Assembly (NCBI GenBank): GCA_902826215.1
Contig: CADEDY010000003.1
Coordinates: 62,001-126,000 of the forward strand
Direction of reading: 5' to 3'
Source: an uncultured Bacteroidota bacterium
GTDB taxonomy: Bacteria > Bacteroidota > Bacteroidia > Flavobacteriales_F > PHOS-HE28
Length of the DNA: 64,000 nt
Part shown: in pieces, positions 1 to 64,000 of the stretch
Layout of the letters: each line of letters begins with the position of its first letter
Position numbering within the stretch: the first letter of the stretch is position 1
Notes under the pieces: model-generated
Told to the model about the DNA's origin: nothing
Databases searched by the model: none
The model's input: only the letters and a program-made list of their open reading frames with translations
Position numbers and translations under genes: made by a program

Positions 1-1
1 C

Positions 2-694
2 CTCGCGCTTTTCGCAGCCTACGTAGGCATGTCCGGCATCACCGGCATCGACATCTACAAGGCCGATGTGTTGGCCATGTTGTTCGTTGGCGGCATGATC
101 CCGTTCTTCTTCAGCAGCCTCGCCATCAGTGCCGTGGGCAAAGCGGCCATGGACATGGTGAAGGAAGTGCGTCGCCAGTTCCGCGAGATCCCTGGGATCA
201 TGGAAGGCAAGGCGAAGCCCGAGTACGAGAAGTGCGTGGCGATCAGCACCAAGGCTTCCATCCGCGAAATGATCGCTCCAGGTGCATTGGCCCTGATCTC
301 CCCCTTGCTCGTTGGATTCCTCGCAGGACCCGAAGCATTGGGAGGATTGCTCGCCGGTATCACCGTGAGCGGTGTGCTCATGGGCATGTTCCAGAACAAC
401 GCCGGTGGCGCTTGGGACAACGCCAAGAAGAGCTTCGAGAAAGGCGTGATCATCGACGGCAAGGAATTCAAGAAGGGCAGCGAGCCGCACAAGGCCGCAG
501 TTACTGGTGACACCGTGGGTGACCCATTCAAGGACACCTCGGGACCTTCGATGAACATCCTCATCAAGTTGACCTCCATCGTTGCGTTGGTGATCGCACC
601 GCACATCAATGTGAACAAGGAGAGCGAAAGGGTGCATGTCGATCCTGTGTCCATCGAAGTGGTCCACACGATCGAAAGCACGACGAGTCACTGA
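2..694 (+). CDS. hppA: Membrane-bound ion-translocating pyrophosphatase, C-terminal part (5' truncated by window)
   Basis: The frame is open from the left edge (codons from base 2) and gives the last 230 residues of an integral-membrane inorganic pyrophosphatase, which couples PPi hydrolysis to H+ or Na+ export. Visible family features are long hydrophobic segments, the cytosolic stretch [19 protein letters not shown], and the conserved block [15 protein letters not shown] before the last membrane helix. The GNTT(A/K)A segment that separates K+-dependent from K+-independent enzymes lies outside the window, so the subtype cannot be told. The tail after the last helix (about 25 residues, Val/Glu/His-rich) is slightly longer than usual. 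An intrinsic terminator follows directly. Confidence 0.95.
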
Positions 695-712
695 TCCTTC
701 AGAACCTCTATG

Positions 713-740
713 AAAGCCCCGGCCGCAAGCCGGGGCTTTT
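713..740 (+). terminator. Intrinsic terminator after the pyrophosphatase gene
   Basis: An 11-bp perfect stem (AAAGCCCCGGC / GCCGGGGCTTT) around a 6-base loop ends in a T-run. It lies 19 bases after the stop codon. Confidence 0.85.
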
Positions 741-839
741 CGTTTCATGGTCATTCGGGTTGTTCCGTGACTGGACCTCGACTCGCCGCTCGAAAATGAC
801 GTGGCGGTGATCGATGAAGTTGAAGGCCCCGACCGCAAC

Positions 840-878
840 AACGAAGAAGCCCGGTCCAGTGGACAGGGCTTCTTCGTT
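840..878 (-). terminator. Terminator hairpin of the leftward deoxynucleoside kinase gene
   Basis: A 13-bp perfect stem (AACGAAGAAGCCC / GGGCTTCTTCGTT) with a 13-base loop lies 18 bases beyond the stop of the minus-strand gene. It may also work as a second, back-up terminator for the rightward pyrophosphatase gene. No coding region is seen between 695 and 896. Confidence 0.65.
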
Positions 879-896
879 CCAATGAAATGAGGCTGC

Positions 897-1616
897 TTAC
901 TTCTTCTTCGCAGCTGCCTTCTTAGCTGGGGGCTTGCTCGCCGTTTTAGCAGTAGGCTTTGCGGACGCTTTCGAGATCGCCTTGGCGGGCGCAGCTTCCA
1001 TGGGGAACAAGCCGTGGATCTCCGCATCGATCCGGCTGATGATCTTGCCGAGATCCTCAGGGTCGGTGTGGAACCGGTTGTCCTCCACATCGATCACGAG
1101 TAACTTGCCCTTGTCGTACTTCTCGATCCAACCGTTGTAGCGTTCGTTCAAACGTTTGAGGTAATCGATGCTGATGGAGCTTTCGTAATCACGGCCGCGC
1201 TCGCTGATCTGCTTCACCAATTTCTCCACCGGCGCTTGCAGGTAGATCAGCAGGTCGGGCGGGGTGATCGAATTATCCATGTTGTTGAACAACCGGAAAT
1301 AGTTTTCGAAGTCGCGCGTCGTCATCAAACCCATCGCGTGCAGGTTCGGCGCGAAAATGAATGCATCCTCGTAGATCGTACGATCCTGGATCACGTTGCG
1401 CCCACTGCGCCGGATCTCCAACAACTGCTCGTAACGTGAGTTGAGGAAGAAGATCTGCAGGTTGAAGCTCCAGCGCTGCATGTCCTTGTAGAAGTCGAAG
1501 AGGTAGGGGTTGTTGTCCACGGCCTCTTGCAGCTGGTCCCACTTGTAGTGTTTGGCCAACAGTTGGGTGAGGGTGGTCTTTCCGGAGCCGATATTTCCTG
1601 CGATCGCGATATGCAT
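897..1616 (-). CDS. Deoxynucleoside kinase with Lys/Ala-rich C-terminal tail
   Basis: A 239-residue P-loop kinase of the deoxyadenosine/deoxyguanosine kinase family, which phosphorylates salvaged deoxynucleosides with ATP. Seen: Walker A GNIGSGKT at residues 7-14, the substrate-site stretch EAVDNNPYLFDFY, and the DRT motif in IQDRTIYED. The start at MHIAIAGN is chosen because it begins exactly on the first beta-strand of the P-loop fold; an upstream ATG would add 11 unconserved residues. On the minus strand a near-consensus -7 box (TATCTTCG, + strand 1635-1642) lies 19 bases before this start. The last 30 or so residues are a low-complexity tail of Ala, Lys, Pro and Ser ending AAAKKK. The second kinase at 8626 has no such tail. 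Confidence 0.9.
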   Translation of the reverse strand: MHIAIAGNIGSGKTTLTQLLAKHYKWDQLQEAVDNNPYLFDFYKDMQRWSFNLQIFFLNSRYEQLLEIRRSGRNVIQDRTIYEDAFIFAPNLHAMGLMTTRDFENYFRLFNNMDNSITPPDLLIYLQAPVEKLVKQISERGRDYESSISIDYLKRLNERYNGWIEKYDKGKLLVIDVEDNRFHTDPEDLGKIISRIDAEIHGLFPMEAAPAKAISKASAKPTAKTASKPPAKKAAAKKK

Positions 1617-1689
1617 GATGGTTGCGTGGGAACGCGAAGATACCCGCACGCATGGAAGCGAGGCACGTTGTGGAAAAGTCGTGATCGGA

Positions 1690-2493
1690 TCAGCGCTCGC
1701 CGGGCAAAGGCTCGATCACGATGCGGTCTGCTGATCGCACATAGGCGTGACCGTGTTCGATCCGCACTTCCAAGGCATCGGCGCGCAGATCCTCGGAGAT
1801 GGGGATCTCTTCGATCGCGAAAGAGATCATGTCGTACACGAAAGCTTTGCCGTCCTGGAAATAGTACACCACACGATCTCGGACCTCGAAACTCTTCGCA
1901 CCGATGATCGGGATCGTCTTGACGTAGGTGCCGAAGAGGTCGAAGACAAGGATGCCGTTCTTCGGGTCGTTCAGGTAGAGGCGACTGTCGAATTCCTGCA
2001 TCGCGATGGGCATCGGCGTAATTCCTAGCAATTGATCCAAACGCCCGGTATCAGCCTGCTTGCGCAGTTGTCCGTCCACGCGGATCAGGCCTTGGTTCTG
2101 CTGGTCGAAGAACCAGAAGCTGTTCTGCACGCTCATGCACACAAGCACCACTTGTGGAAAGCCGTTGCGCGGCAAGTTGAAGACGCTTCCTTGTATGCTC
2201 AAGGTGTTGTCGAGAACGGCAAGTTGGCCTTGCTCCTGGGAGAACACCATTGGTTTCAGCGAGTAGTACGCATCGATGTTCGTGATCCGGCCGAAGGTCT
2301 TCACACTGTTGCGCAACCACGAATGTCCGGTGGCATCGTACAGCGCAATGACGTCACCGTGGAGCACGTAGATCTTGCCGAGTTCATCCGTGGTGAACGC
2401 ATCGATCGGCCCTGCGATCACTTTGCGTTGGGCATGCGAAGACAACACGGCTGCCAGGGCGGTCAACAAAAGGGGAATACGAAGTGCGATCAT
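1690..2493 (-). CDS. Secreted beta-propeller-like protein, function unknown
   Basis: A 267-residue protein starting MIALRIPLLLTALAAVLSSHAQ, a clear signal peptide with cleavage after AQ. The rest consists of repeated short beta-rich blocks (for example GKIYVLHGDVIALYD and NGILVFDLFGTYVKTIPI), as in NHL/WD-like propellers with about five blades. No catalytic motif is recognised. The start overlaps the stop of the upstream GH3-family gene by four bases (ATGA), so the two are translationally coupled and probably act together. A longer N-terminal reading is open but would put about 33 hydrophilic residues before the signal peptide, so it was not used. Confidence 0.75.
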   Translation of the reverse strand: MIALRIPLLLTALAAVLSSHAQRKVIAGPIDAFTTDELGKIYVLHGDVIALYDATGHSWLRNSVKTFGRITNIDAYYSLKPMVFSQEQGQLAVLDNTLSIQGSVFNLPRNGFPQVVLVCMSVQNSFWFFDQQNQGLIRVDGQLRKQADTGRLDQLLGITPMPIAMQEFDSRLYLNDPKNGILVFDLFGTYVKTIPIIGAKSFEVRDRVVYYFQDGKAFVYDMISFAIEEIPISEDLRADALEVRIEHGHAYVRSADRIVIEPLPGER

Positions 2494-4001
2494 GCTTCCA
2501 CGGGTGCGAGCAGCTTCTCCAGAATAACGCGGTCGTTGCTCAACCGGGGAACCTTGTTCTGCCCGCCGAGCTTGCCACGCTGCTTCATCCAAGCATAGAA
2601 CGTGCCGCTTGGAACATGGTGTACCAGCGGTGGTCGCAAAGCCATGTCACCCCTGCGCTTCGCGTCGTAGTCGGAGTTCAAGCCCCGCATCGTGCGATCC
2701 AGTGTCTCGTTGAAGTGTGCAACATCGGACGGTGGGTTCGTGAACTCGATCACCCACTCGTGACCACCGCGTGCATCGTCGCCCATGTAGATCGGTGCGG
2801 CGGTGTACTCGTTCACCACAGCGCCAGTGGCCTGGCAGGCGGCCTCGATCCCGCGATCGGCATTCTCCACGATCAGTTCTTCCCCGAACGCATTGATGAA
2901 GCTGCGCGTGCGCCCGCTCACCTGAACACGATGCGGTTTCAAGCTGGTGAATCGGATCGTATCACCCGGCATATAACGCCACAACCCGCCGTTGGTGCTG
3001 ATCACAACAGCGTACGAGACATCCACTTCCACTTCGTGGATCAGCAGGGTGCGTGGCGAAGTGGTGCCCACCTCGTCCAGTGGCATGAATTCGTAAAAGA
3101 TGCCATAATCCAACATCAGCAACATGTCCTCTGCCCCACGTCGATCTTGAATGGCGAATGATCCCTCGGAGGCGTTGTAGCTCTCCAAGTAGTTCATCGT
3201 TGGCGAAGGGATCAGTGCTTCGAACTGTGCGCGATATGGACGGAAGCTCACCCCGCCGTGCATGAACAATTCCAGTCCGGGCCACACTTCGAGGATGTTC
3301 TTCTTGCCTGTGAGTTCCAGGATCCGTCGAAGGAGCACCAAGGTCCAAGAGGGCACGCCGGCAATGCAACGCACGTCCTCACGCATGGTCTCACGTGCCA
3401 TGCGTTCGATCTTCTCCTCCCAGTTCTCCATCAGCGCCGTTTCGATCACAGGTGTGCGGCGAACCTCCACCCAGATGGGCAGATTGCGGATGATGATCGC
3501 ACTGAGGTCACCGCTGTAAGCATCAGCGCGGAACTGTTCGATGTTGCTGCTGCCGCCTACCACCAAGCTCATGCCTTGGTAGAGCTTGCTTTCCGGGAAT
3601 TGCTGGTAATGGAAAGCGATAAGGTCCTTGCCGCCTTTGTAGTGGCAATCCTCAAGTGCTTCGCGACTAACAGGAATGAACTTGCTGCGATCGCCCGTAG
3701 TGCCACTGCTCTTCGCGAACCAACGCATGTCGGTCGGCCACAGCAGGTTCTGTTCCCCTTTGCGCAACCGTTCCACATAGGGTTTCACATCCTCATAGTC
3801 CTGCAACGGTACCCGTTTTCGGAACTCATCGGGATCCGTGATCGTCGCATAATCGTACTTACGGCCCCACTCAGTGTAGCGGGCGGCTTGCATCAACGCA
3901 TGGAACATTTCCAGCTGAGCCAACCGTGGATGTTCCCGGAACAGTTCGATCTGTTGCAGGCGCTTCTTGATCAGAAAGGAGAAGAGCGAATTCACGGGCA
4001 T
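2490..4001 (-). CDS. GH3 auxin-responsive-promoter family acyl-adenylating ligase
   Basis: A 503-residue GH3-family protein, an ANL-superfamily enzyme. Plant members join amino acids to jasmonate or auxin through an acyl-AMP; bacterial substrates are unknown. Seen: the phosphate-binding loop SSGTTGDRSKFIP at residues 98-110, the acceptor region NYLESYNASEGSFAIQD, and the C-terminal hinge segment after GRTRSFINAFGEELIVENAD. The start at MPVNSLFSFLIKKR matches the usual N-terminus; the longer open frame would add 61 residues with no family likeness. It shares a four-base overlap with the secreted propeller gene downstream and is divergent from the DUF2797 gene (62 bases apart). Confidence 0.9.
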   Translation of the reverse strand: MPVNSLFSFLIKKRLQQIELFREHPRLAQLEMFHALMQAARYTEWGRKYDYATITDPDEFRKRVPLQDYEDVKPYVERLRKGEQNLLWPTDMRWFAKSSGTTGDRSKFIPVSREALEDCHYKGGKDLIAFHYQQFPESKLYQGMSLVVGGSSNIEQFRADAYSGDLSAIIIRNLPIWVEVRRTPVIETALMENWEEKIERMARETMREDVRCIAGVPSWTLVLLRRILELTGKKNILEVWPGLELFMHGGVSFRPYRAQFEALIPSPTMNYLESYNASEGSFAIQDRRGAEDMLLMLDYGIFYEFMPLDEVGTTSPRTLLIHEVEVDVSYAVVISTNGGLWRYMPGDTIRFTSLKPHRVQVSGRTRSFINAFGEELIVENADRGIEAACQATGAVVNEYTAAPIYMGDDARGGHEWVIEFTNPPSDVAHFNETLDRTMRGLNSDYDAKRRGDMALRPPLVHHVPSGTFYAWMKQRGKLGGQNKVPRLSNDRVILEKLLAPVEA

Positions 4002-4063
4002 GTACGGAAGAGGCGGTACGGAGCAGGCACTATCTTCAGCCCAAAAGATAAGAACAGGTTGAT

Positions 4064-4885
4064 ATGTCCGACGGAATTCCACTGCGCAAGCTGCTTTCGA
4101 GCTTGGGCTCGAGCACAAGAACCACCGATCCGAATGGGGTGAGGTACGCGATACACCAGCCTGATGCACCACTGGAATTGGCACCTTACATCGGCAACAC
4201 GTTCACCGTTCGCGCCACGGGGGTGCTCAGTTGTGTGAGTTGCGGCCGCAGGGTGAAGAAGCTTTTCGCACAAGGGTTCTGCTACCCCTGCTTCCAGTCG
4301 GCACCCGAAGCGGCGGATTGCATCATCCATCCGGAGCGTTGCTTGGCACACTTGGGGGAAGGCCGCGATCCGGAATGGGAGCGTTCGCACCACATGACAG
4401 AGCACGTGGTATACATGAGCTATACCGGTGGGGTGAAAGTGGGGGTTACGCGCACCACACAAGTGCCGGTTCGTTGGATCGATCAAGGGGCAGTGGCGGC
4501 GCTCATCATCGCGCATGTTCCGTACCGGCAATTGGCCGGCTTGATCGAGGTGGATCTGAAACGCCTCTTCGCCGATAAGACCAACTGGCGCGCCATGCTG
4601 AAGAACGTGACCCCGGATCACGATGCGTTGCTCGAAGCGCGATCCGCAGCCAAGAATGCCTTGCGCGGCGACCTGACCCAGTACCTTCTTCCGGAGGAAC
4701 AACTGTTGGATATCGCCTACCCGGTATTGGCCTATCCACCGAAAGTGGCCAGCGTGAACTTGGAGAAAACACCCGAAGTGACCGGACGATTGATGGGCAT
4801 CAAAGGCCAGTACCTGATCTGGGAGGATGGTCGCGTGTTGAATGTGCGCTCTCACAGCGGATACCACGTGGAATGCGGAGCTTGA
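4064..4885 (+). CDS. DUF2797 family protein
   Basis: A 273-residue protein matching the DUF2797 family, whose function is unknown. It has two CxxC pairs (C57/C60 and C73/C76), followed by C86, H89 and C93, which suggests a zinc ribbon. Then comes the family-typical block YMSYTGGVKVGVTRTTQVP, where a GIY-YIG-like beta-hairpin is often proposed, and the segment IDQGAVAALIIAHVPYRQLAG. It is divergent from the GH3 gene. Its 3' end overlaps the start of the Kelch gene by 13 bases, so the pair is probably co-transcribed although no functional link is obvious. Confidence 0.85.
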   Translation: MSDGIPLRKLLSSLGSSTRTTDPNGVRYAIHQPDAPLELAPYIGNTFTVRATGVLSCVSCGRRVKKLFAQGFCYPCFQSAPEAADCIIHPERCLAHLGEGRDPEWERSHHMTEHVVYMSYTGGVKVGVTRTTQVPVRWIDQGAVAALIIAHVPYRQLAGLIEVDLKRLFADKTNWRAMLKNVTPDHDALLEARSAAKNALRGDLTQYLLPEEQLLDIAYPVLAYPPKVASVNLEKTPEVTGRLMGIKGQYLIWEDGRVLNVRSHSGYHVECGA

Positions 4886-6189
4886 CGTTGTTCTTTTTCA
4901 TGCTGTCGGGTTCGGCGGTCGTTCACGCGCAACCTGCGTTGACCTGGGAGGCGATGCCACCGTTACCGATGCCCACCGCGAACAACGCGGTCTGCGCGGC
5001 AGAAGTGAATGGTGTCGATCGCATCTATTCCTTCGGTGGCATCACCACGGGGTTGGATCGCACGAACATCCATCGTGAGGCATTTTGTTTCGATACAGGG
5101 ACCGGGGCCTGGACGACCTTGCCTCCCATCCCGGATACATTGGGCAAGATCGCATCGGCGGCCAGTGTGGTCGATGGCGTGGCATACGCGATCGGTGGCT
5201 ACCATGTGCTGGCCGGGTCACCTTTCGAGGTTAGTTCCGATAGGGTGCACCGCTTCGATCTTTCGACTTCCACATGGCTCACCGATGGAAGTCCGATCCC
5301 GATTCCGATAGACGACCAGGTGCAGGCGGTCTGGCGCGATAGCTTGATCTACGTGATCACTGGTTGGAGCAACAACACCAACGTGGCGGCGGTACAGGTC
5401 TACGACCCGGCTTCGGATGCGTGGTCCGTTGGCACGCCGGTGCCCAACACGAGCCTATACAAGGTCTTCGGCGGATCCGGTACCATCATCGGGGATACCA
5501 TCTTGTACTACGGCGGCGCTTCGCTCGGATCCAACTTCCCGGCTCAGGACGAATTGCGGATCGGCATCATCGACCCGACGAGCCCAACACAGATCGATTG
5601 GCAACCCGCTTTGAGCACCGGCCGCACCTCGTATCGCTCGGCATGCGGATCGTGGGCTGGACGACCGTTCTGGATCGGTGGCTCCAGCACGAGCTACAAT
5701 TACGATGCGGTCGCGTACAACGGAAGTGGTGTGGTGCAACCCGCAACGACCATCGCGTGGTCGGGATCGAACACGGCCACGTTGGACCTGGTTCCTGCCG
5801 AACAAGCTGTGATGGACCTGCGTGGGCTTGGGGAAGTAGGAGAGGGCGTATTCCACGTGTGCGGCGGCATCGGTAACAATGCCGAAGTACTGTCATCGCA
5901 TTGGCGCGTTACGGCCACCGTTGGAATGAATGACCGGCTCAAGGAGAATTCACTTCTGCTGTACCCCGTTCCATCCACCGGGCCGGTCACTGTATGGCCG
6001 AACGGCTTGATAGGCGCTTATTTCTATTCGGTCCAGGACGGACTCGGCAAGTCGGTCCTCGAAGGTCGGTCGTCCGGTGGCCCGCTTCACCTCGATCTGG
6101 CCGGAAACGCGGCCGGAACCTATACCGTGAAACTTATTTCAGGCACCTCCGTTACAACAGGCAGGTTTTGGTTAGTGAAGGATCTTTAG
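4873..6189 (+). CDS. Secreted Kelch-repeat protein with T9SS type A sorting domain
   Basis: A 438-residue secreted protein. The signal peptide MRSLTLFFFMLSGSAVVHAQ is followed by about five Kelch motifs (for example RIYSFGGITTG, GVAYAIGGYHV, DSLIYVITGWSN, and WTTLPPIPD-type turns) that would form a beta-propeller. The last 80 or so residues (from LLYPVPSTGPVTVW to the end) have the pattern of a T9SS C-terminal sorting domain: YPVPS near the start, GxYFYSVQD in the middle, GTYTVKLIS near the end and a final FWLVKDL. The protein is therefore expected to cross the outer membrane by type IX secretion. The start codon lies inside the DUF2797 gene. Confidence 0.88.
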   Translation: MRSLTLFFFMLSGSAVVHAQPALTWEAMPPLPMPTANNAVCAAEVNGVDRIYSFGGITTGLDRTNIHREAFCFDTGTGAWTTLPPIPDTLGKIASAASVVDGVAYAIGGYHVLAGSPFEVSSDRVHRFDLSTSTWLTDGSPIPIPIDDQVQAVWRDSLIYVITGWSNNTNVAAVQVYDPASDAWSVGTPVPNTSLYKVFGGSGTIIGDTILYYGGASLGSNFPAQDELRIGIIDPTSPTQIDWQPALSTGRTSYRSACGSWAGRPFWIGGSSTSYNYDAVAYNGSGVVQPATTIAWSGSNTATLDLVPAEQAVMDLRGLGEVGEGVFHVCGGIGNNAEVLSSHWRVTATVGMNDRLKENSLLLYPVPSTGPVTVWPNGLIGAYFYSVQDGLGKSVLEGRSSGGPLHLDLAGNAAGTYTVKLISGTSVTTGRFWLVKDL

Positions 6190-6196
6190 GGAAAAG

Positions 6197-6226
6197 CGAA
6201 GGGCTGCGGGAAACTGCAGCCCTTCG
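6197..6226. terminator. Shared terminator between convergent Kelch and sppA genes
   Basis: A perfect 11-bp stem (CGAAGGGCTGC / GCAGCCCTTCG) with an 8-base loop lies between the two convergent stop codons. T-rich sequence on both sides is modest, so bidirectional use is inferred from position. Confidence 0.65.
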
Positions 6227-6245
6227 TCGTTCAGGTAGGCCCGGA

Positions 6246-8042
6246 TCACTCGATCACGAGGTCGTACGGCATTCGTGCTTGGATCCCCATCTGTGACTTC
6301 ACTTCCTGCACCGTACGGAACTGCTTCAGCAACGCGACATCCTCGCCAAGCCATTCCGTTGCCACCCACAAGCGGGCTTGTCCGTTCAGGTCCGCCAGGA
6401 TCTGTTGCAACAAGTCCTTCTGTTCAGGAAGTTCCACTTGCTTGTAGTCGGTCATGTTGGCCAGTTTGGCGGCCTCTGCGATGGCTGCTTCCAAGCCACC
6501 GAGTTCGTCCACGAGGCCGATCCGCTTCGCATCCACGCCGGTCCATACGCGACCCTGCCCGATGCTGTCCACTTGGTCCACGGTGAGGTTGCGGCCTTCT
6601 GAAACGCGCTCCTTGAACCCTAGGTAGAACTCGTCGATATAGCCTTGGATCACTTTCTTTTCATGGTTGGTCAATGGTCGGCTGACCGTCATCATATCGG
6701 CGTGCTCGTGGGTCTTCTCGCCATCGAAGGTGATGCCGAGCTTGTTCTTGAAGAAGCCCTGCATGTTGGGAATGATACCGAAGACGCCGATGGAACCAGT
6801 GATCGTGGTGGGTTCCGCGTAGATCTTCGTAGCAGGTGCGCTGATGTAGTATCCACCAGAAGCGGCCACATCGCCCATGCTCACCACAACGGGCTTCACC
6901 TTCTTCGCCAATTCCACTTCACGCCAGATCACTTCGCTTGCGAGGCCGCTGCCACCGGGGGAATTCACCCGCAGCACGATGGCTTTGATGGTGCTGTCCT
7001 CACGCGCTTCGCGAATGGCTGCAGAGAGGCTGGTACTTCCGATGGTGCCTTCTTCACTATCTCCCGTACTGATGGAACCTTCCGCGTAGATCACGGCCAG
7101 CTTGCCATCGCCATCACCGCCCTTGCTTCTTTTGGGTGTGAAGGAGCGTGCGTAGGTGTCGAGTTCGGTCAATTGCAATTCCTGATCCGCTGCGATGCCC
7201 ATGCGTTCGCGCAGGATGTCGAACACCTCATCGCGGTACTTCAGGCCGTCCACCATGCCCAGTTCCAATGCACTGTTGGCGTTGCGAACAAGCAGGCTGT
7301 CGGCGATCAAGTTCAGGCGGTCCATATCCAGTTTGCGGTGCTCCGAAACGGCAGCGAGATGTTCGTTCCAAAGGCCGTTCATCAGCACCCTGTTCTGCTC
7401 GCGATTCGCCTCGCTCATGTGATCCTCGGTGAACACCTCCCCGAAGCTCTTGAACTTGTTGTTGCTGCCCCGGATGAACTGGATCTCGATATCGAGCTTC
7501 TCGAACAAGCCCTTGTAGAACATGTATTCGCTGCGCAATCCGCGGTAATCGAGATCGCCTTTGGGTTGCAGGTAAATGGCATCGGCCGCTGTGGCCATGT
7601 AGTACGTTCCTTGCGAGTAGGCTTCGCTGAAGGCCACCACGGGTTTGCCGCTCTCCTTCTTGAAGGCGATAAGCTTTTCGCGGATCTCCTTTTCCGTGGC
7701 GAACCCGGCTTGCATGTTGGTCAGATCGAGGAATATGCCTTCGATATGATCATCGGTCTTCGCGTGCTCCAGCGTGGCGAGCAGGGTGTTCAGTCCGATC
7801 TTGTTCGCAGCGCGGAACGGGCCGAAGTCCAAGTTGAATTGATCCTTGCTTCCGCGATCCACGATCTCCTGATCGAGCTTCAAGTGCAGGATGCTGCCGT
7901 CCTTCACGGTGGTCGGCTTGCCCTCCATGGAGAACTCGGAACCCAAGGCGGCGAGCGAACCGATGAAGAACATGATCAGTACGATGCCGATCATGAAAGT
8001 GCCCACCATGGAGGCGAGCATGAACTTGAGGAATTGGCGCAT
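6246..8042 (-). CDS. sppA: Signal peptide peptidase SppA, 67K type
   Basis: A 598-residue inner-membrane protease that degrades leftover signal peptides. It has an N-terminal membrane anchor (residues 8-32) and two ClpP/crotonase-like halves. The catalytic dyad is split as in the E. coli enzyme: the general-base Lys is K198 (in [10 protein letters not shown]) and the nucleophile is S395 (in [12 protein letters not shown]), preceded by RVNSPGGS. A Gly/Asp/Ser-rich linker (SKGGDGDG) joins the two halves. The start at [12 protein letters not shown] begins directly before the anchor; the longer frame adds 26 residues without likeness. It is divergent from folK, and a near-consensus -7 box (TAGTTTCG on the minus strand, 8064-8071) lies upstream. 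Confidence 0.95.
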
Positions 8043-8142
8043 GTGCGTTGTTGTTTGCAGGGACGAAACTAGACCGTCACGTTCGCTTGCTCGATACCGA
8101 TCACACGAACGGGGCAGCACTAGGATGGGAGGCCCGCACGGA

Positions 8143-8150
8143 TAGCTTTG
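8143..8150 (+). promoter_or_regulatory. Bacteroidota -7 box (TAGCTTTG) directly before folK
   Basis: An exact match to TAnnTTTG ends five bases before the folK ATG. With the usual spacing, transcription would start at or within about three bases of the start codon. The -33 element is not clear. Confidence 0.5.
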
Positions 8151-8155
8151 CGGCC

Positions 8156-8629
8156 ATGCCGGAAAAGGAGGTGGCCTTGCTCTTGGGAGCTGATCTCGGA
8201 GATCCGCGCGCGCAATTGGACGCTGCGGGTTCAGCCATCAAGGCGCGCATCGGTAAGGTGATCGCGCACAGTCGGGATCATTGGACGAAGCCCTGGGGAT
8301 TCGAGGCGGACACCCTCTTCCTGAACCGTGCCCTTTTGGTTCGAACGGCACTTGACCCGTTCGCTGTCCTGCACGCTTGCTTGCGGATCGAACAGGACTT
8401 GGGTCGCGTGCGGCACCCAAGTGCAGTGCCCACTTCGCGCACCATCGACATCGACCTTCTCGCTATTGGTGATCGAGTTCTTGAGACCTCGCAATTGACC
8501 CTGCCGCATCCACGGTTGCACCTGCGACGATTCGCCTTGGCGCCACTGTGCGATGTGGCTCCTGCATGGAACCATCCCATCCTGCAACATTCTTCACTCG
8601 AATTGCTGAACGCCCTTCCGCGCACATGA
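8156..8629 (+). CDS. folK: 2-amino-4-hydroxy-6-hydroxymethyldihydropteridine pyrophosphokinase
   Basis: A 157-residue HPPK, which transfers pyrophosphate from ATP to 6-hydroxymethyl-7,8-dihydropterin in folate synthesis. Seen: N-terminal ALLLGADLGDPRAQLDAA (the usual LGSNLGDR-type strand with Ala for Ser), the FLNRALLVRT strand, and the HPPK signature PTSRTIDIDLLAIGD with the Mg-binding Asp pair, then LPHPRLHLRRFALAPL. The stop overlaps the start of the second deoxynucleoside kinase (ATGA), giving a two-gene operon of folate and nucleotide salvage functions. A -7 box lies immediately before the start, so the transcript may be nearly leaderless. Confidence 0.93.
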   Translation: MPEKEVALLLGADLGDPRAQLDAAGSAIKARIGKVIAHSRDHWTKPWGFEADTLFLNRALLVRTALDPFAVLHACLRIEQDLGRVRHPSAVPTSRTIDIDLLAIGDRVLETSQLTLPHPRLHLRRFALAPLCDVAPAWNHPILQHSSLELLNALPRT

Positions 8630-9261
8630 GGCCCCCGTACGCATACATCGCCGTGGAAGGGCTCATCGGTGCAGGCAAGACCACCTTGGCCAAACGTTTG
8701 GCAAGGGAATGGGAGGGAAGGATCGTCCTGGAGGAATTCGACGACAATCCCTTTCTGCCCCGCTTCTATGAGGAGCCCGAGCGCTATGGATTCTCGGTGG
8801 AATTGTCCTTCTTGGCCCAGCGTTATCATCAACTGAAACGGGTCACCGAACAAGACCTGTTCAGTGCATGCACGGTCGCCGATTATTCATTGGGAAAATC
8901 ACTGGTTTTCGCCAATGTCACCTTGCAGCCCGATGAATACGCGCTTTTCCGCGACCTCTACGGCATCATGTACACCGACCTACCGCGACCGGAGTTGATC
9001 ATTTACTTGCACTTGGACATGATACGAGTCAAGGAGCGGATCCGGTCCAGGGGTAGGAGTTATGAACAAAGTATCCCCATTGAGTACCTCTCTCAGCTTC
9101 AGGAAAGGTACCTGGATCACCTCCAGAAACTGAACGAAGACCGCGTGTTGGTCGTCGACCTCGAAGGCCACGACCTGATGAACGACGCGCCGGTCTACGA
9201 AAGACTGCTGCAAGCCATCGCCACGGAGGTACCCGCTGGGTATCGCGTCGTCACACTTTGA
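8626..9261 (+). CDS. Deoxynucleoside kinase (second copy)
   Basis: A 211-residue deoxynucleoside kinase, clearly homologous to the protein at 897-1616 but without its basic tail. Walker A is GLIGAGKT (residues 12-19); substrate-site features are EEFDDNPFLPRFY and the DYS motif in VADYSLGKSLVF, where the other copy has DRT. The lid motif RGRSYEQSIPIEYL is present. DYS instead of DRT hints at a different substrate preference, but this is inference. The start is fixed by the ATGA overlap with folK; further upstream starts would run inside folK. Confidence 0.9.
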   Translation: MRPPYAYIAVEGLIGAGKTTLAKRLAREWEGRIVLEEFDDNPFLPRFYEEPERYGFSVELSFLAQRYHQLKRVTEQDLFSACTVADYSLGKSLVFANVTLQPDEYALFRDLYGIMYTDLPRPELIIYLHLDMIRVKERIRSRGRSYEQSIPIEYLSQLQERYLDHLQKLNEDRVLVVDLEGHDLMNDAPVYERLLQAIATEVPAGYRVVTL

Positions 9262-9332
9262 GCGACATGGATGCACGTTGGACTGTGGAGAAGTGCGAAC
9301 CACGGCCGAACCGAACCTCACGTCGCGACGGT

Positions 9333-9340
9333 TATGTTTG
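9333..9340 (+). promoter_or_regulatory. Bacteroidota -7 box (TATGTTTG) of the TPR lipoprotein gene
   Basis: An exact TAnnTTTG match, 31 bases before the chosen ATG and inside the longer open frame. This supports the downstream start and an untranslated leader of roughly 27 bases. The -33 element is poor. Confidence 0.5.
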
Positions 9341-9371
9341 CAGCCGAAATCACGAAACACGTAGCGAATTC

Positions 9372-11093
9372 ATGGAAAAGCGGCACCTCAAGGGGCTCTC
9401 TCTGCTCACACTGACCTGGTTGGCTGTAACCGGCTGCGGCGGGATCGGGAAGATGAACAAGTATGTCGAGAACATCAAGTATACCGTTGATCCCAACCCG
9501 CTCATCGTCCAAGGCGATTCCGTTGCGGTGAACGTGAACGGGAACTTCCCAGGCAAGTATTTCTACAAGAAGGCACAGGTTGAACTCACACCTACGCTGA
9601 CGTACACCGGCGGCGAAACCCCGTTCAAGACCGCCTTCTTCCAAGGGGAAGGTGCTGTGGGTAACAACACCGTGATCCCGTACGAGACCGGCAAGGCCTT
9701 CAACTACATGCACAAGGTGGCCTACACACCGAGCATGGCTGAAAGCGAGCTCGTGGTGAAGATCCTCGGCAAGCAAGGCAAAGAAGGAAAGAAGCAATTG
9801 GAGTTCGACCCGGTGAAGATCGCCGACGGTGTGATCACCACCCCTTATCTTATGATGAGCGACGACAAGGTTCTTCTTGCCAAGGACGCCTTCGTTCGCA
9901 TCACCGATCACACTCAGGATGCCACCTTGAACTACTTGGTGAATTCCTCCGTTGTGCGCCCGAATGAATTGAAGGACGCGGACATCAAAGCGATGACCGA
10001 CTTCTTCAAGATGATGAAGACCAACCCGAACATCGTCGCCAAGAGCTTGTCCGTGGATGCTTGGGCCAGCCCCGAGGGTGAGTTAAGCAAGAACGAGAAC
10101 CTCGCTGATGACCGTGCGAAGAGCGCAAAGAGCTGGGCCAAGGGCGAGTTGCTCCGCGCCAAGTCCGATTCCGCCAAGTTGGATGCCTTCTACACCCTCA
10201 CTGCACGAGGTGAGGACTGGGAAGGCTTCAAACGTGCCATGCAGGCCAGCACCACCGTGCCCGACAAGGAGTTGGTGTTGCGTGTGTTGGAGATGTATCC
10301 CGACGTGACCAAGCGTGAGGAAGAGATCAAGAACATGGCGGCCACCTACAAGGAGATCGCCGATCAGATCCTGCCCCAATTGCGTCGCAGTGAAATGAAG
10401 TTGAACTACCAGCGCGTGGGCAAGACCGATGCACAACTCACCGAAATGAGCAGCACCATGCCCGACTCATTGAACGTGGAGGAACTGCTCTTCGCAGCCA
10501 CCCTCACCACGGATATCAATGAGCAGCTCCGGATCTACAAAGAGACCGAGCGCGTTCACCCAACGGACTACCGCGGTGCCAACAATGTGGGCTACATCTA
10601 CATGATGCAGAACAAGATGGCCGAAGCGGAGTCACAGTTCCAGAAGGCGAACACCATCATGGACAATCCGGTGAGCACGAACAACCTCGGTGTTGTAGCT
10701 CGTCTGAGGGGCGATCGCAAGAAGGCGGCCGAACTCTTCGCCAAGGCCAGCGCAGCTGGTCCAGAGGTGAAGTACAACCAAGGCCTCCTCAACATCCAGA
10801 ACGGCGACTACTCCGCCGCGAACTCCAACATGGCCGGTGCCAAGAGCTTCAACTCCGCATTGGCCAAAATGCTCGGTGGCGATGCTGCCGGTGCACAAGC
10901 CCTCCTCGACGGCAGCACCGAGAAGGACAGCGCCATGGGCCACTACCTCGCCGCCATCATCGCAGCCCGCCAAAGCAACTGCGACGGCGTTCGCAGCCAT
11001 CTCGGTATGGCCGTGCAAAAGGATGCCAGCCTGCGCGAGAAGGCCATGAAGGACCTCGAGTTCCGCAATTGCAAGGACAACCTCGGCCTCTAA
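9372..11093 (+). CDS. Lipoprotein with OmpA-like and tetratricopeptide-repeat regions
   Basis: A 573-residue predicted lipoprotein: basic start MEKRHLKG, hydrophobic segment, then lipobox LAVTGC. The N-terminal part (residues 25-200) is beta-rich. Around residues 225-260 the pattern VDAWASPEGE...N..L...RA resembles the OmpA-like fold used by Bacteroidota to bind peptidoglycan. Residues about 365-470 hold TPR units (YRGANNVGYIYMMQNKMAEA, TNNLGVVARLRGDRKKAAEL), and Asn/Ala-rich helical repeats follow. An envelope scaffold role is likely; no enzyme motif is seen. The start is supported by the -7 box at 9333; a 38-residue upstream extension is open but has no signal sequence. Confidence 0.8.
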   Translation: MEKRHLKGLSLLTLTWLAVTGCGGIGKMNKYVENIKYTVDPNPLIVQGDSVAVNVNGNFPGKYFYKKAQVELTPTLTYTGGETPFKTAFFQGEGAVGNNTVIPYETGKAFNYMHKVAYTPSMAESELVVKILGKQGKEGKKQLEFDPVKIADGVITTPYLMMSDDKVLLAKDAFVRITDHTQDATLNYLVNSSVVRPNELKDADIKAMTDFFKMMKTNPNIVAKSLSVDAWASPEGELSKNENLADDRAKSAKSWAKGELLRAKSDSAKLDAFYTLTARGEDWEGFKRAMQASTTVPDKELVLRVLEMYPDVTKREEEIKNMAATYKEIADQILPQLRRSEMKLNYQRVGKTDAQLTEMSSTMPDSLNVEELLFAATLTTDINEQLRIYKETERVHPTDYRGANNVGYIYMMQNKMAEAESQFQKANTIMDNPVSTNNLGVVARLRGDRKKAAELFAKASAAGPEVKYNQGLLNIQNGDYSAANSNMAGAKSFNSALAKMLGGDAAGAQALLDGSTEKDSAMGHYLAAIIAARQSNCDGVRSHLGMAVQKDASLREKAMKDLEFRNCKDNLGL

Positions 11094-11112
11094 GTCGATC
11101 ATACCAGATCAT

Positions 11113-11150
11113 GAAGCCCTTCCGCCATTCGGCGGAGGGGCTTCTTCGTT
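11113..11150 (+). terminator. Intrinsic terminator after the TPR lipoprotein gene
   Basis: A 14-bp stem with one G-T pair (GAAGCCCTTCCGCC / GGCGGAGGGGCTTC) and loop ATTC, followed by TTCGTT, 19 bases after the stop codon. Confidence 0.8.
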
Positions 11151-11332
11151 GGAACTTGGGCGAGGACTTCACGGGAGCTTATACTCCGTGCGGGAGCCAG
11201 GTGATCTTCATCGTGCAGGTCCAGCCTTGATTCAACTACGGTGATCACCGCAGTATTTAAAGGTTGTGCCCGTATTTCCTCGCACTGCTGCATGAGGGAG
11301 TTTTGCCTGGTCAATAACAAAGCATAACCGAC

Positions 11333-12082
11333 ATGAATTACAAACTCCCACTGCTGGTGTTCATGAGTTTCTCCTTGGTCCTGACTTCCTGCAAAAAGGA
11401 CGACGAGACCCCCGAACCCGCACCCGCTGGGCCAAGCGGCTCGAACAATTCTACGGCGAACACGACACCCAGCTTCCCCGGATCCGATGGGTCGCTCTGG
11501 GCAGTGAAGACCACCACGGTGCAATCCACCCCGATCGGCCCTTTCACCATTGAACTTGGAACCGGCGTCGCGGTGTTCACGAGCGATTCGTATAGTACGT
11601 ATCTTCCTGCAGGTGCGGTCACGCTCAACAGCACCGGCCTCACCCAGAACAGCAACAATACGTACGTCCTGACCCCTTCACAGACCAACCCCACGGGAGT
11701 TGACTTCAGCAGCGGTGTCAATTGGAGTGTTTCAGGTGGTGCGAGCGTACCTGGCTTCAACTACGATGTAAGCAGTTTGCCTTTTCCCAGTGTTGCATCC
11801 ATTACCAGTGCTGCTACGGTGAACCGCTCGGCGGGCTACACGCTTTCAACGACTTCCGTGATCAACGCGGATTCGGTGATCTTCGCGATCGGCGGTGTGA
11901 ACAAGACCCTGGCAGGGAACAACGGCTCCTGCAACTTCACGGCGGACGACCTGGCATCCCTGAGCGCGGGAGCCAGCGTGGCACAGATCGTAGGGTATTC
12001 CTACACAAGTCAAACCATCGGTAGCAAGTTGTACTACTTCGGTAAGGAAAGTGTTCAGACGCTTTCAGTGACCATACAGTGA
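11333..12082 (+). CDS. Small secreted lipoprotein, Ser/Thr/Asn-rich, function unknown
   Basis: A 249-residue protein with the lipobox LVLTSC followed by KKDDE, a typical Bacteroidota lipoprotein start. A Pro/Ser/Asn/Thr-rich linker (residues 25-50) follows, then a beta-rich domain with many Thr, Ser and Val (for example GPFTIELGTGVAVFTSD and SVIFAIGGVNKTLAGN). The acidic residues after the lipid Cys fit surface export of lipoproteins in this phylum. I recognise no family. It stands alone between two terminators. The 180 bases upstream hold no recognisable TAnnTTTG box. Confidence 0.75.
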   Translation: MNYKLPLLVFMSFSLVLTSCKKDDETPEPAPAGPSGSNNSTANTTPSFPGSDGSLWAVKTTTVQSTPIGPFTIELGTGVAVFTSDSYSTYLPAGAVTLNSTGLTQNSNNTYVLTPSQTNPTGVDFSSGVNWSVSGGASVPGFNYDVSSLPFPSVASITSAATVNRSAGYTLSTTSVINADSVIFAIGGVNKTLAGNNGSCNFTADDLASLSAGASVAQIVGYSYTSQTIGSKLYYFGKESVQTLSVTIQ

Positions 12083-12101
12083 TCCTTCTCCTTTTGGTAC
12101 G

Positions 12102-12132
12102 GAAAGGCTACCGAAAGGTGGCCTTTCTTTGT
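12102..12132 (+). terminator. Intrinsic terminator between lipoprotein and sensor kinase genes
   Basis: An 11-bp stem with one G-T pair (GAAAGGCTACC / GGTGGCCTTTC) and GAAA tetraloop followed by a T-rich tail. It lies only 18 bases before the sensor kinase ATG. Confidence 0.75.
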
Positions 12133-12149
12133 TGGCGGTCTTGTGAAGG

Positions 12150-13904
12150 ATGAATGCTCGTGCGCGATCTCTCTTGGTGAAAGGGTTTCTTCTTTCGGTT
12201 GCTTTGCCATTGGCTTTCTGTTCGACGGCACAGGATCTTTCGAACCCTACGGATACGATACTATACCTGGCTTACGATCAGCTGGTTGCCGACCTGAACG
12301 GATCCAGGGTGGCACTTCAAAGGGCCTTGGCGGAGAGCAGAGCGAACCATCGGGATACGGCCGTAGGTGAATGTCTTGATCGACTTGGAACAGTGTATTA
12401 CCTGGAGGGAACCTACGATTCCAGTTTGTACTATGGATTGGCCGCGATCGACCATTATCGTGTCATGGGTGATAGGGTACGCCTGGGCTCTGCGCTGTGT
12501 GGTTTGGGCCATCAGATCAAGCGCCGGGACCTGCCAGAAGCCTTCCGGCGATTCCAACAGGGGCTTCAGATCCTCGAGGCTGAACAAGCCACCGACGAGC
12601 TGAAAGCGAACTATGATAACTACGGTGTTCTCCATGAAATGAACCAGGACCTGGATAGTGCGGAGTACTTCTATCACCGATCCCTAAGGATCAAAGAGGA
12701 GCAGGGCGATAGCGTGGGGATTCCGTACAGCTTGAACAAGCTGGCTACCGTTCACGTGTTACGAATGGAATTCGACGATGCCCTTGAGAAGTTCGAAACT
12801 GCGAGGTCGATCAGACGGAGGCTGGATGACAGGCTCGGCTTGGCTGAACAAGAGTCGTATTTCGGGGATCTCTACGAAGCGTGGGGGCGGTATCCGGAAG
12901 CCATTCTTCATTTCCAAAGTGCCATTGATCAAGCAGCGAACGTCGGGTATGTTCAATTACAGCAGACTGCGTATTCGAACTTGGCGCGCTGCATGGAGCA
13001 TACCGGAGATCTTGCCGGGGCACTGTATGCAACACGCGCAGGCGAGGAACTGAAGGACAGCCTACTGAACGAGCAGAACATGCGGACCATCCTCGAGCTG
13101 GAAGAGCGCTTTTATGCAGTGGAAAGGGATCAACGGATCCATGAACTGGCCAGTCGTGCAGAGCGGCGAACCCTCATCATATGGATCGGTTCGGCACTTC
13201 TTGCATTGTTCATTGCTGTCGTTTCGCTGATCCAACAACGAAGGATCAGGCTGGAACGCGCACGCACGGACGCCGAGATCATTCTGGAACGCGAAAAGGG
13301 ACTCCGGGCAATTTTCGTATCCACCGAGAAGGAGCGACAACGGATCGCGAAAGAGCTTCACGATGGGATCGGCCAGCAATTGAGCGCCGCCCGCTTCCGA
13401 TTGGACGAACTTCAAAGCAAGTGGTCTTCTGCCCCTGGGGCTTTGGCGGAAGTGGCGGCTTTGGTCGATGCCACGGCACATGAGACGAGGGAGTTATCCC
13501 ATCAAATGATGCCGCGCACATTGAGGACACTTGGATTGTCGCCGGCCCTGAAGGACATGGTCCAAAAGGCCTTGAGGGGAACGTCAATTGAGTATTCCTA
13601 CGAACAACTCGGGCAGGCGGTCGATGTCAGGGGCGATGAAGCCACGGCACTCTACAGGATCGCCCAGGAACTCATCAATAACGTGACCAAGCATTCGAGG
13701 GCAAGGAAGGTGAATGTACAACTGGTGGGAACCACCAGTGGAACGATGCTGATGGTCGAGGATGACGGTATCGGAATCCGTGAAGAGACTTCCTATGGTA
13801 TGGGCTTGATGAATATTGCCGAACGCGCCCGAACCTTCGGTGGATCGTTCCACATTTCGCGAGGGCTGGAGCAAGGCACCGTAGCCGTGGTCCGCTTGCC
13901 TTAA
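12150..13904 (+). CDS. TPR-containing sensor histidine kinase (HisKA_3 / NarL partner type)
   Basis: A 584-residue membrane sensor kinase. After a signal-like segment (residues 8-28) the periplasmic part (about 45-310) is built of TPR units. A transmembrane helix lies at about 342-360 (IIWIGSALLALFIAVVSLI), then a coiled-coil linker. The HisKA_3 dimerisation domain has the phosphoacceptor H404 in RQRIAKELHDGIGQQLS. The HATPase domain shows the N box (AQELINNVTKHSRA), G1 (VEDDGIGI) and G2 (YGMGLMNIAERA). This kinase type normally phosphorylates a LuxR/NarL-type regulator, but none is adjacent. The transcript would start within or just after the preceding terminator; no clear promoter box is visible. 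Confidence 0.9.
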   Translation: MNARARSLLVKGFLLSVALPLAFCSTAQDLSNPTDTILYLAYDQLVADLNGSRVALQRALAESRANHRDTAVGECLDRLGTVYYLEGTYDSSLYYGLAAIDHYRVMGDRVRLGSALCGLGHQIKRRDLPEAFRRFQQGLQILEAEQATDELKANYDNYGVLHEMNQDLDSAEYFYHRSLRIKEEQGDSVGIPYSLNKLATVHVLRMEFDDALEKFETARSIRRRLDDRLGLAEQESYFGDLYEAWGRYPEAILHFQSAIDQAANVGYVQLQQTAYSNLARCMEHTGDLAGALYATRAGEELKDSLLNEQNMRTILELEERFYAVERDQRIHELASRAERRTLIIWIGSALLALFIAVVSLIQQRRIRLERARTDAEIILEREKGLRAIFVSTEKERQRIAKELHDGIGQQLSAARFRLDELQSKWSSAPGALAEVAALVDATAHETRELSHQMMPRTLRTLGLSPALKDMVQKALRGTSIEYSYEQLGQAVDVRGDEATALYRIAQELINNVTKHSRARKVNVQLVGTTSGTMLMVEDDGIGIREETSYGMGLMNIAERARTFGGSFHISRGLEQGTVAVVRLP

Positions 13905-14266
13905 GGAGATCGAACTGGACTGTGAAAAGCTATTCGTTGATCACGACCATTTCTGAGCGGCTCCGCGGTGACGCCTGACCTTGTCCGGAAATGGTGTGCA
14001 TTGCGTTCGCACCGTTACCCGAAGACGTGGATCTCCTCCCGGCCAGCGGTTGACCCGACCAGATGAGGTCGACCATCGTCCGCCGCAGTGCGGACGTAAT
14101 AGCTCGTGCATTGCACCTGGGGCCGCCTAAGAAGCCTTCTTCACTCAGCGCGAACAGGACCGCATTCGTGCAATCGGTGCTCATGATGTTTTCCTCTTGG
14201 CCATAGCCCTTCAAGCAGGCCTGTGTTATTGAGTATTGGATCAAGCAACAAGGATCCACTCAAAGC
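13905..14266. other. Intergenic stretch without a supportable gene
   Basis: Between the sensor kinase stop and the next terminator there are about 360 bases. A minus-strand frame could encode up to 84 residues from an ATG at 14184 (STDCTNAVLFALSEEG...), but its composition is Ser/Arg/Gly-rich and shows no motif, signal peptide or promoter. It may be a degenerate remnant or chance. No repeat or RNA gene was seen. Confidence 0.4.
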
Positions 14267-14296
14267 AAAAGGCCCTGCCATTCGGCAGGGCCTTTT
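14267..14296 (-). terminator. Intrinsic terminator of the PorG-like gene
   Basis: A 13-bp perfect stem (AAAAGGCCCTGCC / GGCAGGGCCTTTT) with loop ATTC, 20 bases beyond the minus-strand stop. T-rich sequence follows on the minus strand. Confidence 0.8.
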
Positions 14297-14316
14297 GAAG
14301 AAGGAGGTTCCTCGTG

Positions 14317-15288
14317 TTAGAACACGATCTTCTGCCGGCTGATACGGGTGCGGTATTTCTTTGAACCGCTCTTGTACTTCACCAGTTTGTAATGCACCTG
14401 GAATTTGAAGAACAGGTAGGCATCCAGATCGGTCTCGTCACCACGTTGCTGACCAGCAGCGGTCGGGTTGAGGCCGGCATCCGTAGCGCTCAAGCTGGGG
14501 TCTGCAAGGAAAGCAGCAATATCACCATGCGCGGCCTGCAGGGCGATCGGGTCGTAATACTTGGTGCTCACGTCATCGATGTAATCCGTGAACGTCTTGG
14601 TGTACTGGAGTTCGACCCCGCCGCTCAGCTGTTTCGTGAACGCCTTGCGCAGACCAAGACCCATGGGGATGCAGACCTGTAAGTTATTATATTCCTCGGC
14701 CCCACCAGGAAGACCCTGGCCTTCGGTACCAAGCGGCTTCAGGCGCACCCATGCATTCTCGAATTGGGCTTTCGGATCGAAATAGAATCCGCCGACACCG
14801 GCGAACAAGTACAACCCGACCCGCGCCGATTTGGTGCCTTGCACACCACGTAGATCATAGACGTGGCCAAGTTCCTCGCGATAGAGGTGGAACTCATAGA
14901 CCACGGAAAGCTCATAGATATCGGTCTTGAAGCTCAAATTCCGGTTCTGCCGGAACACTTCGGTGGTCAGGTTGTCGTTACCAGCAAGAATGCCGTACGT
15001 CAATCGCGTCCGAAGTGCCATCTTCTGCGCCAAGTAATACCGGTAGTCGAAAGCGACTGCAGGACGGGTCTGGCTCAGTTCAAGGTCCCACACGAACGGC
15101 GAGCCGATCTGGTTACGTCCACCCAATTCACCCAAGAAGTTCGAAAAGCCGAACCCGATGCTCACTTCACGTCGATGCGTCTTCCAATAGCTGGACTGCC
15201 GGAAATACTGGGCAGAAACGGTTTGTGCGCACAGGAGCACGCCCAGAACGACAAGTAGTTGTGAAAAGCGGGAGTAGCGTTCCTTCAT
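14317..15288 (-). CDS. DUF6089 / PorG-like outer-membrane beta-barrel protein
   Basis: A 323-residue protein with a signal peptide (from MKERYSRFSQLL to VSAQ) and amphipathic beta-strands throughout. The N-terminal hallmark is SSYWKTHRREVSIGFGFSNFLGELGG, read here as two motifs (SYWKTHRREV and GFSNFLGELGG) typical of DUF6089. That family includes PorG, an outer-membrane part of the type IX secretion machinery. It ends in aromatic residues (KIVF), as barrel proteins do. A T9SS role would fit the T9SS cargo in this window but is inferred. The start at MKERYS is chosen for the signal peptide; a 16-residue extension is open. The promoter box is at 15310-15317. Confidence 0.8.
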   Translation of the reverse strand: MKERYSRFSQLLVVLGVLLCAQTVSAQYFRQSSYWKTHRREVSIGFGFSNFLGELGGRNQIGSPFVWDLELSQTRPAVAFDYRYYLAQKMALRTRLTYGILAGNDNLTTEVFRQNRNLSFKTDIYELSVVYEFHLYREELGHVYDLRGVQGTKSARVGLYLFAGVGGFYFDPKAQFENAWVRLKPLGTEGQGLPGGAEEYNNLQVCIPMGLGLRKAFTKQLSGGVELQYTKTFTDYIDDVSTKYYDPIALQAAHGDIAAFLADPSLSATDAGLNPTAAGQQRGDETDLDAYLFFKFQVHYKLVKYKSGSKKYRTRISRQKIVF

Positions 15289-15309
15289 GGGCACAAGGCC
15301 GACAGCAGC

Positions 15310-15317
15310 CAAATATA
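15310..15317 (-). promoter_or_regulatory. Bacteroidota -7 box (TATATTTG, minus strand) of the PorG-like gene
   Basis: An exact TAnnTTTG match on the minus strand, about 22 bases before the chosen ATG, implying a leader of about 16 bases. It lies inside the longer open frame and so argues for the shorter protein. Confidence 0.55.
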
Positions 15318-15422
15318 GAAGCTTTGACCGATCCACGGGGTATGATCAGAATGAGCCACTACCACTAAAGACCTGTTGATGGTGAAATGGTTGCCTTTCT
15401 ACACGGATGATCCCAATAGGTT

Positions 15423-15971
15423 TCATTCCGTAGAACGCATGCCTCTGGTGCACCACCAAAGCACCACACCGGCGCAAACGCTTACGTTCAGCGAGTGTTT
15501 GCTGCCGAACTGCGGGATCACCACGCAGGTGTCGCTCGCCTCGATGATCGCATTGGACACCCCGGTCAATTCGTTGCCGAAGACAAGGACGATAGGTTCC
15601 GAGGGCTCATGGGCAAGGCTGTTCAGGGGGATCGCCAGTTGGGTCTGCTCCACCGCCACGATACGGTATCCTTCGGCTTTGGATCGCTTTATGGCCTCCA
15701 AGGCATTCGGTTCTGCGGTCCACGGAACCGATAGGGTCGCGCCCAACGCACTTTTCTCGATCTCACGGTGAGGGGGCCGTGGCGTGAAGCCGCACAGAAC
15801 GACCCCTTCGGCGCCGAACGCATCTGCCGTGCGGAAGATCGAACCTACGTTATGCCGGCTCCGCACATCGTCGAGCAGCAAGCGGATCGGGAACTTCGGC
15901 CGATCGCGATGAGCCTCCGCAGAAGGTCGCTCCAATTCATCCATCGAGAGCTTGCGGTCGTGCTGGGGCAT
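15423..15971 (-). CDS. TrmH-family (SPOUT) RNA 2'-O-methyltransferase
   Basis: A 182-residue SPOUT-class methyltransferase that uses S-adenosylmethionine to methylate a ribose 2'-OH in tRNA or rRNA. All three TrmH motifs are visible: motif 1 RSRHNVGSIFRTADAFGAEG, motif 2 VLVFGNELTGVS, and motif 3 IPQFGSKHSLNVSVCAG, with the trefoil-knot asparagine. No extra RNA-binding domain is present, so the exact target cannot be told. The start at MPQHDRKLSMDEL is chosen; an upstream ATG would add 28 residues. It is divergent from mutS. Confidence 0.9.
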   Translation of the reverse strand: MPQHDRKLSMDELERPSAEAHRDRPKFPIRLLLDDVRSRHNVGSIFRTADAFGAEGVVLCGFTPRPPHREIEKSALGATLSVPWTAEPNALEAIKRSKAEGYRIVAVEQTQLAIPLNSLAHEPSEPIVLVFGNELTGVSNAIIEASDTCVVIPQFGSKHSLNVSVCAGVVLWWCTRGMRSTE

Positions 15972-16106
15972 GGCTGTTCGGAAAATGTGAAGAACGGAGG
16001 AGGGATCGTTGATGTAGGCTCCTGGCGTGGTGAGTACCTTGCCCGGCTTGGCCAAGAGGCGCGCAGAACCACTGTTCCGGTGCGAAAATAGGTCTTCGAA
16101 AAAGCG

Positions 16107-18761
16107 ATGGCGAAGTCAACAGCGACCGAAACCCCACTGATGCAGCAGTACAACAGCATCAAGGGTCAGTATCCCGATGCGCTACTACTCTTCCGAGTGG
16201 GAGATTTCTACGAGACCTTCGGTAGCGATGCGGTCACAGCGGCCGGTATCCTCGGAATTACCCTGACCAAGCGGAACAACGGTTCAAGCACGATCGAATT
16301 GGCCGGATTCCCTCATCATTCGCTGGAGACCTACCTGCCAAGACTGGTTCGAGCGGGCTATCGCGTGGCCATCTGTGATCAATTGGAGGACCCCAAGGCA
16401 ACCAAGACCATCGTGAAACGGGGTGTAACAGAGGTGGTGACACCCGGTGTGGCCTACAGCGATCAGGTCATCGACCATCGTACCAACAATTGGTTGGCTG
16501 CTGTCTGTGGGCAACAAGGGCGATACGGTGCGGCGTTCCTGGATGTCACCACCGGTGAATTCCTGGTAGCGGAAGAAGGTGCCGAAGAGATCGAACGGCT
16601 CATCGATCGGCATGGCCCCAGCGAATTGCTCACGGTCAAGGGGACGTTGGACCCATTGGTCGGTCGGGTGCAAGGGCTGTATAGGACCTTTGCCTTGGAC
16701 GAATGGGCGTTCACCACGGATTTCGCTCGGGAGAGGCTGTTGCGCCAGTTCGGTACATCCACGCTGAAGGGCTTCGGTATCGAAGAGCGTGAGTTGGGCC
16801 AGCGTGCGGCCGGGGCCATCCTTCATTACTTGGGTGAAACCCGGCACGAACGCCTTTCGCACATCGATCGCATCGGGTGGATCCGTCCGGAGGCCTTCGT
16901 TGGCCTCGACCGGTTCACCGTGCGCAACCTGGAATTGGTGACACCGGTGAACGAAGGGGCGAGCACCTTGCTCCGCGCCATGGATAAGTGTGCGACACCG
17001 ATGGGGTCTCGGCTTCTCAAACGATGGCTCTTGTTCCCATTAGTGGATGCCGAAGCGATCCGATCACGGCACGACAGGGTGGAGGCCTTGCTGAAGGATG
17101 CTCAAGCGCTGGATGTCCTGGGTGAGGAACTGTCCTCCATTGGTGATCTGGAGCGATTAGCAGGCAAGGCTGCCGCTGGAAGGATCAATCCCCGCGAACT
17201 GCTTCAAGTGAATGTGGCGCTGGAGGCGGCTGCACGCAGCAAAGCGTTCTTGATCGGTCGGGACGATGCGCTGGCCGCACAGGCCAGAACGATCTTGATC
17301 CCTACGGAGCCATCGGACAGGATCGCAGCTACCATCGCGCCCGACCCGCCGGTGAATCCAGCCAAAGGCGGTGTGATCAAGCCGGGAGTATGCAAGGAAC
17401 TGGATGAGCTTCGGCACGTGAGCAGTCATGCGAAGGAATTGCTGCTCGATGTGCAGCGTCGGGAGACGGATCGCACCGGTATTCCATCCTTGAAGGTCGG
17501 GTTCAACAACGTCTTCGGCTATTACCTCGAGGTTCGGAACACCCACAAAGAGAAAGTGCCGCCGGAATGGGTGCGTAAACAGACCTTGGTCGGTGCCGAG
17601 CGCTACATCACGGATGAGCTGAAGACCTTGGAGGAGAAGATCCTGGGTGCCGAGGAGCGGATACTCGCTTTGGAAATGGAGCAGTTGAAGGAACTGATAG
17701 ACGAGGTGGTCAGCCACGTTGGCAGCATCCGAACAGTGGCCATGGCGTTTGCGGAATGGGATGTGCTGCGCGGCTTCGCGTTGAATGCACGAACGTGGAA
17801 CTACATCCGCCCTGCGATCACGGCCGGACACGCCTTGGACATTCGCGATGGTCGTCATCCGGTCATCGAGCAGCAACTTCCACCAGGAACGCCGTATGTG
17901 ACGAATGACCTCTTGCTCGATCCTGCCACCCGCCAGATCATCATGATCACCGGTCCGAACATGAGCGGTAAATCAGCGCTCCTGCGTCAAACGGCATTGA
18001 TCGTGCTGCTCGCGCAGATCGGAAGCTACGTGCCTGCATCGGCGGCCACCATTGGGCTCGTGGATCGGATCTTCACCCGCGTGGGCGCATCGGATAACCT
18101 CACCACGGGCGAGTCCACCTTCATGGTGGAGATGAACGAAACCGCCAGCATCCTCAACAACCTCAGCGATCGCAGTTTGGTGTTGTTGGATGAGATCGGC
18201 CGTGGTACGAGCACCTACGACGGCATCTCGATCGCTTGGGCCATCGCTGAGTTCCTGCATGATCATGCGGGTCGTCCCAAAACGCTCTTCGCCACGCACT
18301 ACCACGAATTGAACGAAATGGCAGCAAGTTTTGGGAGGATCCAGAACGCCAACGTGGCGGTGCGCGAGGTGGATGGCAAGGTCCTCTTCCTGCGGAAATT
18401 GGTTCCTGGTGGCAGCGACCGCAGCTTCGGGATCCACGTGGCTCAGATGGCTGGCATGCCCGCGAAAGTGGTGAGCCGGGCCAAGAAGGTGCTGGTCCAT
18501 CTCGAGGCGAGCCATTCCGGCGATCTGGGTGCGGCTCCCGATCCGCTAGGCCCGGTCGTTTCGCCGCGCGCATCCATGGCGGATGTCGGTCGCGAGTTGC
18601 AGCTCAGCATCTTCCAGTTGGATGACCCAGCGTTGGAGCGCATCCGGCAGGCGATCACCGAGTTGGATATCGACACGTTGACACCGGTCGAGGCCCTGTT
18701 CAAGCTGAACGAGATCAAGCGGATGGTGGTGCCTGCAAAGGCGCAATTGAAAAAGGCGTAG
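16107..18761 (+). CDS. mutS: DNA mismatch repair protein MutS
   Basis: An 884-residue full-length MutS, the ATPase that recognises base mismatches and small loops. Seen: the N-terminal mismatch-reading Phe-Tyr-Glu (F34-Y35-E36 in RVGDFYETFG), connector, lever and clamp regions, and the ABC-type ATPase with Walker A GPNMSGKS (from about residue 615), the signature region after VGASDNLTTGESTFMVEM, Walker B LVLLDEIGRGTSTYDG and the His loop TLFATHYHEL. The C-terminal tail (LSIFQLDDPALERIRQAI) matches the dimerisation/clamp-binding region. A minor point: Lys/Ala ending KAQLKKA. Confidence 0.98.
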   Translation: MAKSTATETPLMQQYNSIKGQYPDALLLFRVGDFYETFGSDAVTAAGILGITLTKRNNGSSTIELAGFPHHSLETYLPRLVRAGYRVAICDQLEDPKATKTIVKRGVTEVVTPGVAYSDQVIDHRTNNWLAAVCGQQGRYGAAFLDVTTGEFLVAEEGAEEIERLIDRHGPSELLTVKGTLDPLVGRVQGLYRTFALDEWAFTTDFARERLLRQFGTSTLKGFGIEERELGQRAAGAILHYLGETRHERLSHIDRIGWIRPEAFVGLDRFTVRNLELVTPVNEGASTLLRAMDKCATPMGSRLLKRWLLFPLVDAEAIRSRHDRVEALLKDAQALDVLGEELSSIGDLERLAGKAAAGRINPRELLQVNVALEAAARSKAFLIGRDDALAAQARTILIPTEPSDRIAATIAPDPPVNPAKGGVIKPGVCKELDELRHVSSHAKELLLDVQRRETDRTGIPSLKVGFNNVFGYYLEVRNTHKEKVPPEWVRKQTLVGAERYITDELKTLEEKILGAEERILALEMEQLKELIDEVVSHVGSIRTVAMAFAEWDVLRGFALNARTWNYIRPAITAGHALDIRDGRHPVIEQQLPPGTPYVTNDLLLDPATRQIIMITGPNMSGKSALLRQTALIVLLAQIGSYVPASAATIGLVDRIFTRVGASDNLTTGESTFMVEMNETASILNNLSDRSLVLLDEIGRGTSTYDGISIAWAIAEFLHDHAGRPKTLFATHYHELNEMAASFGRIQNANVAVREVDGKVLFLRKLVPGGSDRSFGIHVAQMAGMPAKVVSRAKKVLVHLEASHSGDLGAAPDPLGPVVSPRASMADVGRELQLSIFQLDDPALERIRQAITELDIDTLTPVEALFKLNEIKRMVVPAKAQLKKA

Positions 18762-18769
18762 TGCTTCGA

Positions 18770-18800
18770 GTTGCGGGGTAACGAACGGATATTATATTTG
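18770..18800 (+). promoter_or_regulatory. Complete Bacteroidota promoter in front of tRNA-Gly
   Basis: GTTG (-33 type) at 18770-18773 and TATATTTG (-7 box) at 18793-18800 are separated by 19 bases, the expected spacing. The box ends 10 bases before the tRNA 5' end. This is the clearest promoter of the window. Confidence 0.75.
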
Positions 18801-18810
18801 CCGCCCCATT

Positions 18811-18883
<73 letters not shown>

Positions 18884-18888
18884 CAAAG

Positions 18889-18920
18889 GATGCCTCCCCC
18901 ACGGGAGGCATCACTATTTT
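18889..18920 (+). terminator. Intrinsic terminator after tRNA-Gly
   Basis: A 10-bp perfect stem (GATGCCTCCC / GGGAGGCATC) with loop CCAC, followed by ACTATTTT. It would separate tRNA-Gly from tRNA-Leu transcription. Confidence 0.75.
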
Positions 18921-18980
18921 CGGCCGATGAGTTCTTGCTGAACGCTAGTGGAGGGAGGGTCTTGATTCGTTGGGAGAATT

Positions 18981-19068
18981 GCCCGGGTGGTGAAATGGTA
19001 GACACGAGGGACTTAAAATCCCTTGGTCCGTAAGGGCTGTGCGGGTTCAAGTCCCGCCCCGGGCACCA
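18981..19068 (+). tRNA. tRNA-Leu (anticodon UAA)
   Basis: An 88-base class II tRNA. Acceptor GCCCGGG pairs with CCCGGGC, the anticodon loop CTTAAAA presents TAA, a long variable arm (TTGGTCCGTAAGGGCTGT region) is typical of Leu, the T-arm is GCGGGTTCAAGTCCCGC, and the 3' ACCA is encoded, unlike in the tRNA-Gly gene. Confidence 0.95.
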
Positions 19069-19093
19069 GACCTGTAGGGAAGAACTTCCGACC

Positions 19094-19954
19094 ATGGAGA
19101 ACATCCCAAGCATTCCGGCAGGCCGGACACGGATCGCCCCAACACCGAGCGGTTTTCTCCACGTTGGGAACGCGTTCAACTTCTTGCTGACCGAAACGTT
19201 GGCACGCTCCAGCGGTAGCCGATTGCTGTTGCGCATCGACGATCTGGATACCGAGCGGAAGCGTCCCGAATACGTCAGTGACATCTTCGCAACGCTTGAA
19301 TGGCTTGGGATCCGGCCCGATGAGGGCCCCTCGGGGGTGGAGGACTTCGAACGGAACTGGTCGCAGGAACTTCGGCAGGATAGATGCTTGGCACTCGGTG
19401 CGCGATTGAAGGAACAGGATGTCCTTTATGCGTGCAACTGTTCCCGATCCGAACTCCACGCGAATGGAGCCGCGGGTCTACCGCACGAATGCCGCAGCAT
19501 ACCTTCGGTCGGCAATTCAGTGGCTTGGCGGCTTCGGGTGGACCCTCCTTGCAAGGTCGTCATGAACGAACTCTCAGGCCGTATTCAAGAGGTGGATCTT
19601 GCCGATCACATGTCGGATCCAGTTCTGCTTCAGCGAGATACAGGTCGGTCGGCCTACCAGCTGGCATCCTTGAGTGACGACATCGAAATGGGGGTGACCT
19701 TCATTGTGCGAGGCATGGATCTCTTGCCGTCATCGCTTTGTCAGCTTCATTTGGCTGATCGTCTAGGATTGTCCTCATTCCAGCGGTCCCGCTTCCTGCA
19801 TCACCCCCTTTTATTGGATTCCGAAGGGCAGAAACGGTCCAAGTCAGCGGGAGGACCCCGCGGCACTTTGCGGGAATCGGGCATTCACCCACATAAGATC
19901 CGGGATGCGGTGATAAGGTACCTCGAGGGAAAGGACGGGCACTTTATCGCTTGA
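19094..19954 (+). CDS. Glutamyl-Q tRNA(Asp) synthetase-like protein (GluRS catalytic-domain paralogue)
   Basis: A 286-residue class I aminoacyl-tRNA-synthetase fragment protein with only the catalytic half of GluRS. Seen: an HIGH-type motif in APTPSGFLHVGNAF, RIDDLDTERKRPEYV, and a KMSKS-type motif in GQKRSKSAGG. There is no anticodon-binding domain. Family members (GluQ-RS) load glutamate onto queuosine in tRNA-Asp. A Cys cluster (CNCSRSEL...HEC) resembles the zinc site, with His near the place of the usual Tyr ligand. It starts 25 bases after tRNA-Leu and may share its transcript. Its 3' end overlaps the convergent Fic gene by 11 bases. Confidence 0.8.
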   Translation: MENIPSIPAGRTRIAPTPSGFLHVGNAFNFLLTETLARSSGSRLLLRIDDLDTERKRPEYVSDIFATLEWLGIRPDEGPSGVEDFERNWSQELRQDRCLALGARLKEQDVLYACNCSRSELHANGAAGLPHECRSIPSVGNSVAWRLRVDPPCKVVMNELSGRIQEVDLADHMSDPVLLQRDTGRSAYQLASLSDDIEMGVTFIVRGMDLLPSSLCQLHLADRLGLSSFQRSRFLHHPLLLDSEGQKRSKSAGGPRGTLRESGIHPHKIRDAVIRYLEGKDGHFIA

Positions 19955-21086
19955 AGGCGAGGAGCTGGCCACGTTCCACCTGGATCCCCTCGGGTGAACG
20001 GCGAACAATGCCAGCAGCTACCAAGGCGTCCACGTCACGCCGCAAGGTCTTCTCCGAAACCCCCGCATACAGCTTCGCCAGAGCAGTGGAGAGTGCTGGG
20101 AGGTCCGATTGGGGCAGGGCAATACCGTGTTCACCAAGATCCAGCAGCACCTGTCGTTGTCGACGGGTCGGAGCGTCGTTCGCATCGCTGAAGAGATCCA
20201 GCAACTGGGCCCGCCATTGCGCGGTGATCTGGAGGTCGCGCGCCCGCTCATGGATCTCCCGCAGGCCATCTGAGATACCACGCAGGGCGAACGCGAGAAA
20301 AGGGATCGGATCGGCCATGCCAGCTGCAGCTTGATCGGTCTGGAACCGGAATGCACGAGCCGAATGCATGAAGAAACGCGCTGCAAGATGTCCAGCGGTG
20401 CTTCCGACGCCACCTTGTCGCAGGATCTCCAGTGAAAGAGTGCCGATCAACTTGCCATTCCCGAAGCCGAATGGCCGGATCCAAGCCCAATACAGCTCCG
20501 CGACCAAGGCCCGTAGCAAGGCGAAAGCAGGAACTTCTTCTTCCGTTGGCGCAGCAAGTTCCGGCCCATTGAGCCAGTCACAGAGTTCCTCGATGAACAA
20601 GCTGATCACCTCCGGAGGAACACCCTCCAAGGGTGAAATGCCGTAGGGGGAAATGCGCCAAGCTCCGGCTCGTTCGATGCCTTTTTCTGGATTGCCAAGC
20701 GCCCTGTGTATTTCGAGGATCCAGCTCGGATCGAGGGTTCGTCCTTCCGGCGAAGGAGCTTGCAAAAGCCGCTGCCACGTATGGAGGAGGTCGTCCAATT
20801 CGAGCTGGGCGCTTTCTTGGCTAGAGGGGAGTTGCAGCCTTCCTTGTAGGTGAAGCTGGATCTGATCGGCACCGAGTGATATGCCGTCCTGGGCTAACCG
20901 TGCTTGCAATCCCATTCCAAGGACCTCGCGCTCCAAGGCCCGGCTTTCTGTTGGGGTCAATGGAATGGCGGTGAGATGCCGGATCCCTGCAACGCATTCA
21001 CCCAACAGAAGCCAGAATGAAGGGGGGGCTTGACGCAGGTCCAGCTTGAACCGTAGCCATGAGATCGTCTCTTGATAGGGCCGCAT
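19944..21086 (-). CDS. Fic-domain protein with degenerate active-site motif and C-terminal winged helix
   Basis: A 380-residue Fic-family protein. Fic enzymes usually transfer AMP (or another nucleotide group) to target hydroxyls through the motif HPFx(D/E)GNGRxxR. Here the motif reads RPFGFGNGKLIG (residues 204-215): the catalytic His is Arg204, the acidic residue is Phe208, the first Arg is Lys212 and the second is Gly215. AMPylation is therefore unlikely. The N-terminal part (SWLRFKLDLRQAP, then helices to residue 110) resembles the DUF4172-type start of Fic proteins. The C-terminal 70 residues look like a DeoR-type winged helix (VSEKTLRRDVDALVAAGIVRR). A DNA-binding regulatory role is inferred. 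Confidence 0.85.
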   Translation of the reverse strand: MRPYQETISWLRFKLDLRQAPPSFWLLLGECVAGIRHLTAIPLTPTESRALEREVLGMGLQARLAQDGISLGADQIQLHLQGRLQLPSSQESAQLELDDLLHTWQRLLQAPSPEGRTLDPSWILEIHRALGNPEKGIERAGAWRISPYGISPLEGVPPEVISLFIEELCDWLNGPELAAPTEEEVPAFALLRALVAELYWAWIRPFGFGNGKLIGTLSLEILRQGGVGSTAGHLAARFFMHSARAFRFQTDQAAAGMADPIPFLAFALRGISDGLREIHERARDLQITAQWRAQLLDLFSDANDAPTRRQRQVLLDLGEHGIALPQSDLPALSTALAKLYAGVSEKTLRRDVDALVAAGIVRRSPEGIQVERGQLLAFKR

Positions 21087-21182
21087 TGGTGTCCAAATAT
21101 CTGTACATCAAGACTACCTAATTATCAATCATCTAAGGCAATTTTCAACAATTCAATGTCCAACCTTCTGTCCACACCAATG
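21084..21182. repeat. AT-rich upstream region of the Fic gene with 9-bp inverted repeat
   Basis: CATTGGTGT (21084-21092, overlapping the start codon) is repeated in inverted form as ACACCAATG (21174-21182). AATGTCC also occurs twice, 25 bases apart (21155-21161 and 21180-21186). The region is markedly A+T-rich compared with its surroundings. It may hold the promoter and operator of the Fic gene, but no exact TAnnTTTG box is present (the closest is GATATTTG). Confidence 0.4.
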
Positions 21183-21229
21183 TCCCAAATGATGACTTCC
21201 AATATGACCACACGAATTTAACCGAGATC

Positions 21230-21871
21230 TCAGACTCCGGCAAGCAGCGCGATCACAGTGATCAAACCGGCTAGGCAGCCGACCAGCAAGGCCGTAATTG
21301 CGAATCCTTTTCCGCGCCATTCATAGGTGCGACCTCTTCGCACCGCGATCGAGGCGACCACCAACGTGAGGACCAAGGCCAGAACCGCAATGGCCTCACT
21401 CGTCCCAAGAATGGCATAGGCGACTGTGCTCAAGGCCAGAACGAAGGCGGGAACAGCCCAAGGGTTCCATTTGGCTTTAGGTTTCTCTGGGGCGCTCAAG
21501 TCCTTGTCGTTCAGCGGTGCGTCAGTGGCGGCCGGTCCGGGGTCGATGGCAGGAGGGATCCCTGGTGCGAGTGAGGCGGACACATCCAACTTGGACGTTG
21601 GTGCGTTGGGCACTTTTTCCGTGGTCGGATCCATGAATACCGGAAGTTCAGTGGTTCCTTCCATCCGCTCGCGCCCCCCACGATCATTCGGGAGGATGGG
21701 AGATGGAACATTGCTCTTTCGCAGTCCGAGATCGATGTGCCAGCCGCTCTGGTGTCTTCGTTTCTGGAACGCGCCGTCGCCTACGGTGGACCTTTGGTTC
21801 GAACACGCCATAAGCGAGCCAACAAGTATGAACAGCAGAAGCCCGCGGCCTCGTCCAAAGAGGATGTGCAT
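21230..21871 (-). CDS. Lipoprotein with two C-terminal membrane helices, function unknown
   Basis: A 213-residue protein. The lipobox LVGSLMAC is at residues 16-23. Shortly after comes FQKRRHQSGWHIDLG, a motif (QKRKY..G.H.D.G type) that recurs in membrane proteins of this phylum; its role is unknown to me. A Pro/Ala-rich stretch with acidic residues follows (about 60-130). Then come two or three hydrophobic segments (VPAFVLALSTVAYAILG, IAVLALVLTLVVASIAV, ITALLVGCLAGLITVIALLAG) with a basic loop RRGRTYEWRGKGFA, as in DUF4190-like tails. It lies 23 bases after adenine deaminase on the same strand, so it is probably the distal gene of that transcript. Confidence 0.7.
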   Translation of the reverse strand: MHILFGRGRGLLLFILVGSLMACSNQRSTVGDGAFQKRRHQSGWHIDLGLRKSNVPSPILPNDRGGRERMEGTTELPVFMDPTTEKVPNAPTSKLDVSASLAPGIPPAIDPGPAATDAPLNDKDLSAPEKPKAKWNPWAVPAFVLALSTVAYAILGTSEAIAVLALVLTLVVASIAVRRGRTYEWRGKGFAITALLVGCLAGLITVIALLAGV

Positions 21872-21894
21872 TGCGAGGTGGAAGGTAGGTACGA

Positions 21895-23523
21895 CTACCC
21901 CGCGTGAGCCACCAAGGCGAAACGGTCTCCGTCGAACAGGCCCAAGTCGCTCATTTTCAGGTGTGGGATCACCAGCAACGCCATGAAGGAGAGCGTCATG
22001 AATGGGGCGCCCATGGTGCTGCCGAGTTCCTTGGCTGCCTTGTCGATGTTGCTGTACGCCTCCGCTACCTCGTACGCATCGGCATCGCTCATGATCCCAG
22101 CAACGGGAAGTGGGAGAAACATGTGCTGGTCTCCGTTCGAAAGGCTGATCCCTCCGCGCTGTTCAACAATGGCATTCACCGCGGCACAGAGGTCGGCGTC
22201 GTTGGTGCCAACGGCGACGATATTGTGGCTGTCGTGCGCCACACAACTGGCGATCGCTCCGCGCTTCAAGCCCAGGTTCGTGATCCAGCCTACCGCGATC
22301 GGCGCGTCCATGTACCGGTTCACCACGGCGATCTTGAGCAGGTCCCGATCCACGTCTGCTACGAATTGTCCATTCTCGCGCTTGCCCGGCATCCGAACCT
22401 TGCCGGTGATCAGTTGCCCGTCGTAGGGCTCGATCACCATTAGGTCCTGGTCCGTGGACGTTACGGCAAAGTCTGTAACGCTCTTCTTCGAACACGTGAA
22501 GTTGTTGGGTGTGGACGCCGGAACCCGATCGATCAACGACCGGCCATGTTCAGCAACAAGTCGCCCTTGAATGAAGGTGCGATCCACCTTGAAATCGACC
22601 AGATCACGCACCACGATGAAGTCTGCCGGGTCGCCCACATGCAAGCGCCCAACGGGGAGCCGATAGTGGGCAATGGGGTTCAAGCATGCAGCCTGCAAGA
22701 CCTTGAAGACGTCGATGCCTGCGGCTACTGCTCTGGCGCACAGGGTGTTGATGTGGCCGTCCACCAAGCTATCCGGATGCTTGTCATCGCTGCAGAACAT
22801 CATGCGGTGGGCATGGTGGTGCAACAGCAGGTGCAACGCCTCGAAGTTCTTGGCAGCGCTTCCCTCGCGGATCTGCACCCACATATCGAACTTCAGTTTG
22901 TCCAATGCTTCTTCTGCCGTGAAGCACTCGTGATCAGTGCTCATCCCGGCGCGGATATACCGTTCGGCCATTTCGCCACGAAGTCCCGGGGCATGTCCAT
23001 CGACCGGTTTGCCCGAGCGCTGGGCGTGCGCGATCTTGCTCAGTACCTCCGGGTCGTTGCCGAGCACGCCCGGGAAGTTCATCATCTCGCTGAGGTACAG
23101 CACTTCGGGCCGTTCCAACAGACGTCCGACCGCGGCGGCATCGATGACAGCTCCGGCCGTTTCAAAGGCGGTTGCGGGCACACAACTCGGCGCCCCGAAA
23201 AAGAAGTGGAAGGGCACTTGTTTCCCGTTGTCGATCATGTATTCAACCCCCTCAACGCCAAGCACGTTCGCGATCTCATGCGGGTCGCTGATCGTGGCCA
23301 CGGTTCCGTGCGTCACCGCCAAACGGGCGAATTCACTGGGGATGAGCATGGAGCTTTCGACATGCACATGCGCGTCGATGAAGCCCGGTAGCAGATAACC
23401 ATCCACTGGACCGGAATGGTCCGCAATGTGTACAATACGGCCCTCCGCCACGTGGATCTCGACCGGCCGGATGGAACGATCCGTAATATCCACCAGGTTT
23501 CCGGTGATGTGTATGCTGCTCAT
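21895..23523 (-). CDS. ade: Adenine deaminase
   Basis: A 542-residue amidohydrolase-family adenine deaminase, which converts adenine to hypoxanthine plus ammonia in purine salvage. Seen: the metal-binding [19 protein letters not shown] (H52 and H54), [32 protein letters not shown], and the second-metal region [11 protein letters not shown]. The C-terminal adenine-deaminase-specific domain has [21 protein letters not shown]. The start at [14 protein letters not shown] fits family alignments; the longer frame would add 27 residues. It is divergent from a META-domain gene. Confidence 0.95.
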
Positions 23524-23693
23524 GGATCCGCCGAAGATCGTGACTCCAACGTAGTTCACCGCATCGATCAGCATCGTGATCGCGGAAATGATGGTGGGTT
23601 CCATTCGTCACTGGGCCAACCATTCACAAAAAGTGATGATAGGCCCAGGTGGCGGAGCGCTTAACTTCCATCCCACCATCCACACTCCACCCC

Positions 23694-24116
23694 ATGATTA
23701 AACGGTTCAGCCTGACCTTTCCCACACTGGTTTTGACATATGCTCTCATGGGCAGCGTCGTATTCACTGGAGTTTCATTGAGCCGGAAATTGCTTGGGAA
23801 TTGGCGGGTGGTGAGTGTTTTCGGCAACGACATCAGCCGTGTGTTCCCACCGTTGACGATCGAATTGGACAAGAACGGTCGCATCATCGGGCGGTCGCAT
23901 TGCGGAACCTTCACCGGACGCTGGTCCACAGGGAACAACGAAGTGCGTTTTCTCGGCTTGGTTCCTTCGGGCTGCAATTGCGGTGAATTGCGTTCCGTGG
24001 AGCAGAAAGTGATAGAGGCCATGGCAATGGCCCGTGAAACGCAAGTGGGCAAGGATGGTGTGGTCCTGATGGATCACGGCAGACCCGTCGCACTGCTCGT
24101 GCCACAGCGCACCTGA
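23694..24116 (+). CDS. Secreted META/HslJ-like domain protein
   Basis: A 140-residue protein with an N-terminal signal or anchor (LTFPTLVLTYALMGSVVFTGV). The rest follows the META/HslJ pattern: LLGNWRVVSVFGND, LTIELDKNGRIIGRSHCGTFTGRW, then a hydrophobic core strand and VVLMDHGRPVALLVPQ. Two Cys pairs (SHCGTF, SGCNCGE) could form disulfides. Biological role is unknown; HslJ members are linked to heat and novobiocin tolerance in E. coli. The start MIKRFSLTF was chosen at the signal sequence; the longer frame adds 15 polar residues. Confidence 0.6.
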   Translation: MIKRFSLTFPTLVLTYALMGSVVFTGVSLSRKLLGNWRVVSVFGNDISRVFPPLTIELDKNGRIIGRSHCGTFTGRWSTGNNEVRFLGLVPSGCNCGELRSVEQKVIEAMAMARETQVGKDGVVLMDHGRPVALLVPQRT

Positions 24117-24228
24117 ACAGCGTTGCCATATCCTCAAGTGGATGTCATTCTTTTCGCGGAGGTGAAGGGTTAACACCTTCGTGCAATGGGCATCATGTGC
24201 AAGGCGTCGCTTTGTGGCACCGAACACC

Positions 24229-24681
24229 ATGACCATGAAACATCGACACGATCGGCTCGCTTGGGCCGCAGCATCTGCAGGAGTGCTCGGCCTTATTGGC
24301 TTAGCCTCCGCTCAAACGGTACTGACACACGACCTGGATGACCTGCGCATGGAACTCACCATGGAAGGTATGCTTGCACCGTTGGAACCTTCCAGCGGAT
24401 CCGAGGCGACCGGATCACCAAATACACCGATCTCCGACGAAGGACGCATCGAAGATCTTCCAAAGGCAAGGCAGTTCATGCTGGTCAAGCATGGAGATGG
24501 AGCGGAGCCACTGCTTGTGGACCTGTTCAACGAACGTGGTGAGATCATCGAACACGTGGAATGGCTCCCCAATGGCGAAAAGATCCGTTCGATCTCGATG
24601 GAGGCGATGGCTACCGGTCGCTATGCCATCCGCATCAGTGGGGCAGGGCGTTCTGAGGTGGTGCGCTTCAGGAAGGACTGA
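24229..24681 (+). CDS. Small secreted protein with T9SS-like C-terminal beta-sandwich
   Basis: A 150-residue protein. The signal peptide (HDRLAWAAASAGVLGLIGLASAQ) is followed by an acidic linker. The last 60 or so residues have strands like those of type A sorting domains: LLVDLFNERGEIIEHVEW and GRYAIRISGAGRSEVVRFRKD. It may be a very small T9SS cargo or a free-standing domain; the signal near the end (a basic-ended strand after GRYAIRI) fits T9SS. The two ATGs at 24229 and 24235 are equally possible starts. It converges with dnaJ with three bases between the stops. Confidence 0.6.
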   Translation: MTMKHRHDRLAWAAASAGVLGLIGLASAQTVLTHDLDDLRMELTMEGMLAPLEPSSGSEATGSPNTPISDEGRIEDLPKARQFMLVKHGDGAEPLLVDLFNERGEIIEHVEWLPNGEKIRSISMEAMATGRYAIRISGAGRSEVVRFRKD

Positions 24682-24684
24682 ACC

Positions 24685-25803
24685 TCAGCTCCCGAACATT
24701 TCCTTCACCCGCTCGAAGAAGCCCTTGTCCTTGGCAGTAGGCTTGGGTTGGAAGCCAGGGCTAGCGCGGAGCTTCTCCAACGCTGTTTTCTCCTCTTTGC
24801 TCAGGTCGGTCGGGGTCCAAACGGCTACATGAACGAAAAGGTCGCCCGTGCCGTGCGCATTGATGCTGGGAAGTCCCTTGGCCTTGAGGCGTAGGACATG
24901 GTTGCTCTGCGTGCCCGGCTCCACTTTGACCTTGGCCTTGCCGGATACCAAGGGAACTTCGAGGCTGGTACCAAGAGCGGCATCGACCATGCTGATGAAG
25001 ACCTCGTGGTGCAGGTTCTGACCGTCGCGACGCAGCTCCGGGTGCGCTTCTTCCTCTATGACCACCAGCAGGTCACCTGGAATTCCTCCAGCGGGGGCTT
25101 CGTTGCCCATGCCGCTGATGTTCACTTGCATGCCTTCTTCAACACCGGCCGGGATCCGGATGGGAACGATGACCTCCTCGCGTACCAAGCCATGCTCATC
25201 ACTTCCCGGGGCACGCTTGGTCACCGTTTGGCCCGAACCACCGCACGAGGGGCAGGTGGTAACGGTCTGCATTTGTCCAAGGAATGTACTCTGGACACGG
25301 CGTACTTGGCCGTTGCCGCCGCAGGTGGAGCACTTGCCATACTCGCTGCCCTTGCCACGGACCAACTTGGTCACCTTGATCTTCTTTTCGGCACCGTGGG
25401 CGACCTCTTCGAGGGTCATCTTCAACCGAACACGCAGGTTGCTGCCTTTCACGGTTCGGCCGCCACGCTGTTGGCCGAAACCACCGCTGAATCCACCTCC
25501 GAAGATGTCGCCGAACTGGGAGAAGATGTCCTCCATGTTCATGCCTCCACCATGGAATCCACCTCCGCCTCCGAATCCTCCCGGCGCGTTGTGGCCGAAG
25601 CGATCGTATTTCGCCTTCTTGTCGGTGTCGCTGAGGATCTCGTAGGCGCTCGCCGCCTCCTTGAACTTCTCCTCGGCGGCATGGTCACCGGGATTCTTGT
25701 CCGGGTGGAACTTGATCGCCAGTTTGCGATAAGCCTTCTTGATGTCCTCTGCGCTGGAATTGCGCGACACACCGAGGACTTCGTATGGGTCTCGTTTGCT
25801 CAT
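24685..25803 (-). CDS. dnaJ: Chaperone DnaJ with two instead of four zinc-finger motifs
   Basis: A 372-residue type I Hsp40 co-chaperone that stimulates the ATPase of DnaK. Seen: J-domain with H33-P34-D35, a Gly/Phe-rich linker (residues 74-110), a zinc region, and two C-terminal substrate-binding domains. The zinc region has only two CxxCGGxG motifs (C158/C161 and C184/C187). By alignment these are motifs 2 and 3, the zinc centre needed for DnaK cooperation. Motifs 1 and 4 are replaced by [10 protein letters not shown] and [11 protein letters not shown]. From memory, other Flavobacteriia share this form. It is 11 bases after grpE on the same strand. Confidence 0.97.
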
Positions 25804-25814
25804 TCGCTGGGGCC

Positions 25815-26399
25815 TTACTCACCGACCACCACTTTGGCGTAACGGATCACCTTGTCGTGCAGGGTGTACCCGTTCTCCACCACATCCAACACCTTGCCCT
25901 TCAGGTCGTTCGAAGGAGCTGGCGCTTTGGTGATGGCTTCGTGCCGGTCCGTGTCGAACGGCTCGCCCTTGGAGTCCGGCATCATTTTCAGGCCTTGGGA
26001 GGCGAGCACATGTTGCATTTTCTGGTGGATCAATCGCATCCCTTCGCGAACGGCCTCCACGTCTTCCACTTGGTCGTTGTTGGCCACGGCGCGGTCCATA
26101 TCGTCGAGAGCGGGCAGCACAGCTTTCAACGTATTCTCACCTGCGAATTGAAGCAGGTCCAAACGCTCTTTCGTGGTCCGTTTCCGGAAATTGTCGAATT
26201 CGGCAAAGAGGCGGATGTGCTTGTCGTGGATCGCTGCATGCTCAGCCCGCAACAGGTCCAATTCAGCGCGCAACGTCTCAAGTTCGGACTGTTCACCTGC
26301 TGACGGGGTGTCAGCGTTGTCAGTGCTCGTCGCGTGCGGTGTAGGCCGTTCAGGCTGCTCAGTGGTAGCTCCTTCGTTCTTCACGGTTTCATTCTCCAT
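25815..26399 (-). CDS. grpE: Nucleotide exchange factor GrpE
   Basis: A 194-residue GrpE, which releases ADP from DnaK. Seen: an unstructured N-terminus rich in Glu, Thr and Asn, a long coiled coil ([20 protein letters not shown]), the hallmark [16 protein letters not shown], and the beta-domain with [10 protein letters not shown] and [25 protein letters not shown]. The start is uncertain: ATG at 26399 ([10 protein letters not shown]) is preceded by AAAAGGAAAA at SD-like distance, while ATG at 26447 would add 16 residues. Co-transcribed with dnaJ. Confidence 0.93.
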
Positions 26400-26545
26400 G
26401 GTCGACTTTTCCTTTTCGGTTCGGCGGAACGGGTTCTTCAGGGCCATTGGTGTGGTCCGGCAGCTCATTCCGGCGCAGCCCCTTGGTCAATTTCGGTGCC
26501 ATGACGCAAAGGGCGGACACCTTGGCAGTTGACCACCGGAAAACG

Positions 26546-26573
26546 AAAAGCCCCTCCAAGGAAGGGGCCTTTC
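26546..26573 (-). terminator. Terminator of the TlpA-like gene
   Basis: On the minus strand, a 10-bp stem with one G-T pair (AAAGGCCCCT / AGGGGCTTTT), 7-base loop and T-rich tail CGTTTTCC, 22 bases past the stop codon. Confidence 0.75.
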
Positions 26574-26594
26574 GAAAAGGTGCTTTTCGTTCTC

Positions 26595-27158
26595 CTACAA
26601 GCTCTTCACGTGCTTGTCCAATTCTTGATGAAGGGCCATGCCACGGAGGTTCTTGGCGATGATGACGCCGTTGGGGTCCACCAAGAAGCTCATGGGGATC
26701 GAGTTGACACCGTACAATTGGGCTCCTTTGGATTGCCAGAACTGAAGATCGCTCACGTGGTATTTCCACAACAGACCGTCCTGCGCGATGGCCGCTTTCC
26801 ATGCGTCACGGCTGCGATCCAAGCTCACACTGTACACTTCGAATCCTTTGGCATCGTTGAATTTCGCCGTTGTATACTTCTTGTAGGCGGCAACCACGTT
26901 CGGGTTCTCGGCGCGGCAAGGGCGGCACCAACTGGCCCAGAAATCAATGAGCACGTACTTGCCCTTCAATTCGGAGAGCTTCAGCACCTTGGTGCTATCG
27001 GCGTTCATGAAAGCCAACTCGGGAGCCTTGTTGCCGATGTTCGTGCCGACCTGCAACTCGCCGGTAGGTGTGGCTGGGGAGCGGTCAGAGCGGCTGCTGA
27101 AGCCGTAAACCGCTAGCAAGGCGACGGCGGCAATGGTGGCGATGCGTGTCTTGGACAT
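26595..27158 (-). CDS. TlpA/ResA-like membrane-anchored thioredoxin
   Basis: A 187-residue thiol-disulfide oxidoreductase of the TlpA/AhpC-TSA group. An N-terminal hydrophobic anchor (ATIAAVALLAVYGF) places it in the periplasm. Seen: APELAFMNADSTKVLKLSELKGKYVLIDFW with the active site WASWCRPCR, the substrate loop GVNSIPMSFLVDPNGVII with cis-Pro, and the ending LRGMALHQELDKHV. It is likely to keep exported proteins or cytochrome c thiols reduced. The start at MSKTRIA is chosen because a near-consensus box (TACTTTTA on the minus strand) lies just upstream of it; an ATG six codons earlier is also possible. Confidence 0.88.
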   Translation of the reverse strand: MSKTRIATIAAVALLAVYGFSSRSDRSPATPTGELQVGTNIGNKAPELAFMNADSTKVLKLSELKGKYVLIDFWASWCRPCRAENPNVVAAYKKYTTAKFNDAKGFEVYSVSLDRSRDAWKAAIAQDGLLWKYHVSDLQFWQSKGAQLYGVNSIPMSFLVDPNGVIIAKNLRGMALHQELDKHVKSL

Positions 27159-27312
27159 GATGGTGCTGTATTCCATGGCGTAAAAGTAGGACGTTCGGTG
27201 AGCCTGCCACAAAGCGAATAACGTGCCGCGATCGGGAGGCTACTGGATCACGTTGTTCTGGTTCCACTTGGATGGGAGGTCGAGAACGCTGATCGACCCT
27301 GACGCATTGCGC

Positions 27313-28620
27313 TCAACCAACGCGCTCGATCTGTGCGCCCAATGCCCGAAGACGGGTATCGATGTTCTGATAGCCGCGGTCGATCTGCTCGATGTTGTCG
27401 ATGGTGCTGGTACCTTCGGCGCTCAGGGCAGCGATCAGCAAGGAAACCCCGGCACGGATATCCGGGCTCGTCATGCGTATGGCGCGCAATGGACTTTGGA
27501 AATCGTTGCCGATGACGAGGGCGCGGTGCGGGTCGCACAAGGTGATCTGCGCACCCATTTCAATGAGCTTATCCACGAAGAACAAACGGCTTTCGAACAT
27601 CTTCTGGTGCACCAGAACACTTCCCTTGGCTTGGATGGCCGTCACCAGCACGATACTGAGCAGGTCGGGCGTGAAGCCCGGCCAAGGGGCATCGCTCACG
27701 GTCATGTTGCTACCATCGATGAACTTGGTGATCGTATAATGCTCCTGGGCTGGCACGTGGAGGTCGTCGCCTTGTTGGACGACCGCGATACCCAGCTTGC
27801 GGAACACATCGGGGATCACGCCGAGGTGTTGGATCCCGACGTTCTTGATCGTGATCGCGCTGCGGGTCATGGCGGCCATGCCGATGAACGAACCGATCTC
27901 GATCATATCCGGCAGCATGGTGTGCTCTGTGCCACCCAGTTCCGTGACGCCGTCGATGTGGAGCAGGTTACTGCCGATCCCGGAGATCCGAGCGCCCATG
28001 CGCACGAGCATCTCACAAAGCTGTTGCAAATAGGGTTCGCATGCGGCGTTGAAGATCGTGGTGCGGCCTTCGGCGAGAACGGCGGCCATCACGATGTTGG
28101 CGGTTCCTGTCACGCTGGCTTCATCGAGCAGCATGTAAGCACCCTTCAGCCGTTTCGCTTCCGCTTTGAAGAATCCCTCCTTACTGTCGTATTTGATCTC
28201 CGCGCCCAGCTGCTCGAAGCCGATGAAGTGGGTGTCCAAACGTCGACGTCCGATCTTGTCGCCGCCTGGTGTGGGTATGTAGCCGCGTCCGAAGCGGGCC
28301 AGCGAGGGGCCGACGACCATCACGCTTCCACGCAGGCCACCGCCCAGCGTCTTGAATTCCGGTTTCAGGAAGAACTCGATGTCCACGTTCTTGGCCGTAA
28401 ACCGGTAACTGCCTGTCGCGAGATCCTCGACTTCCACGCCCATCTGGCGCAGTAGGTCGATCAGTTTGTTGACGTCAACGATGTCCGGCACATTGTGGAT
28501 CGTGACCGGCTCCGAAGTGAGCAGTACCGCACAGAGGATCTGCAATGCTTCGTTCTTGGCGCCCTGCGGCACCACTTCCCCCTTCAGTCGGCGGCCACCG
28601 ATGATCTTGAAACTTCCCAT
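27313..28620 (-). CDS. murA: UDP-N-acetylglucosamine 1-carboxyvinyltransferase, Cys-to-Asp type
   Basis: A 435-residue MurA, which moves enolpyruvate from PEP to UDP-GlcNAc in the first committed step of peptidoglycan synthesis. Seen: K22-N23 in QGAKNEALQ, RGSVMVVGPSLARFG, and the active-site loop TPGGDKIGRRRLDTH. The loop residue that is Cys115 in E. coli and is alkylated by fosfomycin is Asp121 here; this change gives natural fosfomycin resistance in Mycobacterium and Chlamydia. Further conserved blocks are LLDEASVTGTANIVMAA and SDAPWPGFTPDL. The start is MGSFKIIGG. DUF4290 is the upstream neighbour, as in related genomes. Confidence 0.97.
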   Translation of the reverse strand: MGSFKIIGGRRLKGEVVPQGAKNEALQILCAVLLTSEPVTIHNVPDIVDVNKLIDLLRQMGVEVEDLATGSYRFTAKNVDIEFFLKPEFKTLGGGLRGSVMVVGPSLARFGRGYIPTPGGDKIGRRRLDTHFIGFEQLGAEIKYDSKEGFFKAEAKRLKGAYMLLDEASVTGTANIVMAAVLAEGRTTIFNAACEPYLQQLCEMLVRMGARISGIGSNLLHIDGVTELGGTEHTMLPDMIEIGSFIGMAAMTRSAITIKNVGIQHLGVIPDVFRKLGIAVVQQGDDLHVPAQEHYTITKFIDGSNMTVSDAPWPGFTPDLLSIVLVTAIQAKGSVLVHQKMFESRLFFVDKLIEMGAQITLCDPHRALVIGNDFQSPLRAIRMTSPDIRAGVSLLIAALSAEGTSTIDNIEQIDRGYQNIDTRLRALGAQIERVG

Positions 28621-28803
28621 GCTGCGAAGCAAATGTCCACAGCGCAGCAAATGCGGTTCGTATCTGCTACTGTTTCAACAGTTGGGTGTCACCTATTGCG
28701 AACAGTAGGCTGATCCAGGGGCAAGTGGTCGCTGTACAGAACAATGAAGAGGAAACGCCCAACGGCCAATTGGCCACTCTCGACACACAACTTGGAACCA
28801 GGC

Positions 28804-29484
28804 TCAGTATCGCTTCTTCCGGTTGCGGTTCCGCTTCTTTCCACCGCCGCTGCCGCTACCATTGTTATTGTAACGTTTACGGGTATCGATCTCGTTTCGC
28901 GGGCCGATCTGTTGGGTGCGGAGCAGGTCTGCCGTATGTGCGAGCTGCACATCTTCCTTCACCTTCAACTTGCCCTTGCTCATCTCGCCGAGGTCCTTCA
29001 GGATCACTGGGTCAGGAACGGTGTCGCGGTTCCAAACGAGGAATTGCTTCTTCATCTGGTTGGCGATGACCATGGTATAGGCCTCGCGGGTCTCACTGGC
29101 TTCCATTTCCGCACACTGCGTGATCATTCGCTGTACGAGTTTACCGTAGTGACCATAGCGGATCTTGTCCTGCGGGTATGGCACACGTTGCGGCTTGCTC
29201 TCCAATTCTTCTGGTGTGGGTTTCGGGAAGGGGCCGTCCACATCCAGCTTGAATTCGCTCATGATGTAGAGGTGGTCCCAAAGCGTGCGCTCGAAATTGT
29301 CGCTGTTGCGCAACTGCGGATTCAACCTGCCGATCACTTGGATGATGGCCTTGGCAGTCCGGGTACGTTGATCGCGGTCCTCTACTTCCAAGCAATGTTC
29401 GACCATGCGTTGCACATGGCGGCCATATTCGGGAATGATCAAGTGTGGACGGCTGGTATTGTAGTCGAATGCGGCGGTGCTCAT
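28804..29484 (-). CDS. DUF4290 family protein
   Basis: A 226-residue cytosolic protein of the DUF4290 family, which is found in Bacteroidota and typically sits next to murA. Seen: FDYNTSRPHLIIPEYGRHVQ at the start, the helical core YGKLVQRMITQC and NQMKKQFLVWNRD, and a low-complexity basic tail (NNNGSGSGGGKKRNRNRKKRY), which would bind nucleic acid or acidic surfaces. The start MSTAAFDYNT is chosen because a -7 box at 29557-29564 lies upstream; the longer frame is open by 34 residues. 183 bases separate it from murA and contain no clear terminator. Confidence 0.88.
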   Translation of the reverse strand: MSTAAFDYNTSRPHLIIPEYGRHVQRMVEHCLEVEDRDQRTRTAKAIIQVIGRLNPQLRNSDNFERTLWDHLYIMSEFKLDVDGPFPKPTPEELESKPQRVPYPQDKIRYGHYGKLVQRMITQCAEMEASETREAYTMVIANQMKKQFLVWNRDTVPDPVILKDLGEMSKGKLKVKEDVQLAHTADLLRTQQIGPRNEIDTRKRYNNNGSGSGGGKKRNRNRKKRY

Positions 29485-29556
29485 GGGAGCTGGGATAAGG
29501 AATGCGCGGGGTGAGCTTGAAGGCCATCCAATTGCTACTGGCCGCTCAGGAATGCT

Positions 29557-29564
29557 CAAATGTA
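29557..29564 (-). promoter_or_regulatory. Bacteroidota -7 box (TACATTTG, minus strand) of the DUF4290-murA pair
   Basis: An exact TAnnTTTG match on the minus strand, about 72 bases before the DUF4290 start. The -33 element is weak. Confidence 0.45.
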
Positions 29565-29592
29565 GGGGATGCTCCGTAACCAGCACCTCTGG

Positions 29593-30147
29593 TCAACCTC
29601 CGTTCTGGTAGGTCTCCACCCAATTCGGGTCCTGCATGTCGCGCAGCAGGCGGAAGGCATCTTTTCCGAAGTACGGGCCACGCCAGTCCTCGTATTCCGG
29701 CGGTCTATAGAATTGAAGGATGACCTGTTGGCGCTCGCTCGGTCGGAATTCTTCGGCGGCCCATCCGATCCCGGGCTGTGCCCCCATGCCGGTCTTGTAG
29801 CGCAGTTTCCAGATGTCCAATAGCGGAGAACACTCCAAGTTCGCTTCAATGGCACCGTTCGAAGCCCAGACCCCGCAATCCCGGATCCCATATTCATCGA
29901 AAAGGTCGATGCTCTCCAAATTGGCCTTGCTCTCCATCAGCCCACTGGCCTGTAGCACGAAGAAGTTGGTCCGCATCGGAATGCTTCCGAGCACGACGCC
30001 ATCCTTCACGTGGTAGATGAACAGAGCATGCAGTTCACCTTGTGCGGTGGGGTTCAGGCTGAAGCCGAATTCGTATCGGGCCTGACCATTCGAATTCGAG
30101 CCGACGGAAAGTGCGGTACAGAAAAGCCAGAACGCAGGAGAGCGCAT
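29593..30147 (-). CDS. Secreted protein, tandem paralogue B, function unknown
   Basis: A 184-residue exported protein. The signal peptide (SPAFWLFCTALSVGSNSNGQA) is followed by a single domain starting YEFGFSLN and ending in a conserved block QQVILQFYRP...GPYFGKDAFRLLRDMQDPNW. Two Cys (RDCG and LECS) are at the same places as in the neighbour at 30198, so a disulfide is likely. The two proteins are clearly homologous along their full length. I recognise no family. The start MRSPAFWLF was chosen at the signal peptide; it lies 50 bases after the stop of the paralogue. Confidence 0.75.
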   Translation of the reverse strand: MRSPAFWLFCTALSVGSNSNGQARYEFGFSLNPTAQGELHALFIYHVKDGVVLGSIPMRTNFFVLQASGLMESKANLESIDLFDEYGIRDCGVWASNGAIEANLECSPLLDIWKLRYKTGMGAQPGIGWAAEEFRPSERQQVILQFYRPPEYEDWRGPYFGKDAFRLLRDMQDPNWVETYQNGG

Positions 30148-30197
30148 GACGTGCTTGAACGCGGATCCACCGGAGATGGTTCCTTGCACAGCGATCC

Positions 30198-30767
30198 TCA
30201 CCTGCCGTCGCGATAGGTGCTTACCCAAGCCGGGTCCTGGATGTCACGCAAGAGCAGGAAGGCTTGCTTTCCGAAGTAGGGCCCGAGCCAATGGTCGTTC
30301 TGTGGAGAGCGGTAGGCTTGCAGAATGATCTGTTGGCGTACCCCCGGTTCGTTCATGTGCTGTGCCCAGCCGGATGTGCCGGTCCCACTGGTCGCACCTC
30401 CGTAGCGAAGTTTCCATACATCGGCCAACGGGTCGCACTCATAGTGGATGGATCGGTCGATCGTGTCTCGTTGAGCCTCGCAATTCGGCACGAGGTAGTG
30501 TTCAAAAAGATCAACTCCTTCGGGGTTGGCTCTGCTCGTTTCCAGGCCAGCCGCTTGCATCACGAATGATCTCTCGGAGATCGCAGTGCTTTCCAAGACC
30601 TGACCATCAAGCACTTTGTAGATGAACAGGGTATACAATTGGCCCTCGGTGCTCGTTTGGCTCAGGCTGAATCCGAATTCGTAGGTGGCCAGCGCTGGAG
30701 GTGGTTCGTTGGCCCGTGCAGCGGTGGAGCAGAATAACGAATGGAACAGGACCGGAAGCAACAGCAT
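30198..30767 (-). CDS. Secreted protein, tandem paralogue A, function unknown
   Basis: A 189-residue exported protein with a signal peptide (LLLPVLFHSLFCSTAARA), homologous to the downstream gene at 29593. Shared blocks are YEFGFSL, LFIYKVLDGQVLES, DLFEHY, the Cys in PNCE and YECD, DVWKLRY, QQIILQAYR and GPYFGKQAFLLLRDIQDPAWV. It lies 45 bases downstream of the helicase gene's stop codon, on the same strand. No known family is recognised; it may be restricted to close relatives. Confidence 0.75.
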   Translation of the reverse strand: MLLLPVLFHSLFCSTAARANEPPPALATYEFGFSLSQTSTEGQLYTLFIYKVLDGQVLESTAISERSFVMQAAGLETSRANPEGVDLFEHYLVPNCEAQRDTIDRSIHYECDPLADVWKLRYGGATSGTGTSGWAQHMNEPGVRQQIILQAYRSPQNDHWLGPYFGKQAFLLLRDIQDPAWVSTYRDGR

Positions 30768-30812
30768 CGCACGCCTCGGACCAAGAACTGTACCGCAGCA
30801 CTTCAGCGTATC

Positions 30813-33239
30813 TCACCCCTCGACCACCGTCAACTTCGCGAAGCGCAACAGCAATTGTTTCTGTCCGACAGCAGGGAAGAACACCGTTGCCTTCAGGTCC
30901 GGCGCGTTGCCCTCCATTTTCAGCACTTTGCCTTTGCCGAAGCGCTCGTGCTCCACGGTCATGCCTTCTTGCAGGTCCGGGGTAACGCCACCCAAGGTGT
31001 GCGTGGCTTCCAAGGGCTTGCCTGCTGTGGAAATGCGTTTGAGGTTGCCCGGCTTGGCGGTCGGCTTGGGGGCAGCATCGCTCCGCTTTTGTAATGGTGC
31101 GGCGCTCTTGCCGATGCTGGGTGCACTACGTTCGCGACCGTAAACAGGTTTTGAAGACGTGCGCTCATCCGCCGGACGATCGGCCGTGCGCGGCTGGCGG
31201 GCCCATGCAGGTGTTCCGGGCCGTTCGTAGTGGCCACTACTGAACGCACCGCGTTCGTTCTGGGCGGGGAGTTCCAAGTATTTCGCATCGATCTCCTCGA
31301 TGAAACGGCTGGGCTCGCTGGCCGTGAGGTTTCCCCATTTGTACCGGCTAACCGCGTAGCTCAGCGTAGCGCGTATCTCCGCCCTGGTGATCGCCACGTA
31401 GAACAGGCGTCGTTCTTCTTCCAGATCGGCGCGACTTTGCACGCTCATCAGGTTCGGGAAGAGGTCCTCCTCCAAACCCACCACGTGCACGTACGGGAAT
31501 TCCAGACCCTTGGAACTGTGGATCGTCATCAGGCTCACCCGGTCCTGATCGTTGGGGTCATCGGTCTTGTCGGCATCGGTGAGCAAGGCGACATCAATGA
31601 GGAAATCGCTCAAGGTTCGCGGCAGGTCGGTCCCTTCCGTATCGCGGTCACTGAACTCCTTCATCCCGGCCAGCAGTTCCTGGATGTTCTCGTATCGGCT
31701 CACCCCTTCCGGTGTCTTGTCCACGAAGAGTTCTTTCAGGAGTCCGCTCTTCTGTGCAATGTGTTCGCCCAATGCATGCGCGGTATGCGCGGAAAGCATC
31801 GTGCGGAAGCTCTCGATCATGGTCACGAAATCGCCCAAGGCTCTTCGCGTACCGCCATGCACCTCGATCTGGTCCGGGTGCTTCTGGATCACATCCCAAA
31901 TGCTCATTTCCAGTCGCGCTGCGGTCACCAACAGCTTCTCGATCGTCGTTTGCCCGATCCCGCGCACCGGGAAGTTGATGACCCGTTTCAGAGCTTCTTC
32001 ATCGTTGGGATTGCATACCAAGCGGAAGTAACTGATCAGGTCCTTGATCTCCTTGCGTTGGTAGAAACTGAGGCCGCCATAGATGCGGTAGGGGATGTTC
32101 ATCTTCCGCAGGGCTTCCTCCATGCTGCGGCTCTGGGCATTGGTGCGGTACAAAATGGCGAATCCCTTGTTCGGCACCTGGTTCTGCATCTTGGTCTCGA
32201 AGATGCTGTAGGCTACGAAGTGTCCTTCCTCATTGTCCGTTAGGGAGCGGTGCACACGGATCTTCTCGCCCTCGATGTTCTCCGTCCAAATGGTCTTCTT
32301 GATCTGGTCCTTGTTCTTCTCGATCAAGGAATTCGCCGCACCAACAATGGTCTTGGTGCTGCGGTAGTTCTGCTCCAGTTTGAAGATCTTGTGGTCCGGA
32401 TAGTCGTTCCGGAAATTGAGGATGTTCTGGATGTTCGCACCGCGGAAGGAATAGATGCTCTGGCTATCATCGCCCACCACCGTAACGTTCTCGTGGCGCG
32501 CGGCCAAGGTCTTGACGATGTTGTACTGGGCCATGTTGGTGTCCTGGTACTCGTCCACCAACAAGTATTGGAACCGGTTCTGGTACTTCAGCATCACCTC
32601 CGGATGGTCGCGGAAAAGGATGTTCGTGTTGAAGAGCAGGTCGTCGAAATCCATGGCCCCAGCGCGGAAGCACTTTTCCGCGTAGGCTTTATAGATCATG
32701 CCCATGTGCTCGCGCCCTACGGCCGCGTCACCAGCCATCAGTTCGGTGTTCGCTAGGTATTCTATCGGCCCGATGAGGTTGTTCTTGGCGATGCTGATCC
32801 GGCCGTGAACTTGGTTCGGCTTGTACAGCTTGTCGTCGAGCTTCCATTCCTTCACGATCCCTTTGATCACGCTTCGGCTGTCATCGGTGTCGTAGATCGT
32901 GAAATCCTTCGGGTAGCCGATCTTGTCCGCTTCTGCGCGTAGGATGCGCGCGAACACACTGTGGAAGGTACCCATCCAGAGGTTGCGCGCTTCGGTGCTC
33001 AAGCCGGGTATCTCCCCGAGCAGCTTGGCGATCCGCTCCTTCATCTCCTTCGCCGCCTTGTTGGTGAAGGTGAGCGCGAGGATGCGGAAAGGGTCAACGC
33101 CCTTGGTCATCAAGTGCGCGATCCGCACCGTGAGCACTTTGGTCTTGCCACTGCCCGCCCCGGCGATCACCATGGTGGGGCCATCGGTGGCTTCCACGGC
33201 GGAGAGTTGGGCTGGGTTGAGGCCGTTGAGGTGGTCCAT
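30813..33239 (-). CDS. UvrD/PcrA-type 3'-5' DNA helicase
   Basis: An 808-residue superfamily 1A helicase. Seen: N-terminal Q motif LNPAQLSAVEA, Walker A GAGSGKT (27-33), motif Ia ALTFTNKAAKEM, motif II LLVDEYQDTN, motif III VVGDDSQSIYSFRGA, motif IV QNYRST, motif V TIHSSKGLEFPYVHVVGLEE and motif VI ERRLFYVAITRA. A basic, Pro/Ser-rich linker leads to a small C-terminal beta-domain (GMTVEHERFGKGKVL), the Tudor-like part that contacts RNA polymerase in PcrA. It acts in nucleotide excision repair and replication-transcription conflict removal. A near-consensus -7 box (TACCTTTA) is at 33248-33255 on the minus strand. Confidence 0.95.
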   Translation of the reverse strand: MDHLNGLNPAQLSAVEATDGPTMVIAGAGSGKTKVLTVRIAHLMTKGVDPFRILALTFTNKAAKEMKERIAKLLGEIPGLSTEARNLWMGTFHSVFARILRAEADKIGYPKDFTIYDTDDSRSVIKGIVKEWKLDDKLYKPNQVHGRISIAKNNLIGPIEYLANTELMAGDAAVGREHMGMIYKAYAEKCFRAGAMDFDDLLFNTNILFRDHPEVMLKYQNRFQYLLVDEYQDTNMAQYNIVKTLAARHENVTVVGDDSQSIYSFRGANIQNILNFRNDYPDHKIFKLEQNYRSTKTIVGAANSLIEKNKDQIKKTIWTENIEGEKIRVHRSLTDNEEGHFVAYSIFETKMQNQVPNKGFAILYRTNAQSRSMEEALRKMNIPYRIYGGLSFYQRKEIKDLISYFRLVCNPNDEEALKRVINFPVRGIGQTTIEKLLVTAARLEMSIWDVIQKHPDQIEVHGGTRRALGDFVTMIESFRTMLSAHTAHALGEHIAQKSGLLKELFVDKTPEGVSRYENIQELLAGMKEFSDRDTEGTDLPRTLSDFLIDVALLTDADKTDDPNDQDRVSLMTIHSSKGLEFPYVHVVGLEEDLFPNLMSVQSRADLEEERRLFYVAITRAEIRATLSYAVSRYKWGNLTASEPSRFIEEIDAKYLELPAQNERGAFSSGHYERPGTPAWARQPRTADRPADERTSSKPVYGRERSAPSIGKSAAPLQKRSDAAPKPTAKPGNLKRISTAGKPLEATHTLGGVTPDLQEGMTVEHERFGKGKVLKMEGNAPDLKATVFFPAVGQKQLLLRFAKLTVVEG

Positions 33240-33368
33240 ACGGTGGCTAAAGGTAGGCTTGCAGTGTAGCGCAGATGTCGCCGAAGTTTTCGACGATCCG
33301 CAGAACGCGCTCCGAAGGATCCTTCATCCAAGGCTAGCCGGGGATCGGCTCTGCTCCTATGGAAAAGA

Positions 33369-34832
33369 TCACTTGGTGGTGAAATATCGCCGCTCGAGCC
33401 AAAGCATGACCGCACCCGTCGCCAACAACAATGCGAACGGGAAAACGTGCATCATGAAACGCCATTCGGCCATCTTCAATCCCAATGGATAGATGAAGAT
33501 CATGTACAGCAGGACGATAGGTGTCCATAGAGCCAGGAAAGAGGAGGCTCGCCGCCATTTCCGGATCGATACGAACGCCACGATGCACCCCACGACGAAG
33601 GAGTAGATGTACATGGCCGATTGCAAGGCCTTGAACAGCTTCATCCAAGGTGGTTGCGTCCAGTACGGGTGGCAATAGAGTGTTTCTGTTCCGTTCTGGA
33701 TCACCATGTGCCGGATCATGAGGAAGCGGCTCAGAACATGGTGGGTGAATGGGGCGCCGACCCGATGCAGCTCAGTATAACGCTCCAATGTCGCATTGGC
33801 TTTGCGGATGGCAGCTGCGGAGTCCCCAGGGCTGAGCCTTTGTTCCCAAGCGGGGCGGATCAGTTCACTGACCATGCGCAAACTGTCCGGTGTGTAACCA
33901 GGAGCGTATGCATAGCTCGGGGGCGGGTGCGCTGCCCGACCTGCATCATCCAAGTCCGCTGCAGCGTGCCATAGGCCGTACCAACGAATGTCCGCTCCGG
34001 GCTCCCACCAGATGTAATTGCCCCCGTAACCTTGAAGGAAACGCATGAGGTAGCCCAAGGGGCGATCCGCGATCTCATCGGGCATCATGCCTTGATTGGT
34101 CAACAGGTTCAGCTCGTGGTTCACACGCCAGTTGCGCGCCACCCACGCGGACTCCACCACGCTGAAGGGCAGGAGGAAAAAGACGAGTGCTCGAATGGAT
34201 CCGCTCTTTCCCCAGTGCATGAATACCAGGGTCACGGCCGGGATCATTAGCAATGCAGCCACCGGGCGGATGAAGATCACCCACGTAAGGAAGAGCCCTG
34301 CCAAGGCCATCAAGCCCATGTTCTTGCGGTCCAAGGCTTGTTGGAATACGAATGCTTGGAGGATGATCACGGACGCAGCCAAGCTGTCCGAAGACATGGA
34401 GGAATCATACCACGAAGAGAAGGTGCTGAAACCGAACAGCACATACGTGGCCCAAGCCGCGCGCACGGATCCGGACATGCGCAGGGCGATCAAAGCAAGC
34501 AGATAGACGCTGATACCGGAAAGGAACCACTGGAACACCACCATGGCATCGCGACTTGCCACGCGTGAGAGGAACATCCGGAAGACGAAATAAGGTGCAC
34601 CGACCCCGGGCATGCGATAATCCGGATCATACTCACCACCGTTCAACACGTTATCGATCGGGTCGAAATAACTGTGCGTGTCCGGCGTCTCCATGTACCA
34701 CCGCCCTTCGGTGCCGTTCCGTTCCGCCTCGCACAGTTTGAATTCCACGTACACCCCACGCCACAACAGGGCAAGTAGAATGAACAGGAGCCAACGTCGC
34801 TCCAGCAAAGTGGTTCCGTCCAACGGCTTCAT
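33369..34832 (-). CDS. Membrane GT-C-type glycosyltransferase
   Basis: A 487-residue polytopic protein with about 10-11 hydrophobic segments. The first loop has acidic sugar-transfer residues and the pattern PDTHSYFDPIDNVLNGGEY...DPDYRMPG, as in PMT/ArnT-like GT-C enzymes that take sugars from polyprenyl phosphates. A large exported loop (about 270-390) carries Trp/Tyr-rich sequence. The acceptor cannot be inferred. It is divergent from a sugar cassette whose GT2 enzyme could supply the lipid-linked donor. Start: ATG at 34832 (MKPLDGTTLL) precedes the first helix closely; an ATG at 34883 would add 17 residues. Confidence 0.75.
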   Translation of the reverse strand: MKPLDGTTLLERRWLLFILLALLWRGVYVEFKLCEAERNGTEGRWYMETPDTHSYFDPIDNVLNGGEYDPDYRMPGVGAPYFVFRMFLSRVASRDAMVVFQWFLSGISVYLLALIALRMSGSVRAAWATYVLFGFSTFSSWYDSSMSSDSLAASVIILQAFVFQQALDRKNMGLMALAGLFLTWVIFIRPVAALLMIPAVTLVFMHWGKSGSIRALVFFLLPFSVVESAWVARNWRVNHELNLLTNQGMMPDEIADRPLGYLMRFLQGYGGNYIWWEPGADIRWYGLWHAAADLDDAGRAAHPPPSYAYAPGYTPDSLRMVSELIRPAWEQRLSPGDSAAAIRKANATLERYTELHRVGAPFTHHVLSRFLMIRHMVIQNGTETLYCHPYWTQPPWMKLFKALQSAMYIYSFVVGCIVAFVSIRKWRRASSFLALWTPIVLLYMIFIYPLGLKMAEWRFMMHVFPFALLLATGAVMLWLERRYFTTK

Positions 34833-35042
34833 ACGCTCAGCAAGCTTACCGCTAATGTGACCTTCCGGTCCGCTTCCCGCCATGCTCTGTGAACATCGTC
34901 GTGTTCAACGGACCGGACGCCTTGCACGGCGCGGTCTTGAACGTGCGAACAACCGGTCGTTGATCAACTGTTGAATCGGTCCGTCAACCGCGCTCATCGC
35001 CTTGCTACTTTTCGGCACTTTGGGCGAGCACCGCCTGCTTCC

Positions 35043-36167
35043 ATGGGCCATTTTCCTATTCAGACCGCCGATCCGCGTGCGGGCTATCTGGCATTGCGCC
35101 CGGAGATCGACGCAGCGATCCGGTCCGTTCTTGAGGGCCCTGGCTACATACTTGGTGATGCGGTCGCTCGATTCGAGGCGGAATTCGCTGCGTACATCGG
35201 TGTTTCGCACGGGATAGGTGTGAACAACGGCACGGATGCGTTGCACTTGGCATTGCGGGCAGTTGGCATCGGGGCAGGTGATGAAGTGATCACCGTTTCA
35301 CATACGGCCGTTGCTACGGTCACGGCCATTGCCATGGCAGGTGCAACTCCGGTGCTTGCGGATGTGGATCCCCGAACTCGCACGATCGACCCCGCGTTGG
35401 TGGAAGAACTCATCACTCCCGCGACCAAAGCAGTGATCGCCGTACATCTGTATGGTCATCCAGCGCATTTGGAAGAACTCTTGTTGTTGTGCGATCGTCA
35501 TGGTCTTGTTCTGGTCGAGGATTGCGCACAAAGTCACGGCGCCGAATGGAAGCGCCGAAGAACAGGCTCGTTCGGACGGGTCGCCGCATTCAGTTTCTAC
35601 CCCACCAAGAACCTCGGTGCCATTGGCGACGCAGGGATGGTCGTGACCGATGATCCGAAACTGGCCTCACAACTTCGGCTTATACGTCAGTATGGTTGGG
35701 ACCGACCACAGTATAGTCTCGTGCCTGGTTGGAACACGCGGCTCGACCCCGTTCAAGCTGCCATTCTCTCGGTGAAGCTGAAGCATCTGGATGCACATAC
35801 CGCGCGTCGAAGAGCACTCGCTGCGAACTACGTTGCTCAATTGGCTGACCTTCCATTGACCATGCCGATCCAACGGGATGATGCCAAGCATGTGTACCAT
35901 CTCTTCGTTGTGGAGGCGCGTGACAAGCACACGCGGGATGGGTTACGAGAACATCTCATGGAACAGGGCATCAACGCGGGTATCCACTATCCGTTCGGGG
36001 TCCATCAACAACCGGCCTATGCCGGGAAACTGCGCACAGGATCCATGGGTATGACCGAGCAATTGGCACAAACAGTATTGTCCCTGCCGTTGTACCCCGA
36101 ACTCTCCGACACGGATCATGGGATCGTGTGCAGAAAAGTGCGCGCCTTCTTCGAAGCTGAACGATGA
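35043..36167 (+). CDS. DegT/DnrJ/EryC1/StrS-family sugar aminotransferase
   Basis: A 374-residue PLP-dependent aminotransferase acting on nucleotide-linked keto-sugars. Seen: the substrate/cofactor region GVNNGTDALHLALRAVGIG, the PLP-ring Asp in VEDCAQSHGA (D160), and the Schiff-base lysine K189 in SFYPTKNLGAIGDAG, with the partner loop GWNTRLDPVQAAIL and the sugar-binding HLYGHP and YPFGVHQQPAY. Its neighbour is a 3,4-ketoisomerase, as in FdtA/FdtB and Tyl1a/TylB pairs making dTDP-3-amino-3,6-dideoxyhexoses. The start MGHFPIQTADP fits the family; a near-consensus box (TACTTTTC, 35006-35013) lies 30 bases before it. Confidence 0.93.
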   Translation: MGHFPIQTADPRAGYLALRPEIDAAIRSVLEGPGYILGDAVARFEAEFAAYIGVSHGIGVNNGTDALHLALRAVGIGAGDEVITVSHTAVATVTAIAMAGATPVLADVDPRTRTIDPALVEELITPATKAVIAVHLYGHPAHLEELLLLCDRHGLVLVEDCAQSHGAEWKRRRTGSFGRVAAFSFYPTKNLGAIGDAGMVVTDDPKLASQLRLIRQYGWDRPQYSLVPGWNTRLDPVQAAILSVKLKHLDAHTARRRALAANYVAQLADLPLTMPIQRDDAKHVYHLFVVEARDKHTRDGLREHLMEQGINAGIHYPFGVHQQPAYAGKLRTGSMGMTEQLAQTVLSLPLYPELSDTDHGIVCRKVRAFFEAER

Positions 36168-36592
36168 ACCGAAACACGATCAGCTCGTTGAGGGTCATCG
36201 ACCTCCAACAGCATGCGCGAGACGGCGGTGTGCTAACGGTGATCCCGGATACCGGCAGCAACGGCTTGGGCATAACGGTGCGGCGAGTTTTCACGGTAAC
36301 GGATGTGCCCTCGGGCGGAGTCCGTGGAGACCATGCGCACCGGGATTGTACCCAAGTGGTCGTGTGCCTTCAGGGAAGTGTCAGCATCCGAGTGGATGAT
36401 GGTAAGGAAGCAGTAACCGTGCTGTTGGATAACGCAAGCAAGGCATTGTCCATTCCACCAGGCCTCTGGAACCACTTGACCTTCGCGGGTCCCGAAACGG
36501 TTATTGCTGTTTTCTGTGACCAACCCTACACCGACGCCGATTACTTGCGAGATCGATCGGCCTACATGATCTACAAAGGCGTGCATCCATGA
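36164..36592 (+). CDS. FdtA/QdtA-like sugar 3,4-ketoisomerase (cupin, WxcM-like)
   Basis: A 142-residue single-domain cupin of the FdtA/QdtA/Tyl1a group, which turns a dTDP-4-keto-6-deoxy sugar into the 3-keto isomer. The catalytic His pair lies in RGDHAHRDCTQVVVCLQG (motif at residues 54-60), with the typical IPPGLWNHLTF strand. The start overlaps the aminotransferase stop by four bases (ATGA), so the two products are made together. Whether the product is the fucose or quinovose type cannot be read from the motif. Confidence 0.9.
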   Translation: MNRNTISSLRVIDLQQHARDGGVLTVIPDTGSNGLGITVRRVFTVTDVPSGGVRGDHAHRDCTQVVVCLQGSVSIRVDDGKEAVTVLLDNASKALSIPPGLWNHLTFAGPETVIAVFCDQPYTDADYLRDRSAYMIYKGVHP

Positions 36593-37332
36593 GCGAGGGA
36601 ATGGAAAGTGTGGAGTACACGCTCATGGAGGAGTTGGAAAGTACCATGTGGTGGTACCATGGGCTGCACGCCAATATCCTGTCCGCCTTGGCCAAGTTCA
36701 CCCCGAACATGCACGACCTGTTGGATGCAGGCTGTGGTACAGGAGGGATGTTACAGGCCATTCGCGCTCAACATCCGTTGGTTGTACTGCACGGGCTCGA
36801 CATTTCGGAGCAAGCCTGTAGCGCAGCTCGGGCGAAATCAGGTGCCGAGGTCCGTTTGGGGTCGGTGGATGCCTTGCCACATGATGATCGATCCATCGAT
36901 GCCATGATCAGCCTGGATGTGCTCGGGTATGATATGGACGTGGAAGCGGCGGTCGCTGGGTTCTTTCGGGTATTGCGTCCTGGAGGGCATTTGGTGCTCA
37001 ATCTAGCGGCGTACCAGTGGATGCTGTCCTACCACGACCGTGCTGTGGGTCAGTCGCATCGGTATACGCGAAGTGCGGCCATGGAATTGCTTCAACGGCA
37101 TGGCTTCAAGTTGCGATTCGCCACGTATTGGAACACCATACTCTTCCCCTTGATGGTGGCACAACGCAAACTCTCCGCAAAGGAAGCCCCAAGCGATGTG
37201 CGACCGTTCCACCCCTTGGTGAACAACGCGTTCAAAACCTGCTTGTCTATGGAGCGTGCATTCACCTCGCGCGGGGTAGCATTGCCCTTCGGCGGATCAG
37301 TACTCTTAATTGCCCAGCGCCCAACAGAATGA
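36589..37332 (+). CDS. Class I SAM-dependent methyltransferase of the sugar cassette
   Basis: A 247-residue Rossmann-fold methyltransferase. The SAM loop is LLDAGCGTGGML (residues 44-55), the acidic ribose-binding residue is in LHGLDISEQA, and ISLDVLGYDMD and VLRPGGHLVLNL follow as motifs IV and V. The N-terminus (MEELESTMWWYHGLHANIL) is typical of methyltransferases that sit beside polyprenyl-sugar GT2 genes. It overlaps both neighbours by four bases. The target may be the amino sugar (as TylM1 in mycaminose synthesis) or a lipid-linked glycan; both are inference. Confidence 0.85.
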   Translation: MSEGMESVEYTLMEELESTMWWYHGLHANILSALAKFTPNMHDLLDAGCGTGGMLQAIRAQHPLVVLHGLDISEQACSAARAKSGAEVRLGSVDALPHDDRSIDAMISLDVLGYDMDVEAAVAGFFRVLRPGGHLVLNLAAYQWMLSYHDRAVGQSHRYTRSAAMELLQRHGFKLRFATYWNTILFPLMVAQRKLSAKEAPSDVRPFHPLVNNAFKTCLSMERAFTSRGVALPFGGSVLLIAQRPTE

Positions 37333-38252
37333 TCACGCTCTCGATCGTCATTCCTGTTTATAACGGAGCCACGAGCATTGAGCGGTTGGTGCGTGAGTTG
37401 GCCGGATTGAAGGTCGACGGAGGGCTAGAGATCGTGCTTGTCAACGATTGTAGCACGGACAATAGTTGGGCGATCATCGACAGGCTTGCACGGGAAGCCC
37501 CCGTCCCCGTGATCGCCTTGGACCTCTCCAGGAACTTCGGTGAACACAATGCGGTCATGGCCGGCTATGAGGCGAGCAGCGGCGCATACATCATCAACAT
37601 CGACGATGATTTCCAGAACCCGCCAAGCGAAGTGTTGAAGGTGTTGGACTTTGCCCGAACGAACCCGCGATTCGATATCATCTACACGAAGTATCAGCGC
37701 AAACAGCACAATTTCTTCCGCAACTTAGGTAGCAAGTTCAACGATCGGATGGCTACGATCCTCTTGGATAAACCGAAAGGATTGTACCTCTCCAGTTTCA
37801 GGTGCGTGAACCGTTTTCTGTGCGAAAGGATCCTCGACTATCAGGGCCCTTATCCGTATATTGATGGGATCATACTGGAGCGCACACAGCGCATCGGTGT
37901 CATCACTGTGCAACACGCACCTCGAGCCGAAGGTCGCAGCAGCTACACCTTGCGTAAACTGATCCGGCTGTGGCTCTTCATGTTCGTCAACTTTTCGGTG
38001 ATGCCGCTGCGGATCAGCAGCATCATGGGCTTCATCATCAGCGGCGTAGGCTTCATCATGGCCTTGGTGGTGATCTTCGAGAGCCTTGTTCTGGGCACGC
38101 CGCAAGGCTGGCCATCCATTGCTGCCGGAATTCTGGTCTTCGCAGGTATACAGCTCATCATGCTCGGTCTCATCGGCGAATACCTTGGGCGACTGTACCT
38201 CATGCAAAAGGGAAAGCCTCAGTACATCGTGAGGACCAAAGTGACTGGTTGA
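37329..38252 (+). CDS. GT2 glycosyltransferase, DPM1/GtrB-like with two C-terminal membrane helices
   Basis: A 307-residue family 2 glycosyltransferase. Seen: LSIVIPVYNGATSIERL, the donor-binding VLVNDCSTDNSW, LDLSRNFGEHNAVMAGY, and the metal-binding DDDFQNPP (D92-D94). Two hydrophobic hairpin helices (MGFIISGVGFIMALVVIFESL and GILVFAGIQLIMLGLIGEYLG, written here in part) follow. This layout is that of polyprenyl-phosphate sugar synthases (GtrB, ArnC). It would load a sugar onto undecaprenyl phosphate for a GT-C enzyme such as the one at 33369-34832. The start is set by the ATGA overlap with the methyltransferase. Confidence 0.92.
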   Translation: MITLSIVIPVYNGATSIERLVRELAGLKVDGGLEIVLVNDCSTDNSWAIIDRLAREAPVPVIALDLSRNFGEHNAVMAGYEASSGAYIINIDDDFQNPPSEVLKVLDFARTNPRFDIIYTKYQRKQHNFFRNLGSKFNDRMATILLDKPKGLYLSSFRCVNRFLCERILDYQGPYPYIDGIILERTQRIGVITVQHAPRAEGRSSYTLRKLIRLWLFMFVNFSVMPLRISSIMGFIISGVGFIMALVVIFESLVLGTPQGWPSIAAGILVFAGIQLIMLGLIGEYLGRLYLMQKGKPQYIVRTKVTG

Positions 38253-38280
38253 GCAGTTCCTGGTCGTTGCCCCGCTTCCA

Positions 38281-39252
38281 CTATTTGGACATACGGTATT
38301 CCGCTCGTCGTTTAGTGCCCGATAATTCCACGATGCCTTTCGAGACCGCTTCAGCAAGGTCCCTGCTGGCCGTTGCCGTGGATAGTTCGGGGAACATGCT
38401 CATATATTCCTTGCGTTGGAATGAGCGGTTCGTGGCAAGGTCCAAGAACAGCCCTATCCGTTGAAGACCAGTGCGCATCGGATCAGGAGCGGCGAGAAGT
38501 TCGGCCAAAGCTTCGTCGATCCGCTCCAATAGGTACGCGATGAAATCGCCGCAATCCCCGCGTCGGTCCGCGTACTCCAAGGCGGCATAATACGCTGGTT
38601 GGGTCCGTTGGATGAAGGCTTCCACGGGTAGGTAGGCGAAGACGGGCCAGTAGGCCATAAGCATCCGTCTCTGCCACAAACGAGCTAAGCGACCGTTGCC
38701 AGCAGTGAAAGGGCGCAGGTAGACCAGACCGAAATGAAGCGCGCAACTGGTCAATAGGGCAGGGAAGTCATCTTCTTCTGCGTAGCGCAAGAGTTCTTGA
38801 ACATTCACCGGTAGATCGTGGGCACTCGCGGTGCGAAGCGGCTCGGGGTCGCCGTAGAGCACGTCCATAGGCCCCGTCCGGAAATGGCCAGCATCCAAAG
38901 CCAAGCCGTGCATCAACACACCATGCGCATGTCGAAGGTCGTGCTCCACGAAAGGGTCCAACTCAGCCACCAAGGTGTGGGCGCGGTGGGTGTTCACGGC
39001 CTCAAGCGCGGCAGAGCCCTCCGGTGCGGTGCCGTGCTGGTCCACCAGTTCAGCCACGGGCAAAGCGTCCAAAGTGCTCCCCTCGATGGCCAAGGTGCCG
39101 TGTACCACGCTGACGTGATAGGCTTTTTCAAGGTCAAGGGCAGGCTTGTGCAAGTGCCTGGCGTGGACCTCTCCAAGCCGATGATGGATCGTGGCGAGCA
39201 GGCTAAGCATGCGAGGGCTGATCGAGTAGTAAGTGAGGCTTGCAACGTCCAT
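38281..39252 (-). CDS. Fic-domain protein with Arg for the catalytic His and C-terminal winged helix
   Basis: A 323-residue class II-like Fic protein. The inhibitory-helix motif (S/T)xxxE(G/N) is present as TLAIEG (T53-G58). The catalytic signature is RPFTAGNGRLAR (residues 180-191): the general-base His is Arg180 and the metal-binding acidic residue is Ala184, whereas Arg188 and Arg191 are kept. The phosphate-binding loop thus survives but the chemistry should not. The codon is CGC, one change from CAC. The C-terminus (STATASRDLAEAVSKGIVELSG) looks like a winged helix. Upstream are an exact -7 box and a palindrome at the predicted transcription start, so autoregulation is likely. Confidence 0.88.
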   Translation of the reverse strand: MDVASLTYYSISPRMLSLLATIHHRLGEVHARHLHKPALDLEKAYHVSVVHGTLAIEGSTLDALPVAELVDQHGTAPEGSAALEAVNTHRAHTLVAELDPFVEHDLRHAHGVLMHGLALDAGHFRTGPMDVLYGDPEPLRTASAHDLPVNVQELLRYAEEDDFPALLTSCALHFGLVYLRPFTAGNGRLARLWQRRMLMAYWPVFAYLPVEAFIQRTQPAYYAALEYADRRGDCGDFIAYLLERIDEALAELLAAPDPMRTGLQRIGLFLDLATNRSFQRKEYMSMFPELSTATASRDLAEAVSKGIVELSGTKRRAEYRMSK

Positions 39253-39259
39253 TTTATAG

Positions 39260-39287
39260 TATCATATGATATTAACAAAGGTATCAT
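39260..39287. promoter_or_regulatory. Palindromic operator candidate of the Fic gene
   Basis: TATCATATGATA (39260-39271) is a perfect 12-bp palindrome lying on the predicted first transcribed bases. A third half-site TATCAT is at 39282-39287, 22 bases (two helical turns) from the first and touching the -7 box. This is the layout of a site for a dimeric winged-helix repressor. Confidence 0.5.
39276..39283 (-). promoter_or_regulatory. Bacteroidota -7 box (TACCTTTG, minus strand) of the Fic gene
   Basis: An exact TAnnTTTG match on the minus strand, 23 bases before the Fic ATG. The predicted start of transcription (about 39271) falls on the edge of the palindrome. Confidence 0.6.
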
Positions 39288-39480
39288 TGGTATGGATCGA
39301 ATGGGATATCCGTTTCAGATAACAAGAACCCGAACCCCCGTCCCCAACGGGATCGAGGCATGCTAATGGGGCATACATCCACTTGGATCGCAGGGTTTTA
39401 CGAGGATGATCGTAGCAAAACCGGATCCAGCGGGGGATATAGAAATCAGGTGACCCCAGAGAAATTTCCTTCAACACCAG
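39288..39480. other. Non-coding part of the Fic-rpsL intergenic region
   Basis: The divergent Fic and rpsL genes are 318 bases apart. Besides the promoter elements listed separately, this middle part has only a small weak hairpin (CCCGT / ACGGG near 39337-39351). No open frame with recognisable content, RNA gene or repeat was seen. Confidence 0.4.
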
Positions 39481-39510
39481 TTGGTTCGAAAGTGAATCCC
39501 GTTACCTTTG
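39481..39510 (+). promoter_or_regulatory. Promoter of the ribosomal superoperon
   Basis: TTGG (39481-39484) and TACCTTTG (39503-39510), an exact -7 box, are 18 bases apart. Transcription would begin near 39515, giving a leader of about 56 bases with a small CCTA/TAGG hairpin before rpsL. Confidence 0.65.
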
Positions 39511-39560
39511 CAGCCCGTTTTTCGCCTAGGAATAGGTGCATCAACCTGAAAGTCAAGACG

Positions 39561-39567
39561 AAAGGAG
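39561..39567 (+). promoter_or_regulatory. Shine-Dalgarno sequence of rpsL
   Basis: AAAGGAG ends three bases before the rpsL ATG. Such a strong match is an exception here: the following genes checked (rpsG, fusA, rplB) have none, as usual in Bacteroidota. Confidence 0.6.
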
Positions 39568-39570
39568 CTC

Positions 39571-39969
<399 letters not shown>

Positions 39970-39989
39970 TCTGTCATTGAACAGCAGCC

Positions 39990-40454
39990 ATGCGCAAAAA
40001 GACAGTCAAGCACACCACGCTCCCCGACCCCAAGTTCGGTGACGTGCAAGTGACCAAGTTCGTGAACAACTTGATGTACGACGGTAAGAAGAGTAAGTCC
40101 TTGGACATCTTCTACAACGCCATCGAAATCGTTGCCGAAAAGAGCGGTGAGGACGGTCTGGAGATATTCCGGAAAGCCCTTACGAACGTTACACCACAAG
40201 TGGAAGTGCGCAGTCGTCGTGTAGGCGGTGCGAATTTTCAGATCCCACAGGCGGTTCGCGAGGACCGCAAGAAGAGCCTCGCGATGAAGTGGTTGATCGG
40301 CTACGCCCGCAACCGCAACGAACGGAGCATGGCGAACAAGCTCGCGAATGAGATCCTCGCCGCTTCGAAGGAAGAAGGAGGAGCATTCAAGAAGAAGGAA
40401 GAGATCCACAAGATGGCCGAGGCGAACAAAGCGTTCAGCCACTTCCGCTTCTGA
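39990..40454 (+). CDS. rpsG: 30S ribosomal protein S7
   Basis: 154 residues, primary 16S rRNA binder of the 30S head. It begins [18 protein letters not shown] and has the conserved [27 protein letters not shown] and [14 protein letters not shown] segments. It is 20 bases after rpsL. The C-terminus ([13 protein letters not shown]) matches the usual end. Confidence 0.99.
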
Positions 40455-40478
40455 TAACGACGGTAGAGCACGAGATCA

Positions 40479-42587
40479 ATGGCCAAAAGGGACCTAGCAT
40501 ATACGCGGAACATCGGCATCATGGCCCACATCGATGCGGGCAAGACGACGACGTCCGAGCGCATCCTGTACTATACGGGTCTTGTACACAAGATCGGTGA
40601 GGTGCACGACGGTGCTGCCACGATGGATTGGATGGCGCAGGAGCAGGAGCGTGGCATCACGATCACCAGCGCTGCTACCACAACCAGCTGGAAGTACCGC
40701 GACCAGACCTACAAGATCAACCTGATCGACACCCCGGGCCACGTGGACTTCACCGTAGAGGTGGAGCGCAGCCTTCGTGTGTTGGACGGCGCTGTGGCCC
40801 TGTTCTGTGCTGTTGGTGGCGTTGAGCCCCAAAGCGAGACCGTGTGGCGCCAAGCGAACAAGTACAAAGTGCCACGTATCGGCTTCGTGAACAAGATGGA
40901 CCGCAGTGGTGCCGACTTCTTCAACGTGGTGAAGCAGATCCGTGAGCGTCTGGGTGCGAACCCTGTTCCCCTGCAAGTCCCGATCGGTGCAGAAGCCGAT
41001 TTCAAAGGTGTGGTCGATCTTATCAACAACCGCGGAATGGTGTGGAACGAAGCTGATCAGGGCATGACCTGGAGCGAAGTTCCGATCCCAGAGGATCTGA
41101 AGGAGACGGTGAAGGAGTGGCGCGACAAGCTCATTGAAGCTGTTGCCGAGAGCGACGACAAGTTGATGGAGAAGTATTTCTCCGATCCCGATAGCTTGAC
41201 CGAGGATGAAGTGATGGCTGCGATCCGCAAGAGCGCGATCAACATGAGCATCACGCCGATCCTCTGCGGTAGCGCCTTCAAGAACAAGGGCGTGCAGACC
41301 ATGCTAGACGCGGTGATGGCCTACTTGCCTAGCCCAATGGATATCGAGGCCGTGACCGGTATCGATCCACGTACGGATGCAGAAGTGTTGCGCCGTCCTG
41401 ATCCTGCTGAACCATTTGCAGGCTTGGCATTCAAGATCGCCACCGACCCCTTCGTAGGGCGTTTGGCATTCTTCCGTGCATACAGCGGTGTGCTGGAGGC
41501 CGGTAGCTATGTGCTCAACACCCGTAGCGACAAGAAAGAGCGCATCAGCCGTATTTTCCAAATGCACTCCAACAAGCAGAATGCGGTCGACCAGATCGCG
41601 GCTGGTGACATTGGAGCAGCTGTTGGTTTCAAGGACATCCGTACCGGTGACACTTTGTGCGCCGAGGAGCATCCGATCATTCTGGAGAGCATGAGCTTCC
41701 CAGAACCGGTGATCGGTATTGCTGTGGAGCCGAAGACCCAAGCTGACCTGGATAAGATGGGTGCTGCTTTGGCGAAACTCGCCGAAGAGGATCCGACATT
41801 CAAAGTTCATACGGACGAAGACACCGGCCAGACCGTGATCAGCGGAATGGGCGAGTTGCACTTGGAGATCCTGGTGGACCGCATGAAGCGCGAGTTCAAA
41901 GTGGAGTGCAACCAAGGTGCGCCACAGGTGAAGTACAAGGAGGCCATCAGCGGCACCGTGGAACACCGTGAGTTGTACAAAAAGCAGACAGGTGGTCGCG
42001 GTAAGTTCGCTGACATCCATGTGCGCATCGAACCACAGACCGATCCTGAGAAGACGGGCTTGGAGTTCATCGATGAGATCAAGGGTGGTTCCATCCCGAA
42101 GGAATTCATCGGACCTGTTCAAAAGGGCTTCGAAGGTTCCTTGAAGAACGGTGTTCTCGCTGGTTATCCAATGGAAAGCCTGAAAGTGACCCTGTACGAT
42201 GGATCCTTCCACAACGTGGATTCCGATGCCTTGAGCTTCGAGATCTGCGCGAAGTCGGCCTTCCGTACAGCCATCCCGAAGTGTAAGCCGGTACTGCTCG
42301 AGCCGATCATGAAGATCGAGGTGATCACACCGGAAGAGAACATGGGTGATATCGTAGGTGACCTCAACCGTCGCCGTGGTACAATCGTGGGCATGGAGGA
42401 CCGTGCCGGCGCGAAAGCCATCAAGGGCACTGTGCCGTTGAGCGAGATGTTCGGTTACGTGACCTCGTTGCGTACGCTCTCCAGCGGCCGCGCTAGTAGC
42501 ACCATGGAATTCAGTCATTACGTACCAGCACCCAACAACGTGACCGAAGCCGTTTTGGCCAAGGTGCGTGGAAAGGTTTCAGCATAA
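40479..42587 (+). CDS. fusA: Elongation factor G
   Basis: A 702-residue translocase GTPase. G1 [10 protein letters not shown]2 region [12 protein letters not shown]3 DTPGHVDF and G4 [10 protein letters not shown] are intact, followed by domains II-V ([10 protein letters not shown] in domain III-V linkage, GGRGKFADI in domain IV). Third gene of the str part; tuf, which often follows fusA elsewhere, is not here. Downstream, rpsJ starts after only 15 bases, so the str and S10 parts are joined. Confidence 0.99.
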
Positions 42588-42602
42588 CCCCGCAAACAAG
42601 CG

Positions 42603-42908
42603 ATGACCCAAAAGATCAGGATCAAGCTGCGGTCGTACGATCACAACCTCGTCGACAAGAGCGCCGAGAAGATCGTAAAGACGGTGAAGAGCACGGGCGC
42701 TGTCGTCAGTGGTCCCATTCCACTGCCGACGCACAAGCGCATGTTCACAGTGCTCCGCTCGCCGCACGTCAACAAGAAGGCGCGCGAGCAGTTCCAACTG
42801 TGCAGTTACAAACGCATGATGGACATCTATAGCTCGTCCTCCAAGACGATCGATGCCCTGATGAAGCTGGAACTCCCCAGCGGCGTGGATGTGGAGATCA
42901 AGGTCTGA
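42603..42908 (+). CDS. rpsJ: 30S ribosomal protein S10
   Basis: 101 residues, the usual length. [20 protein letters not shown] and the tRNA-site-facing loop [28 protein letters not shown] region (read here in part) are conserved. First gene of the S10 part; also known as the transcription antitermination factor NusE. Confidence 0.99.
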
Positions 42909-42927
42909 CCGATAGCACCACAGAGCC

Positions 42928-43545
42928 ATGAGCGGACTAATAGGAAAGAAAATCGGCATGACCAGCCTGTTCGATACGGACGGTAGCTTGGTTGCATGCA
43001 CAGTGATCGAGGCGGAACCCAACGTGGTGAGCCATTTGAAGACGGTGGAGAAGGACGGCTACAAGGCCGTTCAACTATCTGCCATCGAGCGTCGTGAGAA
43101 GAACACACCTGCAGCGGCCATGGGCCACTACAAGAAGGCTGGTACTACTCCCAAGCGCAAGGCACACGAGTTCAAGGAATTCGAGAACGAAGTGAAACTC
43201 GGTGACACGATCGGTGTGGACCTCTTCGAAGAGGGTACGTACGTGACCGTGACCGGGAACAGCAAGGGCAAAGGTTTCCAAGGTGTTGTGAAACGCCACG
43301 GATTCAGCGGTGTGGGTGAAGCTACCCACGGTCAACATGACCGTAGCCGTGCTCCCGGTTCGTTGGGTGGATCATCCTACCCGAGCCGTGTATTCAAGGG
43401 CCTGCGCATGGCCGGCCGCATGGGCGGTAACAAAGTGACCACGGAGAACCTGAAGGTGGTGAAAGTGGACGCTGGTAAGAACCTGTTGTTGCTCAAAGGA
43501 ACCGTTCCTGGTCCCAAGGGTAGCATCGTGATCATCTGGAAATAA
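42928..43545 (+). CDS. rplC: 50S ribosomal protein L3
   Basis: 205 residues. Starts [15 protein letters not shown] and has the rRNA-facing loop with [20 protein letters not shown] and [26 protein letters not shown] (read in part), close to the peptidyl-transferase centre. rplD starts one base after its stop. Confidence 0.99.
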
Positions 43546-43546
43546 G

Positions 43547-44176
43547 ATGGAACTCGAGATCCACGGAAAGGACGGCAAGTCCACCGGCAAGAAGGCCAAA
43601 CTGAACGACGCGGTGTTCGCGATCGAGCCGAACGACCATGCTATCTGGCTGGACGTGAAGCAGCATTTGGCGAACAAGCGTCAAGGTACTTCCAAGACCT
43701 TGGAGAAGAGCGAAGTAAGCGGCAGCACCAAGAAGCTGCATCGCCAGAAGGGTACAGGTGGCAGCCGTAAAGGTTCCATCAAGAGCCCACTGTTCAAAGG
43801 AGGTGCGCGCGTTTTCGGCCCTAAGCCACGCGACTACCACTTCAAGTTGAACAAGAAAGTGAAGGACCTCGCTCGTCGCAGCGCCCTCACCTACAAAGCG
43901 AAGGACGGCTCGTTGAAAGTGATCGACAGCGTGTCGATGACCGCGCCGAAGACCAGCGAGTTCGCTGCCATCCTCAAGGCTTTCGAGTTGAGCACCCGCA
44001 AGAGCCTGCTCGTAGTGCCAAGCAAGGACGACAACATCGTGCTCAGCGCCCGCAACCTGCAGAACACCCGTGTGGTGGTGGCCAGCGAGCTGAACACCTA
44101 CGACATCATGAACGCCAACGGACTGCTGATCGTGAAGGACGCGATCGCACCCTTGGAAACCATTCTTACCAAGTAA
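43547..44176 (+). CDS. rplD: 50S ribosomal protein L4
   Basis: 209 residues. Conserved loop KKLHRQKGTGGSRKGSIKSP reaches into the exit tunnel, where macrolide-resistance changes occur; none is evident. L4 controls the S10 operon in enterobacteria, but no comparable leader is seen here because no gap exists upstream of rpsJ. Confidence 0.98.
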   Translation: MELEIHGKDGKSTGKKAKLNDAVFAIEPNDHAIWLDVKQHLANKRQGTSKTLEKSEVSGSTKKLHRQKGTGGSRKGSIKSPLFKGGARVFGPKPRDYHFKLNKKVKDLARRSALTYKAKDGSLKVIDSVSMTAPKTSEFAAILKAFELSTRKSLLVVPSKDDNIVLSARNLQNTRVVVASELNTYDIMNANGLLIVKDAIAPLETILTK

Positions 44177-44179
44177 GCC

Positions 44180-44473
44180 ATGAGCCAGATCCTCATCCGA
44201 CCCATCGTCACTGAGAAGATGACGGCCCAAGGCGAGAAAGAAGGCCGATACGGCTTCATGGTCGCCAAAACGAGCAACAAGGTCCAGATCAAGCAGGCCG
44301 TGGAGAAGGAGTACAACGTCACGGTGACGGGTGTACGCACCATGATCTGCGCAGGCAAGGACCGCACGCGCTATACCAAGAGCGTCATCTTGAAAGGTCG
44401 CACACAGAGCTATAAGAAAGCCATTGTGACCGTGAAGGAAGGCGAATCCATCGACCTCTACACAAGCATTTGA
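44180..44473 (+). CDS. rplW: 50S ribosomal protein L23
   Basis: 97 residues. [11 protein letters not shown] and [19 protein letters not shown] are the conserved N-terminal elements. L23 sits at the tunnel exit and docks trigger factor and SRP. It lies three bases after rplD. Confidence 0.98.
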
Positions 44474-44492
44474 CCCGGTAGCACAACCAGTC

Positions 44493-45332
44493 ATGGGCAT
44501 ACGTAAACTCAATCCGGTCACCCCCGGCACCCGTCACAAGGTGATCACCGACTTCGAAGGCATCACCACGCGTGTGCCCGAGAAATCGTTGACCAGCGGC
44601 ACGAACAAGAGCGGTGGCCGTAACCATCAAGGAAAGATGACCATGCGCTATATCGGCGGTGGTCACAAACAGAGCTATCGCGAGATCGATCTGAAGCGTG
44701 ATAAGTACGGCATCCCTGCTGTGGTGAAGACGATCGAATACGATCCGAACCGCACCGCGCGCATCGCCCTGCTGTTCTACGCTGATGGTGAGAAGCGTTA
44801 CATGCTCGCACCGAACGGTCTGAAAGTGGGCCAGGAGGTCATGAGCGGTCGCTCGGGCGTACCGCCCGAAGTGGGCAACTCTCTTCCGCTCAGCGAGATC
44901 CCATTGGGTACCGTTGTGCACAACATAGAATTGCAGCCTGGCAAGGGCGGTTCCATCGCGCGTAGCGCCGGGACATTTGCTCAGCTCAGCGCCCGTGAAG
45001 GCAAGTATGCCACACTGAAGATGCCAAGTGGCGAGTTGCGTATGATCCTGGTGGCTTGCATGGCTACGGTAGGTACCGTGGGCAACAGTGAGCACATGCT
45101 GCAGAAGAGCGGTAAGGCAGGTCGCAGCCGCTGGCAAGGTCGTCGTCCACGTACTCGTGCGGTTGCCATGAACCCGGTCGATCACCCGATGGGTGGTGGT
45201 GAGGGGCGCGCTTCCGGCGGACATCCGCGGAGCCGCAAAGGCCTCTTGGCGAAGGGTAAGAAGACCCGCCGCCCGAAGAATCCGTCCAACAAGTTCATCC
45301 TGGAGCGTGTCAACGCCCGCAAAGGAGCCTGA
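44493..45332 (+). CDS. rplB: 50S ribosomal protein L2
   Basis: 279 residues, near the usual length. Core domains and the C-terminal peptidyl-transferase loop are intact: [18 protein letters not shown] appears here as [18 protein letters not shown], with the essential His in [10 protein letters not shown], and [10 protein letters not shown] follows. Confidence 0.99.
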
Positions 45333-45344
45333 TCAGCATAGACC

Positions 45345-45614
45345 ATGAGCCGTTCACTCAAGAAACCACCCTTCATCCACTACAAGCTGAACAAGCGAGT
45401 AGGCGAGGCGCAAGCTTCAGGTAAGAAGAACGTGATCAAGACCTGGTCGCGCGCCAGCACCATCGCTCCCGAATTCGTCGGGTTGACGATCGCTGTGCAC
45501 AATGGCAACAAGTTCATCCCTGTATACGTGACCGAGAACATGGTGGGACACAAGCTGGGCGAATTCGCACCCACGCGCACCTACCGTGGTCACTCTGGTA
45601 ACAAGAAGAACTAA
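45345..45614 (+). CDS. rpsS: 30S ribosomal protein S19
   Basis: 89 residues. [35 protein letters not shown] and [17 protein letters not shown] are standard. It lies in the 30S head next to S13. Start 12 bases after rplB. Confidence 0.99.
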
Positions 45615-45622
45615 GTACGACC

Positions 45623-46024
45623 ATGGGAGCTCGTAAGAAAATAGCAGCGGACAAGCGTAAGGAAGCCATGAAGACCGTGGCGATCGCGCACCTCCGTAAC
45701 GTACCGACCAGCCCACGTCGCATGCGGCAAGTGGCCGATCTGATCCGTGGTGTGGAAGTGGATAAAGCGCTGGGCATCCTGCGCTTCAGCACCCGCCATA
45801 GCAGCCGCGATCTGGAGAAGCTTTTGATGAGCGCGATCTCCAACTGGCAAGCCAAGAACGAAGGCCAGAAGGCTGACGAAGTCGGTCTGGTCGTGAAGAG
45901 CGTTCAGGTGAACGAAGCCCGTGGCCTGAAGCGCATGCTTCCTGCACCACAAGGCCGCGCTTACCGTATGAAGAAGCGTAGCAACCACGTGAGTCTGATC
46001 GTCGATACCGCCAACCAAGCCTAA
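45623..46024 (+). CDS. rplV: 50S ribosomal protein L22
   Basis: 133 residues, about 20 longer than E. coli L22 because of a basic N-terminus ([19 protein letters not shown]). The core [20 protein letters not shown] and the tunnel hairpin with [25 protein letters not shown] (read in part) are conserved. Confidence 0.97.
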
Positions 46025-46041
46025 GCCGAGAACAACCTACC

Positions 46042-46851
46042 ATGGGACAGAAAGTACATCCGATCGGTTACCGCCTAGGCTTCGTCAAGGGCTGGGACAG
46101 CAACTGGTTCGGCGGCAACAAATACGCCGACAAGTTGGTGGAGGACGAACAGATCCGCCAGTACCTGATGACGCGCCTGAAGAAGGCCAGCGTTTCCAAG
46201 ATCGTCATCGAGCGCACCTTGAAATTGGTGACCGTTACCATCAATACCGCACGCCCAGGTGTGATCATCGGGAAGGGTGGTGCTGAAGTGGACAAGTTGC
46301 GCGAGGAGCTCAAGAAGCTCACCGGCAAGGACGTCCAGATCAACATCTTCGAGATCAAGCGTCCAGAACTGGATGCCCGTTTGGTGGCCGATAGCATCGC
46401 CCGTCAGCTCGAAGGCCGCATCAGCTTCCGCCGCGCCATGAAGATGGCCGTAGCGAGTTCGATGCGCATGGGTGCCGAAGGCATCAAGCTGCAGGTTTCC
46501 GGCCGATTGAACGGCGCCGAGATCGCACGTACCGAGAAATACCGTGACGGACGTGTTCCCTTGCACACCCTACGTGCGGATATCGACTTCGCGATCACTG
46601 AGGCGCACACCAAAATGGGACGCATCGGTATCAAGTGTTGGATCATGCGCGGTGAGGTCTATGGCAAGAAGGACCTGAGCCCGAACCAAGGTCAAGCCAA
46701 AGGTGGCCCAGCAGGTCCACGGATGGGTAATGATCGTCCTGACCGTCGTGGTGGGGACCGTCGCAGCCCAGGTGGTGATCGCCGTGGCCCTGGAGGAGAC
46801 CGTCGTCCAGGAGGTGGAGGAAATCGTGGTGGAAACCGTAGCAACAACTAA
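46042..46851 (+). CDS. rpsC: 30S ribosomal protein S3 with Gly/Arg-rich C-terminal tail
   Basis: 269 residues against about 233 in E. coli. The KH domain ([20 protein letters not shown]) and C-terminal S3 domain ([14 protein letters not shown]) are complete. An added tail of some 45 residues is made of [12 protein letters not shown]-type repeats ending NRGGNRSNN. Such an RGG-like tail could contact mRNA at the 30S entry site. Similar Asn/Gly/Arg-rich tails occur in related bacteria from memory. Confidence 0.98.
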
Positions 46852-46856
46852 GAGCC

Positions 46857-47279
46857 ATGCTTCAACCAAAGCGTAGCAAGCGCCGCAATATGCACAAGGG
46901 CCGCATGAAAGGGCAGGCCCAGCGCGGACACCGTGTAGCCCTTGGATCCTTCGGACTGAAGGCCATGGAGAGCGTATGGCTCACCGGCCGCCAGATCGAA
47001 TCAGCTCGTGTAGCACTTACCCGTTACATGAAGCGTGAAGGTCAAGTGTGGATCAAGGTGTTCCCCGATAAGCCAGTGACCAGCAAGCCCGCAGAGGTGC
47101 GTATGGGTAAGGGCAAAGGTTCCTTGGATCATTGGGTGGCGGTCTGCCATGCCGGTCGCATCATCTTCGAAGTGGACGGTGTACCCACCGCAACCGCTAA
47201 AGAAGCTCTGCGCCTCGCAGCACAGAAGCTCCCGATCCCGACCAAGTTCGTGACCCGTGAGGACTACGACGGCCAATAA
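46857..47279 (+). CDS. rplP: 50S ribosomal protein L16
   Basis: 140 residues. [19 protein letters not shown] and [21 protein letters not shown], and the Arg-rich segment that reaches the A-site tRNA (residue Arg81 region), are present. It lies five bases after rpsC. Confidence 0.99.
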
Positions 47280-47288
47280 GAAAGAGCC

Positions 47289-47501
47289 ATGAAGAAGAAA
47301 GGAACCGAATTGAAGGACCTCACGGTCGCCGAGCTCAGCGATAAGCTCAAGGAGGAGCGTTCATCGCTCACCAAGCTTCGCTTCGCGCACACGGTGAGCC
47401 CGATCGAAAGTCCGGTACAACTGCGCACCAAGCGCAAAGAGGTGGCACGCATCCTCACCGAGTTGCGCAAGCGTGAATTAGTAAACACGACCAAGAAATG
47501 A
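47289..47501 (+). CDS. rpmC: 50S ribosomal protein L29
   Basis: 70 residues, mostly two helices: [19 protein letters not shown] and [19 protein letters not shown]. It sits at the tunnel exit beside L23. Its stop overlaps the rpsQ start by four bases (ATGA). Confidence 0.97.
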
Positions 47502-47785
47502 GCACCACCCCGAACACACCGACCACAGCAGTGGATCGGAACCTCCGGAAGGAGCGCATCGGCATCGTCACCAGCGACAAGATGAACAAGAGCGTGGTGG
47601 TGACCGTGGAGCGCCGCATGATGCACCCGAAGTATGGGAAGTTCGTGAAGAAGTCGAGCACCTTCATGGCGCACGATGAGAAAGGCGAAGCACACATCGG
47701 CGACACCGTTCGCATCAGCGAAACCCGCCCTATCAGCAAGCTGAAACGCTGGCGGGTAGTGGAGATCGTGGAACGTGCCAAGTAA
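47498..47785 (+). CDS. rpsQ: 30S ribosomal protein S17
   Basis: 95 residues. An N-terminal extension of about 12 residues rich in Thr/Pro ([14 protein letters not shown]) precedes the standard [20 protein letters not shown] and [20 protein letters not shown]. The start is supported by the ATGA overlap with rpmC. Confidence 0.97.
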
Positions 47786-47800
47786 TATCGAGACCAAGCG

Positions 47801-48169
47801 ATGATCCAGCAAGAATCACGGCTCAACGTAGCCGACAACAGTGGAGCGAAGGAGGTGCTATGCATCCGGGTGCTCGGTGGCACAGCACGTCGCTATGCAC
47901 GTATCGGTGACACCATCGTGGTGAGCATCAAGGCCGCGCTGCCGAACGGCGGAACCAAGAAAGGTACCGTTCACAAGGCCGTGGTGGTGCGCACGAAGAA
48001 GGAGACCCGTCGTAAGGACGGTTCTTACATCCGCTTCGACGACAACGCCGTGGTGTTGCTCGACGCCGCTGGTGAAATGAAGGGCACTCGCATCTTCGGC
48101 CCTGTCGCCAAGGAACTGCGCGAGAAGAAGTTCATGAAGATCATCTCGTTGGCCCCTGAAGTTCTCTGA
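47801..48169 (+). CDS. rplN: 50S ribosomal protein L14
   Basis: 122 residues, the usual length. [19 protein letters not shown] and [20 protein letters not shown] are typical. L14 forms part of the subunit interface with L19 and helps bind the silencing factor RsfS. Confidence 0.99.
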
Positions 48170-48172
48170 GCC

Positions 48173-48496
48173 ATGCAGAAGAAGACACACATCAAGAAAG
48201 GCGACCTCGTGAAGGTGCTCGCCGGTGAGGATCGCTCCAAGCAAGGACGCGTACTCGACGTGGACCGCGATCGTATGCGGGCCGTTGTTGAGGGCCTCAA
48301 CATCAATAAGAAACACACCAAGCCTACCACGGCTACCCCGCAAGGCGGCATCGTGGAGAAGGAAGGTCCCATCCATTTGAGCAACCTGATGCTCATCGAT
48401 GCGAAAACCGGAACCCCTGGTCGTGTTGGTCGCAAGGCCAACAAGGAAGGCGTTCTGGAGCGCTATGTGAAGACCAAGAAAAAGGCAGCCAAGTAA
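48173..48496 (+). CDS. rplX: 50S ribosomal protein L24
   Basis: 107 residues. KKGDLVKVLAGEDRSKQGRV is the KOW motif; GGIVEKEGPIHLSNLMLID follows. It initiates 50S assembly and sits at the tunnel exit. It lies three bases after rplN. Confidence 0.98.
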   Translation: MQKKTHIKKGDLVKVLAGEDRSKQGRVLDVDRDRMRAVVEGLNINKKHTKPTTATPQGGIVEKEGPIHLSNLMLIDAKTGTPGRVGRKANKEGVLERYVKTKKKAAK

Positions 48497-48503
48497 TTGA
48501 GTC

Positions 48504-49064
48504 ATGAGCTACGTACCACGGCTTCGCGCCAAATACAAGAACGAGGTAGCGCCTCAGCTCCAGAAGGAGTTCGGCTACACCAGCTTCATGCAGGTGCCTC
48601 GCATCACCAAGATCAGCTTGAACCAAGGTCTCGGCAGTGCCGTAGGCGACAAGAAGATCGTGGAGAACGCCATCGTGGAGATGACCGCCATCGCAGGTCA
48701 GAAGGCCGTGCAAACGGTCTCCCGCAAGGACATCAGCAACTTCAAACTGCGCAAAGGCATGCCCATCGGTGCACGCGTTACGTTGCGCGGCGACAAGATG
48801 TATGAGTTCCTTGATCGCCTCATCGCTGTGAGCTTGCCTCGTACCCGTGACTTCCGTGGCGTTCCTGCCAAGGGCTTTGATGGCAAAGGCAACTTCACCA
48901 TGGGCGTGAAAGAACAGATCATCTTCCCGGAGATCGACATCGACAAGGTGACCAAGCTCCAGGGTATGGACATCACCTTCGTGACCAATGCGAACACGGA
49001 CCAAGAGGCCAAAGCGTTGCTGACCGCCTTCGGTTTCCCATTCGCGGACAAGGACAAGAAATAA
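48504..49064 (+). CDS. rplE: 50S ribosomal protein L5
   Basis: 186 residues. [36 protein letters not shown] and [20 protein letters not shown] are family blocks. It binds 5S rRNA in the central protuberance. Confidence 0.99.
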
Positions 49065-49082
49065 CGAGCAGACCGAACGACC

Positions 49083-49352
49083 ATGGCCAAGGAATCGATG
49101 AAAGCCCGCGAGCGCAAGCGCGCTCAGATGGTGGAGAAGTACGCCGCCAAGCGTGCCAAGCTGAAAGCCGCAGGGGACTGGGAAGGGTTGCAGAAGCTCC
49201 CCGCCAACAGCAGCAAAGTGCGCATGCACAACCGTTGCCAGTTGACAGGTCGCCCACGTGGCTACATGCGCCTCTTCGGTATCTCACGTAACGTGTTCCG
49301 CAACATGGCGCTGGAGGGTAAGATCCCCGGTGTCACCAAAGGCAGCTGGTAA
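49083..49352 (+). CDS. rpsN: 30S ribosomal protein S14, long zinc-independent form
   Basis: 89 residues, the long form. It has a single Cys ([18 protein letters not shown]) and no CxxC pairs, so it does not bind zinc. The C-terminal [19 protein letters not shown] is standard. Confidence 0.99.
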
Positions 49353-49393
49353 TTAGATAGGATGCGGCAACGTATCCGTGAAACAAGAAGACC

Positions 49394-49792
49394 ATGACGA
49401 CCGACCCGATCGCCGATTATTTGACCCGCTTGCGCAACGCCATCCAGGCCCGCAAGAAGGTCGTGGAGGTGCCCGCCAGCAACCTGAAGAAGGACATCAC
49501 GCGGATCCTGTACGACAAAGGCTACATCCTCTCTTGGAAAGCGGAGGATGATGGCAAGCAAGGCCTGATCAAGATCGCCTTGAAGTACAACCAACAGACG
49601 CGTAAGAGCGCCATCAAGGAACTCACCCGGGTGAGCTCCCCTGGCCTGCGCAAATACGCCCACGCCGGTGACCTCCCGCGCGTGCTGAACGGCCTCGGCG
49701 TGGCCATCATCTCCACCAGCCATGGTGTGGTCACCGACAAGGAGGCACGCACTCTGAACGTGGGTGGTGAAGTCTTGTGCTACATCAGCTAA
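49394..49792 (+). CDS. rpsH: 30S ribosomal protein S8
   Basis: 132 residues. TDPIADYLTRLRNAIQARK and the C-terminal ISTSHGVVTDKEARTLNVGGEVLCYI are standard. S8 is the translational repressor of the spc operon in E. coli; the 41-base gap in front has no clear mimic of its rRNA site. Confidence 0.99.
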   Translation: MTTDPIADYLTRLRNAIQARKKVVEVPASNLKKDITRILYDKGYILSWKAEDDGKQGLIKIALKYNQQTRKSAIKELTRVSSPGLRKYAHAGDLPRVLNGLGVAIISTSHGVVTDKEARTLNVGGEVLCYIS

Positions 49793-49805
49793 GCCGAAGA
49801 AGAAG

Positions 49806-50360
49806 ATGTCACGCATTGGAAAAGCACCGATCGAAGTACCCAAAGGGGTCGAGGTCAAGATCAGCGACAAGAACCTGGTGACCGTGAAAGGTCCCAAGGG
49901 TACCTTGGAGCAATCCGTGGATCCGGATATCACCCTGAAGCAGGAGGGTACCGAGATCACCCTCGCCCGCCCAAGTGATGCGAAGCCGCACCGTGCCAAG
50001 CACGGTTTGTATCGCGCATTGCTCGCCAACATGGTGAAGGGAGTGAGCGAAGGCTTCGTGATCGAGCAGGAACTGGTAGGTGTGGGTTACCGCGCCACCA
50101 CCAAGGGTCAACAGCTCAATCTGTCCCTCGGATTCTCGCACACGGTCACCATCGACCTGCCACCACAGATCAAAGTGGCTGCAGCGCAGGAAAAAGGAAA
50201 GAACCCGATCATCCGTTTGGAATCGGCGGACAAGCAACTAATTGGCCAAGTGGCCGCCAAACTGCGCAGCCTGCGCAAGCCGGAGCCGTACAAAGGCAAG
50301 GGTGTGCGTTTCGTGGGCGAATTGGTGCGTCGCAAGGCAGGTAAAGCAGCCGGTAAATAA
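49806..50360 (+). CDS. rplF: 50S ribosomal protein L6
   Basis: 184 residues. The start [17 protein letters not shown] is the family N-terminus; an in-frame ATG 14 codons upstream overlaps rpsH and was not used. The C-terminal [21 protein letters not shown] is standard. It binds near the sarcin-ricin loop. Confidence 0.99.
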
Positions 50361-50368
50361 GAACGACC

Positions 50369-50722
50369 ATGGCATTCGACAGGATCCACCGACGACTGAA
50401 GATCAAGCAACGGGTACGTAAGAACGTGCACGGCACACAGGAGCGCCCACGCCTCTCGGTCTACCGCAGCAACACGGGCATGTACGCCCAGATCATCGAC
50501 GACGAAGCCGGCCGCACGCTGGTAAGTGCGTCGTCCTTGAAGGACAAGAAGGCTTCGGGCATTCCGAAGATCGATCAGGCCAAGCTCGTTGGTCACGCCA
50601 TCGCCGAAAAGGCGAAGGCAGCTGGCATCGAACTGGTCGTGTTCGACCGCAACGGATATCTCTATCATGGTCGGGTGAAAGCCTTGGCCGACGCCGCCCG
50701 CGAAGCAGGCCTCAATTTCTGA
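50369..50722 (+). CDS. rplR: 50S ribosomal protein L18
   Basis: 117 residues. [20 protein letters not shown] and [26 protein letters not shown] (read in part) are typical. It binds 5S rRNA together with L5. Confidence 0.99.
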
Positions 50723-50734
50723 TCATACGAACAC

Positions 50735-51253
50735 ATGTCTGAGACGAACACGAAAAAGGTCAAGAGCAGCGAGCTCGAGCTGAAGGATAAGCTCGTCGCG
50801 CTCAACCGGGTGACCAAGGTGACCAAGGGCGGTCGCACATTCACCTTTGCTGCCATTGTGGTGGTGGGGAACGAGAACGGTGTGGTAGGCCACGGTCTTG
50901 GTAAAGCCAAGGAAGTGCAGGAGGCGATCGCCAAAGGCATCGACGACGCGAAGAAGAACTTGGTGAAGGTGCCTGTGCTGAAAGGCACGATCCCGCACTC
51001 GCAGGAAGGCAAGTACGCCGGAGCTCAAGTGTTCTTGAAGCCTGCGGCGCACGGTACCGGAGTTATCGCTGGTGGTGCCATGCGTGCTGTTTTGGAGAGC
51101 GTTGGCATCACCGACGTTCTGGCCAAGAGCAAGGGCAGCAGCAACCCGCACAACGTGGTGAAAGCCACGATCGAAGCGCTCCAAAGCCTGCGTGACGCCA
51201 ATGCGGTGAGCATGCAGCGGGGCATCAAACTCGAACGCGTATTCAACGGATAG
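50735..51253 (+). CDS. rpsE: 30S ribosomal protein S5
   Basis: 172 residues. [20 protein letters not shown], the dsRBD-like fold, and [24 protein letters not shown] (read in part) are conserved. The loop where spectinomycin resistance arises (TKGGRTFTF) is wild-type-like. Confidence 0.99.
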
Positions 51254-51287
51254 AACCCACTTCCGCCAAGGTTATGGCGGACGAAGC

Positions 51288-51467
51288 ATGAGCAAGTTGA
51301 CCATTACCCAGACGCGCAGCCAGATCAAGTGCCCCAAGCGTCAGAAGGACACGCTGAAAGCGCTGGGCCTTGGCCGCATCGGCAAACTCGTCGTCGTTGA
51401 CGGCACCCCGCAGGTACGCGGCATGGTGGAGAAAGTACACCACCTGGTGAGCGTGACCGAGGCCTGA
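51288..51467 (+). CDS. rpmD: 50S ribosomal protein L30
   Basis: 59 residues, found by reading the gap between rpsE and rplO. MSKLTITQTRSQIKCPKRQK and ALGLGRIGKLVVV match the family, with the ending GMVEKVHHLVSVTEA. It lies 34 bases after rpsE and in the expected place of the spc part. Confidence 0.97.
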   Translation: MSKLTITQTRSQIKCPKRQKDTLKALGLGRIGKLVVVDGTPQVRGMVEKVHHLVSVTEA

Positions 51468-51489
51468 ACCCAATAGAAGAGACCACACC

Positions 51490-51957
51490 ATGGACTTGAG
51501 CAAATTGAAGCCCGCAGAAGGGGCCACGAAGAAGGAGAAGCGGATCGGTCGCGGCCAAGGCAGCGGTCGTGGTGGTACCTCCACAAAAGGCCACAAGGGC
51601 CAGAAGGCGCAAGCTGGGTACAACCACAAGCGCGGATTCGAAGGTGGTCAGACCACCCTCACCCGCCGGTTGCCCAAGTTCGGCTTCACCAATCCTACCC
51701 GCGTGGAGTACAAGGGCATCAATCTGGATGCGCTACAGACATTGGCCGAGAAGAAGAACCTGAAGGCCCTCAGCCCGGAAGTGCTTTATGCCAACGGTTT
51801 GATCGCGAAGAACGACAAGCTGAAGGTCCTTGGTCGCGGTGTGATCAAGAGCGCGCTCGAGATCACGGCTCACGCGTTCAGCGCAACGGCAAAAGCGGCC
51901 ATCGAGGCCAAAGGCGGCAAAGCAGAAACGATCGTTACGGTAGCTGAGAAGGCATGA
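51490..51957 (+). CDS. rplO: 50S ribosomal protein L15
   Basis: 155 residues. MDLSKLKPAEGATKKEKRIG, GRGQGSGRGGTSTKGHKGQK and GFEGGQTTLTRRLPKFGF are the conserved Gly/Arg-rich start. Its stop overlaps the secY start (ATGA), coupling ribosome and translocon production. Confidence 0.99.
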   Translation: MDLSKLKPAEGATKKEKRIGRGQGSGRGGTSTKGHKGQKAQAGYNHKRGFEGGQTTLTRRLPKFGFTNPTRVEYKGINLDALQTLAEKKNLKALSPEVLYANGLIAKNDKLKVLGRGVIKSALEITAHAFSATAKAAIEAKGGKAETIVTVAEKA

Positions 51958-53282
51958 AGAATCTGATCGATACCATCAAGAACATCTGGCGCATCGAGGA
52001 GTTGCGTAGCCGCATCCTCATTACGTTGGGTCTGCTGCTGGTGTATCGCATCGGTAGTTTCATCGTGCTTCCCGGTGTGGACAGCGCGCGACTGGCGGCT
52101 TCGACCGCTGCCGGTGGCGGTGGCATCGTGGAGATCCTTTCGATCTTCACGGGTGGTGCGTTCACCCGTGCTTCCATCTTCGCCTTGGGCATCATGCCCT
52201 ACATCTCGGCGTCCATCATCATGCAGTTGGCCGGCATAGCCGTGCCTTCAGTTCAGAAGATGCAACGGGAGGAGAGCGGCCGACGCAAGATCAATCAGTG
52301 GACACGGTACTTGACGATCTTGATCTGTGTGTTCCAAGCGCCGAGCTACATCTACGCCACCATCGACGCAGCGGCTCGTCCGGAAGGACAGTTCTGGCTC
52401 TTCACCAGCATCGTGATCCTCACGTGCTCCACCTTGTTCGTGATGTGGCTCGGTGAGCGCATCACCGAGCGTGGTCTGGGCAACGGTATTTCGTTGATCA
52501 TCATGATCGGTATCCTCGCGCAATTCCCGCAATCCTTCGCGCAGGAGGTGGTGGGCCGCATGGGTCCTGGTGGCGGTGGTCTTGTATTGCTCCTTGTGGA
52601 AGTGGTGTTGTGGGTGCTCATCATCGCAGGTTGTATCCTACTGGTGCAAGGCACACGACGGATACCGGTGCAGTTCGCGAAGCGCGTTCAAGGCAACAAG
52701 CAGTATGGTGGCGTGCGCAACTACATTCCCCTCAAGGTGAATGCGGCTGGCGTAATGCCGATCATCTTCGCACAAGCTATCGTACTGGTGCCGATGTATG
52801 CGGCACAGGCATTCGAGACCCCTCCCAATTGGTTGGTGAGCATCGCGAACAGTCAAGGTGCGTTCTACAACTTCAGCTTGTTCCTGATGGTGGTGTTGTT
52901 CACCTACTTCTACACGGCCATCACCGTGAACCCGAACCAGTTGGCGGACGACATGAAACGGAACGGTGGATTCATTCCAGGCGTGAAGCCGGGAAAGAGC
53001 ACGGCCGGTCATATCGATGAACTGCTTTCACGGATCACCCTTCCGGGGGCGATCTTCTTGGGCCTTGTCGCCATCCTGCCTGCCTTCGCTGGGATGATGG
53101 GGATCAAACAGGGCTTTGCACAGTTCTTCGGAGGAACATCCTTGTTGATCATGGTGGGCGTATTGTTGGACACGCTGCAGCAGATCGAAAGTCATTTGTT
53201 GATGCGACACTACGATGGTTTGATGAAGACGGGTCGTATCAAAGGAAGATCAGGAGGACAGGCGTTCGGGATGGCTGGATAG
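51954..53282 (+). CDS. secY: Protein translocase subunit SecY
   Basis: A 442-residue, ten-helix channel subunit of the Sec translocon. Seen: IEELRSRILITLGLLLVYRI, the plug region after GGGGIVEILSIFTGGAF, GERITERGLGNGISLIIMIG, and the SecA/ribosome-contact loops with KVNAAGVMPIIFAQA and GVKPGKSTAGHIDE. The C-terminal tail ends KGRSGGQAFGMAG. adk, often placed after secY, is absent; map follows after three bases. Confidence 0.99.
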   Translation: MKNLIDTIKNIWRIEELRSRILITLGLLLVYRIGSFIVLPGVDSARLAASTAAGGGGIVEILSIFTGGAFTRASIFALGIMPYISASIIMQLAGIAVPSVQKMQREESGRRKINQWTRYLTILICVFQAPSYIYATIDAAARPEGQFWLFTSIVILTCSTLFVMWLGERITERGLGNGISLIIMIGILAQFPQSFAQEVVGRMGPGGGGLVLLLVEVVLWVLIIAGCILLVQGTRRIPVQFAKRVQGNKQYGGVRNYIPLKVNAAGVMPIIFAQAIVLVPMYAAQAFETPPNWLVSIANSQGAFYNFSLFLMVVLFTYFYTAITVNPNQLADDMKRNGGFIPGVKPGKSTAGHIDELLSRITLPGAIFLGLVAILPAFAGMMGIKQGFAQFFGGTSLLIMVGVLLDTLQQIESHLLMRHYDGLMKTGRIKGRSGGQAFGMAG

Positions 53283-53285
53283 ATC

Positions 53286-54089
53286 ATGGGTAAGTCCGTG
53301 ATCATTCTAAGCGATGACGAGATCGCCTTGTTGAAGGAGAGTTCTTTACTTGTTGGGAGGACCTTGGCCGAAGTGGCACGCCACATTGCGCCCGGCGTTA
53401 CCACCGAAAAGCTCGATGCGATTGCAGAAGAGTTCATTCGGGACCATGGCGGTGTACCGGGCTTCAAAGGCTTGTACGGCTGCCCATCCACACTGCTCAT
53501 CAGCGTGGATGATCAAGTGGTGCACGGATTGCCCGGAGATCGGGCCTTGCGTGATGGCAACGTGGCGAGCGTGGATTGTGGAGTGCTCATGAACGGCTTT
53601 TACGGCGATAGCGCCTACACGTTCTGTGTAGGGGAGGTAGCACCGGAAGTCAAGAAATTGCTTCGCGTGACGCAGGAGTGTTTGGCGCTCGGCATCGAGC
53701 AGGCGGTCGATAACAACCGGACTGGCGACATCGGGTTCGCGATCCAGCAGCACGCAGAAGCCAATGGCTACGGTGTGGTTCGGGAACTGGTGGGGCACGG
53801 CTTAGGCCGAAAGCTCCATGAGGCCCCCGAAGTGCCGAACTACGGACGACGTGGTCACGGTGTGCGCTTACGGAACGGTATGGCACTCGCGATCGAACCC
53901 ATGATCAACATGGGCGTGAAGGAAGTGAAGCAGATGAGCGACGGCTGGACCGTTGCTACACGCGATGGCAAGCCCAGCGCGCACTTCGAGCACGACGTGG
54001 TGGTGCGAGCCGGCAAAGCAGAGGTCCTCTCTACGTTCACGTACATCGAAGATGTGCTGGAACAGAAAGGTGAATTGGTGAAACTGTAA
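53286..54089 (+). CDS. map: Methionine aminopeptidase, type I
   Basis: 267 residues, a pita-bread-fold metalloprotease that removes the initiator Met. The metal ligands are visible in order: Asp in [19 protein letters not shown] (two Asp), His in [13 protein letters not shown], and Glu in LAIEPMIN and FEHDVVV. Family-typical location between secY and infA. Confidence 0.98.
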
Positions 54090-54133
54090 CGTCCACCTTC
54101 GGGTTGACAATAGATAGGAAGACAAGACAAGGA

Positions 54134-54355
54134 ATGAGCAAGACCGGAACGATAGAGCAGGACGGCGTCATCAAAGAGGCGCTGAGCAATGCCATGTTCC
54201 GTGTGGAGCTGGAGAACGGTCACGTGATCGTCGCCCACATCTCGGGCAAGATGCGGATGCACTACATCCGGATCCTGCCTGGTGACAAGGTGAAAGTGGA
54301 GATGAGCCCGTACGACTTGAGCAAAGGACGCATCACATTCCGATACAAGAGTTAA
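54134..54355 (+). CDS. infA: Translation initiation factor IF-1
   Basis: 73 residues, an OB-fold protein that fills the A site during initiation. [20 protein letters not shown] and [28 protein letters not shown] (read in part) are typical. The start is the family N-terminus; an upstream in-frame ATG would add ten residues. Confidence 0.98.
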
Positions 54356-54369
54356 GAACACCGAAGATC

Positions 54370-54486
54370 ATGAAGGTCAGGGCCTCCCTCAAACCACGCT
54401 CCGCGGACTGCAAGATCGTCCGTCGCAAAGGGCGTCTGTACATCATCAACAAGAAGAACCCGAAGTTCAAGCAGCGTCAGGGCTGA
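54370..54486 (+). CDS. rpmJ: 50S ribosomal protein L36, zinc-independent form
   Basis: 38 residues, read directly from the sequence: [20 protein letters not shown] and ending NPKFKQRQG. Of the four zinc ligands of the C+ form only one Cys remains, so this is the zinc-free type. It lies 14 bases after infA and 13 bases before rpsM. Confidence 0.97.
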
Positions 54487-54499
54487 TAAACGCACGAGC

Positions 54500-54877
54500 A
54501 TGGCACGTATCGCAGGTATCGACCTACCCAAACAGAAGCGGGGCTGCATTGGCCTCACCTACATCTATGGCATCGGCCGCAGCACGGCGCTCTCCATTCT
54601 GGAGCAAGCCGAAGTGGACCCCGACACCAAGGTGGAGGAATGGACCGACGACGAGCAGGCGCGCATCCGCCAGTACATCAACGACACCGTGAAGGTGGAG
54701 GGTGCACTGCGCAGTGAAGTGCAGTTGAGCATCAAGCGCCTGATGGACATCGGATCCTACCGTGGTCAGCGGCACCGTGCAGGACTTCCTGTGCGTGGTC
54801 AGCGTACCCGCACCAACAGCCGTACCCGTAAGGGCAAGCGGAAGACGGTGGCGAACAAGAAGAAGGTGACCAAGTAA
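54500..54877 (+). CDS. rpsM: 30S ribosomal protein S13
   Basis: 125 residues. [50 protein letters not shown] and a Lys-rich tail that reaches the P-site tRNA. In E. coli the alpha-operon S4 site is in front of rpsM; here only 13 bases precede it. Confidence 0.99.
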
Positions 54878-54921
54878 TAGATCGTAAGGGCGCGGGAACC
54901 CGCACCTAAACAACAGATCAT

Positions 54922-55332
54922 ATGGCAAAGCAAGAAGGCAAAGGCGGCGGGGCCGCTGGTAAGAAGAAGAAGAAGAACGTGGTGGTGGAGGCCTACGGGC
55001 AAGCCCACATCCAGGCTACGTTCAACAACTTGATCATCAGCCTCACCAACAACAAGGGTGAGGTGATCAGCTGGTCCTCTTCGGGCAAGAATGGATTCCG
55101 CGGCAGCAAGAAGAATACGCCGTATGCGGGTCAGTTGAGCGCCGAAGAAGCAGCACGCGAAGCACATGAACTGGGCCTTCGCAAGGTGAAGGTCTTCGTG
55201 AAGGGTCCAGGAGGTGGGCGTGAGAGCGCCATCCGTGCCCTGCACAATAGCGGCGTTGAGGTAACGGAGATCATCGACATCACCCCGATGCCGCATAACG
55301 GTTGCCGTCCACCGAAGAAGCGACGTGTTTGA
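54922..55332 (+). CDS. rpsK: 30S ribosomal protein S11
   Basis: 136 residues. A basic, Gly-rich start ([19 protein letters not shown]) precedes the conserved [40 protein letters not shown] and [17 protein letters not shown]. Platform protein near the Shine-Dalgarno duplex. Confidence 0.99.
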
Positions 55333-55347
55333 ACCGAAGAAACCGTA

Positions 55348-55395
55348 GGGGTTCACTACTTGAACCCTGTTGTTGGTGATCATTGGATCACCCAA
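55348..55395 (+). promoter_or_regulatory. Tandem hairpins between rpsK and rpsD, possible S4-responsive site
   Basis: Hairpin 1: GGGTTCA (55349-55355) pairs with TGAACCC (55361-55367), loop CTACT. Hairpin 2: GGTGATC (55375-55381) pairs with GATCACC (55386-55392), loop ATTG. They end about 16 bases before the rpsD ATG, have no T-run after them, and fill the largest gap but one within the alpha part. Confidence 0.45.
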
Positions 55396-55410
55396 AACCA
55401 GAAGTAAAGA

Positions 55411-56019
55411 ATGGCACGTTATACAGGACCCAAGACCCGGATCGCCCGCAAATTCAAGGAAGCGATCTTCGGCCCGGACAAGTGGATGGAGCGCAAGCCT
55501 CACGCCCCCGGACAGCATGGACCCAATGCCCGCCGCCGCAAGAAGGAGAGCGAATACAGCACCCAATTGCAGGAGAAGCAGAAGGCCAAATACACGTACG
55601 GTATCCTCGAGCGCCAGTTCGAGAAGATGTTCCACACAGCAGCCAGCAAGAAGGGCATCACCGGTGAGGTGTTGCTTCAACTCTGCGAAGCACGGTTGGA
55701 CAATACCGTATTCCGCATGGGCATCGCTCCAACACGCCGCGCTGCACGTCAGTTGGTGAGCCACGGTCACATCACTGTGGATCAGAACGTGGTGACCGTA
55801 GCGAGCTACTCGCTACGCCCCGGTCAGACGATCGCTGTGCGTGAGCGCAGCCGTTCCTTGGAGACCATCACCAACAGTGTTTCGGTGAATGCTCGCCGCT
55901 ATGATTGGCTCGATTGGAACCCGTCACAGATGGCCGGCAAGGTGCTTGCTCTGCCGGAGCGCGCACAGATCCCGGAGAACATCCGCGAGCAACTGATCGT
56001 GGAATTGTACAGCAAGTAA
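55411..56019 (+). CDS. rpsD: 30S ribosomal protein S4, zinc-free form
   Basis: 202 residues. [20 protein letters not shown], the S4 RNA-binding fold [20 protein letters not shown] and [18 protein letters not shown]. The N-terminus lacks the Cys cluster of zinc-binding S4. S4 is an autogenous repressor of alpha-type operons in several bacteria; tandem hairpins lie directly upstream. Confidence 0.99.
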
Positions 56020-56124
56020 AAGCTGAAGGGGTGCTTGGCGGGTCGTTGTCAGACCGCCGGACCTGAAGGATGGAAGAGGACGAGTACTGACGACCGCCAA
56101 CGAACAACGAACAACCAAGACAAC

Positions 56125-57117
56125 ATGCCCATTCTCGAATTCCAGCGTCCCGACAAGGTCACGATGATCGAATCCGACGACAAGCGCGGCTCCTTCGAAT
56201 TCCGCCCGCTTGAGCCAGGTTATGGCATCACGATCGGTAACGCCCTGCGCCGGATCCTGCTCAGCAGCCTCGAAGGACACGCGATCACTGCGGTCCGCAT
56301 CGACGGTGTCGATCACGAGTTCAGCACCATCAAAGGTGTGATCGAGGACATGACCGAGATCGTCCTGAACCTGAAGCAAGTGCGCTTCCGTCGTCAACTC
56401 GATGATGTGAGCACCGAGAAGGTCTCCTTCACCGTTTCGGGCAAGGACAGCATTACGGCCGGCGATATCGGCAAACATACCACCGGATTCCAGGTTCTGA
56501 ACCCTGAGTTGGTCATCGCGCACATGGAGAGCAACGTTAAGTTGCACGTGGAATTGACCATCGGCAAAGGCCGTGGTTACGTTCCTGCTGACGAGAACAA
56601 GGTGGATGGCGCGCCCATCGGCACCATCGCCATCGATTCCATCTTCACGCCGATCAAGAACGTGAAGTACAACGTGGAGAACACGCGTGTGGAAGAGAAG
56701 ACCGACTACGAGAAGCTCACGATCGAAGTGGTTTCCGACGGTAGCATCACACCGAAGAACGCTTTGCAGGAAGCTGCGAAGATCCTGATCCACCACTTCA
56801 TGCTGTTCAGCGATGAGCGCATCAGTCTGGATGTGGAGGAGCGTGTGGAGACCGAGGAGTTCGACGAGACGAGCCTGCACATGCGCCAGTTGCTGAAGAC
56901 CAAGTTGGTCGACATGGACCTGAGCGTTCGCGCGCTGAATTGCTTGAAGGCTGCCGACATCGAGACCCTCGGTGACTTGGTGTCCTTCAACAAGAACGAC
57001 CTCTTGAAGTTCCGCAACTTCGGGAAGAAGAGCCTGACCGAATTGGAGGACCTCGTGGAGAACAAGGGCCTGAGCTTCGGAATGAACGTGGCCAAATACA
57101 AACTGGACAAAGAGTAA
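56125..57117 (+). CDS. rpoA: RNA polymerase alpha subunit
   Basis: 330 residues. N-terminal dimerisation domain: [20 protein letters not shown] and [20 protein letters not shown]; a Glu-rich linker ([12 protein letters not shown]); and the C-terminal DNA/activator-binding domain with [19 protein letters not shown] and [23 protein letters not shown] (read in part). The start [14 protein letters not shown] is the family N-terminus; the longer frame covers the intergenic stretch. Confidence 0.99.
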
Positions 57118-57190
57118 GGTTGAGGGTTTGAAGGTTGGCGTGGTTGAGGGTTGACCCCAACCCCCCAACCCACGGTTCAACTTCCAACCT
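57118..57190 (+). repeat. GT-rich / CA-rich repeat spacer between rpoA and rplQ
   Basis: GGTTGAGGGTTTG and GGTTGAGGGTTGA are direct repeats (57119 and 57142), followed by complementary CCAACC-type sequence. Possible pairings are GGGTTG (57148-57153) with CAACCC (57158-57163) and AGGTTGG (57132-57138) with CCAACCT (57184-57190). No gene fits. It looks like a low-complexity, hairpin-forming spacer. Confidence 0.5.
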
Positions 57191-57205
57191 GCAACATCGA
57201 CTACA

Positions 57206-57697
57206 ATGAGACACGGAAACAAGAACAACGCGCTCGGCCGCAAGAAGGCCCACCGCGACGCGCTCCTCAGTAACTTGGCGATCTCGCTGATCGATCACAA
57301 GCGCATCGAGACCACTTTGGCCAAGGCGAAAGCGCTGCGGTTGTATGTGGAGCCCCTGATCACCAAGAGCAAGGAGGATACCACCCACAGCCGTCGGGTG
57401 GTCTTCAGTGAGCTACAGAACAAAGAGGCTACCGCAGCGCTCTTCCGTGATGTCGCTCCGAAGGTCGCTAGCCGTCCAGGAGGATACACACGCATCATCA
57501 AGTTGGGCAACCGTTTGGGCGATGCCGCCGAAATGGCGATGATCGAACTGGTCGACTTCAACAAAACCTACACCAAGGAGAAGTCCACTGGTGCGGCGAA
57601 GAAGACCCGTCGCACCCGTCGTACAAGCGCGAAGACAGCAGCGCCCAAAGGCGAAGCACCAGCAGCTGACGCTGCTGAAGAAGCCAAGGCCGAGTGA
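57206..57697 (+). CDS. rplQ: 50S ribosomal protein L17 with Ala-rich tail
   Basis: 163 residues; the core (about 120) is standard: [20 protein letters not shown] and [20 protein letters not shown]. The tail beyond residue 128 is basic, then Ala/Glu-rich ([18 protein letters not shown]..., EEAKAE). Last gene of the superoperon; a strong terminator follows 23 bases later. Confidence 0.98.
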
Positions 57698-57719
57698 TCC
57701 TCGGATACATCGAAGTTCC

Positions 57720-57748
57720 AAGAGGCGCCGCAAGGCGCCTCTTGTCGT
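57720..57748 (+). terminator. Terminator of the ribosomal superoperon
   Basis: A perfect 10-bp stem (AAGAGGCGCC / GGCGCCTCTT) with loop GCAA and downstream TGTCGTT, 23 bases after rplQ. It also lies near the stop of the leftward GT-C gene and could serve both. Confidence 0.8.
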
Positions 57749-57756
57749 TCTTGGGT

Positions 57757-58905
57757 TCACGCAACGTTACTTTCTGTTGAATTGGACCTCGAGGTCCGGG
57801 TCAGTCCCATTGCAGCGAGGACGATCACCCATGGAAGCAGCGGCACCAGGAAACGCCCGCTCCATTCGTCGTGTGTAAGGCCGATCAACGCGGTATTGAG
57901 CAGAAGTATCGCAAGAAGAAGCCGGGTCAGTTGATCACCTGGTTGGGTCCAAGCGCCGATCAGTGCCAACGGATAGAGCAGATAGAGCAAGGCATTAAGT
58001 GCGTTGTGTGAGGTCGAATAGTACGGCCGGGTCGTTGTGTATAAGGACGTGATGCGCCGTCCGGAGATCTCTGCCCATTCCATGATCGAAGTCCGTTCAA
58101 CAAGGAAACGCTGCGCACTGAGTATGCTTGATCCAGAGAAGGATGCATCAGGGGTCCCGAGGCCACCAACCCCGGCGATCACTTGTCCTTGAATGATCGG
58201 CTCGAGCTGCGCAGGTCGAATACCCGGTATGCTGATCGCGGATCCGAACAATACACAACAACCGGCGAGGCGGAACCAGCTTTGCGATGTACCCTGGATC
58301 GAAGCTGTTATCTTCCAAGTGATCAGCGCGCCTACAAGGAAAAGTCCGACCGGCCGGGCGAACAGCGTAACGAGGCCAAGCACGATCGTCCATGGATCGC
58401 GCTTTCGCGACGACCAAGTGCGTTCAACGAAAAGGATGGACACACTTGTGAAGAAGGACTCCGTATAGAAGGCCACGGTCCATTGCTGAATGAACGGAGT
58501 GAGCAGGAAGAGGGCTGAGGCAGCCGCCGCGACCCCTGCCTGACCAGTGGATCGCAACACCATCCGGCGCAATGCGGAACTCGCCATCAACGAGAGCATG
58601 ATCTGTCCCAGGATCGCTGCCTTAGGTAGTCCAACGGCAATAAAGGGAACCAGGTAAAGGACGTAGGACGCGTATTTCAAGTAGTTGCCGAGAAGGTCGT
58701 GGAAGTCCCCTTGCAGCACCTGCTCAGCACAGCCCATGTATTTCAGGGCTTCTTTGCCATCGAAAATTCCTTGATGCAGATGGATGCCGAACAACAAAGC
58801 GGCGTATAGGCCGATGATCACCCAGCGGGCCGCGGGGCCGGAAAGCCAATGGAGCAGAGGGTTCAAGCGCGCGATGACCAAATGTAGGTCGGGCGTTATC
58901 AACAC
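57757..58905 (-). CDS. Polytopic GT-C-like membrane protein inserted between rplQ and carA
   Basis: A 382-residue protein with about nine hydrophobic segments, a first exported loop with HLHQGIFDGKEALKYMGCAEQ, and the pattern VAFYTESFFTSVSIL with flanking Arg/Lys loops. This suggests a GT-C glycosyltransferase or O-antigen-type enzyme; a weak call. The longest reading starts at GTG 58905. However a perfect -7 box (TACATTTG) lies at codons 7-9 of that reading, so the real start may be the TTG at 58866 or another codon near it. It is the only leftward gene between the superoperon and carA-eno. Confidence 0.65.
   Translation of the reverse strand: MLITPDLHLVIARLNPLLHWLSGPAARWVIIGLYAALLFGIHLHQGIFDGKEALKYMGCAEQVLQGDFHDLLGNYLKYASYVLYLVPFIAVGLPKAAILGQIMLSLMASSALRRMVLRSTGQAGVAAAASALFLLTPFIQQWTVAFYTESFFTSVSILFVERTWSSRKRDPWTIVLGLVTLFARPVGLFLVGALITWKITASIQGTSQSWFRLAGCCVLFGSAISIPGIRPAQLEPIIQGQVIAGVGGLGTPDASFSGSSILSAQRFLVERTSIMEWAEISGRRITSLYTTTRPYYSTSHNALNALLYLLYPLALIGAWTQPGDQLTRLLLAILLLNTALIGLTHDEWSGRFLVPLLPWVIVLAAMGLTRTSRSNSTESNVA
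58879..58886 (-). promoter_or_regulatory. Bacteroidota -7 box (TACATTTG, minus strand) of the GT-C-like gene
   Basis: An exact TAnnTTTG match inside the 5' end of the longest reading of the leftward gene. If used, transcription begins near 58873. Confidence 0.4.
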
Positions 58906-58944
58906 CTGTGGACGATCTCGTGGAAGCGGTCCGGCACCCCTGGG

Positions 58945-58952
58945 TATCTTTG
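58945..58952 (+). promoter_or_regulatory. Bacteroidota -7 box (TATCTTTG) of carA-eno
   Basis: An exact TAnnTTTG match ending 26 bases before the carA ATG; predicted leader about 22 bases. It excludes the much longer in-frame extension of carA. The -33 element is unclear. Confidence 0.55.
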
Positions 58953-58978
58953 CGCACCCTACCGACCGTCAAACACCC

Positions 58979-61416
<2,438 letters not shown>

Positions 61417-61420
61417 TCGC

Positions 61421-63277
61421 CTACTGGCTCATTTGGATGTATTGGTCGAGCAGGATCTGCTCCAAAGCCTTTCCGTTCGCTAGCTGCTCGCTTTTCTGAT
61501 CAGCAGTGGGTGTCCCGCTCTCTTGAAGAAGCGATCCTGCAAGGTTGTCGTACACCTGCACACCAGCTGCATCCGCAATTCCGAAACCGTCGTCGAAGGT
61601 CCAGAAAGCGAAATGAGGCACGGTGGGATCGAAGAGATCCGAGCCCCACGAAGATCGGAAGGACGAAAAGCCCAATTGTTCCAACATCGTCATGGGTAGA
61701 TCCACGTGACTGCCGAAGGTCAGATCTTTCGTTCCGCGATACGTTGAGTCCAATGCACCACCGGTGAAAAGCAACGGGATGCGATGCCTTTCCGCCATGT
61801 GGCTGCCTCGGTTGCGAGGTAAGTAGTGCCCATGATCCGCTACTATCACGATGAGCGTTCGGTCATACCACGGTTGCTTCTTGCATTCTTCCAGAAAGGA
61901 TCCAAGTGTACGATCGGTATAGTGGACGCTATTGCGGTATTGCTGCGATGGGTCTTTACCGGGAAAGCCCTCATCGATCGGAACATCGAACGGTTCGTGG
62001 CTCGTGCTGGTCATCAAGACATGGAAGAACGGCTCGGACGCACTTCTCGAATCGCGTTCATGGAAAGCGAACAGCTCCTCGTCATAGGCGCCCCATCGCG
62101 TCCGATGCACGATCGGAAAGGAAGTCTCGTCGTGCACCTTGTCGAATCCCATGGCCTCCAAGTATGATCGTGTGTTCGCGAAAGCCACATCACCAGCATA
62201 ATAGTAGGTGGATGAATAGCCCGCAGAATCAAGCCGATCGACCAAGCTTGGCAAGCGGTCGAACTTCCCATATTGGCGGATGATGGTCGTCTTCGGTTGT
62301 GATGGAAAGCCACTGATGATGGCACACAGCCCTTGCTCGGTCCGGAAGCCCGTAGAATAGAAATTCGTGAAGAGAAGGCCATCACGCGATGCCCTGTCGA
62401 AGGCAGGTGTCACACCGCTGTCACCACCGAGAACACCGACCACATCAGCGGTCCAACTTTCCAAAAGGACGATGATCACATTGGGTCTTTCCGTGGATAG
62501 GATATGTTCTGCAGCTCCATGGCCTTTCGGGTGAAGTGCTGCGAATCGTTGCTGAGCCTCTTCATTCGGCATGAAGTTGTACGGGTTGGAGGCGATCTCC
62601 GGAGGTTCGGCGAGCAGCACGATCAAGTTCCACGTTCCGTTCAAGGCGCCGAGGTTGAGTATGGAATGTCCGCTGTGATAGCTCCAACTCCGATCGATCG
62701 GGTAGGGCTGTACGCCGCCGCGCATACCTATGAACAAAAGAACAGGGATCGTGATGGCGGTGGTCCATCGAGCCGTGCCTTTCTTGATCAAGAACGAACG
62801 TTGATGGTCGATCCGGAACAGGATGAAAAGCGCGATCGCCAATTGGGCGAGCATGATCACGATCAACTGCCCGACAGGTGCGCCAGCAATGGCTGCCATG
62901 GACTCCTCGGGATAGATCAGGTAGGAGAGGGCCTTGTGGTTCACCTTGGTACCCCAAGCCGTGAACAGACCGATATCACTCACATGAACGAAGCCGGAGA
63001 TCAGCAAGAACACGATGGTGATCGGTCGTAAGGCACGACGCACCCAGTTCACCTCGCGGAAGGAGAGCACAACACCCAGCAGGGCTATGGGAAGGGTGAA
63101 ATAGCACGCTGTGGCGAGATCCATCGGGATCCCGCGCCAGAACGCATAGCCGATCGCGTTGCTTGGGATGCCAGCTAGTCGCCTTGGATCGAAATAGAGG
63201 AAGGTAGCCTCCTGAAGCAGGAACACCGCGACCCACAAGATGACCAATGAAAGGAGGAAGCGAAGTAAGCCGAACAT
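61421..63277 (-). CDS. LtaS/MdoB-type membrane phosphoglycerol transferase-like sulfatase-fold enzyme
   Basis: 618 residues. Five N-terminal transmembrane helices (to about residue 185) are followed by an extracytoplasmic alkaline-phosphatase/sulfatase fold. Metal and catalytic residues visible: Glu273 in VLLESWTADVVG, candidate Thr nucleophile T313 in STGFRTEQG, and the Asp-His pair in IVVADHGHYLPRN, with GSHMAERHRIPLLF. LtaS-type enzymes transfer phosphoglycerol, or phosphoethanolamine in related families; a Gram-negative member more likely decorates an envelope glycan or lipid. A short GC hairpin (63278-63293 region) stands just before the start. Confidence 0.9.
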   Translation of the reverse strand: MFGLLRFLLSLVILWVAVFLLQEATFLYFDPRRLAGIPSNAIGYAFWRGIPMDLATACYFTLPIALLGVVLSFREVNWVRRALRPITIVFLLISGFVHVSDIGLFTAWGTKVNHKALSYLIYPEESMAAIAGAPVGQLIVIMLAQLAIALFILFRIDHQRSFLIKKGTARWTTAITIPVLLFIGMRGGVQPYPIDRSWSYHSGHSILNLGALNGTWNLIVLLAEPPEIASNPYNFMPNEEAQQRFAALHPKGHGAAEHILSTERPNVIIVLLESWTADVVGVLGGDSGVTPAFDRASRDGLLFTNFYSTGFRTEQGLCAIISGFPSQPKTTIIRQYGKFDRLPSLVDRLDSAGYSSTYYYAGDVAFANTRSYLEAMGFDKVHDETSFPIVHRTRWGAYDEELFAFHERDSRSASEPFFHVLMTSTSHEPFDVPIDEGFPGKDPSQQYRNSVHYTDRTLGSFLEECKKQPWYDRTLIVIVADHGHYLPRNRGSHMAERHRIPLLFTGGALDSTYRGTKDLTFGSHVDLPMTMLEQLGFSSFRSSWGSDLFDPTVPHFAFWTFDDGFGIADAAGVQVYDNLAGSLLQESGTPTADQKSEQLANGKALEQILLDQYIQMSQ

Positions 63278-63334
63278 GCCGCGTTATTGCGGCGTGAACT
63301 TACTGTGATCCGAACGTTGCGGCTAGGGTCTGCA

Positions 63335-64000
63335 CTATTCGACCACAACTGCGGATGGAAGAGATGTACTTCTTCCGTTCGGTTCAAGCAACTGAATGCG
63401 GTATGTTCCAGCGGCAAGCCCGGTCAAGGCGATCCGCGTCGTTCGTCCTGTGATCCTCGATCGCCGCACCTCACGACCAGTTGCGTCAAATACCAATGCT
63501 TGACCGGTGATATCACCTCGGTTCGTTTCAAGCACTACAAGATCCGAAGCCGGATTGGGACGGATGGTCCAATGCATCACTTCCGATCCGGGATCATGGA
63601 TGCCAACGGCGCTCTTTCGCCAGGCAAGAACATACTCGCCTGTGCGGACACTGTCCAGATCCATACGACCGAACTTATCGGTCGCATTCCCGAATGTGAC
63701 CACCTGGTCGGACCACTCCGTCCAAGGAGAATCGGGACCTGATCGGTGGAGTACCACCAAGCTATCCTCATGGAAAGCCACACCGTCCGCATCTTCCATC
63801 AAGCCAAGGTCAAGGCTGCCTGAGGTGGTATTGCGTCCATCGAAGGAGATCCGAGCGGTGAAGCGTGTGGCATCCGTCCAATTACCCGTGAGACGCCAGT
63901 ATCGATCGGGTGAGATCACGTACGCAAAAGGCGAAACGAACTCCCCATGATCAGCGGCCACCCAGTATTGCTCCATGCGTACCACCACCGGGTCGCCGGC
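63335..64000 (-). CDS. C-terminal part of a large secreted T9SS cargo protein (5' end outside window)
   Basis: The minus-strand frame is open to the right edge. The visible 221 residues begin with a beta-sandwich (VRMEQYWVAADHGEF and SPDRYWRLTGNW), seen in large T9SS-exported metallopeptidases such as M1 family members; this part of the call is weak. The last 80 residues are a type A sorting domain: WTIRPNPASDLVVLETNRGD, FDATGREVRRSRI, GLAAGTYRIQLLEPNGR and a final VVVE. The protein would therefore be surface-bound or released through type IX secretion. Confidence 0.85.
   Translation of the reverse strand, partial: AGDPVVVRMEQYWVAADHGEFVSPFAYVISPDRYWRLTGNWTDATRFTARISFDGRNTTSGSLDLGLMEDADGVAFHEDSLVVLHRSGPDSPWTEWSDQVVTFGNATDKFGRMDLDSVRTGEYVLAWRKSAVGIHDPGSEVMHWTIRPNPASDLVVLETNRGDITGQALVFDATGREVRRSRITGRTTRIALTGLAAGTYRIQLLEPNGRSTSLPSAVVVE

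Follow-up and report, generated by a model that had tools for sequence, protein, structure and literature searches.

A genus-wide, catalytically degenerate Fic-winged-helix protein and its predicted palindromic operator suggest a defence enzyme turned gene regulator

Anti-phage Fic proteins of the SoFic and EcSofic type consist of an N-terminal inhibitory helix, the Fic fold and a C-terminal winged helix, and the toxicity of SoFic requires its catalytic His. The protein that we describe here, FicA, has the same architecture, but its catalytic His and metal ligand are replaced, its gene occupies a fixed core locus, and abortive-infection toxicity is not evident for it. CccR of Yersinia pseudotuberculosis, which like FicA is a class II Fic protein with a C-terminal helix-turn-helix (HTH), represses its own promoter via ATCAT half-sites, close to the ATCA half-site found at the FicA promoter, and its H192A form restored repression (PMC9755527). 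CccR differs from FicA in that it retains the His and AMPylates FtsZ (PMC9755527), whereas neither secretion nor toxicity is known for FicA. CbFic2 of Coxiella, also a class II Fic protein with a winged helix, binds DNA and dimerises on it; unlike FicA it is an active (de)AMPylase, and the text consulted makes no mention of autoregulation (PMC10628234). BepC of Bartonella and other proteins share with FicA a non-canonical FIC motif, and no enzymatic activity has been found for them; BepC, however, retains the His, and where FicA has a DNA-binding domain it has a BID domain (PMC8401265). Fic2 of Campylobacter fetus is degenerate, yet it retains and needs its His (PMC5651007). The closest solved structure to FicA over the whole length is 4rgl, the Fic family protein Dde_2494 of Desulfovibrio, which differs from FicA in its canonical active site, the aligned motif being HPFADGNGR.

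FicA is encoded at 38281-39252 on the minus strand of the window, by which we mean the whole stretch of 64,000 nucleotides that was analysed, and comprises 323 amino acids from an ATG start. The Fic profile PF02661 matches residues 102-196 (E 1.1e-10, Pfam), and the PADLOC SoFic profile extends across both the Fic domain and the winged helix (E 2.6e-23; residues 14-317 against profile positions 24-347 of 361), although the catalytic His of SoFic is absent. The AlphaFold2 model, built on 45 aligned sequences (pLDDT 90.5), displays a Fic core, a target-docking flap of two strands (129-131, 140-142) and a C-terminal winged helix, made of HTH helices 280-286 and 292-304 and strands 308-311 and 318-321. 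Among solved relatives 4rgl is the best (E 7e-32), and the model matches it over the full length (Z 34.8, 310 residues, 26% identity) with an rmsd of 11.4, a large value that we attribute to the two domains being arranged differently; Pfam profile, model and 4rgl match all identify the Fic (Fido) fold. The active-site loop RPFTAGNGRLAR, of the pattern LRPF-TA-GNGR-LA-R, departs from the HPFx(D/E)GNGRxxR of active Fic AMP-transferases by having Arg180 for the His and Ala184 for the Asp, and it retains the phosphate-binding Arg188 and Arg191. The class II motif (S/T)xxxE(G/N) is present as TLAIEG with the inhibitory Glu57. In all these residues the class II Fic protein is as an earlier note on this DNA, which named no strand, had described it.

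When 45 genomes of the genus were sampled, 40 had a full-length FicA orthologue and one had a piece at a contig end adjoining rpsL. Three of the other four are without rpsL too and are therefore incomplete at that place, which leaves G014 as the only genome where rpsL is present and FicA absent. Position 180 is Arg in 39 of the 40 orthologues and Cys once (L041); Ala184, Arg188 and Arg191 occur in 40/40, Gly185 and Asn186 are invariant, and the inhibitory Glu57 is retained in 39/40. Close FicA pairs with usable synonymous divergence gave dN/dS values of 0.05-0.16, figures that come from such pairs only, distant ones being saturated or distorted by codon bias. Eighty further loci were drawn from the genome collection: all 75 outside the genus (mostly Bacteroidota) have HPFxDGNGRxGR, and all five genus members have RPFxAGNGRxAR. 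In a tree of 89 proteins, built with the motif columns included, the RPF sequences form one clade with a support of 100, corresponding to one change. Two genus genomes, G016 and G029, additionally encode an active paralogue of the FicA family (L044, L045), and no viral relatives were found in the IMG/VR scan.

Judged from the sequences, the catalytic residues were lost once, in the ancestor of the whole Flavobacteriales genus, and the gene was retained in nearly every species, together with its fold, its winged helix and the palindrome at its promoter. Random pseudogene decay, which the earlier note had raised against its own proposal, is ruled out by the intact reading frames, the dN/dS values, the fixed motif and the single-clade tree. 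The proposal itself, that of a Fic sub-family which is catalytically degenerate throughout its clade, is borne out by 40 of 40 orthologues under purifying selection that keep the phosphate-binding Arg residues and the inhibitory Glu, and the substitutions, being fixed across these orthologues, are indeed beyond chance for this gene. Degenerate Fic motifs have so far been described protein by protein, while here one clade-fixed catalytic loss runs across a whole genus; the literature searched, with incomplete coverage, contained no description of a clade-fixed pseudo-Fic regulator. A metagenome-assembled genome titled Chryseobacterium gleum (L129, CAMCAZ010000001.1) carries the genus-specific dead FicA beside rpsL and looks misnamed.

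Promoters of Bacteroidota have the -7 box TAnnTTTG, and TACCTTTG, at 39276-39283 on the minus strand upstream of FicA, is presumably a -7 box of this type. It abuts a predicted operator, a strandless palindrome whose core ATCATATGAT (39261-39270) lies 8 bases upstream of the start codon of FicA and is the only copy in the window, and whose 24-base form (39254-39277, strandless) has weakened outer half-sites at this locus. In the genus the core ATCAWWTGAT, mostly ending 6-8 bases before the start codon, is exact in 30 of 39 FicA genes and agrees in at least 9 of 10 bases in 36 of 39. It is also exact in 76 of 80 active homologues, against 43 of 2400 control windows, a set that may include windows overlapping true sites. 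The ancestral 24-base form is TGATASTATCA-WW-TGATASTATCA, which the active homologues match at 23.2 of 24 positions on average and the dead clade at 18.6, again with weakened outer half-sites; affinity or binding mode may therefore have changed in the dead clade. Active Fic-winged-helix genes across Bacteroidota (L133-L207) have TGATASTATCAWWTGATASTATCA, a 24-base palindrome that hardly varies, immediately next to their -7 box, and we predict that it is the family-wide operator of these genes on sequence grounds. It provides an exact 24-base DNA for binding tests with both active relatives from cultured Bacteroidota and the dead FicA, which makes it directly testable what the winged helix does in SoFic-type defence.

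Because of the position of the palindrome, its co-occurrence with the family and the CccR precedent, we infer that FicA itself binds it. As in CccR, there is an inverted repeat at the gene's own promoter, here ATCAWWTGAT directly after the -7 box, and FicA, like CccR, is predicted to act there; the CccR footprint, however, consists of two 10-base repeats 26 bases apart (PMC9755527), whereas the FicA site is a compact palindrome. The winged-helix stretch TATASRDL is largely common to the dead clade and the active homologues. The host genome yielded no further operator in a promoter setting, and the regulon may therefore be FicA alone. A wider regulon was considered and set aside: there are 11 core sites in the host and 20 in other genus genomes, and those away from ficA are mostly without palindromic extension or shared neighbours. 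The palindrome may also lie in the transcribed leader, where it could act as RNA. In G037 a near-full FicA palindrome, GATGCTATCATTTGATAGCATC, stands just upstream of a queG-like gene (L111, 1495-1516), whereas none was observed at the corresponding position of other genomes.

According to our analysis, FicA is probably a domesticated, catalytically dead protein of the SoFic/CccR-like Fic-winged-helix type which represses its own gene via the palindrome, and whose pocket may bind a ligand without transferring it. In the FicA lineage the catalytic His was lost in a single ancestral event along with the Asp that binds the metal. Since then Arg180 and Ala184 have been strictly conserved, as have the phosphate loop GNGRxxR, the winged helix and the inhibitory Glu, and the gene has been fixed at a single place in the chromosome, divergent to rpsL. 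The palindrome right behind FicA's own promoter box, conserved and common to the active relatives, would be bound by FicA dimers, repressing ficA as active CccR does at its promoter. The changes from His to Arg and from Asp to Ala would make the Fic pocket more positive, and a nucleotide or phosphate ligand held there without transfer may tune DNA binding. Nucleotide binding without transfer is plausible by analogy, since SoFic whose inhibitory Glu is intact does bind ATP, but in a pose that is not competent (PMC3667792). As to the earlier note's suggestion of Fic-fold regulators or sensors, the regulator part gains indirect support from the winged helix and the conserved promoter palindrome. 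These features suggest that a defence enzyme of the SoFic family has turned into a permanent gene regulator. With catalysis lost and everything else retained, the FicA clade would separate what Fic-winged-helix proteins do as DNA binders from what they do as enzymes. Autorepression alone explains no benefit, and this counts against our explanation, as do the single-gene regulon, the weakened outer half-sites of the dead clade, a possible action of the palindrome as RNA and the genome G014 with rpsL but not FicA.

FicA might regulate the divergent str operon, coupling the output of translation genes to a signal that the dead pocket senses, a reading that we regard as possible but unlikely. The genes rpsL-rpsG-fusA (39571-42587, plus strand) are divergent to FicA in all 37 genus genomes where both sides are present, the other flank being variable, and the intergenic length is mostly 285-309 bases in spite of a middle that cannot be aligned between species. 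The position next to rpsL is unique to the dead clade: rpsL is near none of the 75 homologues outside the genus (3 kb flanks examined), and a close FicA homologue is patchy in other families of the class (4 of 53 genomes). This fixed site within the genus, set against the absence and patchiness outside it, is typical of an accessory gene turned core gene. The palindrome, however, is situated at the promoter of ficA, about 230 bases away from the -7 box TACCTTTG of rpsL (39503-39510, plus strand), and no copy is found at the rpsL promoter. The rpsL promoter does have a conserved block, but G014 has this block too and no FicA, and the block is therefore independent of FicA. The FicA-rpsL intergenic region (39253-39570 in the window; L077-L096) has a near-constant length, mostly 304-309 bases in the main clade. 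In G017 (L043, 6040-7856 on the strand with FicA on minus), rpsG and fusA show 54% and 61% identity and are far more diverged than in other genus genomes, possibly owing to a replaced or second str operon or to a broken assembly.

FicA could instead be an antitoxin or decoy which neutralises an active Fic protein, whether from the cell itself, from a neighbour or from a phage, by pairing with it or by holding on to its target. Neutralisation of one Fic protein by another is known in Campylobacter fetus (PMC5651007), the target-docking flap hairpin is still predicted in FicA (129-131, 140-142), and in the two genus genomes with an active paralogue the latter is under the same predicted operator (L044, L045). 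Since FicA is nevertheless fixed in 38 genomes that have no active close paralogue from its family, and no flap strands are predicted in its distant homologue FicB, we deem this role improbable. That FicA is still an enzyme, with Arg180 or another residue used for different chemistry, is very improbable: the phosphate loop and flap of the pocket are retained and "dead" members of other folds, e.g., the pseudokinase SelO, have new chemistry (PMC12409994), but 40/40 sequences have neither the general base nor the metal ligand and mutation of the CccR His abolished toxicity (PMC9755527).

Alongside FicA, FicB (19944-21086, minus strand, 380 amino acids) is a second case, one that degenerated independently and has a repeat array to itself. 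FicB is a degenerate Fic-winged-helix protein of a diverged sister family, and its motif region reads WIRPFGFGNGK. Pfam alone detects it weakly (E 0.0075), the PADLOC SoFic profile does so with E 2.4e-15, hhalign relates it to the FicA family with a probability of 99.7, and its AlphaFold model matched Fic structures with Z up to 25.9, with no flap strands predicted in it; profile, alignment and model together speak for a Fic fold. The two genes, which the earlier note had called unrelated, are consequently distant homologues that share the SoFic architecture, as the PADLOC profile and hhalign indicate. The FicB motif WIRPFGFGNGKLIG has Arg for the His, Phe for the Asp and Lys for the first Arg, and the second Arg is absent. 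The His of FicB is lost in all 23 genus genomes, being replaced by Arg in 11 of the 23 and by Gln, Ala, Glu, Ser, Val or Cys in the rest, whereas a FicB relative in another family (L073) retains HPFGDGNGRTGR. The same His-to-Arg change is thus present in both genes here, as had been noted, but it does not characterise the FicB family; what recurs is the loss of the His and not the change to Arg, so that the description as an identical swap is wrong, the argument that it is unlikely by chance is not supported, and the finding of two dead Fic proteins stands.

FicB evolves much faster than FicA. Its locus is fixed, adjoining gluQ and usually a gene of unknown product and an adenine deaminase gene. 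Upstream of FicB, on the minus strand, three GGACA repeats with a 12-base spacing (21157-21185; positions -99, -87 and -75) are joined by a further copy at -8 (21090-21094). The upstream regions contain a mean of 3.1 GGACA copies against a background of 0.29, and the array stands at nearly identical positions across 23 genomes (L051-L072), typically -99, -87, -75 and -8. With the palindrome at FicA and the GGACA array at FicB, both dead Fic genes therefore keep a structured control region. That proteins of the SoFic family twice became dead, ligand-sensing transcription factors in one genus, one of them beside and controlling the str operon, is a doubtful proposition. A linkage between FicA and FicB, which lie 12-20 kb apart in seven other genomes, was rejected as ordinary synteny among housekeeping genes (mutS, dnaJ, grpE, uvrD). 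Between FicB and the adenine deaminase gene, 21230-21871 encodes a protein of 213 amino acids with no Pfam match, which is fast-evolving and present in most genus genomes.
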